34,500 bases of DNA from Candidatus Rokuibacteriota bacterium (GCA_016188005.1 JACPIQ010000061.1:1-34500); one strand, 5' to 3'; shown: positions 1 to 34,500, numbered from the stretch's first letter. Program-made: numbers and translations. Notes: generated from the sequence alone by a model not told the origin.

Positions 1-153
1 CAGGAGCCCCAGCTCCGCCATCCTCTGCAAGAAGGCCGGGAGATCATAGTCCGGTCGCTCGCGATCCGCGTACTGCGGTCGCACCTCGCGCTCGCTGAAC
101 TGCCGCACCGTCTTGCGAAAGAGCTCCTGCTCGTCAGTGAAACCGAAGTCCAT
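1..153 (-). CDS. Acyl-CoA dehydrogenase, N-terminal fragment (cut by window edge)
   Basis: Only the first 51 residues lie in the window; the gene continues beyond position 1. The opening, MDFGFTDEQELFRKTVRQF, followed by SEREVRP, is the typical first helix of the acyl-CoA dehydrogenase N-terminal domain. Enzymes of this FAD-dependent cytoplasmic family introduce an alpha-beta double bond into acyl-CoA thioesters. The ATG at 151-153 is preceded on the minus strand by GGAGGT at a normal distance, which fixes the start. The catalytic base and FAD-binding part are outside the window, so substrate class cannot be judged. It is ordinary chromosomal flank to the left of the tRNA-Asp integration locus. 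Confidence 0.85.
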   Translation of the reverse strand, partial: MDFGFTDEQELFRKTVRQFSEREVRPQYADRERPDYDLPAFLQRMAELGLL

Positions 154-309
154 CGCACACCTCCGCGTCTGGCGCTGCGCGGTCCGGCGCCCGCGCGCGT
201 CTGACCGACCCCGCCGTGATGGTGCCTTGGCAACGGGGGCATCGTCAAGGGCAGCGGGAGCGGGGCCGGCGGCGGGCGACCGGGAGCGCGCGGGTGGGGC
301 CCGCGGGAG

Positions 310-459
310 TCAGTCGGGGAGGCCGGTGAGGACGTAGCCGGCCCAGGCGAAGGGATGCGGGTGCTGCGCCAGCGTGGCCAGGCCGGCCTCGCGGAGAGCG
401 CGGGCGGGCCCGCGCCGCTGGAGCTCGGGCAGGTTCCACCATCGGGGTCCCGCTCTTGA
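310..459 (-). pseudogene. C-terminal remnant of a CHAT-domain protein
   Basis: The minus-strand frame ending in TGA at 310-312 reads WWNLPELQRRGPARALREAG and then LATLAQHPHPFAWAGYVLTG. This resembles the very end of CHAT (caspase-like) domains, where ALREAQ...HPFYWAxFVLxG is common. No start codon or upstream CHAT body exists: the frame meets a stop at 460-462, just where integrase-like sequence begins on the other strand. I infer a gene cut by an old integration or deletion at the tRNA-Asp locus. A separate TPR protein that lacks its CHAT half lies at the right end of the window; nothing here shows the two were once one gene. Confidence 0.55.
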
Positions 460-735
460 CTACGCAATACACGCCACGATGCGGGAAGCAACCTGGCCAT
501 GGCTGGGGTACCCCTTCGGACCATCGGGGAGATCCTGGGACATCGCGACATGCGGATGACCACCCGGTACGCGCACCTGAGTCCGCAGCACCTCCGGGAG
601 GCCATGCACACCCTTGACGCACCGCCAGCACCTAGAGCCGAACCAGAGCAGCAGGGCGACGAGGCAGCACCAGGACGCAAGGGAGCCCGATCAACGGGCA
701 CTATCTGGGCACCGAGCACCTCGGCCAGAAAGAAC
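460..735 (+). pseudogene. Decayed tyrosine recombinase, C-terminal end only
   Basis: The frame containing NLAMAGVPLRTIGEILGHRD and MRMTTRYAHLSPQHLREAM matches the last catalytic block of phage-type tyrosine integrases, including the conserved GH and the nucleophile-type Y of TRYAHL. Just upstream, a garbled LRNT...SNLAMAG resembles the HxLRHTxAS motif but is scrambled by small indels, and an in-frame stop lies at 457-459. All N-terminal and arm-binding domains are gone. After about residue 60 the frame is unconvincing and runs through the terminator and the tRNA fragment, so the true end is uncertain. It points toward the tRNA-Asp attachment site as an integrase should, so it is probably the relic of an earlier element at the same site. 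Confidence 0.7.
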
Positions 736-767
736 GAAACGCGGGGCGATCCTCAACCCCGCGTTTC
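736..767 (-). terminator. Strong hairpin, probably the displaced tRNA-Asp terminator
   Basis: GAAACGCGGGG and CCCCGCGTTTC form a perfect 11-bp stem around a 10-nt loop. Read on the minus strand it lies just after the copied 3' end of tRNA-Asp (CCA at 781-783) and is followed by a T-rich stretch (GTTCTTTCT). I infer that it was the native terminator of tRNA-Asp and stayed at the left end when the island inserted. The stem is symmetrical, so it may work in both directions. Confidence 0.6.
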
Positions 768-777
768 ATTATGGCTT

Positions 778-809
778 TCATGGCGGGCTCGACGGGAATT
801 GAACCCGCG
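778..809 (-). repeat. attL, outer part: copied 3' end of tRNA-Asp
   Basis: These 32 bases are identical to 13814-13845, the T-arm, acceptor strand and CCA end of the intact tRNA-Asp plus 3 bp beyond. The remaining 18 bases of the match continue at 2644-2661, across the IS insertion. Together they make a 50-bp direct repeat of the attachment core. There is no 5' half of a tRNA here, so this is not a functional tRNA gene. Confidence 0.85.
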
Positions 810-839
810 GGGGGCGCACGACAGATTTGTGAGATGAGC

Positions 840-2548
840 TCATCGGGCGCCGGCCGGCGCCGCTGCCCGGCGCTCCCAGAAGTCCTCGAAGCGGCCGCTG
901 AGCTTGCAGCAGCGCAGGGCGATGATCGCGTCGGCCCCGGCCACCGTCCAGTGCATGCCGGCCCGTTTGAGGCGCGTGCCGATGGCGACCTTACAGCCAG
1001 CCTCGACGACGCCGGAGGAGGTGCACAGGCCCTGGGCGCGGAAGTCCGGGTAGCGCATGCGGTGACGGTTGCGCGTGAGGTAATCCAGGCCCTTGCGCGC
1101 CTCGTCGTTGGCCTGGGCGTGGAGGCCCAAGGCGGCCAGGACGGCGTCGATCTGGCCCTCGTCCAGTTCATCGTGCCGCTGCGTGGCCCACTGCGCGCCG
1201 AGGGCGCTCTTCGCCCCGTAGATGTCCTTGGCCACGTCCGAGAGGTAGTGCTTGACGTGGAAGAGGTCGACGATCTGGAGCGCCCCGGGGAACTGCTCGT
1301 CGGCCAGGTTCCAGATCCAGAGGGCCCCGTCGCCCAGGACGGCCCGGCGCGCGGCGGCGTCGAAGCCGCGGCGCCTGGCTTCGCGGGCCGTCCGCTGTGC
1401 AAATTCCGACACCTCCTCATCGGTGTCGCGGCTGGCCGCGCTCTCGATGGCCGCCGAGTAGGTGACCGAGCCCGCGTCGCGCACGGGGGTGCCGTCGTCG
1501 TCGCGGGCCTCGGCGGTCCAGACGGTGACGAGCTTGACCTCACGCGTCTTGGCCGAGCCGTCGGGCTGCTTGCCCTCCCGCCCCTGCAGTTCCGAGGCGC
1601 GCATCGGCACGCCCGTGCCGTCCAGGCCCAGGGACATCGTGGGCGCGGGCGGCGGCGAGGGCTCGCCCCCGGTCCGCTCGTCCTGCGCGATCTCGCGGCC
1701 GAGCGCTTCGGCGGTGCGCTCGACCTGCTTGGCGTCCACCGGCACGCCCCCCAGCTCGCGCATCAGCTCGCTCGACTCCGCGAAGCTGACCATCGCCGCC
1801 GCCAGCCCCACCATGCGGGTGACGGCCGGCGAGAGCGAGGCGTCCTGCAACCCCAGGGCGCGGTCGCGGGGGCAGAAGCCGCTCTCGCAGGCGTCGCAGT
1901 AGTAGTACGCGCGCCCCAGCATGAGGTCGCCCAGGGCCGTCGTGAAGGTTTTCGGCCGGCGGCCGGCGTAGCGCGCCGCCGTGCCGCAGTCGCACGGGAA
2001 GGTAGGGCCGCGGTGGTCGGACCCGTCCGCGTTCAGGCGCTGCTCGACGGCGCGCGCCGCCACGGTGAGCGCGCGCCGGCGCGCGGCCGTCTCGATGGCC
2101 TCAAAGTCCAGCCCGTCGACGGCGCCCGGACCTACGAGCGCTTCGATCTCGGCGACGACTGCCGCGTCGAAGGCTTCTTTGAGCCCCCCTTTTTGGCGGC
2201 CTCGGAGGAGGTCGCCCCGGGGGCCGCCAACGCGGCGTCGGCCCACGGCTCGCAGGCCTCCCAATAGGCCTCGACGTGGCGCCGGAACTGCTGGCCGGCG
2301 GCGATCTGCTGCCGGACCACGGGGGCCTGGGCCGCGGAGACGAAGCGCGACTGCGTCCGGCCCCGGATGGTCCGGGTCACGCTGTAGTACGGGCCATGGC
2401 GGGCCTCGGGGCGATCGGCACAGGCACAGCCGGGCTTGCTGCACTTCACGTAGCGCTCCGAGAGCGAGCCGCGGCGCATCGGGGTGGGGGTTGCGAGCCG
2501 GGTGGCCAGCGTCCGCACACGGACCGGGACCTCGGGGGTATCCGCCAT
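840..2548 (-). CDS. ISKra4-family transposase, two frames, probable programmed -1 frameshift
   Basis: Translation starts at ATG 2546-2548 behind a GGAGG site. The N-terminal part, MADTPEVPVRVRTLATRL..., has the RRGSLSERYVKCSKPGCACA motif and the RHGPYYSVTR stretch seen in N-terminal zinc-binding modules of such transposases. It runs in one frame to about 2190. The catalytic part lies in the -1 frame down to the stop at 840-842. It carries GLDGTGVPM (first Asp), GDGALWIWNL (second Asp), IVDLFHVKHYLSD and SSGVVEAGCK (Glu), and ends LSGRFEDFWERR. The frames meet at A5G6 (minus-strand sequence 2194-2184), where AAG-GGG can re-pair as AAA-GGG. Joined, the protein has about 569 residues. A plain frameshift mutation is the alternative. 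Confidence 0.82.
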
Positions 2549-2559
2549 GCACCACCTCC

Positions 2560-2580
2560 TTACGGCCGTCAGGGCCGTAA
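2560..2580 (-). promoter_or_regulatory. Hairpin next to the transposase ribosome-binding site
   Basis: TTACGGCC (2560-2567) and GGCCGTAA (2573-2580) form a perfect 8-bp stem with a 5-nt loop. On the minus strand it ends directly before AAGGAGGTGG, the ribosome-binding site of the transposase. Many insertion sequences use such leader hairpins to block translation from impinging external transcripts; that role here is inferred. Confidence 0.45.
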
Positions 2581-2636
2581 GATCATGCTACCACACCCTC
2601 GTGGCTTCCCCTTCCTCATTCTGGTGTCGTGCACCC

Positions 2637-2661
2637 ACCCGCGACCTCTGGATTGACAGTC
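2637..2661 (-). repeat. attL, inner part: copied anticodon arm of tRNA-Asp
   Basis: Bases 2644-2661 match 13846-13863, the anticodon-stem side of tRNA-Asp, and complete the 50-bp attachment repeat begun at 778-809. Bases 2637-2643 are the second copy of the ACCCGCG target duplication. The match stops at 2662, which marks the left end of the island's own DNA, 31 bp from the integrase stop codon. Confidence 0.85.
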
Positions 2662-2692
2662 AGAAAATCCCGCGCGCCAAGTCCGCGTTTTC

Positions 2693-3871
2693 TTAGCGCC
2701 TGATGGCGCGGACTTTGCCACTTCTCCCCGTGTCTTTGCCCTGCTGGAGCACCGCCGCGGCGGCCAGCTTGGCGCCGGCCCCGCGGAGCATCCCTTCGTC
2801 GACGATTGCGTACCGTCGGAACACCGAGGCCGTCAGGTGGCCCGTCAGCGCCATGGCTGTCGTCTCCGGGATGCCCGCGCGGATCAGGTTGCGGACCGCG
2901 CTCCGGCGGAAGTCGTGAAAGATGCGCGTCGGCACCTTCCGCGTCGTGGGCGGCTCGCCGTCCCGGGCCTCACCCACCGGCTCGACGCGGAAGAGCCCCG
3001 CGGCGATGCAGGCCGTCGCCCAGGCCTTCTTGAAATCGCCCACCGGGCCACCGCCGACGCCCGCGAAGACCCACGGCACGACGCGCGCAGTCTTCGTCTG
3101 GATGCTCTCGACGCGAGCGCGCTGCGCCTCCAGCACCGCGCGAAGCTCCGGGGTGAGGGGGAACATGCGGCCCTCGGCGTTCTTGGTTTCTTGCGGTTCG
3201 AGCCGGAGCCAGCCGCCCGCGAAGTCGACATGACCCCACTGCCGTGAGCGAAGCTCCGCCTTGCGCCAGCCCGTGAGGTAGGCCGCGCGCGCCAGCCCGG
3301 CCAACTCGGGGCGCAGGTGCTGGCAGACGGCCGTGAAGTCGGCGGGCTCAAAGAACCCCTTGCGGACGTTCCGCTCCTCAAGCTTCGCGACGTGGAACGG
3401 TGCCGCCAAGCCGTGCTGCGCCTTGGCGAGCGAGGCCATGCGTTGCAGCGCGGCCAATTCTCGATTGATCGTTGCCGGTGCCGCCTGCTCGGCGAGGCGG
3501 GCGGCCTTGTACCGCTCGACGTCGGCCGTGGTGAGCCGGCTCATGCGCGTGGTCGCCCCGAAGTGGGCCAGGAGCCGCAGGAGGCGAAATTCAACCGTCG
3601 CGGCCGACTTGCGCCTGTTCGCCGTGTAGTCGTTGCGGAGCATCGTCGCCGCGTCCGTGAGGGTCAGCCGGTCCCCCGTGGGGCTCACCGGAATATTGAG
3701 CGCCACCTTGCCCTCGCGCTCCCGGAGGAACGCGCGGGCCTTGCGCTCGTCCTCGGTATCGGTCGACTGGCGGACCGTCTTGCCGTGCTGGCGGAAGCGG
3801 ATCCACCAGACGGCCGACTCGCGGACCTGGCCGTTCCGGTCGCGGTATTTCGGTCGAAAGATCGCGCCCAT
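2693..3871 (-). CDS. int: Tyrosine recombinase (site-specific integrase of the island)
   Basis: This 392-residue protein has the full phage-integrase plan. A basic N-terminal part (WWIRFRQHGKTVRQSTDTED) is followed by a SAM-like core-binding domain (about 65-165) and the catalytic domain (about 175-370). Catalytic residues are R203 (TGWRKAEL), K230, H319 and R322 (HDFRR), H345 (TGH) and the nucleophile Y354 (FRRY). It should join attP on the element to the 3' half of tRNA-Asp. The gene ends 31 bp from attL, as is typical. ATG is preceded by GGAGGGG. It is the last gene of the minus-strand operon, 13 bp after the Arc-like gene. It looks intact, unlike the relic at 460-735. Confidence 0.95.
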   Translation of the reverse strand: MGAIFRPKYRDRNGQVRESAVWWIRFRQHGKTVRQSTDTEDERKARAFLREREGKVALNIPVSPTGDRLTLTDAATMLRNDYTANRRKSAATVEFRLLRLLAHFGATTRMSRLTTADVERYKAARLAEQAAPATINRELAALQRMASLAKAQHGLAAPFHVAKLEERNVRKGFFEPADFTAVCQHLRPELAGLARAAYLTGWRKAELRSRQWGHVDFAGGWLRLEPQETKNAEGRMFPLTPELRAVLEAQRARVESIQTKTARVVPWVFAGVGGGPVGDFKKAWATACIAAGLFRVEPVGEARDGEPPTTRKVPTRIFHDFRRSAVRNLIRAGIPETTAMALTGHLTASVFRRYAIVDEGMLRGAGAKLAAAAVLQQGKDTGRSGKVRAIRR

Positions 3872-3884
3872 GTTTCCCCTCCCT

Positions 3885-4076
3885 CTATCGCGCCGATGCG
3901 CGCAGGTCGCGTGTGATCTCTGGCATCAGCGTTTCCAGATACGCGCCGACCGTGAGGCCTCGGGTCATCGCCGCGGCTCGGATCGCGCGCGCGACGGAGA
4001 CCTTGATCCCGCGGACGTTGAGGGTCGTGCGCGCGTCGTCGGGCTGTGGCTTCGTGCGCTTTGCGGGCGTCGCCAT
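3885..4076 (-). CDS. Small Arc/ribbon-helix-helix-like protein
   Basis: The 63-residue product has a basic N-terminus (MATPAKRTKP) followed by ARTTLNVRGIKVSVARAIRA, then AAMTRGLTVGAYLETLM. A short beta strand, a helix with regularly spaced Ala/Ile and a second helix is the pattern of ribbon-helix-helix DNA-binding proteins. AAGGAGGA precedes the ATG at the right distance. Lying directly upstream of the integrase, it could be a directionality factor or a regulator of int; this is inference from position. No toxin partner is adjacent, so a plain antitoxin role is less likely. Confidence 0.65.
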   Translation of the reverse strand: MATPAKRTKPQPDDARTTLNVRGIKVSVARAIRAAAMTRGLTVGAYLETLMPEITRDLRASAR

Positions 4077-4095
4077 GTCTGTATCCTCCTTGCCA

Positions 4096-4344
4096 TTAGG
4101 ATACTACGGACACAGAGGGTGTCAAGGACTTCTTCTGTCTCGGGCTGAGACGAAGTTCCTTGGCTCCACCCCGCGCGCCCTGGGCCCGCTCCAGCCCCGC
4201 CAACAACTCCCCCGCCCGCCGCTCGGCGCCGATCTTGATGGCCACCAGGGGCTTCACTTCCGCCCGCCCCACATGCCAGATCATGAACACCACCACCGCC
4301 ACGGAGGCCGTCCCGAAGATGTCCGCCGAGCTCCAGGGGGTCAT
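4096..4344 (-). CDS. Small single-pass membrane protein of unknown function
   Basis: The 82-residue product opens MTPWSSADIFGTASVAVVVF, followed by MIWHVGRAEVKPL. This gives one hydrophobic segment at about residues 8-25 and then a charged, helix-prone tail rich in Glu, Arg and Ala (GAERRAGELLAGLERAQGARGG). A short N-terminus before one membrane helix and a cytoplasmic helical tail resembles small phage membrane proteins, but one helix gives no firm holin assignment. The ribosome-binding site is weak. It sits in line with the rest of the minus-strand operon, 19 bp before the Arc-like gene. I do not recognise the family. Confidence 0.5.
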   Translation of the reverse strand: MTPWSSADIFGTASVAVVVFMIWHVGRAEVKPLVAIKIGAERRAGELLAGLERAQGARGGAKELRLSPRQKKSLTPSVSVVS

Positions 4345-4489
4345 GGCCTACCAGAGGCGTGCGCACGCCGTCTGGTGAAGCTGTAGGCGGGGTTTCCGGC
4401 ACAGACAAGGGGTGAACCCTACCCGCGCCCTGGGGCGCCAGGAACGGCCGTGAAGGGATAGAGAAACCAGGGGCCGCCCGGCATGGCCC

Positions 4490-4660
4490 CTACTCCCCCT
4501 CGGGCCGACAGGTCGAGTGCATCCGGTCGCCGGCATGCGTCGCCAGGCGGGGCTTGTCACACTTGAGGCATGGTTTCCACTTCGGCCACCCTTGTCGCGG
4601 AATCGTCGGGCGACGGGACGGCGTGGGGCGAGACTTCAGGGGAGAGACAGGGGGCAGCAT
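4490..4660 (-). CDS. 56-residue zinc-knuckle protein
   Basis: A short frame from ATG 4658-4660 to TAG 4490-4492. The N-terminal half is rich in Pro, Arg and Lys. The C-terminal half reads KPCLKCDKPRLATHAGDRMH, then STCRPEGE. The CxxC...H...C arrangement with THAGDRMxxxC closely follows a zinc-binding motif found in many small phage and mobile-element proteins (CxxCxxxFxSxHAGNRxCxxC). Such proteins are usually of unknown role, possibly transcriptional. No strong ribosome-binding site is seen, but the frame lies between two operon genes on the same strand. The motif makes a chance frame unlikely. Confidence 0.6.
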   Translation of the reverse strand: MLPPVSPLKSRPTPSRRPTIPRQGWPKWKPCLKCDKPRLATHAGDRMHSTCRPEGE

Positions 4661-4694
4661 CTAGGCCTCGCGGGGCGTGAAGCGCGCGAAGGTC

Positions 4695-4940
4695 TCACGG
4701 GGCCGGGGCGAGGGATTGGGCACGCCCCCCCCCGCCAGACGGGGATTCCGCGTGCGAATCGCCGCTGTTCATGCGAGTCCGCGCCGCCTCCAGGATCTTC
4801 TCGAACCGGGGGTGGGACAGGGCGGTCAGGTTCTTGGGCTCGGGCCAGAGACGCTCCCCGATGTCGCCCAGGGCCGTGGTGAAGTCCGAGATTCCGTGCT
4901 GGGCCATGAGGTACGCCACGCGGGCATTCCACTCGGCCAT
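4695..4940 (-). CDS. Hypothetical 81-residue protein of the island operon
   Basis: The product starts MAEWNARVAYLMAQHGISDF and continues TTALGDIGERLWPEPKN, then LSHPRFEKILEAARTRM, and has a Ser/Gly/Pro-rich tail. It looks helical and soluble. ATG 4938-4940 has GAAGGAGAA at good distance and is my preferred start. The same frame is open upstream to another ATG at 5073-5075, which overlaps the stop of the preceding gene as ATGA. A longer 126-residue product starting MKASRPVTSMTGERGTFARH is therefore possible. I do not recognise a family. Confidence 0.6.
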   Translation of the reverse strand: MAEWNARVAYLMAQHGISDFTTALGDIGERLWPEPKNLTALSHPRFEKILEAARTRMNSGDSHAESPSGGGGRAQSLAPAP

Positions 4941-5071
4941 CGTGTTCTCCTTCTCTCGCTCGTCTCGGGGGGAGGACCCCGTGAGCCGCACCCGCGCCCC
5001 CAGCGCCGCCCGGACATGGCGCGCGAACGTCCCGCGCTCGCCGGTCATGCTCGTGACGGGCCGGGATGCCT

Positions 5072-5305
5072 TCATAAACGACGCGCCGAGGACGCCGTGG
5101 CCTTCAGGCCGGTGGAGGATGTCAAGGCTCCTCCGCGGCGCCAGGCGCGCGGCGACAATTGCACGTCGATTTTCGCTTGGAGCGTTCGCGCCCGCGAACC
5201 TGCGCCCGCCCGGTCGGCCTCGAAGCCGCAGTTTGCGCAGATCCAAAGTGCCGGCTCGGCGCGGAGGAAGCCGCGGCACTTCGGGCAAGAATTCACAGCG
5301 GCCAC
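5072..5305 (-). CDS. Small zinc-ribbon protein
   Basis: Read from GTG 5303-5305, the 77-residue product begins VAAVNSCPKCRGFLRAEPAL, then WICANCGFEADRAG. Two CxxC knuckles 14 residues apart form a classical zinc ribbon. The C-terminal half (QAKIDVQLSPRAWRRGGALT) is basic and unremarkable. The start lies just after the stop of the preceding gene (tca 5307-5309), and GAGGCGGGG before it can serve as a ribosome-binding site. The stop overlaps a possible alternative start of the next gene. Small zinc ribbons in phage operons often bind DNA or RNA, but no specific function can be given. Confidence 0.55.
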   Translation of the reverse strand: MAAVNSCPKCRGFLRAEPALWICANCGFEADRAGAGSRARTLQAKIDVQLSPRAWRRGGALTSSTGLKATASSARRL

Positions 5306-5306
5306 G

Positions 5307-5690
5307 TCACCCCGCCTCGAGCGTCGCCACCATGCGCGCACCTTCGACGGAATCGACGGCCGCCCACAACGCCGCAAAGACAGCATCGGCGCTGGCGGTA
5401 GGGCGAGCGTCCGCCGCTTGCCTCCAGAGAACGACGAGATACGGCCACCGCGCGTCGGCCGCCTTGAGGTATCGGGTCAGGTCCGGACAGGCGGGGACGC
5501 CCGGCGCCGGCGCACAGGTCATGAGCCACGCGCGCAACGCCTCTACCCCGCCGCCGACGCCTTCACGGATCGCCACGAGCAAGATCCCGGCGCGCACGAC
5601 GCCGACGAGGTCCGCGGCGGGCACGCCATCATCGCGAAGGAATCTCAAGAGGGCGCGCACGGTCGTGGCCAGTTGGTCGCGGTCGGGCAC
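5307..5690 (-). CDS. Hypothetical 127-residue helical protein
   Basis: I start it at GTG 5688-5690 (VPDRDQLATTVRALLRFLRD), directly after the TAG of the upstream gene at 5695-5697. The frame is also open further upstream, but that part is basic and overlaps a better gene. The protein is rich in Ala, Val and Leu and appears all-helical (ADLVGVVRAGILLVAIREGV, then DARWPYLVVLWRQA and AVFAALWAAVDSVEGARMV). No signal peptide, catalytic motif or family signature is recognised. Tight packing against both neighbours suggests co-translation in the island operon. Confidence 0.55.
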   Translation of the reverse strand: MPDRDQLATTVRALLRFLRDDGVPAADLVGVVRAGILLVAIREGVGGGVEALRAWLMTCAPAPGVPACPDLTRYLKAADARWPYLVVLWRQAADARPTASADAVFAALWAAVDSVEGARMVATLEAG

Positions 5691-5694
5691 GGGC

Positions 5695-6486
5695 CTACGT
5701 GCCCTGGCGCCGTGCGGGTGCCGACGCCTTCGCGGGCGCCCCGGTCGTGCCCCCGCCATCACTCTCATGTGGATCTCTGAGCTGGGGCGCCGTGAGAAGA
5801 TCGTCGGGCCACTCCAGCGACGGCACCGCGAGCGGCTGGGCGGTCGTGGCCCGAACCTCCGCCGCCAGGGCGATCAACTCGCTTTCGCCGGGCGCCGGCC
5901 CGCGCACGCTTTCGGCGCGCCGGCGCAGTTCGCCGAGCTGGAATGTCGCCCGGGCGACATGCTGCTCGCGCAAGACGCGCAAGGCGCCGGCGACGGCCCG
6001 CGGGAGGGCCTGCTTCACGAGGTCAGCGACGCGCGCAGCCGGGGCGAGCGTTTCGTCCTGCATGGCGGCCACCGCCACCGCCAACTCCCGGGTCCGCTGC
6101 TCCGCCTCGCCGGCCGCCGCGAGGTCCTGGGGCTTCGTGGCCCCGGCCCGCGTTTGCCGGATGCTGGCCCGCGCGGCTTCCAGCATGGCCTCTGCCTCGG
6201 TGCCGAGGGCCCGTGCCGCCTCCAGCACCTCGCACAGCTCGCGCTCCGCCGTCACCAGGCGGCGGATCGCCTTGTGCAACTGCACCGACGCGGTCGCGGG
6301 CTCGAAGGTCCGCCATTCGGCGCGCCAGCGCTCCGCCTCGTCGGCGGGCTCAGCCGCTACGTCCCGAAACGCCTCGCTTGCCGCCGCCCACGTTCTCGCG
6401 AGCCGCTCGCGCGCGGCCTCCACGAGGCGCAGGAGGGCACGAAGGGTGGCCGGGGTCACAGTCTTCTCTACGGTCTCCGTCTCCAT
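5695..6486 (-). CDS. Hypothetical coiled-coil-rich protein of the terminase operon
   Basis: The protein of about 263 residues is dominated by long charged Ala/Glu/Arg helices (TPATLRALLRLVEAARERLA, TAERELCEVLEAARALGTEA). The C-terminus is looser and Pro/Gly-rich (LLTAPQLRDPHESDGGG). I prefer the second ATG, 6484-6486 (METETVEK), because GAGGAG directly abuts the first one at 6490-6492. It has no membrane segment or known catalytic motif. Its place two genes after the large terminase is where phages carry portal or scaffold genes. It does not look like a portal protein; a scaffold-like or DNA-associated role is only a guess. Confidence 0.65.
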   Translation of the reverse strand: METETVEKTVTPATLRALLRLVEAARERLARTWAAASEAFRDVAAEPADEAERWRAEWRTFEPATASVQLHKAIRRLVTAERELCEVLEAARALGTEAEAMLEAARASIRQTRAGATKPQDLAAAGEAEQRTRELAVAVAAMQDETLAPAARVADLVKQALPRAVAGALRVLREQHVARATFQLGELRRRAESVRGPAPGESELIALAAEVRATTAQPLAVPSLEWPDDLLTAPQLRDPHESDGGGTTGAPAKASAPARRQGT

Positions 6487-6498
6487 CTTCATCTCCTC

Positions 6499-6717
6499 TC
6501 AGCGTCCCACTGCCGTGTTGAGCCGCCGGTGGACCCCGGCGGGAAGGCGAACGTCGACGTGGCCGCCGAGGGCCTCGATGAACCGGCCGTGCACGCCGGG
6601 GGGGAGAGTGACCTCCCTCGTTTCGTGCATTTCCTTCGACTGCGGATTCGCGCGAGCGTCCGCGGCGTGCTGCTCGAGCGTGCGTTGCCCCGTCAGCTTC
6701 ATGTGGATCTCGCTCAT
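6499..6717 (-). CDS. Hypothetical 72-residue protein
   Basis: The product opens MSEIHMKLTGQRTLEQHAAD and contains two similar segments, LPPGVHGRFIEALGGHV and LPAGVHRRLNTAVGR. This suggests a small internal duplication of an LPxGVHxR helix motif. AAAGGAGCACACC before ATG 6715-6717 is a good ribosome-binding site. It lies 61 bp after the large terminase gene and 12 bp before the coiled-coil gene, all on one strand. The family is not recognised. Confidence 0.6.
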   Translation of the reverse strand: MSEIHMKLTGQRTLEQHAADARANPQSKEMHETREVTLPPGVHGRFIEALGGHVDVRLPAGVHRRLNTAVGR

Positions 6718-6778
6718 GGTGTGCTCCTTTCGGGGCGCATCGCCCCTGCTGGCGCCGCCTCCATGGCGGCGACCGGGT

Positions 6779-8320
6779 TCATACCCATCGGTGCCACTGA
6801 TTCACATACGGCCCGTCGGCGGCGTCGTCGTCAACGACATTCCCGACTTCGTATTCCTGCCGCGCGCTCCACGAGGGGAGGTCGAGGCCGGGGAGCGCGC
6901 GCCGGATTTGCGCGTACTCCCCCGCGGTCAGCGCCATGTCGGCGGGTGCCGCGCCCGCCGCGCTGCTCGCGGTCGTGAGAGCCACCGCCGCGGCCACGGC
7001 GAGGTCGTCGTGCGCTCCGGGGCGGTGGTCAATCCGATCCCGCCCGCTCGTGCCGCGGCGGCGCTCGAGGCCTCGCAGCTCGCGCAGGAGGCCGGGGTGG
7101 TCCAGGAGCACGGCGCCGCCGGCGTTGACCAGCGCGAGCAGGTCCAGGTAGACGACACTCTTGTCCCGAGATGCGATGTACTCGATGCCGTGCGCCCGGA
7201 ACTGCTCAGCCACGAACTCGCCGGCGTAACGGTCACCAAACACGGCCCCGCACCCATAGGTTGCTAGGATGTCGCTGCACTCTGCGATCACCCTCGAAGG
7301 ATTGAAGGGCGGCGCCCACGCCCGGGCCAGGTCCAGCACCGCCCGCTGGCCGTCATGGTGCCCGATGCTGAGGCCGAAGCGGTCCCGCCGGCCACCGGAG
7401 GGGTCGCAGCCCGCGACGTAGAGGGTGCCGGGCGCCGGCGGGCGCTCGCGGATACCGTCGGGCACGAGCCCGTCGAACACGTCCGGGTCGAACAGCGCCG
7501 CGAGGCCGGCGCGGAACTCGCCGAGCACTTCGCTCCGGTACGCTTCGGGATCGTCCTGCATCCGCTCCAGGTAGTTGGCGGGAATGAGCGGGTTCATCTC
7601 GGGCGCGCTCGCCTGCCAGACGAGCACCAGAGAGTCGTCCCGGCCGTAGTGCTGGTGATAGAGGTCCCACAACGCCCCGCTTTGCCCGTAGGGGCTCGAC
7701 AAGACGATCAGGCGCCCGCCCGTGGTCGCAAGACAGGGCCGGAGCGCGCGCAACATTTCCACGTCGGTTGCCCGGCCCTCGCTCGTGATGAAGTGCGCCA
7801 GCTCGTCCACCGTGCCGACGCACCCCCGCACGCCGCGGATGGCGGCGGGCCGGCAGGGGTACGCCGCCAGCACCACTCCGTTGTCGAGCCGGAGGGTGTC
7901 CGCGGTCTGCGCCACAACCGCCTTGGCAAGCGTCGGCAACATCTCGAAGGGGGCGCGCGCGTAGCGCAAGAGCGTGCGGATGGCGCCCAGGTGATCCTGG
8001 CCGATCAAGAGCGCGTATATTTCCGTCCCGTCGTGCTGAGCGGTGGCGACGACGGCCTCGAAGTCGGCGATGAGGGCCGCCACCCGACTTTTGCCCGACT
8101 GCCGGCCGACCACCACGACCCCCTCGGGGTATCCCCCCGGCGGGGGCGCATAGCGGGAGCGCCCCGTGTGGTGGCGGAAGATGCCCTCCTCCTCCAGGTC
8201 CATCGGAAGCCCGTAGACGGCTTTAAGGAAGACGATCCACCGGCGCCATGTCGTCAAGTCGCGGAACGCCGGCAGGCCGCCGAACACGGCAGGATCGGCG
8301 AGCGCCTCGATGATCGTCAC
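6779..8320 (-). CDS. terL: Phage terminase large subunit (ATPase and nuclease)
   Basis: Large terminases drive DNA into a procapsid and cut it. This 513-residue protein has both domains. In the ATPase domain, Walker A is GRQSGKS (72-78), Walker B is GTVDELAHF (acidic pair 172-173) and the coupling motif is SSPYGQSG (208-215). The RNase H-like nuclease domain has D306 (CDPSGG), D363 (FGDRY) and D438-D439 (AHDDLAVA). Length and order fit an intact TerL. The GTG start overlaps the stop of the candidate small subunit as GTGA, which indicates translational coupling. It is the only recognisable virion-assembly gene in the island. Confidence 0.92.
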   Translation of the reverse strand: MTIIEALADPAVFGGLPAFRDLTTWRRWIVFLKAVYGLPMDLEEEGIFRHHTGRSRYAPPPGGYPEGVVVVGRQSGKSRVAALIADFEAVVATAQHDGTEIYALLIGQDHLGAIRTLLRYARAPFEMLPTLAKAVVAQTADTLRLDNGVVLAAYPCRPAAIRGVRGCVGTVDELAHFITSEGRATDVEMLRALRPCLATTGGRLIVLSSPYGQSGALWDLYHQHYGRDDSLVLVWQASAPEMNPLIPANYLERMQDDPEAYRSEVLGEFRAGLAALFDPDVFDGLVPDGIRERPPAPGTLYVAGCDPSGGRRDRFGLSIGHHDGQRAVLDLARAWAPPFNPSRVIAECSDILATYGCGAVFGDRYAGEFVAEQFRAHGIEYIASRDKSVVYLDLLALVNAGGAVLLDHPGLLRELRGLERRRGTSGRDRIDHRPGAHDDLAVAAAVALTTASSAAGAAPADMALTAGEYAQIRRALPGLDLPSWSARQEYEVGNVVDDDAADGPYVNQWHRWV

Positions 8321-8706
8321 GCCGCGCCCCCGCGGAGCCGCGCCAGGGCGGGATCAACGGCTGAGCGGCGCCCCCGGGCGGCCAGGGCCCGGAGCGTAGC
8401 GAGGGCCTGGGCTGCGCTGGCATCGTCGAGAGCCGCCCGGCGGGCCGCCCGCTCGACCTGTCGCGGCGACGGGCGCCGGCCCCGGCCCGCTCGGCGTTGC
8501 TCCACCAGCTCGGCCCACACCCGCGCGGCCTCGCCGGCCCTGAGGCTGAGCAGAGCGACGCGGGCGGCCTCCCGCCGGAGCAGCGCGTCGCCGTCGATCC
8601 CGAGCCCGGCCAGGAGCGCGAGGTACCCGTGTCGATAGCCTCTCGCCAGGGGGCCGCGGTGGTCCCGGAAGACCCGCACCAACCCGCTCCTCAATGGCCG
8701 GCTCAC
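8317..8706 (-). CDS. Candidate terminase small subunit
   Basis: The frame from GTG 8704-8706 to the TGA that overlaps the terL start gives 129 residues, beginning VSRPLRSGLVRVFRDHRGPL. The middle is helical and charged (DGDALLRREAARVALLSLRA, then GEAARVWAELVEQRRAGRGR), and the tail is basic (RQVERAARRAALDD). Small terminases are short, mostly helical DNA-binding proteins encoded immediately upstream of terL, and this gene overlaps terL by 4 nt. The assignment rests on position, size and composition, since small terminases share little sequence. The same frame extends upstream, but the preceding gene's stop overlaps the chosen start as GTGA. Confidence 0.55.
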   Translation of the reverse strand: MSRPLRSGLVRVFRDHRGPLARGYRHGYLALLAGLGIDGDALLRREAARVALLSLRAGEAARVWAELVEQRRAGRGRRPSPRQVERAARRAALDDASAAQALATLRALAARGRRSAVDPALARLRGGAA

Positions 8707-9251
8707 GATCTGCCCCCAACCGCGACGGTATCCGCCCTGCATGCGCTCCCGACCGCGCCCGGATCGCACGCCGAAGGCGCCCCGATCCCCGCCCTCAGAC
8801 GCTTCGCGCGCGCCTTCTGGACGCCTTCCGCGCCCCGCTCGCCAGCACTCGCGTGGGCGCCCCTGTGCGTCACGAGGAGCACGTCCAAGTCGTCTCGGAG
8901 CACGAGGATAGCTCTCATGCCCGGTACTCGGACCACAGGCAACGCGCCGGCCACGATCAGGCGCCAGAGACCGCGGACTGGCACGCCCGAGTAGCTCGAC
9001 GCGACTCGGAGCGGGAGCCCGCGCCCCCACCCGTGCTGAGACGGCAAAGACGTAGCAAAGACGCGCGATTCAGCCGCGTCTTCCGCGGCTCCGAGGGCCG
9101 CGCCCTGGATTCCAACTCCACCAGGCGGCGGTGCTGAGAGCGTGCGGCGACGGCCCGCACGGCGCCGCAGACGGCGGCTCGCAGCGGCCAGCCGCGGCTC
9201 GGCGGCGGTGCCGTTGCCTGGCGCGACGATCGGGCTCGCGGGGACGCTCAC
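8703..9251 (-). CDS. Excisionase-like helix-turn-helix protein
   Basis: The 182-residue product has a low-complexity basic N-terminus of about 75 residues. Residues 80-127 then read LPLRVASSYSGVPVRGLWRL...LPVVRV...LRDDLDVLL. The spacing matches the HTH_17/excisionase fold (AAxxLGVSxxTVxRLIxxGxLPxxRxGxxxRIxxxDLxxxL). Such proteins bind attachment or operator sites. The GTG start overlaps the preceding stop, and its own stop overlaps the next start, both as GTGA. Lying directly before the terminase pair, it could be a DNA-recognition partner for packaging or a directionality factor; the sequence does not decide. The long N-terminus is odd, so a later start is possible. Confidence 0.6.
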   Translation of the reverse strand: MSVPASPIVAPGNGTAAEPRLAAASRRLRRRAGRRRTLSAPPPGGVGIQGAALGAAEDAAESRVFATSLPSQHGWGRGLPLRVASSYSGVPVRGLWRLIVAGALPVVRVPGMRAILVLRDDLDVLLVTHRGAHASAGERGAEGVQKARAKRLRAGIGAPSACDPGAVGSACRADTVAVGGRS

Positions 9252-9505
9252 GCCGAGGACTCCTCGGTGGAACGTGAGAGGTTGAGTCGGGGGTCCCCGA
9301 GGCGGTGGGCGGGGGCGGCTGGCGCGGCGACGCCGATCGCCGCAGCAATGATCGCCGCACTATATATACCGTGTGCGGTAGTGCGGTGAAAACCACGGGA
9401 GGGGCGCCCTTTTCCGTTGGGGGCGTCCTCCCTCTTCGGGCTCGGAAGGCTTCGCCGCAGATGGTGTGCTGCGGCGGTAATTCGGTGATTGGCGCGGAGT
9501 TTCAT
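9248..9505 (-). CDS. Hypothetical 85-residue protein between primase and HTH gene
   Basis: The ATG at 9503-9505 overlaps the primase stop as ATGA, and its own stop overlaps the next start as GTGA, so it is embedded in a translationally coupled series. The product begins MKLRANHRITAAAHHLRRSL. It has a basic middle and a hydrophobic Ala-rich stretch, GIYSAAIIAAAIGVAAPAAP, that could be a weak membrane segment. Base composition dips around 9340-9375 (tatatata), unlike its neighbours. I do not recognise it; the coupled overlaps are the main reason to call it real. Confidence 0.5.
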   Translation of the reverse strand: MKLRANHRITAAAHHLRRSLPSPKREDAPNGKGRPSRGFHRTTAHGIYSAAIIAAAIGVAAPAAPAHRLGDPRLNLSRSTEESSA

Positions 9506-11424
9506 CCGTTCGCCTCGTCCATCGACGCACACGGTGCTTGCGGCGAAACCGGCAAGGCCGAGTAGCGAGCGGTCTTGCCCTTGCCGGCTTGGGACGCCTG
9601 ACCGGCCTTCAGGAGGGCCGAAACGTGCCGGAGCACGCTATCTGCTGAGAGGGTTATATCCTTGGCCTTCAGGAGGGCGACGATCTCGCCGGTGGCGAGC
9701 GCGGCCCCGGCGTCCCGCAGGATGGCGAGCACGGCGTCGCGGTTCCTGGCGCCGGTGGCCCGACGGGCATCGGCGAGGTCCTCGACGGAGCCAGCGAAAC
9801 TGAACTTTTCCTCGCCGCTGCCCGGCGGGGTCACGGCGAGAAAGAACCGCCGAGTTTCCATGTCTTTGCCCTCGACGAACACCTCAATCCGGCGCCCAGC
9901 TTCGACGACATCGAGCATCACGACATGCTCGGCGGCCTGCCACTTCTGCGGGGGGCCGAAGATATCGGCCGAGGAGAGCGGCTGCCCGTCCGGTCGGTTC
10001 TTGCGGGAATGGTCGACGACGATCACCAGGCCGTCGATGTCCTCACAGAGCTGCACGACGACTGCGACGAGCCGGGCCTGGTCGTGCGCGCCAAGGGGAT
10101 CAGCGGACGGGGAGAGAGCGGTCCACGTATCGAGCACCACCATGGTGATCCCGAGGGACCGGCAGGTGTTCCGGAGCCAGGTGATATGCTCCGGGTTCGC
10201 CAGGTCGAGATGGGGGCGGATCACGAACACGATGGCCCCGGGCTCGGGGCGCTCCGTCCAGGCACTCAGGATGTCGGCCCGGCGACCGTCAAGCCGTGCG
10301 CCGCCGTCCTCGCGCGAGACATAGAGGATCTTCGGGAAGGTCCGGACGAGGAACTTCTTGGCGACGGCGGAGCGCCGGCACGCGATCGCCAGGCAGACGT
10401 AAAGGGCGAGGAGACTCTTGAATCGCTTGGGCAAGCCGCCCCACCACACAATCCCCTTGGCGGGCAGCAGGCTTTCGATCAGCTCGGCGATCGCGGGGAA
10501 CTCCCACGGATCAGCGCCATCGTGAAGCGACCAAGCCGGAGCGCCCACGGCCGGATCGCCTGAGTCCTCAGCGGACGCGGAGCGCTGCGCGTCCTTCACG
10601 GCGAGGTCGCGGACGATCTGCCGCGCCTCGGCGGCCGGGAACGGCGGCGAGCAGCGAGCCGCGAAGCCGAGGAGGATTTGTTCAACCTCGGGCGCTGTGA
10701 TGCCGAGTCCGAGGAAGTGCCCAGCGATGCGCGCGGCGACGGCGTGGCGCTGACCGTCCGGGGCGCCGGCCAGGAGATCCGCCCAGTCGGTCGCCTCGCC
10801 AGGCTCTCCATCACCATTCGAGGAGCTGGCCGGCGCGAAGGCGAGCGCCAAGAGCCAGGTGGGCATCGACGCGAGCGTCGTCTCGAACAGCGGCGCGTCG
10901 GGATCGTCGCGGTACGTGGCGCCGCTCACATGCGCCGAGGGCGGCAGGAGCACATACGCGCCCGCGGCCCGCACGTCCACGCCGGGGCCGATCTTGCCGA
11001 CACTATTTCGGAGCCCGGAGACCGGCGCGAAGAACAAATGTCTGCCACCACCGCCGCTCAGGACTCGCGGCGTGACGGGGAGCGCCCCGCACTGCTGCTC
11101 GAGCTCGGCGAGCGTGAGGTCGCCGCCGTGGCGCGGGTCGACGTCGAGCACTGTGCACCAGGTCGTCGGTGTCGCGATGCCGGCGCTCAGGTGGCGCGTC
11201 CACCAGCGGCGGATGATCGCCGCGACCGTCGTCGCATCGTGGAGTCCGTGCGGCACCACGGCGCCGATGGGGTGCTTCGCCGGGCGCGTGCAATCCGCCT
11301 CCCCGCAGCCGCAGCGCCCGCCGATCGGCCACCAGACAGGAAAGACGGGCACGCCGCGGCCGGCGTACTCGAGCGCCGCGGCAAGCATCGTCGCCTGGGC
11401 GCCGCCTTGCCGTGGGACGCTCAC
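9502..11424 (-). CDS. Primase-polymerase fused to RepA-like ATPase (replication protein)
   Basis: This 640-residue protein probably starts replication of the island. Residues 10-190 form a bifunctional primase/polymerase domain. It has a zinc-type cluster CGCGEADC...KHP (38-51), the metal-binding DVD (94-96) and SGGGGRHLFF (123-132). Residues 300-520 resemble a RepA/DnaB-type ATPase with a Walker A-like GLPKRFKS (330-337), Walker B VVLDTW (D432) and VVDHSRKN (H472). A C-terminal winged helix (about 565-625) could bind DNA. The GTG start overlaps the upstream HTH gene's stop as GTGA. Proteins of this plan replicate plasmids, satellites and prophages, so the element may copy itself when excised. 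Confidence 0.88.
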   Translation of the reverse strand: MSVPRQGGAQATMLAAALEYAGRGVPVFPVWWPIGGRCGCGEADCTRPAKHPIGAVVPHGLHDATTVAAIIRRWWTRHLSAGIATPTTWCTVLDVDPRHGGDLTLAELEQQCGALPVTPRVLSGGGGRHLFFAPVSGLRNSVGKIGPGVDVRAAGAYVLLPPSAHVSGATYRDDPDAPLFETTLASMPTWLLALAFAPASSSNGDGEPGEATDWADLLAGAPDGQRHAVAARIAGHFLGLGITAPEVEQILLGFAARCSPPFPAAEARQIVRDLAVKDAQRSASAEDSGDPAVGAPAWSLHDGADPWEFPAIAELIESLLPAKGIVWWGGLPKRFKSLLALYVCLAIACRRSAVAKKFLVRTFPKILYVSREDGGARLDGRRADILSAWTERPEPGAIVFVIRPHLDLANPEHITWLRNTCRSLGITMVVLDTWTALSPSADPLGAHDQARLVAVVVQLCEDIDGLVIVVDHSRKNRPDGQPLSSADIFGPPQKWQAAEHVVMLDVVEAGRRIEVFVEGKDMETRRFFLAVTPPGSGEEKFSFAGSVEDLADARRATGARNRDAVLAILRDAGAALATGEIVALLKAKDITLSADSVLRHVSALLKAGQASQAGKGKTARYSALPVSPQAPCASMDEANG

Positions 11425-11621
11425 CTCCCCGCCCCCTCGTGCCCCCGCGCTCTCGCGGCCGAGCGCGCGGCCGCGAGCCGCTCCACGTCTTCGAGCAGAA
11501 AGATCCGGTAACCGCGCGCCGTCCGGAACGCGTGGAGCAGCCCCGCCCGCTCGAGCTGCCGCACGCGCTCCGCGCTGACCTGCAGGAGCTGTCCCGCCTC
11601 GCCGGCTGTCACGGGTCTCAT
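11421..11621 (-). CDS. MerR/excisionase-like HTH protein, first gene of the island operon
   Basis: The 66-residue product starts MRPVTAGEAGQLLQVSAERV, continues RQLERAGLLHAFRTARGYRI and then FLLEDVERLAAARSAARARG. This is a MerR-type winged helix: a helix-turn-helix of the GEAGxLLxVSxxRVRQLExxGLL type, then the wing and the FxxxDVERL helix. With only the DNA-binding part, it is of the size of phage Xis/AlpA proteins and small repressors. It is the promoter-proximal gene of the operon that includes replication and packaging, and it faces the regulatory dyad at 11646-11682. A role as autoregulator of the operon is likely but inferred. Confidence 0.75.
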   Translation of the reverse strand: MRPVTAGEAGQLLQVSAERVRQLERAGLLHAFRTARGYRIFLLEDVERLAAARSAARARGHEGAGR

Positions 11622-11645
11622 GTCACCCCCGAGGCTAGAGGAACC

Positions 11646-11682
11646 TTGACATTTGTCAACGATCCATGAAAGAATCGTTAAC
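11646..11682. promoter_or_regulatory. Divergent promoter/operator with two overlapping dyads
   Basis: TTGACA (11646-11651) and its mirror TGTCAA (11654-11659) form a 14-bp palindrome. Each strand therefore has a consensus -35 box pointing outward, toward the zinc-motif gene on one side and the HTH/primase operon on the other. Directly beside it, AACGAT (11658-11663) and ATCGTT (11674-11679) form a second dyad, extended to 9 matches of 11 per arm. The -10 boxes are weak. This resembles a lysogeny-type control region where one regulator sets the balance between two promoters. Confidence 0.6.
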
Positions 11683-11685
11683 GCA

Positions 11686-12315
11686 ATGGCCCGCCCTCAG
11701 GCGTTAACTCGCGCCGAGTTCCTCGTCCGGTTCCTGGTGACCGACCTCGACCGACTCAGATCCCGACAGCGGACCCGACTGCTCGAGGATCTCGGTAAGT
11801 TCTGCCGGAACCCGGCGGAGGCCCTATGGGGGGAAATGGAACCGGCCCCAACGTGGGGCGACGTCCCCGCGCTTCAGCACTCAGTGCGCTGGCTTCTCGA
11901 GGGTATTCTCCTGCCGCCCCGCCGCCCTTCGGGGCCGTCTGACCTCGATCTCCTCGCGGCGGGGAAGACTGAAACGCTTGAGCGCGTTGAGGGGGCCGAC
12001 ATCACGATCCGGAATATCGGCGTCATCGGCCAGAGCCGCAGCCGGCACGGCTTCGTCCTGGTGCGGTCAACCCCGCGGGACATCCTCCGGCTCCTCGCCC
12101 TGGGGGTTGTAACGCGCGGCGACCGGCTTCCGGCCGTGGCCCGGTGCGGCGATCCCCACTGCCCACGGAAGTGGTTCGTCGGGCGCGGTAAGAAACGCTT
12201 CTGCGATGACAGGTGCCGGGTCCGCGTTTTCGTCCGAAGAAAGCGTGCGGCTCAGGCCAAACGGAATGGCGGGCGGGCAGGGGGACACCGACGCCGGGAG
12301 CGACCCGGCGCCTAG
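11686..12315 (+). CDS. Zinc-motif protein divergent from the island operon
   Basis: From ATG 11686 the product has 209 residues (MARPQALTRAEFLVRFLVTD). The N-terminal two-thirds look helical and then mixed (RNIGVIGQSRSRHGFVLVRS, TPRDILRLLAL). The C-terminus has CGDPHCPRKWFVGRGKKRFC followed by DDRC, resembling the CGNR-type zinc finger of small regulators (C...C..WF....R...RFC...C), then a very basic tail. It is transcribed divergently from the operon across a shared operator, the usual position for a master regulator or repressor. A TTG start 33 bp upstream is possible but would overlap the operator. Confidence 0.65.
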   Translation: MARPQALTRAEFLVRFLVTDLDRLRSRQRTRLLEDLGKFCRNPAEALWGEMEPAPTWGDVPALQHSVRWLLEGILLPPRRPSGPSDLDLLAAGKTETLERVEGADITIRNIGVIGQSRSRHGFVLVRSTPRDILRLLALGVVTRGDRLPAVARCGDPHCPRKWFVGRGKKRFCDDRCRVRVFVRRKRAAQAKRNGGRAGGHRRRERPGA

Positions 12316-12810
12316 CCCGCGAGCGGTGATCCGGCCTCAGCACCTTCGGGATTCATCCTCAACCTGCCGCGGCCTCGCAACGGCACTGCGTCCGGCGACA
12401 CGACGAAAACCTGTGGCGTCTCGACATAGGCGAGGACATCGGTGGCAGCCACATCCTGCCACCCCACGCCCGGCTCGTGGCAGCGACCACCCCGACTGTG
12501 CCCGCGCTCGCGCCCGCGGCCACCCGTCCCCGGACGTCGCCAGCTCCGCGCCGGTCACGGAAAGGGCGAAAGGCCCCCGGTAATCTGTGCGGACCCGCGG
12601 CGGCGAGGGCCGCCGCCAGGCCACACGATGGAGCCCCGCGGCCCCTCTTGCGCACGATCCCCGGTGCGCGCATAGTTCCACCACCCTGCGGCGGAGCGGC
12701 CGGCCCCCGACATCTTGTGGGCGACGGGCCGGCGGGCACAAGGCGGCCAGGCCATCTCAGAACGGGGCGCGGCCCGGGCTCGGGGTGTAGGCTGGGAGCG
12801 GAGGCCAGAT
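12316..12810. other. Intergenic stretch between the regulator and hicBA
   Basis: About 495 bp with no gene that I can support. A minus-strand frame ending near 12317 reads GWQDVAATDVLAYVETPQVF and then VVSPDAVPLRGRGR, which looks protein-like. It has no ATG and no ribosome-binding site and is under about 75 residues, so it may be a relic. Several longer frames are typical GC-rich shadows with Arg/Pro/Ala bias. No clear promoter for hicB was found. Confidence 0.4.
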
Positions 12811-13134
12811 GTGCTGACGATCGTGAAGGTCGAGGTCAAAGGCAACACGGAGTGGCGGTGCTTCCGCGCCCGGGGCGGGAGTTGGGTGGCGGTCTGCGAT
12901 CCGCTCGGGCTCACGATCCAGGGTGAGACCTGGGCCGCCATGACAGAGAGCATCGCCGAGACGCTCAACGCCATGCTCACCGATCTGATCGCCTCGAAGG
13001 AGCTGGAGCGCTTCCTCCGCGATCGGGGATGGCAGATCACGGGTCCGCTTCCTTCGCCGCCCGCCGACTTGTGGTTCGACGTGCCGTTCACCACCAGGAC
13101 AGCGGACCGTGATTCCGAGGCAGCACTTCGTTAA
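12811..13134 (+). CDS. hicB: HicB-like antitoxin
   Basis: The 107-residue product from GTG 12811 begins VLTIVKVEVKGNTEWRCFRA and continues ARGGSWVAVCDPLGLTIQGE, then TWAAMTESIAETLNAMLTDL. A short beta-rich start followed by the GxTxxEAxxxIxEAL-type helix is the HicB partial RNase H-like fold. No separate C-terminal HTH or RHH domain is obvious. GGAGG at 12800-12804 supports the start. The next gene overlaps it by 26 bp. HicB proteins bind and neutralise HicA, so this pair probably stabilises the island by addiction. Confidence 0.78.
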   Translation: MLTIVKVEVKGNTEWRCFRARGGSWVAVCDPLGLTIQGETWAAMTESIAETLNAMLTDLIASKELERFLRDRGWQITGPLPSPPADLWFDVPFTTRTADRDSEAALR

Positions 13135-13330
13135 TAAGCTCCGCGAGTTGAATTACACCTACAAGACCAAGCAGAAGCGCACGGAGCTCTGGCGCAAGCG
13201 CGGCGGGACCCATTACATCTCGATGCCGTTGAGTGACCTCCTTGAGGAGGAGTGGGTCACCTCGACGCTCCGTCAGGCGGGCCAGACCCAGGACGACATC
13301 CGGTCCTTCATCGCCGCGGCGAGAGCGTAG
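13109..13330 (+). CDS. hicA: HicA-like mRNA interferase toxin
   Basis: The 73-residue product starts at GTG 13109 (VIPRQHFVNKLRELNYTYKT) and has KQKRTELWRKRGGTHYISMP. HicA toxins are small double-stranded-RNA-binding-fold ribonucleases. Their key His lies in a G-S/T-H motif, here GGTH, about residue 35, and the LRELGY opening is also typical. The tail LLEEEWVTSTLRQAGQTQDD fits the last helix. It overlaps the antitoxin gene by 26 bp. The order, antitoxin first, is the reverse of classical hicAB. The region between the toxin and the attachment site carries the repeats described separately. Confidence 0.8.
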   Translation: MIPRQHFVNKLRELNYTYKTKQKRTELWRKRGGTHYISMPLSDLLEEEWVTSTLRQAGQTQDDIRSFIAAARA

Positions 13331-13813
13331 CGCCGGGCCCGCCCCGAAGAAGTGCCCCGCCCTCCCCGCCCTCCCACCTGGCGCCATTGGCTCGGCTGGG
13401 GGTGAGCGTGACGTTAGCCGCTGGGTTCCTAGCGCTGGCCGCGAGGGCCGTAGCGCGCTACGCGCCCCACCGCCAGCGATCCACGAGCCGCCGCACGTCC
13501 CAGGCCGGCGCCGCGACCCTCGCGGTCCCGGCGACCTTGAAGCCGAGCCCCGTCAACCCTGGGCGTGGCCGGTTGGGACCACCACCGACGTTGACAGCCT
13601 CCAGGGTCGGGACGCCGAGCCGCCGGTAGGTTCCCGTTGCCGTGAACGTGTAGCCCCGCGCGGTGACTTTGCTACGTCTTTCCCACTTCTGCCGGCACAA
13701 ACGGGCACTCTCGGGCACGGTCGGGCACGGAGAAAGCGACGGCGGACGGCCCGGAGCGTGTCCCGTGAACAGTCCGCCGTTGCGAGCGAAACGCCTTGTC
13801 TGGCGCCGTATTG
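13331..13813. other. Right-end arm of the island, non-coding or weakly coding
   Basis: About 480 bp between hicA and attR. A minus-strand frame (13458-13817) could encode VTARGYTFTATGTYRRLGVP...VGGGPNRPRPGLTGLG, but it lacks a convincing start and family. Four tandem 10-bp units lie at 13691-13730. CTTTGCTACGTCTTT at 13667-13681 recurs inverted at 9046-9060. This is where integrase arm sites would be expected. Confidence 0.45.
13691..13730. repeat. Four tandem 10-bp repeats near attR
   Basis: Four consecutive 10-bp units carry CCGGCAC, CGGGCAC, CGGGCAC and CGGGCAC in exact 10-bp phase, so each faces the same side of the helix. They start 84 bp inside the right end of the attachment core. Helically phased repeats next to an attachment site are a common form of integrase or excisionase arm sites, or of replication iterons. 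Which protein binds is not shown by the sequence. Confidence 0.5.
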
Positions 13814-13863
13814 TCATGGCGGGCTCGACGGGAATTGAACCCGCGACCTCTGGATTGACAGTC
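13814..13863 (-). repeat. attR: 50-bp attachment core within tRNA-Asp
   Basis: The core covers the tRNA-Asp 3' half from the anticodon stem to CCA plus 3 bp. It is identical to 778-809 joined to 2644-2661. The island therefore carried a matching tRNA 3' half and restored the gene on integration. Identity ends at 13864, where the tRNA 5' half begins. Confidence 0.88.
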
Positions 13864-13894
13864 CAGTGTGCTAACCAGGCTGCACCACGAGCCC
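13817..13894 (-). tRNA. tRNA-Asp (GTC), integration target of the island
   Basis: The 78-nt minus-strand gene folds as a complete cloverleaf: acceptor GGGCTCG/CGAGCCC with discriminator G and encoded CCA, D arm GTGC/GCAC, anticodon stem CTGGA/TCCAG with loop CTGTCAA, and T arm GCGGG/CCCGT with loop TTCAATT. The anticodon GTC decodes aspartate. The 3' half is supplied by the island. No terminator hairpin follows it inside the island; the likely original one was left at 736-767. Confidence 0.96.
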
Positions 13895-13910
13895 GAGGAG
13901 TGCTCGCCCT

Positions 13911-14171
13911 TTATACCACGCCGCCCCCGGAGTGTCCACGAGGCCGACACTCGGCGTTTCCCTGGCGAGGCCTTCGACGCGCCGACGGTCGTGGGTCGCG
14001 CGCCCAGATCCTCCTCAGGTAGGCGAGGATTCCGCGTGCCTGTGCCTCGGGCATGACGCCGAGAAAGAAGTCGCGGGCCCGCGCGAAGGCCTCGTCCTCG
14101 CGTTCGCCTCCGCCGAGAGTCTGGCAGAGGTCCATGAGCCTGACGAGGTGCTCGTGCCTGGCCCGACGCAC
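13911..14171 (-). CDS. Small hypothetical protein
   Basis: The frame from GTG 14169-14171 gives 86 residues. The central part, HEHLVRLMDLCQTLGGGERE, then DEAFARARDFFLGVMPEAQA and RGILAYLRRIW, looks like a genuine helical protein, with amphipathic spacing and few of the biases of shadow frames. The C-terminal 30 residues (SARRRPRQGNAECRPRGHSG) are poor, so the real gene may have been altered next to the tRNA. The start is uncertain because the frame is also open upstream. I do not recognise the family. Confidence 0.4.
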   Translation of the reverse strand: MRRARHEHLVRLMDLCQTLGGGEREDEAFARARDFFLGVMPEAQARGILAYLRRIWARDPRPSARRRPRQGNAECRPRGHSGGGVV

Positions 14172-14247
14172 GGCGACGTGGCCGCAACGCTCCTTCCGGC
14201 GCGCGCCTCGGCCCGGGCGCGGACGGCTGACGCTGGCCGCGACTCGC

Positions 14248-14706
14248 CTAGCCGGTGTAGCCTCGCCCGCGAAGGCAAGCGCGGTAGGCCTCCGCGTAGC
14301 GGGCGTCGTTCTGCTTGGTCGCGTTCAGCCCGTAGAGCGTGCCCGCCGTGCCCCCGACGATTCCTCCGATCGCGGCTCCCTTGCCTGCGCCCTTGCCGCC
14401 CTGGGCGACCGCTCCCCCTGCGGCGCCCACGCCGGCTCCCACCACCGCGCCGATGGCCGCGTCCTTGACCACCTCAACCGTCCGGTCGCCCCGGGACCTT
14501 GCGTACTGGTTGCACGCCTCCACGTCCGCCGCGGTAGGGACCGCGGCCACGTGGCGCGCCGTCCCGGTGCGCGGGGTCGACGGGGCGCCCGGTTCATCGG
14601 AGGGTCCCCAGCTCGCCACCACGAGCCCCGTCACGAGCGCCGTGCTCGCCACCAGCGCCAAGCCGAGCGCCGTGAGCTTCCACGGGTTCCACTTCTCGTC
14701 CGTCAT
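14248..14706 (-). CDS. Glycine-zipper membrane protein
   Basis: The 152-residue product has a membrane segment or uncleaved signal at about residues 9-33 (LTALGLALVASTALVTGLVV). A short soluble part with ACNQYARSRGD follows. Then comes a classic glycine zipper, VVKDAAIGAVVGAGVGAAGG and AVAQGGKGAGKGAAIGGIVG, and a C-terminal helix YAEAYRACLRGRGYTG. Glycine-zipper proteins usually sit in or on the cell envelope of Gram-negative bacteria. ATG has GGAGG 8 nt upstream. It lies 133 bp after the response-regulator gene on the same strand and may be co-transcribed with it from the sigma-54 promoter at 15370-15385. Confidence 0.8.
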   Translation of the reverse strand: MTDEKWNPWKLTALGLALVASTALVTGLVVASWGPSDEPGAPSTPRTGTARHVAAVPTAADVEACNQYARSRGDRTVEVVKDAAIGAVVGAGVGAAGGAVAQGGKGAGKGAAIGGIVGGTAGTLYGLNATKQNDARYAEAYRACLRGRGYTG

Positions 14707-14839
14707 TTCCGGATCCTCCTCGATGGTCGTGGTCGCATCGCTTCGCTACTTCCCTCGGGTTTGCCCCCATGGTTCGAGCCGCCTCCGCGCCAGCGGGCAT
14801 GATCGTCGGGGGCCTGCCGCGGCCCCCGCGCCGGCCTCG

Positions 14840-15343
14840 TCACGCGCGGCTGTCGCCGCGTTCCTCCTCCCCCCCGAGCGCGAGCCGCCCGAGGGTGGCC
14901 TTGAGACGCTCCGGGTCGATCGGCTTCTCGATGAAGTCGCACCTGGGAATGCCGCGGGCGCGCGCCCCCACATGGGCCCCGCCCTCGGCGCTCACGAGAA
15001 CGAGCGCGATGTCTGGCACGAAGGCGCGGCAGATGCGGGCGACGTCCCACCCGTCGATCGTGAGGCCGTGAAACCGCGGGAGGTCGAGGTCGATGATCGC
15101 TCCCCCGAAGTGCGCATCCTTGACCTTGCGGATGGCCTGGATGCCGTCGGCGGCGATCTCGACGCTGAAGCCGCTCCGCGCGAGCAGGTCCCGCAGTCCT
15201 TCACGGCTATGGAGATCGTCCTCCACGATGAGGAGCGCCCCCCGCGCCGCGCCACTTCGCCTCGCCTGCTCCGCGGCTTGGAGGTTCTCCCTCACCTGCT
15301 TTTCGCGCTCCGTCGTCTCCTTCGGTTTCGAGCCCGGCTGCAT
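14840..15343 (-). CDS. Single-domain response regulator
   Basis: Starting at ATG 15341-15343 (MQPGSKPKETTEREKQVREN), the product has 167 residues. A short charged helix is followed by one receiver domain: LLIVEDD (acidic pocket), the phosphorylated Asp at about residue 85 (IIDLDLPRF), VSAEG and FIEKP (conserved Lys). There is no output domain, so it acts by protein contacts or as a phosphate sink. An upstream in-frame ATG (15359-15361) would fall at or before the predicted transcription start of the sigma-54 promoter, so the later ATG is preferred. It lies between two envelope-protein genes and probably belongs to the same regulon. Confidence 0.82.
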   Translation of the reverse strand: MQPGSKPKETTEREKQVRENLQAAEQARRSGAARGALLIVEDDLHSREGLRDLLARSGFSVEIAADGIQAIRKVKDAHFGGAIIDLDLPRFHGLTIDGWDVARICRAFVPDIALVLVSAEGGAHVGARARGIPRCDFIEKPIDPERLKATLGRLALGGEEERGDSRA

Positions 15344-15369
15344 ATCGTCCGTACCACCCATCCCCTTAG

Positions 15370-15385
15370 AGCAGATGCGGTGCCA
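15370..15385 (-). promoter_or_regulatory. Sigma-54 (-24/-12) promoter of the response-regulator gene
   Basis: On the minus strand TGGCAC-CGCAT-CTGCT matches TGGCAC-N5-TTGCW with the essential GG-N10-GC spacing. Transcription would begin near 15359, about 16 nt before the chosen ATG. Paired upstream palindromes lie at 15496-15529. Confidence 0.72.
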
Positions 15386-15495
15386 GGGTCGACCGGAGCG
15401 GGTGCGACGTCCAGAAGGACTGGATTTATCTGGACTTGCGCGGCCGGCGGCGCCGGCGCGAGCGTGCACCCGGCCGCCAGGTCCCGCGGCCGCGC

Positions 15496-15529
15496 GTAAG
15501 CATTACACAGCGCTGAGGTAGCGGTTACA
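15496..15529. promoter_or_regulatory. Paired activator sites GTAA-N3-TTAC
   Basis: GTAAGCATTACA (15496-15507) and GTAGCGGTTACA (15518-15529) share a GTAA-N3-TTAC dyad with centres 22 bp apart, about 140-165 bp upstream of the sigma-54 start. The same pair and spacing occurs at 16600-16632. The best candidate binder is the NtrC-like protein encoded at 18920-20302. Confidence 0.65.
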
Positions 15530-15646
15530 CGCACGATGAGGCAGGCGAATCGCATGAAGGTGGTCCGCGGAAGCGGCCGGGGGGCACGACGCCGGCATCC
15601 GTCCCCCTGTCCGGGGAGCGCGGGCTGCCGGCGCCGCGGCGGGGCC

Positions 15647-16372
15647 CTAGGCCTGGGGCGCCAGGATCCTGATGTCGAGGCGGCGGTTCTTTGCCCGTCC
15701 CTCCTGGGTATCGTTGTTGGCCACCGGGACGGCTTTGCCGAGGCCGAGCGCGTGGATGCGCCTGAGCTCGATGCCGTGCTTGTGGACGAGATGGCGGACC
15801 ACCGCATCGGCCCGCTCCCGGCTCAGCCTCAGGTTGAGCCGGTCGTTGCCCACCGAGTCGGTGTGCCCCTGGAGCTCGACCACGGCGTTCGGGTCCTCCT
15901 TGAGTATCTTCACCACCTCGCCGAGCTCGTTGATGGCCTCGTCACGGAGTTCGGCCTTGCCGAAGGCGAAGTAGAGCGTCCGTGTCTCGACTGGGGCATA
16001 GCGGTTGCGGTTGGCCAGGCGCTGCGTCAGCCGGCCGTCCACGTCGCGGGCGCTCGCTGCCGCCTCGTCCGCGCCCTTCCGGGCCTCCCGCGCCACTGTC
16101 GTGGCCTCCGATGCCAGCGCGCCGGCTTCCATCACCTTGCCATCGAGTCCCTGGAGCCGCTGGCCGTGCACGTCGATGGACTGGCGAGCCTCCTCCACGC
16201 GAGTCTTGGTGTCGCGCAGCGTGGCATCCTGCTCGTCCACCCGCTGGCTGACCTGGCCCAGCCGCGCCTCGGCCTGGCCGACCTGCGTCCCGACAAAGCC
16301 CTTGGTCGCGCACGCCGTGGCCGAGAGAGCCACACCTGCACAGAGCATCAGAGAAACCACCTTGCCCGTCAT
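15647..16372 (-). CDS. OmpA-family peptidoglycan-binding lipoprotein
   Basis: The 241-residue product from ATG 16370-16372 starts MTGKVVSLMLCAGVALSATA followed by Cys, a lipoprotein signal with the box ATAC. Residues about 25-115 form a long helical, coiled-coil region (QVSQRVDEQDATLRDTKTRV). The rest is an OmpA C-terminal domain: LYFAFGKAELRDEAINELGE, ELQGHTDSVGNDRLNLRLSR and NNDTQEGRAKNRRLDIRI. It should anchor the outer membrane to peptidoglycan. AAGGAGGGAG precedes the start. A longer frame beginning 42 bp upstream has no ribosome-binding site. Its leader carries a sigma-54 promoter at 16464-16478. Confidence 0.9.
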   Translation of the reverse strand: MTGKVVSLMLCAGVALSATACATKGFVGTQVGQAEARLGQVSQRVDEQDATLRDTKTRVEEARQSIDVHGQRLQGLDGKVMEAGALASEATTVAREARKGADEAAASARDVDGRLTQRLANRNRYAPVETRTLYFAFGKAELRDEAINELGEVVKILKEDPNAVVELQGHTDSVGNDRLNLRLSRERADAVVRHLVHKHGIELRRIHALGLGKAVPVANNDTQEGRAKNRRLDIRILAPQA

Positions 16373-16463
16373 CGCACTCCCTCCTTGGCATCTGGCTGGC
16401 CGTTGGACCTTCATGCGCTGCCCCGGATATCCCCGCGGCGCCTGAGCGCCTCTGGCGAGGGTG

Positions 16464-16478
16464 GCAGGAGCTGTGCCA
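16464..16478 (-). promoter_or_regulatory. Sigma-54 (-24/-12) promoter of the OmpA-like gene
   Basis: On the minus strand TGGCAC-AGCTC-CTGC has the GG-N10-GC geometry. Transcription would start near 16452, giving a leader of about 80 nt. The paired upstream sites at 16600-16632 lie about 150-175 bp before that start, nearly the same layout as at the response-regulator gene. Confidence 0.72.
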
Positions 16479-16599
16479 GCTCTGCGGTGACGCCCTGTCC
16501 CCCGCCTGGTGTTGCGGAAGTACTTCTGGCGTCTATCTTTCCCGGGTGAGCGCCGACGGTGGATCCGGGGGAACCCCCCCGGCGTCGGGCGACAGTCTC

Positions 16600-16632
16600 G
16601 TAACGCTTACACGATCGGGATGTAAGGCTTAC
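16600..16632. promoter_or_regulatory. Paired activator sites GTAA-N3-TTAC (second set)
   Basis: GTAACGCTTACA (16600-16611) and TGTAAGGCTTAC (16621-16632) each contain GTAA-N3-TTAC, with centres 22 bp apart as at 15496-15529. They lie between the lipoprotein gene and the OmpA-like gene, upstream of the latter's sigma-54 promoter. Confidence 0.68.
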
Positions 16633-16660
16633 CGGAACGATCGGCCGAAGGACTCTCCGA

Positions 16661-17113
16661 TCAGCGGGCCGATCGCGAAAGGTCTTTGGCCAAAGCCTGG
16701 GCCTTGTCGGCCAAGGTGAAGGCGCGCTGCACGTCCCGGGCCGCCATGGCTTCCCTCGCCTTGGCCAGGAAGTCTTGGATCGTGTCGAGGGTTTCCCGCT
16801 GGCCCTGGCCGAGCTTCGCTTGATCGAGCTGGCTGACGGCCTTCTCGGTGGCCTCGATGCGGCTCCTCGCTTCCCGGCTCAGTCGGATCTCCTCCTCTCC
16901 GCTCACGTGCGGGGCGAGGACCGGAGGCGCCTCCTTCCGCTGGGGGGCGGCACGGGGTGGGGCGGGCGGCGCGACAGGCGGGGGGGTGGGCGGGGGGGTG
17001 GCCGGCGGCGGAGCAGGGGCCGGCGGCGACGGGGAGGCGCCTCGCACCGAGGTGCACCCGGCCACGGCAAGAGCCAGGGCAAGAATGATCCAGCCCGGGA
17101 ACACCCGGCTCAT
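16661..17113 (-). CDS. Proline-rich lipoprotein, last gene of the ntrC-like operon
   Basis: The 150-residue product starts MSRVFPGWIILALALAVAGC, a lipoprotein signal with the box AVAGC. A proline-rich linker follows (PPAPAPPPATPPPTPPPVAP), then an amphipathic helical part (EEIRLSREARSRIEATEKAV, LDTIQDFLAKAREAMAARDV). The linker could let the helical tip reach across the periplasm. Its start overlaps the kinase stop as ATGA, so it is translated with the kinase. It may be the signal-sensing or accessory part of this two-component system; that is inference. Confidence 0.8.
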   Translation of the reverse strand: MSRVFPGWIILALALAVAGCTSVRGASPSPPAPAPPPATPPPTPPPVAPPAPPRAAPQRKEAPPVLAPHVSGEEEIRLSREARSRIEATEKAVSQLDQAKLGQGQRETLDTIQDFLAKAREAMAARDVQRAFTLADKAQALAKDLSRSAR

Positions 17114-18918
17114 CGCAGCGGGAAGCGGCAGGTCACGATGGTCCGCCGCCCCACCTCCGAGGCGACATCGATGGTGCCGTCGTGCATCTGCACGATGCGG
17201 TAGACGATGGACAGGCCGATGCCGCTGCCGCCAGGCTTGGTCGTGTAGTAGAGGGAAAAGATCCGGTCAAGGTCCTCAGGGCGGATACCCACCCCCTCGT
17301 CGGCGATGGTGACCGTGACGTGATCGCGCCGCCGCCACGAGGTGGCGATGCTCACGGTTCCGCCCTGGGGCATCGCCTGGCAGGCGTTGACCAGGATATT
17401 GAGGAACGCCTGGCGCAGGAGATCCTCGTCGGCCGAGAGGGGCGGACAGGTCGGGTCCAGCCCGAGGTCGAAGCGCACGCCGGCCGGCTGCCACTCCGGC
17501 TCCAGCAGCGCCACGGCGGACTGGAGCAGGGCATTGACGTCCACGGCCTTGAGCGACAGCTCCTGAGGGCGAATGAACTTGAGGAAGCCCTGCACCACCA
17601 GGTCCAGCCGGCGGATCTCGCTGCCGATCACATCCAGGCTCTGCTTGACGTCGGGCGCCGAGGCGTCGAGCCGGGCCCGCGCCAGCTCCAGGTGGATCAT
17701 CATGGCGTTCAGCGGGTTCTTGACCTCGTGCGCGACGCCCGAGGTCAGGCGGCCGAGGGCGGCGAGCTTGGCGGAGTAGGAGATGAGCGACTGGAGCGTC
17801 TTGATGGACTCGAGATCGCGCAGCAGCACCATGGCGCCCATGGCCTTCTGCACGTCCGCCACGAAGAACACGGACACCAGCAGCTCCCGGGGCGCCTCGT
17901 CCACGGCCAGCGTGATGGTAGCGTTGCGGACATCCTCGCGGTCGGCGAAGGCCCGCTCCAGCACCGCGCGGAGGGCGTGCCCCGGAGGGAGCAACTCCTC
18001 GGGCCGCGCGCCCCTGGCCTCCGCCAGCGGACGCCCCACCACGGCCTCGGTGGCCTTGTTGTAGAAGAGCACGCGCCGGTCCGGCGTGAAGAAGATGATG
18101 CCGTCCTCGAGGATCTCCACGACGTGCTGCAGGTGGGCCTTCTCCGACAGGCTCTTCACGCGGTCGGAGCGGAGCTGCTCGCTGAGGAGCTGGAGCTGGG
18201 CGGAGAGCTCTCCCAGCTCGTCCGTGCGCCCCCCCCCGCCCGCGGCGGGTGCCTCCAGCTCGCCCCGGCGGAGCCGGTCCACGTCCCGCGCGAGCTGGCC
18301 GACGGGTCTGAGAACGAGGTTGACGAGGAAGAGCGCCAGCAGCCAGGCCACGGGCAGCGCGAGCCCGGCCAGGGCCAGCGTCTGGGTGACGGCCGCGGAG
18401 AGTTCCCGGCCCAGGAGGGTCGTGGAGACGCCGATCCGGATCGCGCCGAAGGGCGCGCCGTTAAGCGTCACGGGCAGCACCGCCTCGTAGGTCTGCCCTC
18501 GGGCGTAGAGCAGGTAGACGCGGCGCAGCGGGTCCAGCGTGAGCAGCGTTCTGAGGTCCGGTCGGGAGACGGCGGCGCCTCCCTCCTTCTGGCGCTCGCT
18601 GTGGACGATGATCGCCCCGTCCTGGTCGGCGATCAGCGCGTAGAGCAGGTGCGGCGAGTAGCCGACGCTGGCCTCCACGAGGCTCCGGAGATCACGGTCC
18701 CGCCGTAGCACCTCGCGCGGTCCCCCGCCCCGCCGCGCCGCCAGGGCCCGGCCGCTCTGGGCATAGATCTGCTTGGCCACGAGGTCGGCCTGGCGGCGGG
18801 ACTCCTCCACCACCACGCGAGTCAGCTGCGCCAGATGGACGAACGTGGTCGTGGCGACCACGCCCAGCGCCAGCAGCGTGACGGCGAGGGCTTCCTTGGT
18901 CTTGAGGCTCCAGGACAT
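17110..18918 (-). CDS. NtrB-like membrane sensor histidine kinase
   Basis: The 602-residue protein has membrane segments at about 8-31 and 180-204 that frame a periplasmic sensor of about 150 residues. A HAMP linker (about 203-255), a PAS domain (about 262-375), a HisKA domain with phospho-acceptor H397 (GVAHEVKNPLNA) and a HATPase domain follow. The ATPase boxes are NILVNACQAM, DEGVGI and GGSGIGLSI. This is the usual form of kinases that partner sigma-54 activators. The start lies 1 nt after the activator gene's stop, and the lipoprotein gene overlaps its end. A periplasmic or envelope signal is likely because the probable targets are envelope proteins. Confidence 0.93.
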   Translation of the reverse strand: MSWSLKTKEALAVTLLALGVVATTTFVHLAQLTRVVVEESRRQADLVAKQIYAQSGRALAARRGGGPREVLRRDRDLRSLVEASVGYSPHLLYALIADQDGAIIVHSERQKEGGAAVSRPDLRTLLTLDPLRRVYLLYARGQTYEAVLPVTLNGAPFGAIRIGVSTTLLGRELSAAVTQTLALAGLALPVAWLLALFLVNLVLRPVGQLARDVDRLRRGELEAPAAGGGGRTDELGELSAQLQLLSEQLRSDRVKSLSEKAHLQHVVEILEDGIIFFTPDRRVLFYNKATEAVVGRPLAEARGARPEELLPPGHALRAVLERAFADREDVRNATITLAVDEAPRELLVSVFFVADVQKAMGAMVLLRDLESIKTLQSLISYSAKLAALGRLTSGVAHEVKNPLNAMMIHLELARARLDASAPDVKQSLDVIGSEIRRLDLVVQGFLKFIRPQELSLKAVDVNALLQSAVALLEPEWQPAGVRFDLGLDPTCPPLSADEDLLRQAFLNILVNACQAMPQGGTVSIATSWRRRDHVTVTIADEGVGIRPEDLDRIFSLYYTTKPGGSGIGLSIVYRIVQMHDGTIDVASEVGRRTIVTCRFPLR

Positions 18919-18919
18919 C

Positions 18920-20302
<1,383 letters not shown>

Positions 20303-20355
20303 GGCTCCTCCTGGGTTGCTTCATGGTACCGCGATTGCGCCGCCGAGGTTGTACC

Positions 20356-20384
20356 TTGACACTCCGGCTCAGGGTCCTTAGCAT
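20356..20384 (+). promoter_or_regulatory. Sigma-70-type promoter giving a probably leaderless amidase mRNA
   Basis: TTGACA (20356-20361) and TAGCAT (20379-20384) are separated by exactly 17 bp. The predicted start near 20391 coincides with GTG 20392, the best start of the amidase gene, which has no Shine-Dalgarno sequence. Confidence 0.6.
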
Positions 20385-20391
20385 CCGCCCC

Positions 20392-21822
20392 GTGGACTGG
20401 CTGGCCTTCCTCGACGCGACAGCCCAGGCCGATCTCGTCCGGCGGGGAGAGGTCACGCCGCTGGAGCTGGTGGAGGCGGCCATCACCCGCATCGAGCGGC
20501 TGAACCCGCGGCTGAACGCGGTGGTGACACCCATGCACGACCTGGCGCGCCGCGCGGCACAGGCGCCCCCCACCGGTGGCGCCTTCCCGGGCGTGCCGTT
20601 CCTGCTCAAGGACCTCGGCGCCGAGTACGCCGGTGTCGGCTTCACCGAGGGATCGGCGTTCCTGGCCGGGCAGTATATCCCCGCCGAGGACAGCACGCTC
20701 GTCGTCCGCCTGAAGCGGGCCGGCCTCATCGTGCTGGGCAAGACCAACACGCCGGAGTTCGGGATCCTGCCGACCACCGAGCCCCGGCTCTTCGGGCCCG
20801 CGCGGAACCCCTGGGACACGGGCCGGAGCACGGGCGGCTCGTCCGGCGGGTCGGCCGCCGCCGTGGCGGCCGGGCTCGTCCCGATGGCGCATGCCAACGA
20901 CGGCGGGGGCTCCATCCGCATCCCGGCCTCCTGCTGTGGGCTCTTCGGGCTCAAGCCCACGCGCGCCCGCAATCCGCTGGGTCCCCACTACGGCGACCTC
21001 TTCAGCGGGCTCGTGGTCGAGCACGCGGTGACGCGCTCCGTGAGGGACAGCGCGGCGCTGCTGGACGCCACAGCCGGGCCGGAGGCGGGCGATCCCTACT
21101 GGGCCCCGCCGCCGGCCCGGCCCTTCCTGGACGAGGTCGGCGCCGATCCCGGACGGCTGCGCATCGCCTTCACCACTCACGCGGCGAGCGGCGTGCCCAT
21201 CCACGCCGACTGCGTCCTGGCGGTGCAGGAGACGGCGCGGCTCTGCGAGAGCCTCGGGCATGAGCTGATCGAGGCGGCGCCCGTCGTGGACGGCGAGGAG
21301 TTCTCGCGCGCCTTCATCACGCTCTGGTCCTCGGGCTGCGCCTGGACCATCGACGACTGGGCGCGCCGGACCGGCCGGCTGCCACGTCCCGAGGAGTTCG
21401 AGCCGCTGACCTGGATGCTCTCCGAGTCGGGGCGCGCGAACAGCGCGGCCGCCTATCTCCTCGCCCTGCAGGACCTCCAGCGCGTGACGCGCGAGGTCGC
21501 CCGCTTCTTCGAGCGGCACCATTGCTGGCTCACGCCGACCGTGGCCGAGCCGCCGCTGCCGCTGGGCTCCTTCGACCCGACGCCGGAGGATCCCCTCAAC
21601 GGCCTCCGCCGTTCCGCCGCCTTCGTGCCCTTCACGCCCATCGCCAACGTGACGGGCCAGCCAGCGATGTCGGTGCCCCTGTCCTGGAACGCCGGCGGGC
21701 TGCCGGTGGGGGTGCACTTCGTGGGACGCTTCGGCGATGAGGCGACCCTGTTCCGCCTCGCCGCCCAGCTCGAGGCCGCCCGGCCCTGGGCCCACCGCTG
21801 CCCCCCTACCGGGGTTGCCTGA
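20392..21822 (+). CDS. Amidase-signature family amidohydrolase
   Basis: The product of about 476 residues has the complete Ser-cis-Ser-Lys triad of the family: K73 (PFLLKD), S150 ([10 protein letters not shown]) and S174 ([12 protein letters not shown]). These enzymes hydrolyse amide bonds, and the substrate cannot be told from the sequence. The C-terminal part ([20 protein letters not shown], then [15 protein letters not shown]) is canonical. No signal peptide is seen, so it is cytoplasmic. GTG 20392 ([20 protein letters not shown]) is chosen because family members begin this way and because a promoter ends just before it. An ATG 69 bp upstream is possible. No gatB or gatC neighbours occur, so a tRNA amidotransferase role is unlikely. 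Confidence 0.9.
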
Positions 21823-21870
21823 CAGCGACTGACGAAGTGCGGGAGAACGATCGAGCGAGGTATTCCGGCG

Positions 21871-21904
21871 GGGGCGGGCGGGCGACAGCCCGGGTGCCCG
21901 CCCC
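21871..21904 (+). promoter_or_regulatory. Nested GC hairpin before the ACT-domain gene
   Basis: GGGGCGGGC (21871-21879) pairs with GCCCGCCCC (21896-21904), and the loop contains a second hairpin, GGGC-GACA-GCCC. It lies after the amidase stop and ends a few bases before the AAGGAG of the next gene. There is no U-run, so an mRNA-stabilising or translation-modulating structure is as likely as a terminator. Confidence 0.4.
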
Positions 21905-21922
21905 AGGTGAAGGAGCCTCATC

Positions 21923-22333
21923 ATGACCGACACGATCCAGCGTGTGGACTACTTCTACGCCCTCGTGCCCGACAAGCCCGGGGAGGCCGCGCGGATGCTC
22001 GCCGTGCTCCGGGGGGCAGGCGTCAACCTGCTGGCCTTCTCCGGCTTCCCCGAGGGGCGGCGCGGGCAGCTCGACTTCGTCCCGGCCGATGCTGGCGCCT
22101 TCCGCAAGGCCGCGAAGAAGGCCGGCTGGAAGCTCACGGGACCCAAGCGCGCCTTCCTGCTCCAGGGAGAGGACCGGGTGGGGGCCGTGGCCGAGACACT
22201 CGGCAAGCTCGCCGAGGCCAGGATCAACGTGACGGCCATCGACGCCCTCTGCGCCGGGGCAGGCCGCTACGGCGCCATCCTCTGGGTCACGCAGCGCGAC
22301 GTCGCCCGCGCGGCGAAGGTGATGGGCGCATGA
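21923..22333 (+). CDS. ACT-domain protein
   Basis: The 136-residue product reads MTDTIQRVDYFYALVPDKPG, then EAARMLAVLRGAGVNLLAFS. A second half has LLQGEDRVGAVAETLGKLAE, then ARINVTAIDALCAGAGRYGA. Both halves match the ACT fold, with a strand, DxPGExxxxL, a helix and GVNL. ACT pairs usually bind small ligands such as amino acids and regulate enzymes. No catalytic domain is attached, so this may be a stand-alone regulator. AAGGAG precedes the ATG. The next reading frame begins at an ATGA overlap with its stop. Confidence 0.82.
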   Translation: MTDTIQRVDYFYALVPDKPGEAARMLAVLRGAGVNLLAFSGFPEGRRGQLDFVPADAGAFRKAAKKAGWKLTGPKRAFLLQGEDRVGAVAETLGKLAEARINVTAIDALCAGAGRYGAILWVTQRDVARAAKVMGA

Positions 22334-22657
22334 GGGGCCGGCTGGAACGGCTGCTCCCGGCGGGCGCCCTCGCCCTCGGTCTCCTGCTCGGCGAGGGTCC
22401 GCTGGCCGCCCACACGCCCGCCGAGGGCGTCGCGGACCGCGTCGCACTCGACAACGAGACCCGGCATCCACATCAACGCCGAGCCCGAGATGGCCATCGT
22501 CTCGGAGGGAGAGCTGACGCTGGTCACCCGGAACGGCAAGCAGGTGTACGGGCCGGGCATGGTCGTGTGGCTTCCGCCGATGACGGGCCATGAGGCGCGG
22601 AACGAGAGCCAGCGCCCGGTGCGACTGCACGCCCTGGGCCTCAAGCGCTGCGAGTAG
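22330..22657 (+). pseudogene. Cupin-domain protein with signal peptide, frame-broken
   Basis: The first frame starts at the ATGA overlap (MRGRLERLLPAGALALGLLL, then GEGPLAAHTPAEGVADRVAL) and encodes a probable signal peptide and the start of a small cupin. At about 22459-22463 the coding sense moves to another frame. That frame reads GIHINAEPEMAIVSEGELTL, VTRNGKQVYGPGMVVWLPPM and TGHEARNESQRPV, and ends KRCE at 22655-22657. Related small cupins usually have about 15 more residues between DNE and the GxH motif. A short internal deletion that is not a multiple of three is therefore more likely than a single-base error. No functional full-length product is expected. Confidence 0.75.
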
Positions 22658-22675
22658 CCCCCGGGCGCCGGGGGA

Positions 22676-24371
22676 TCAGCCCGCCCCCAGCACCTCATGG
22701 ACCACCCGCTGCATCTCGTCCAGGGCGAAGGGCTTGGCGAGAGCCACGACGCCCGCCGCCTCGATGAACTCTCGCGTCTCCCTCGTCAGGGCGTCGCCGG
22801 TCATCAGGATGAAGCGCCGGGTGAGCTCCGGGCGTTCCGCCTGCAGCCTGCGGTAGAGCCCGGGGCCGTCGAGCCCGGGCATGCGCGCGTCGCTGATGAT
22901 GACGTCGTAGCTGCGCTGACCCAGCGCCTCGAGGGCGGCAAGTCCGTCCTGCGCCGCTTCCGCGCGGTGCCCATCGGCCGAGAGGAGATCGACCACCAGG
23001 TTCCTCACGTCAGCTTCGTCGTCCACCACGAGGATCGCCCGTGGTCCCGCCTGCGGGGCCAGTTCGCTTGCAGGCGCGGGTACGGCGACCGTCCCGACCC
23101 GGCCTGCGGGAAGATCCATCGTGAACGCGGCCCCGCGCCCCGGCTCGCTCGTCACCGTCAGCGTGCCGCCGTGGCCCTCGACGATCCCTCGGCAGATGGG
23201 CAGCCCGAGGCCGGTTCCCTCCCCCGCCTCCTTGGTGGTGAAGAACGGCTCGAAGATCCTCGCCAGGACGTCGGCGGCGATCCCGGGGGCCGGTGTCGGC
23301 CACCTCGAGCACGACCCGCTCCCCACCCCGGCCAGCCCGGGTCGCGAGCACGAGATGTTTCGGCCCCGGCTGCTTCCGCATGGCCTGCTGGGCGTTGGTG
23401 ATCAGGTTGACCAGCACCTGGTGGAGCTGGTGCGGGTCGGCCCAGAGCAGCGGCAGGTCCCGCGCCAGATCCAGCCGCACCTCGATCCCGACGGTCCGCA
23501 ACTGGTAGCCGAGGAGCTCGACGGCCTCGTGCACGAGCTGGTTGAGCGCCGTCGCCTTTAGCTCGGGCGGATACTGGCGCGCCAGCGACAGGAAGTTCCT
23601 CACGATGCGCGCGCAGCGTTCTGCGGCCTGGCCGATCTTCTCCACCCGCGCCGCCAGAGGGCCCTGGGCCACGGCCAGCCGCAGCAGGTCCGCCTGCCCC
23701 TTGACCACCGACAGGGGGTTGTTCAGCTCGTGGGCCACCCCGGCCAGGAGCATGCCCATGGTGGCGATCTTCTCCGTCTGCACGAGCTGCTGCGTCCGCT
23801 CCTGGACCTGCGTCTCGAGCGTGCGAGCGTACCCCTCGATGACCCGCTGGGACTCCGCGAGCTGCCCGCTGAGGCGCACGAGGTCGTCCAGCGTGGAGAA
23901 GAGGAGCTCGATCATCTGCTGCTTGTCGGGATTGATGACGACCTGCTGCCCGCCGGAGCCGAGGGTGATCTCGACGTCGAGCCGGCCGCCCTGGCGCAGC
24001 TCGAGATGGGAGAAGATCCGCTGGAAGCGCTCCAGGAGCTGCTCGTCCTCGAACGGCTTGGTGATGAAGTTATCCGCCCCGCACTGGAACCCCTTGATGA
24101 TGTCGGTGGGCGCGTGTCGCTCGGTGAGCAGCACGAAGGGGATCCGCCTCAACGCCTCCGCCGACTTCAGCGCCCGGCAGAGCTCATAACCGTCCATCCC
24201 GGGCATCGCGATGTCGGAGACGATCAGGTCTGGCCGCGAGAGCCCCGCGCGCTCGAGGGCCTCCCGACCGTTGGAGGCAACGTCGACCCGGTACCCCGCC
24301 CCCTCGAGGAGGAGCCGAAGCCGCACCGCCTGCGTACGGCTGTCCTCCGCCACCAGAATCGTCCGCTCCAT
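22676..24371 (-). pseudogene. Hybrid histidine kinase (REC-HisKA-HATPase-REC) with a one-base frame break
   Basis: The first frame from ATG 24369-24371 (MERTILVAEDSRTQAVRLRL) encodes a receiver domain (D53), a coiled-coil linker, HisKA with H214 (GVAHELNNPL) and the first part of the ATPase domain. At EVADTGP the frame fails in a run of five C (minus strand, 23289-23285). With four C it would continue [20 protein letters not shown], then [20 protein letters not shown], and end in a second receiver domain ([16 protein letters not shown]). The intact protein would have about 564 residues and no membrane segment. All motifs on both sides of the break are well kept, so it is either a very recent mutation or a sequencing error. 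Confidence 0.8.
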
Positions 24372-24606
24372 GGTCGCCTGTCTCCCTCCTGGGTTCGCGT
24401 CGGAAGAGACGCGACACCCGGCCGTCGTCGTCGGAAACCGGTCGCGCGTGCGTGGTGGGCGCGGAGCATCTGCCGCGCGCGAGCTTCTGGCTCCGCGCAG
24501 CCAGTTCTGGTGCCGACGCCCGAGATTCCCCCGTACACAGGCCTGCTTCAGACAGGCAATCGGCTAGACTCAAGTGCCTCAGATGTACTAGTATTCCACC
24601 CCAAAG

Positions 24607-24634
24607 ATACTATCTCAGAACGTTAGTATGTCAA
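24607..24634 (-). promoter_or_regulatory. Probable sigma-70 promoter of the hybrid kinase gene
   Basis: On the minus strand TTGACA (24634-24629) and TAGTAT (24612-24607) are 16 bp apart in a locally AT-rich patch. ATACTA (24607-24612) and TAGTAT (24624-24629) also form a dyad over the promoter, and TACTAGTA (24586-24593) is a further palindrome, so a repressor site is possible. The leader would be about 230 nt. Confidence 0.5.
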
Positions 24635-24692
24635 ACGTCTCGTATTGCGAGGCCTCCGCGGGGCGCGGGTAGGCGAGCGCCGGGAGGACGGG

Positions 24693-25658
24693 GTGCCCGA
24701 CCAAACGATCCTGGTGGTGGAGGACGAGGCCGACCTGCGCGACGTGCTCCGGGAGCATCTCTCGGCCCTGGGCTACCGCGTGGTCACGGCGGAGTCGGCG
24801 GAAACGGCGCTCGGCGCGGTGGAGGTGGCGCCGCCCGACCTGGTGCTCACCGACGTCAACATGGGGGCGATGAGCGGCCTCGAGCTCACGGCCCGGCTCA
24901 AGAGGGATCACCGGTCTCAACTTACTCCCGTCGTCCTCCTGACGAGCCAGTCGGATCTGGACGCGCGTGTGGCTGGGCTCGAGGCGGGCGCCGACGATTT
25001 CTTCTCCAAGCCGGTTGAGCTGCTCGAGCTGCGCACCCGCGTGGACACCTTGCTGCGCGTGAAGGCGCTGGTGGACCAGCTGGAGCGTGCGGCGCTCCTC
25101 GTCACGACGCTCGGCGCGACCATCGAGTCCCGGGACCCCTACACGGGCGGTCACTGCGAGCGCCTCGGCCGCTACGGGGTCGCCCTGGGGCAAGCGCTCG
25201 GCGCGGACGAGGCGACGATCGAGGCGCTCCGGCTCGGCGGATTCCTGCACGACCTCGGAAAGATCGCGGTGCCGGACGGGATCCTCCTGAAGGCCGGCCG
25301 TCTGGAGGCCGCCGAGCGGGAGCGCATCCAGACGCATTCCGCCGTGGGTGCGGACCTCGTCCGCGGGCTCCGCACGCTCGACAGCGTCCGGCCGATCATC
25401 CGCCATCATCACGAGCGCTGGGGCGGCTCCGGCTACCCGGATGGGCTCCGCGGCGACTCGATCCCCTTCGGCGCCCGGATCATGGCGGTCGTCGACGTCT
25501 ACGACGCCCTCCGGACGGCTCGCCCATACAAGCCCTCGTTCTCCGAGACCCAGACGGTGGAGATCCTGCGCCGCGAGACCGACGCCGGGGCCTGGGACCC
25601 CCGCGTCACCGACACGTTCGTCGAGGCGCTCCGTCACGGGCTCACGCGAGAGCCATGA
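24693..25658 (+). CDS. Response regulator with HD-GYP domain (cyclic di-GMP phosphodiesterase type)
   Basis: The 321-residue product starts at GTG 24693 (VPDQTILVVEDEADLRDVLR) behind GGGAGG. The receiver domain has D54 (LTDVNMG) and FFSKPV. After a helical linker comes an HD-GYP domain with HCERLGRYG, the HDLGK dyad (186-190) and HHHERWGGSGYPDGL (238-252). HD-GYP enzymes typically hydrolyse cyclic di-GMP and so lower biofilm and raise motility signals. Its stop overlaps the start of the large hybrid kinase as ATGA, so the two are probably a pair. The -24/-12 promoter of pilT lies 3 kb downstream; a functional link is only suggestive. Confidence 0.93.
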   Translation: MPDQTILVVEDEADLRDVLREHLSALGYRVVTAESAETALGAVEVAPPDLVLTDVNMGAMSGLELTARLKRDHRSQLTPVVLLTSQSDLDARVAGLEAGADDFFSKPVELLELRTRVDTLLRVKALVDQLERAALLVTTLGATIESRDPYTGGHCERLGRYGVALGQALGADEATIEALRLGGFLHDLGKIAVPDGILLKAGRLEAAERERIQTHSAVGADLVRGLRTLDSVRPIIRHHHERWGGSGYPDGLRGDSIPFGARIMAVVDVYDALRTARPYKPSFSETQTVEILRRETDAGAWDPRVTDTFVEALRHGLTREP

Positions 25659-28639
25659 CCAGGCAGGGTCCGGGGCCAAGATCCGCCGTCGGGCACCGCG
25701 TGAGTGCTCGGATCAGGGGACACGGACTCCGGACTCAGCTCATCGTCCTGGCGTGCGCCGTCGTCCTGCCGATGCTCCTCTTCACGGGCGTCGTGGTCTG
25801 GGTCCACGCCCGGGACGCGCGGGATGCCGTCGAGACCGCGCTGCGCGCCGGGGGCCAGACCCTCGCCCTCTCGGTGGACGCTCAGCTGTCGAGCTACACC
25901 GCCGCGCTGGAAACGCTGGCCATCTCGGCCGCCCTCGACAGCGGCGACCTCGCGCGCTTCTACCGCGCCGCCGTGCGCGCTCGCGCCGCAAGTCCCGACT
26001 GGGTGACGGTCGCCCTCGCCGATCCCTCGGGCCGGCTGGTCCTCGACGTCCTGCATCCGTTCGAGGAGCAGCTGCCGCCTGCCGAGAACCCGGAGGTCCT
26101 CCGCCGCGTGTTCGAGACCGGTCGACCCGCCGTCTCCGATCTCTTCGTCGGGACGGGCAGCGGCGAGCGGATCATCTGGGTCGCGGTCCCGGTGACCAGC
26201 GACGGCCAGATCCGCTATGTCCTCACGGCCGCCGTCCGCGCATCGAGCCTGTCTGACTCCATCGCCCGCCGGCCGCTCCCGCCGGGCTGGACGGCCGCGA
26301 TCCTCGACCGGCGCCACGTGACGGTTGCGAGGACTGGCAGGCTGCCCGAGCTCCCGGGCGAGCCGGCAACGCCGGAGCGCATCCGGAAGATCACGACGGC
26401 GGGCGAGGGCTCGTTCCTCGACACGACGCCCGAGGGGGGCCGTGTCTACACGGCGGTCACCCATTCGCCACGGGTGGGCTGGACGGTGCTGCTCGACGTC
26501 CCGGTGGAGGCGGTCCACGCGCCGATCCGGCGCTCCCTCGTCGGGCTGGGAGGCGGAGGGCTCGTGGTGGCGCTGGTCGCCGTGCTCCTGGCCCCGCTCG
26601 TGGGCCGCCGGATCGCCGGGAGCATCGCGTCCCTCTCCGACGCCGCCGCGGCCCTCGGGCGGGGCGAGGCGATCCGCCGGCCGCCGTCCTCGGTCCTCGA
26701 GGTCGAACAGGTGGCCCGCTCGCTCGAGGCGGCGGCGGCCGAGCGGAGCCGGGCTGAGGCATCGCTCAGGGAGAACGAGCGCTTCTACAGGTCGCTCATG
26801 GAGAACGCCCTCGACATGGTGACGGTTGTCGATGCCACCGGGCGGGTTGTCTACGACAGCCCCGCCGTCACGCGCATCCTCGGCCTGACCCCCGACGAAC
26901 GGATCGGCCAGCCGGCCCTGGACCTGGTTCATCCGGACGACCGTCCCGGGGTGGCGGCGCGGATCGCGGAGGGGTTCCGGGTGCCGGGGACGCCGCACGC
27001 GATGCAGCTCCGGGTCCGGCACCAAGACGGCTCCTGGCGGCGACTCGATTCGATCGGCCAGGTGTTTGTCGACCACACTGGCGCCGCGCTCGCTGTCGTC
27101 AACTCGCGAGACGTGACCGACCAGCGGCGGGCCCAGGAGGAGATCGCGCTTCAGGCGAGCGCGCTCAATGCCGCGGCCAACGCCATCGTCATCACCGACC
27201 GGGAGGCCCGGATCGTGTGGGTCAACGAGGCGTTCACGCGCATGACGGGCTACCCGGCGGCCGAGGCGCTCGGCCAGACCACTCGCCTGCTGAGGTCAGG
27301 ACAGCACGACCATGCCTTCTACGGCCGGCTGTGGGAGGCCGTGCTCTCGGGCGCGGCGTGGCGGGGCGAGCTCGTCAACCGGCGGCACGACGGCACCCTC
27401 TACACCGAGGAGCAGGTGATCACGCCGGTGCGCGCCGGGGGCGGCGAGATCACCCACTTCATCGCGGTGAAGCAGGACATCTCCGAGCGCAAGCGGATGG
27501 ACGAGGAGCTCAGGCAGCAGCGCGAGGCCCTCTACCAGACGGAGAAGCTGGCCGGCATGGGCCAGCTCCTCGCGGGCGTCGCCCACGAGCTGAACAGCCC
27601 GCTGACGGTGGTGACCGGGCGCGCGGCGATGCTCCGGGACGCGCTCCAGGGCGGAGCGCTCGGACCCTCGGCGCAGAAGCTGGCGGCCGCAGCCGAGCGC
27701 TGCGCGCGCATCGTCAAGAACTTCGTCGCGCTGGCGCGCCAGCGCCCGCCGGCGCGGCAGGAGGTCAGCCTCAACCAGGTCGTCAGCGAGGCCGTCGAGC
27801 TGGTCGCCTATGCGCTGCGCGTGGACGACGTCTCCGTGACACTCGACCTCGACCCGGCCCTGCCGCCAGCCTGGGGCGATGCCCACCAGCTCCACCAGCT
27901 GGTCGTCAACGTGGTGACGAACGCCCACCACGCGATGCGCGAGACCCCGTCGCCGCGCCGGCTCAGGCTGACCACGCGCACCCAGGCCGGCGGGCAGCGC
28001 CTGCGCCTCGAGGTGGCGGACAGCGGGCCGGGCGTCCCGGACGACATCCGCGAACGGATCTTCGAGCCGTTCTTCACCACGAAGCCGGTGGGCCAGGGAA
28101 CGGGACTCGGCCTGTCCCTTTGCCAGGGCATCGCCGAGAGCCACGACGGCACCATCGGCGTCACGAGCGCTCCCGGGCAGGGCGCGACCTTTGTCGTCGA
28201 GCTGCCAACCGCAGCGGCGCCGGAGCCGGCCGGGGAGCCCCGCGAGACGACGCCGAGTGAACCGGAGCGGCGCGGGGTCATCCTGGTCGTGGACGACGAG
28301 ACGGAGGTGGGGGCCCTGCTTGCGGAGCTCCTGACCTCCAAGGGGCACAAGGTGGACACGGCGACGGACGGCCTCGACGCGCTCGAGAAGCTCGGCCGGC
28401 GCGCCTACGACCTCATCCTCAGCGACATCAAGATGCCGAGGCTCGACGGCCCGGGTCTCTACCGTGAGCTCGAGCGACTCCACCCGCACCTGGTGGCGCG
28501 CACCGTCTTCCTCACCGGCGACACGCTGAGCCGGGAGGTGTCCGAGTTCCTCGAGGTAACGGGACGACCGAGCGTCAGCAAGCCCTTCGATCTGGACCAG
28601 ATCTTCCGGACCGTGACCCTCGCGCTCCCCCGGAACTGA
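25655..28639 (+). CDS. Large membrane hybrid histidine kinase (Cache-HAMP-PAS-PAS-HisKA-HATPase-REC)
   Basis: The 994-residue protein has a membrane segment near 27-50, a double-Cache-like periplasmic sensor (about 52-285) and a second membrane segment near 292-315. A HAMP region and two PAS domains follow (about 380-500, FYRSLMENALDMVTVVDATG; about 510-625, ANAIVITDREARIVWVNEAF). The HisKA domain has H644 (GVAHELNSPLTV). The HATPase has NVVTNAHHAM, DSGPGVP and GTGLGLSL. A C-terminal receiver domain has D924 (LSDIKMP). Cache domains often bind amino or organic acids. Translation is coupled to the HD-GYP gene, so it probably controls that protein's receiver. Nothing is missing. Confidence 0.94.
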   Translation: MTRQGPGPRSAVGHRVSARIRGHGLRTQLIVLACAVVLPMLLFTGVVVWVHARDARDAVETALRAGGQTLALSVDAQLSSYTAALETLAISAALDSGDLARFYRAAVRARAASPDWVTVALADPSGRLVLDVLHPFEEQLPPAENPEVLRRVFETGRPAVSDLFVGTGSGERIIWVAVPVTSDGQIRYVLTAAVRASSLSDSIARRPLPPGWTAAILDRRHVTVARTGRLPELPGEPATPERIRKITTAGEGSFLDTTPEGGRVYTAVTHSPRVGWTVLLDVPVEAVHAPIRRSLVGLGGGGLVVALVAVLLAPLVGRRIAGSIASLSDAAAALGRGEAIRRPPSSVLEVEQVARSLEAAAAERSRAEASLRENERFYRSLMENALDMVTVVDATGRVVYDSPAVTRILGLTPDERIGQPALDLVHPDDRPGVAARIAEGFRVPGTPHAMQLRVRHQDGSWRRLDSIGQVFVDHTGAALAVVNSRDVTDQRRAQEEIALQASALNAAANAIVITDREARIVWVNEAFTRMTGYPAAEALGQTTRLLRSGQHDHAFYGRLWEAVLSGAAWRGELVNRRHDGTLYTEEQVITPVRAGGGEITHFIAVKQDISERKRMDEELRQQREALYQTEKLAGMGQLLAGVAHELNSPLTVVTGRAAMLRDALQGGALGPSAQKLAAAAERCARIVKNFVALARQRPPARQEVSLNQVVSEAVELVAYALRVDDVSVTLDLDPALPPAWGDAHQLHQLVVNVVTNAHHAMRETPSPRRLRLTTRTQAGGQRLRLEVADSGPGVPDDIRERIFEPFFTTKPVGQGTGLGLSLCQGIAESHDGTIGVTSAPGQGATFVVELPTAAAPEPAGEPRETTPSEPERRGVILVVDDETEVGALLAELLTSKGHKVDTATDGLDALEKLGRRAYDLILSDIKMPRLDGPGLYRELERLHPHLVARTVFLTGDTLSREVSEFLEVTGRPSVSKPFDLDQIFRTVTLALPRN

Positions 28640-28884
28640 GCCGAGCCAGGGTCATCTCGGGCGTCCCCCGGCAGGTTCGCGCCGCCTCCCGGCCTGCCGT
28701 GGATTGTCAGTGGAAGCTCTCACTCCTTGTCGGAGGGCAGTGCCCGGCTGTCGGGGATCTCGGTGCAGAGTCGGTCCGCCCGCCGGTGCACTGGAAGGGC
28801 GGGCCCTTGGGGGCGATCCAGAGACGCAACAGAACAAGGGCTTGCAGCGCGTCCGGGCGCATCGTGCTCCTGGGCCCAGGCGTC
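28640..28884. other. Intergenic stretch upstream of the pilT promoter
   Basis: This stretch follows the hybrid kinase stop codon and holds no supportable gene. A possible activator-binding region would lie here, but no GTAA-N3-TTAC pair is present, so pilT probably answers to another activator than the local NtrC-like protein. Confidence 0.4.
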
Positions 28885-28900
28885 TGGCACAGGGCTTGCG
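28885..28900 (+). promoter_or_regulatory. Sigma-54 (-24/-12) promoter of pilT
   Basis: TGGCAC-AGGGC-TTGCG is a near-perfect match to TGGCAC-N5-TTGCW with GG-N10-GC spacing. Transcription would start near 28911, about 55 nt before the pilT ATG at 28968. Sigma-54 control of type IV pilus genes is well known, for example for pilA in Pseudomonas and Myxococcus. Confidence 0.75.
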
Positions 28901-28967
28901 GTCGAGTTGACCCGGACCCCGCGGCGGCACGGCGGGGACCCCACGGCGAGCCCACAGGAGGAATACG

Positions 28968-30065
28968 ATGGCCGCGAACCTGCAGGAACTGCTGGCGACA
29001 ATGGTGCAACGCGGGGCCTCGGATCTGCACCTCAGCTGCGGGACGTATCCCCAGATCCGATTGAACGGGAACCTCGAGGCGCTGGAGCAGTTCGAGACGC
29101 TCATGCCGGGCGACACGCAGCGCCTGATGTACAGCGTGCTCACCGAAGAGCAGCAGCGGCGCTTCGAGGAGGAGAACGAACTGGACCTGTCCTTCGGCGT
29201 GGAGGGCCTCGCGCGCTTCCGCTGCAACGTCTACCGGCAGCGGGGCGCGGTCTGCGCCGCGATGCGGGTGATTCCCTATGCGGTGCGCACCTTCGAGGAG
29301 CTTCAGCTGCCCGCCATCGTCCAGCAGCTCGCCGAGCGGCACAGGGGCCTCGTCCTCGTGACGGGCCCCACGGGCTCGGGGAAGTCGACGACCCTGGCCG
29401 CCATGATCGACCGCATCAACTCGAGGCGGCGAGCCCACATCGTCACCATCGAGGACCCAATCGAGTTCGTCCACCAGCACAAGAAGTCGCTGGTCCACCA
29501 GCGCGAGATCTTCTCGGACACCCACTCGTTCCCGAAGGCCCTCAAGGCCATCCTCCGGCAGGACCCCGACGTGGTCCTGGTGGGCGAGATGCGGGACCTG
29601 GAGACGATCCAGGCGGCCCTGACCGTGGCCGAGACCGGCCATCTGACGTTCGGGACCCTGCACACCAACTCCTGCGCGCAGACCATCAACCGCATCATCG
29701 ACGTCTTCCCGACGGCGCAGCAGGGTCAGGTCCGTGCGCAGCTCTCCCTGGTCCTGGAGGGCGTGCTCTCGCAGACCCTGATCCCCACCGCCGACGGGCG
29801 CGGGCGGGCCATGGCGATGGAGATCATGGTGCCGACCCCCGCCATCCGGAACCTCATCCGCGAGGAGAAGATCCACCAGATCTACTCGATGCTCCAGTCC
29901 GGCCAGCGGTTCGGCATGCAGACCATGAGCCAGTCGCTGGCGGAGCTGGTGCGCTCGGGGAAGGTCGAAAGGGACGAGGCCCTCAGCCGGGCCGCGCTTC
30001 CGGATGAGGTGACGGCGCTGCTGGGCGGCGCCGGGCGGGCGGGGCCGCCGGGCGCCCGCCGCTGA
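28968..30065 (+). CDS. pilT: Type IV pilus retraction ATPase PilT
   Basis: PilT powers pilus retraction at the inner-membrane base of type IV pili. The 365-residue product has the N-terminal PAS-like domain (LQELLATMVQRGASDLHLSC) and Walker A GPTGSGKST (133-141). It also has the Asp and His boxes (IEDPIEFVHQ, TFGTLHTNS), Walker B PDVVLVGEMRD (200-210) and the PilT signature AIRNLIRE (292-299), required for retraction in studied homologues. Length fits the family. AGGAGG precedes the ATG. It is a lone pil gene here. The C-terminal 20 residues (LLGGAGRAGPPGARR) are low-complexity. A sigma-54 promoter lies just upstream. Confidence 0.95.
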   Translation: MAANLQELLATMVQRGASDLHLSCGTYPQIRLNGNLEALEQFETLMPGDTQRLMYSVLTEEQQRRFEEENELDLSFGVEGLARFRCNVYRQRGAVCAAMRVIPYAVRTFEELQLPAIVQQLAERHRGLVLVTGPTGSGKSTTLAAMIDRINSRRRAHIVTIEDPIEFVHQHKKSLVHQREIFSDTHSFPKALKAILRQDPDVVLVGEMRDLETIQAALTVAETGHLTFGTLHTNSCAQTINRIIDVFPTAQQGQVRAQLSLVLEGVLSQTLIPTADGRGRAMAMEIMVPTPAIRNLIREEKIHQIYSMLQSGQRFGMQTMSQSLAELVRSGKVERDEALSRAALPDEVTALLGGAGRAGPPGARR

Positions 30066-30099
30066 TCTCAGCGGTTCGCTGACAGGCGCCGCCGGGTGG

Positions 30100-30230
30100 G
30101 GCCGGGGGCCCTCCCCGCGGGACCGTGGCTTCTGCGCGATGCCGGAGCCGAAGACGTCGGTGTCGTGGCTGCGTATGAACCGTTGCCGCGGGTGGCGACT
30201 CAGCGTGTTCCGCGGGGAGGGCCCCCGGCC
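30100..30230. repeat. 131-bp element with perfect 21-bp terminal inverted repeats
   Basis: The arms 30100-30120 and 30210-30230 are perfect reverse complements (beginning GGCCGGGGGCCCTCCCCG). They enclose 89 bp with no coding sense. The element lies between pilT and the dehydrogenase gene, both on the plus strand. It could be a miniature inverted-repeat element, a bidirectional terminator or a structured RNA. The arms are far longer than a normal terminator stem, and the large loop argues against simple termination. Confidence 0.7.
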
Positions 30231-30355
30231 TCCATCCGGCGCGGGTCCCATGGCCGCCCCGGCTCACCATCCAGCGGAGTTCCCCCCTCCCGACACCTCC
30301 CGGGACTGAGCCATGTTAGGCTGTCCGGGGCGAGCTCGACCCCGGAGAGGCTGAC

Positions 30356-31333
30356 ATGAACATCACGGTGCTCGACGACTACCAGGACACGATCCGGACG
30401 CTCGCGTGCTTCGGCAAGGTGACGGGCCACCACGTCACGATCTGGACCGACCACACCAAGGACCTCGACGCGCTGGCCGCACGGCTCAAGGACACCGAGG
30501 CCCTGGCGCTGATCCGCGAGCGCACGCCGATCCGCGCGCCCCTGCTGGAGCGCCTCGACAAGCTCCGGCTGATCAGCCAGATGAGCGTGTACCCGCACAT
30601 CGACGTCGAGGCCTGCACCCGCCGCGGCGTGATCGTGTCCTCCTACATGGCGCCGGGCCGTCCGTCCTATGCGACGGCCGAGCTGACCTGGGGGCTGATC
30701 CTCGCCTCGGTCCGGCGCATTCCCCAGGAGATGGCCGCGCTCCGCGCAGGGACGTGGCAGGCCTACCCGGTCGGGACGGGCCTGCGGGGGAAGACGCTCG
30801 GCATCTACGGCTACGGCCGGATCGGAGGCGTCGTGGCCGGTTACGGCCGGGCCTTCGGCATGCAGGTCCTGGTGTGGGGAGGCGAGGGGTCGCTGGCCAG
30901 GGCGCGCGAGGACGGTTACGCGGTGGCGCGGAGCCGGGAGGCGCTCTTCGAGGAGTCCGACGTCCTGTCGCTCCACGTGCGGCTGCTCGAGGCCACCCGC
31001 GGCATGGTCACGGCGGCCGATCTCGGGCGGATGAAGCCGACGGGGCTCCTCGTCAACACCAGCCGGGCCGGGCTCATCGCGCCGGGAGCGCTCGAGGCCG
31101 CTCTGCGCGCCGGGCGGCCGGGCCTGGCCGCGGTGGACGTCTTCGAGGACGAGCCGGTCCTGGGCGCCCGCCATCCGCTCCTCTCCATGGACAGCGTGGT
31201 CTCGACGCCGCATCTCGGCTACGTGGAGCGCGACCAGCTCGAGATCATGTGCAGCATGATCTTCGACCAGATGCTCGCCTACGCCGGCGGCAGGCCCATC
31301 AACGTCGTGAACCCCGACGTGCTGCGGCGCTGA
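30356..31333 (+). CDS. NAD-dependent D-2-hydroxyacid dehydrogenase
   Basis: The 325-residue enzyme has the Rossmann motif GYGRIG (152-157) and the full catalytic set of the family: R237 (NTSRAGLI), E266 (DVFEDEP) and H286 (TPHLGYV). It should interconvert a 2-hydroxy acid and a 2-oxo acid with NAD(H) in the cytoplasm. The N-terminal substrate domain ([20 protein letters not shown]) matches phosphoglycerate dehydrogenase-like members, but there is no C-terminal ACT domain, so it is not a classical SerA. GAGAGG precedes the ATG. CinA follows 20 bp downstream and is probably co-transcribed. Substrate unknown. Confidence 0.92.
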
Positions 31334-31353
31334 CCCGGAGACCCCGCTCGGGG

Positions 31354-32625
31354 ATGCGCATCGAGATCATCTGCACGGGCGATGAGGTCCTCACGGGGAA
31401 GATCGTCAACAGCAACTTCTCGTACATGAGCCAGAGGCTCGAGGACGTCGGGCTCGCGGTCCGCTGGGGCACAACGGTCGGCGACGATCGGGAGAGCCTG
31501 CTGCGGGCCTTCCAGCTGGCGGGGGAGCGGGCCGACGCGGTCATCGTCAACGGGGGCCTGGGGCCCACGGTGGACGACCTGTCCCAGGAAGTCGCGGCCC
31601 AGGCCGCGGACGTCTCACTCGTCCTCGACGAGGCGTGGCTCGGGCGCATGGAGGAGTTCTTTCGCCGGCGCAGCCGCGTGATGCCGCCCAACAACCGGAA
31701 GCAGGCCATGCTCCCCGCCAGCGCGGAGATGCTCGACAACCCCATCGGGACCGCCTGCGGCTTCGCGCTCGACATCGGCCGGGCCCGCTTCTTCTTCACC
31801 CCCGGGGTGCCGCGCGAGCTCCGCCGGATGCTCGAGGAGCAGGTCATCCCGCGACTGCTCGCGCGCAGCGGCCTGCAGACGGCCATCGTGTTGAAGCGGT
31901 TCCACTCCTACGGGCTGGGCGAATCGCATGTCGATACCCTGCTGGCCGGCGTGGAGGCGCTCATCCCCGACGGGAGCGTGAAGCTCGGCTTCCGGGCCCA
32001 TTACCCACAGCTCGAGACCAAGCTCACCGTGCGCGGCGCCGACATGGACGACATCCGGAGGAAGCTCGACCCCGTGGAACGGGAAGTGCGCAAGCGGCTC
32101 GGCAACTTCATCCTGGCGGAGGACGATCAGACGCTGGAGGGGGTCGTCCTGGCGGAGCTCACGAGGCGCCGGGCCTCGCTGTCGATCGCGGAGACCTTCA
32201 CCGGTGGGCAGATCGCCGGACGCATCGCCCACCTCCCGGAGGCGGAACGGGTCTTTCGCCGCGGCGTGGTCGCGCGGGACCTGACCGAGTTGTGCTCGGC
32301 CGTCGGCCTCGACGGCGCTGCGCTGCCGGGTGCCATCACCCGCGAGACGGCCGAGGCCGTGGCGCGCGCCGCGCGGCGTCACACCGGTTCCACCCATGCC
32401 CTGGCGGTGCTCATCGATCTCGACGAGGGCGCGGACCGGTTCGACCTCGGGGGCACCATCTGCCTGGCCATCGCAACCGAGCAGGACGTCGCCTCTCGGC
32501 GCAGTCGCATCCTCGGCGGGCGCGAGTGGGTGCGACTGGGCGCCGTGGAGCTGGGGCTGGACTGCCTTCGCCGCCATCTCAAGGACTTGCCGGTGACCGA
32601 GCGGATCGACTTCGAGAAAACCTGA
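31354..32625 (+). CDS. cinA: CinA-family protein with degenerate C-terminal amidase domain
   Basis: The 423-residue product starts at ATG 31354 (MRIEIICTGDEVLTGKIVNS). It has the MoaB/MogA-like N-terminal COG1058 domain, with VNGGLGPTVDDLSQEVAAQA and FTPGVPRELRRMLEEQVIPR, linked to a C-terminal CinA domain from about residue 265. COG1058 domains act as ADP-ribose or NAD-related pyrophosphatases; the C-terminal domain normally deamidates nicotinamide mononucleotide using the Ser of ESCTGG. Here that motif reads ETFTGGQIAG, so the catalytic Ser is Thr and the Cys is Phe. The usual VxGGVVxYxN stretch reads RRGVVARDLT. The N-terminal activity may remain while deamidation is probably lost. The gene is otherwise full length. 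Confidence 0.88.
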   Translation: MRIEIICTGDEVLTGKIVNSNFSYMSQRLEDVGLAVRWGTTVGDDRESLLRAFQLAGERADAVIVNGGLGPTVDDLSQEVAAQAADVSLVLDEAWLGRMEEFFRRRSRVMPPNNRKQAMLPASAEMLDNPIGTACGFALDIGRARFFFTPGVPRELRRMLEEQVIPRLLARSGLQTAIVLKRFHSYGLGESHVDTLLAGVEALIPDGSVKLGFRAHYPQLETKLTVRGADMDDIRRKLDPVEREVRKRLGNFILAEDDQTLEGVVLAELTRRRASLSIAETFTGGQIAGRIAHLPEAERVFRRGVVARDLTELCSAVGLDGAALPGAITRETAEAVARAARRHTGSTHALAVLIDLDEGADRFDLGGTICLAIATEQDVASRRSRILGGREWVRLGAVELGLDCLRRHLKDLPVTERIDFEKT

Positions 32626-32629
32626 GGGC

Positions 32630-32678
32630 GGGGTCAGGTCTTGCAATCGCACATTGTCGTAATGCAAGACCTGACCCC
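32630..32678. repeat. REP-like palindrome of the GGTCAGGTCTTGCA type
   Basis: GGGGTCAGGTCTTGCA (32630-32645) and its exact reverse complement (32663-32678) form a 16-bp stem around a 17-nt loop. This sequence, from memory, recurs between genes in many bacterial genomes near REP-associated tyrosine transposases. It begins 4 bp after the cinA stop codon and runs into the next gene, whose best ATG (32662-32664) lies in the right arm. Confidence 0.75.
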
Positions 32679-34374
32679 CGGCCCGTTCGACGGCCGACGA
32701 CTCCGCACCGCGCTGCTCGGGCTCCTCCTGGCCCTGACCTGGAGCGCTCCGGCGAGCGGGCAGGCGGCCGGCGGCGGCGACCTCGCGGCCGAGGCACAGC
32801 GCCTGAACGAGGAGGGCGTCAGGCTCTATCGGGCGGGCGATCTCGGCGGCGCCGCGGAGGCGCTGCGCCGCGCCGTCTCGCTCACCGAGCAGGCGCTGGG
32901 GCCCGCTCACCGGGCGCTGGCTACCCCGCTGAGCAATCTTGCCCTGGTGCTCACGGCCGCCGCGGAGTACGCGGCGGCGCGCCCCCTGTACGAGCGGGCG
33001 CTCGCCATCGACGAGGCGACCCACGGGCCCGATCACCCAGGGGTCGCCACGGATCTCAACAACCTCGCCGGGCTCCTCCGGGCCACCGGCGACCTCGCGG
33101 GCGCGCGGGCCGGCTACGAGCGCGCGCTCGCGATCAACGAGCAGGCCCTCGGGCCAGCGCATCCCGACCTGGGCTCGGCGCTCAATAACCTGGCCCTGGT
33201 GCTCAAGGAGGCCGGCGAGCACGCCCGGGCCCGAGCGCTCTACGAGCGGGCGCTCGCGATCAAGGAGCAGGCGCTCGGCCCCGGCCATCCCGACGTCGCC
33301 GACGCGCTCAACAACCTGGCCGCCCTCCTCGAGGCCACCGCCGACTTCGACGAGGCGCGGGCGCTCCACGAGCGCGCGCTCCGCGTCAAGGAGCGGGCGC
33401 TCGGCCCCGGCCATCCCGACGTCGCGGTGAGCCTCAATAACCTGGCCGCGCTTCTCGCAGCCGTCGGCGAGCATGCCGGGGCCCGGCCCCTGCTCGAGCG
33501 CGCGCTCCGCATCCAGGAGGCCGCCCTCGGGCCCGCGCATCCCCTCGTCGCCGCGAGCCTTCTGAATCTGGCCGGCCTCGTGCGCGTCACGGGTGACTAC
33601 GCCGCGGCCCGGGCGCTCTCCGAGCGGGCGCTCCGCATCCAGGAGGACGCCTTCGGCGCCGATCATCCGCGCGTCGGCGGCGGTCTCGGCATCCTCGCCT
33701 CGCTGCTCGAGGCCATGGGCCAGGTGGCGGAAGCCCGGGCGCTCCACGAGCGGGTGCTCGCGATCACGGAGGGCTGGCTCGGGCCTGACCACCTCGACGT
33801 GGCCGCCGCGCTCGGCAACCTCGCCGTGCTCCTCCGGGGAGCCGGCGACCTGGCCGCCGCCCGGCCACTGCTCGACCGGGCTCTGGCCATCTCCGAGCGC
33901 CGGCTCGGGCCTGAGCACCCGGATGTCGCGCTGGGCCTCAACAACCTCGCCGCCCTCCTCCACTCGGCACGGGATCTGGGCGCAGCCCGGCCGCTCTACG
34001 AGCGCGCGCTGGGCATCCGGGAGCGCGTCCTCGGGCCTGAGCACCCCGACGTGGCCACGAGCCTGGCCAACCTGGGAGCGCTGGAGCAGGCGACGGGCGA
34101 CACGACGCGGGCACGCCTGCTCTACGAGCGCGCCGTCGCCATCTGGGAGCGCGCGCTGGGGCCGGCGCATCCGGATGTGGCGGCGGGCTTACGCCCCCTG
34201 GCGGCGCTACGGCAGTTCATGGGCGATCTCCACGGCGCCCGGCCCCTCTGGGAGCGTGCGCGGCGGATCGAGGGGGCGGCCGCCAGGAACAACCTCGAGC
34301 TGGGCGACGAGGCGCAGCGTGGACTGGGTGCGGCCTCGCGCCCCGGGCTGCTCGCCTACGTAAGGCGTCGTTAA
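32662..34374 (+). CDS. Secreted TPR-repeat protein, probably a truncated TPR-CHAT protein
   Basis: From ATG 32662 the product has about 570 residues. After MQDLTPGPFD comes a signal peptide (RRLRTALLGLLLALTWSAPA, then SGQ) and then eleven units of about 42 residues. They are of the kinesin-light-chain type (LGPxHPDVAxxLNNLAxLLxxxGxxxxARxLYERALxIxE). Such arrays bind protein partners and often precede a CHAT protease domain. The end, ARNNLELGDEAQRGLGAASR then PGLLAYVRRR, enters the linker usual before CHAT and stops abruptly where AT-rich, IS-like DNA begins. The start codon lies in the REP palindrome, and no ribosome-binding site is seen, so the original 5' end may have been replaced. Confidence 0.8.
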   Translation: MQDLTPGPFDGRRLRTALLGLLLALTWSAPASGQAAGGGDLAAEAQRLNEEGVRLYRAGDLGGAAEALRRAVSLTEQALGPAHRALATPLSNLALVLTAAAEYAAARPLYERALAIDEATHGPDHPGVATDLNNLAGLLRATGDLAGARAGYERALAINEQALGPAHPDLGSALNNLALVLKEAGEHARARALYERALAIKEQALGPGHPDVADALNNLAALLEATADFDEARALHERALRVKERALGPGHPDVAVSLNNLAALLAAVGEHAGARPLLERALRIQEAALGPAHPLVAASLLNLAGLVRVTGDYAAARALSERALRIQEDAFGADHPRVGGGLGILASLLEAMGQVAEARALHERVLAITEGWLGPDHLDVAAALGNLAVLLRGAGDLAAARPLLDRALAISERRLGPEHPDVALGLNNLAALLHSARDLGAARPLYERALGIRERVLGPEHPDVATSLANLGALEQATGDTTRARLLYERAVAIWERALGPAHPDVAAGLRPLAALRQFMGDLHGARPLWERARRIEGAAARNNLELGDEAQRGLGAASRPGLLAYVRRR

Positions 34375-34500
34375 TAAATAAAGCTAGCAAGTTCCGCCTC
34401 CTGGTCGCTATCATGACCGTGCATGAAGCCGGACGCTCTGCTGCGGCGGAAGTTCGCGTCGGTCTGGCCGATGTTGGACGAACGGACGCGCCGCCTGATG
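34357..34500 (+). mobile_element. Left end of an ISAzo13-like insertion sequence (cut by window edge)
   Basis: At about 34357-34385 the GC-rich TPR gene gives way to an AT-rich stretch (gttaataaataaagc), followed by a transposase start. I infer that the IS boundary lies near 34357-34365 and that the last codons and stop of the TPR frame are IS-derived. The opposite end is outside the window, so terminal repeats and target duplication cannot be checked. Confidence 0.6.
34423..34500 (+). CDS. ISAzo13-like transposase, N-terminal fragment
   Basis: The 26 residues visible, MKPDALLRRKFASVWPMLDE followed by RTRRLM, match the typical opening of ISAzo13-family transposases (a helix with FxxxxPxLDERxRRL). 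ATG 34423-34425 is chosen because the family begins at this point. The catalytic region lies beyond the window, so intactness is unknown. The insertion probably separated the upstream TPR gene from its 3' part. Confidence 0.6.
   Translation, partial: MKPDALLRRKFASVWPMLDERTRRLM

Follow-up and report, generated by a model that had tools for sequence, protein, structure and literature searches.

Phage satellites are defined by their packaging in particles that another phage produces, in whole or in part (PMC11389934). PICIs use their own TerS or other factors to redirect the helper terminase, and cf-PICIs encode capsid, portal, connectors, head protease, TerS, and TerL and borrow only tails (PMC10690885). 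In the Mulch/Flayer satellites of Streptomyces phages, both terminase subunits (TerS and TerL) are self-encoded along with portal, capsid, and scaffold, and primases are missing (PMC10690885). phiRv1/phiRv2 and the mycobacterial candidate PICIs are small and integrated, have tyrosine or serine integrases, and in some cases also contain terminase and scaffold genes; candidates in the mycobacterial survey were picked by the major capsid gene (PMC10654092). Tycheposons and VEIMEs are named as proposed marine satellites (PMC11389934). A tycheposon is a tRNA-integrated tyrosine-recombinase element of marine picocyanobacteria. As described in these papers, satellites either redirect the helper motor or bring a whole capsid.

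The element described here occupies positions 2662–13813 of a 34.5-kb stretch of DNA, hereafter the window, which is a whole contig from the draft genome of a high-GC bacterium. It is likely an integrative phage satellite with its own packaging motor, which would borrow capsid, portal, and tail from a helper (probability of about 0.7); both the packaging and the helper are inferred. With PICIs of the SaPI type it shares att-site integration, an integrase, an excisionase/regulator, its own replication protein, the absence of capsid genes, and a size of about 10–15 kb; for the TerS-type gene of PICIs, the window has only a candidate. However, it has a complete TerL of its own (6779–8320) and does not fit the PICI criterion of reliance on the helper TerL. 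An own TerL is shared with cf-PICIs, and a head protease is found in some relatives of the window element, but the element itself has neither its own major capsid protein nor its own portal. The Mulch/Flayer satellites likewise have their own TerL, and also a TerS, for which the window again has only a candidate, whereas their possession of portal, capsid, and scaffold and lack of a primase are the opposite of what is seen here. Tycheposons and VEIMEs share the tRNA integration and primase plan. The mycobacterial survey would miss capsid-less elements like this one because it selected by a capsid gene (PMC10654092). The element lacks genes for a complete virion, as the general satellite criterion demands. 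A complete temperate phage would need portal, capsid, tail, and lysis genes, all within its att sites, and the element does not qualify as one. It stands between PICIs and cf-PICIs, having its own TerL with no portal and no capsid, and fits neither class; it is satellite-like in gene content, its function being inferred, yet for every named class a defining trait is missing. The open-licence literature searched, which did not include the source papers on tycheposons and VEIMEs, contained no account of such a gene set, and its novelty is therefore provisional.

The following features delimit the element:

778–809: left piece of attL, 32 bp identical to 13814–13845
810–2636, minus strand: ISKra4-family insertion in attL, with transposase at 840–2555 (NCBIfam transpos_ISKra4 2.8e-85)
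2637–2661: right piece of attL, 25 bp identical to 13839–13863
13814–13863: attR, 50 bp, overlapping the 3' part of tRNA-Asp
13817–13894, minus strand: tRNA-Asp

Both attL pieces share the seven bases ACCCGCG (803–809 and 2637–2643), and the insertion sequence has imperfect terminal inverted repeats. The original attL duplicated the tRNA end over 50 bp and was subsequently interrupted by the insertion sequence with a 7-bp target duplication; the insertion sequence is not a part of the original element. At the corresponding locus of a same-genus genome (L025), the left flank is 97% identical to that of the window and no element is present; the att is unbroken at 4999–5047, and between it and the tRNA lie 1.7 kb of different DNA, with a similar right flank beyond the tRNA. 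Since the split att is explained and the L025 locus lacks the element, the latter is a discrete insertion of approximately 11.2 kb. The insertion sequence probably hinders excision of this copy and may lock it in place, which suggests that the copy is no longer freely mobile.

The tRNA-Asp locus of L025 (1966–2014, 4999–5047, and 6785–6862) is an integration hotspot, carrying two additional tandem copies of the att. Just left of attL, the plus strand of the window (499–660) holds what appears by eye to be a C-terminal remnant of another tyrosine integrase; since the flank with this remnant is common to L025, an older element probably used the same tRNA-Asp site. At the second tRNA-Asp locus of the L025 genome (L026), a different element adjoins the tRNA, with an integrase 46% identical to that of the window and a primase-like ORF, of the DnaG type by eye.

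Between the att sites, the following genes were recognized:

2693–3871, minus strand: tyrosine integrase, 392 aa (Pfam Phage_integrase 6e-12; PHROG integrase 4.5e-41)
3885–4076, minus strand: 63-aa protein of unassigned function (weak PHROG match, E 0.005)
4096–4344, minus strand: 82-aa ORF, N-terminus hydrophobic by eye (PHROG 0.003, unknown family)
4490–4660, minus strand: 56-aa ORF with a CxxC pair; doubtful gene, missed by the codon-based caller
4695–5048, minus strand: small ORF, start uncertain
5072–5386, minus strand: possible zinc-ribbon ORF (weak Pfam zinc-ribbon matches); overlaps its neighbors, doubtful
5307–5768, minus strand: ORF without assigned function
5695–6492, minus strand: 265-aa protein predicted to be all-helical (AlphaFold helices 14–59, 65–117, and 121–196)
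6499–6717, minus strand: 72-aa ORF after TerL
6779–8320, minus strand: TerL, 513 aa (PHROG phrog_2, terminase large subunit, 6.9e-22; PDB TerL nuclease domain 0.005)
8317–8679, minus strand: candidate TerS, by position and stop/start overlap with terL
8703–9251, minus strand: weak HTH (excisionase-like) ORF (Pfam HTH_17 E 0.02)
9502–11424, minus strand: replication protein, 640 aa (Pfam Prim-Pol 1.2e-34, PriCT_1 6.5e-06, AAA_25 5.7e-16)
11421–11621, minus strand: MerR/excisionase-like HTH protein (Pfam MerR 7.5e-08; PHROG excisionase 5.6e-06)
11653–12315, plus strand: 220-aa protein with a C-terminal zinc-finger-like Cys motif, by eye
12811–13134, plus strand: HicB-like ORF by eye (no Pfam match; PHROG unknown family 0.004)
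13109–13330, plus strand: HicA-like ORF by eye (no Pfam match)

An earlier note, made without database searches, had described 2662–13813 as an island with an intact integrase, a primase-polymerase/ATPase, a complete TerL, a candidate TerS overlapping terL, small HTH and zinc proteins, and HicBA. Its coordinates and gene content held, and the first three proteins were confirmed by Pfam and PHROG matches and by motifs. The HTH claim was borne out for the MerR/excisionase-like protein and only weakly for the second ORF. The zinc proteins remain a resemblance with weak support, although the 220-aa protein has similar C-termini in relatives L193 (14825–15511) and L066 (10476–11351). HicBA failed confirmation, with no Pfam match up to E=1.

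TerL had no match in the Pfam search. Its Walker A (GRQSGKS, residue 72), Walker B (VDELA, 171), SSPYG (208), and the nuclease acids (DPSGG, 306; GDRY, 362; HDD, 437) stand in the expected order, with both ATPase and nuclease motifs intact. By its sequence, it is an intact protein related to phage TerLs. The TerS claim held only in part: the gene position and one homologue, 48% identical and at the equivalent place in L015 (3108–3476), speak for it, and neither profile comparison nor fold search gave confirmation, so that TerS in the window remains no more than a possible assignment.

Searches of the element's proteins against Pfam, PHROGs, NCBIfam, and PDB revealed no portal, major capsid protein, or scaffold. 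The absence of portal and capsid genes noticed earlier therefore held, and the possibility named at that time as refuting, that one of the unknown proteins is a portal or capsid protein, was examined without finding any in the element. It could be argued that the element is a self-sufficient virus, the capsid of which is hidden unrecognized among the unassigned ORFs, and several ORFs are indeed without a family match. However, the largest protein besides the integrase, TerL, and PrimPol has only 265 aa and is predicted to be purely helical, the others do not exceed 220 aa, and no portal candidate of plausible size remains; we consider this explanation very unlikely. The fold search with the helical protein gave no match at E≤0.001. 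Helix-rich ORFs of 150–320 aa lie near TerL in most relatives, and a scaffold-like role of the window protein is only inferred. A single-protein pattern search gave no close viral relatives. No Pfam match to a portal or HK97 capsid, the only types searched for, was found in the draft genome, and the helper would therefore be exogenous, of another type, or absent from the assembly.

Five other genomes, from near the host or from another phylum, contain TerL relatives, as do an acidobacterial MAG (L008, 60% identity to the window) and IMG/VR contigs (L040, 59%). The wider TerL family was present in 26 of 396 acidobacterial genomes (E≤1e-25). A motif search with the TerLs of L050 and L051 gave, beyond those two, weak matches only (20–28% identity). 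Genes in the relatives were called with a codon-model script. Their recurring plan comprises a small DNA-binding protein, a primase (PrimPol or D5-like), TerS, TerL, several small proteins, and an integrase. Sixteen elements (15 relatives and that of the window) were bounded by exact direct repeats on either side of TerL, which in most cases lay in tRNA genes; the elements were 8.4–16.4 kb long (median 12.2 kb), and most had an integrase, a primase, and TerS next to TerL. A further candidate, L011, was removed from this set, having host-type genes between its repeats.

PHROG scans detected a portal in none of the 16 delimited elements; two carry a capsid gene, with none detected in the other 14. 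The scans covered 51 proteins of L008–L010, L015, L040, L050, and L051, and a further 106 and 21 internal proteins of acidobacterial and related loci, of which the large and mid-size ones were run singly. In the 51- and 106-protein scans, a weak single match could have escaped notice. Proteins of approximately 300 aa or more were rechecked in smaller sets or singly, except for a few primase-, helicase-, or TIR-like proteins judged by eye, one of which was also searched against PDB.

The two capsids were of different types. In L044, an 8.4-kb tRNA-Arg element, an HK97-type capsid (PHROG 9e-49; PDB capsid 1e-4) accompanies TerS, TerL, and the integrase with no portal, a very small size for a capsid-bearing element. 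In L195, a 16.4-kb tRNA-Arg element, a TerL of this family occurs together with a capsid protein of the T4 type (PDB gp23 9e-9) and a protease. Head maturation proteases were found in L051 (3.5e-23), L175, and L177; matches to "major head protein" in L175 and L177 were rejected as the N-terminal protease part of those profiles. Tape-measure proteins were detected in L189 (2.8e-57), L202 (1.8e-21), and the undelimited IMG/VR contig L041; their purpose in L189 and L202, elements without portal or capsid, is unexplained. Similar large ORFs in L177, L180, L194, and L201 had no match and are called tape-measure by appearance only. PHROG matches to Mom-like DNA modification and ParB-like proteins were also obtained among loci scanned together, by appearance from L040.

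These companions of TerL bear on another explanation, that the locus is a defence island, the TerL of which interferes with phages by competing for portals or cutting concatemers and does not package an element. In its favor, satellites often interfere with helper packaging (PMC10690885), and a TIR-like ORF adjoins the integrase in one relative (L066, 366–1292; by eye, without a PDB match), possibly as antiphage cargo. Against it, TerS-like genes, proteases, or tape-measure proteins stand beside TerL in many relatives, with which the use of TerL with particles, rather than interference alone, is the better fit. We regard the defence island as very unlikely.

In the TerL tree (55 sequences, maximum likelihood, quick method, SH-aLRT), the window grouped with L176, L008, and L040 at 100% support. 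Identity to the window was 58–61% for two members, and all catalytic motifs were kept. No portal or capsid was detected in any of the four, although the sequences of L008 and L040 run into contig ends and are seen only in part; L176 is delimited by 28-bp repeats, and ARAGORN found no tRNA there. This fully supported clade without detected portal or capsid suggests that these lineages split after the motor-only state had arisen. Phage TerLs fall in several other places of the tree, and the motors have therefore moved between phages and such elements. A three-way label required 10 changes on the tree vs. a mean of 14.1 after shuffling; some of the labels were based on contigs that are incomplete and on judgement of which contigs are phages. 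The dN/dS of TerL was 0.039/0.372, about 0.1, between L041 and L042, the closest capsid-less pair, and 0.317/1.044 between the window and L008, where dS is near saturation. Purifying selection acts on the TerL of capsid-less elements.

The remaining rival, a decaying prophage that lost its structural genes and retained TerL as a leftover, is supported by the insertion sequence interrupting attL, by broken or split TerL frames in L015, L186, and L199, and by the presence of true-phage TerLs elsewhere in the same family tree. It is nevertheless unlikely, in view of the catalytic motifs preserved throughout the four-member clade, the low dN/dS in the capsid-less pair, and the many independent elements with tight operon spacing and clean att sites. 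Close relatives proving to be full prophages with visible deletion scars had also been proposed as refutation; the nearest TerL relatives lack detectable capsid genes as well, and no scarred prophages were found among them.

The reading as a phage satellite with its own TerL and borrowed capsids, put forward in the earlier note, is thus supported, with packaging and helper inferred; the packaging strategy called unusual there is common to several divergent lineages and not a one-off. The window element belongs to a wider, apparently undescribed set and probably rides in the particles of other viruses, although such packaging is an inference. In the proposed life cycle, the integrase would insert the element at tRNA-Asp, and the small MerR-like protein is inferred to assist excision upon activity of a helper phage. 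Replication would be carried out by the PrimPol-AAA protein. The self-encoded TerL, probably together with a self-encoded TerS, would recognize satellite DNA, dock on the portals of helper procapsids, and fill them, with capsid, portal, and tail provided by the helper; the helical protein encoded after TerL may influence how the capsid is assembled. Since TerL normally functions paired with a matching portal, a stand-alone TerL would need a helper with a compatible portal.

A bolder reading, to which we lean only slightly, is that of a cross-phylum satellite class with a self-encoded TerS–TerL motor and without portal or capsid, to which a head protease, a tape measure, and occasionally a capsid would be added piecemeal, the helper motor being replaced and not redirected. 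A motor-only satellite would need to dock on foreign portals; this would make the specificity of TerL–portal pairing directly testable and amount to a third strategy of particle theft. Searches keyed on capsid genes or known gene sets may overlook such elements, which are not rare in phyla like the Acidobacteria.

Modular relatives were also present in the host family. In L227, of the same genus, an integrase and a PrimPol (52% identity) lie between 40-bp tRNA-Met repeats with no terminase. L228 (4313–7875) contains a portal (PDB 2.9e-15) along with a PrimPol of 52% identity and a TerL that is gpA-like by eye and different from the window type; the visible part shows no capsid. In L233, PrimPol, TerS, and TerL are joined by a tape-measure-like ORF. 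Such differences between the three loci indicate that the replication chassis combines with different packaging parts. The TerL of L233 (11438–13035) consists of two overlapping ORFs, an ATPase part and a nuclease part, with an ATGA junction.
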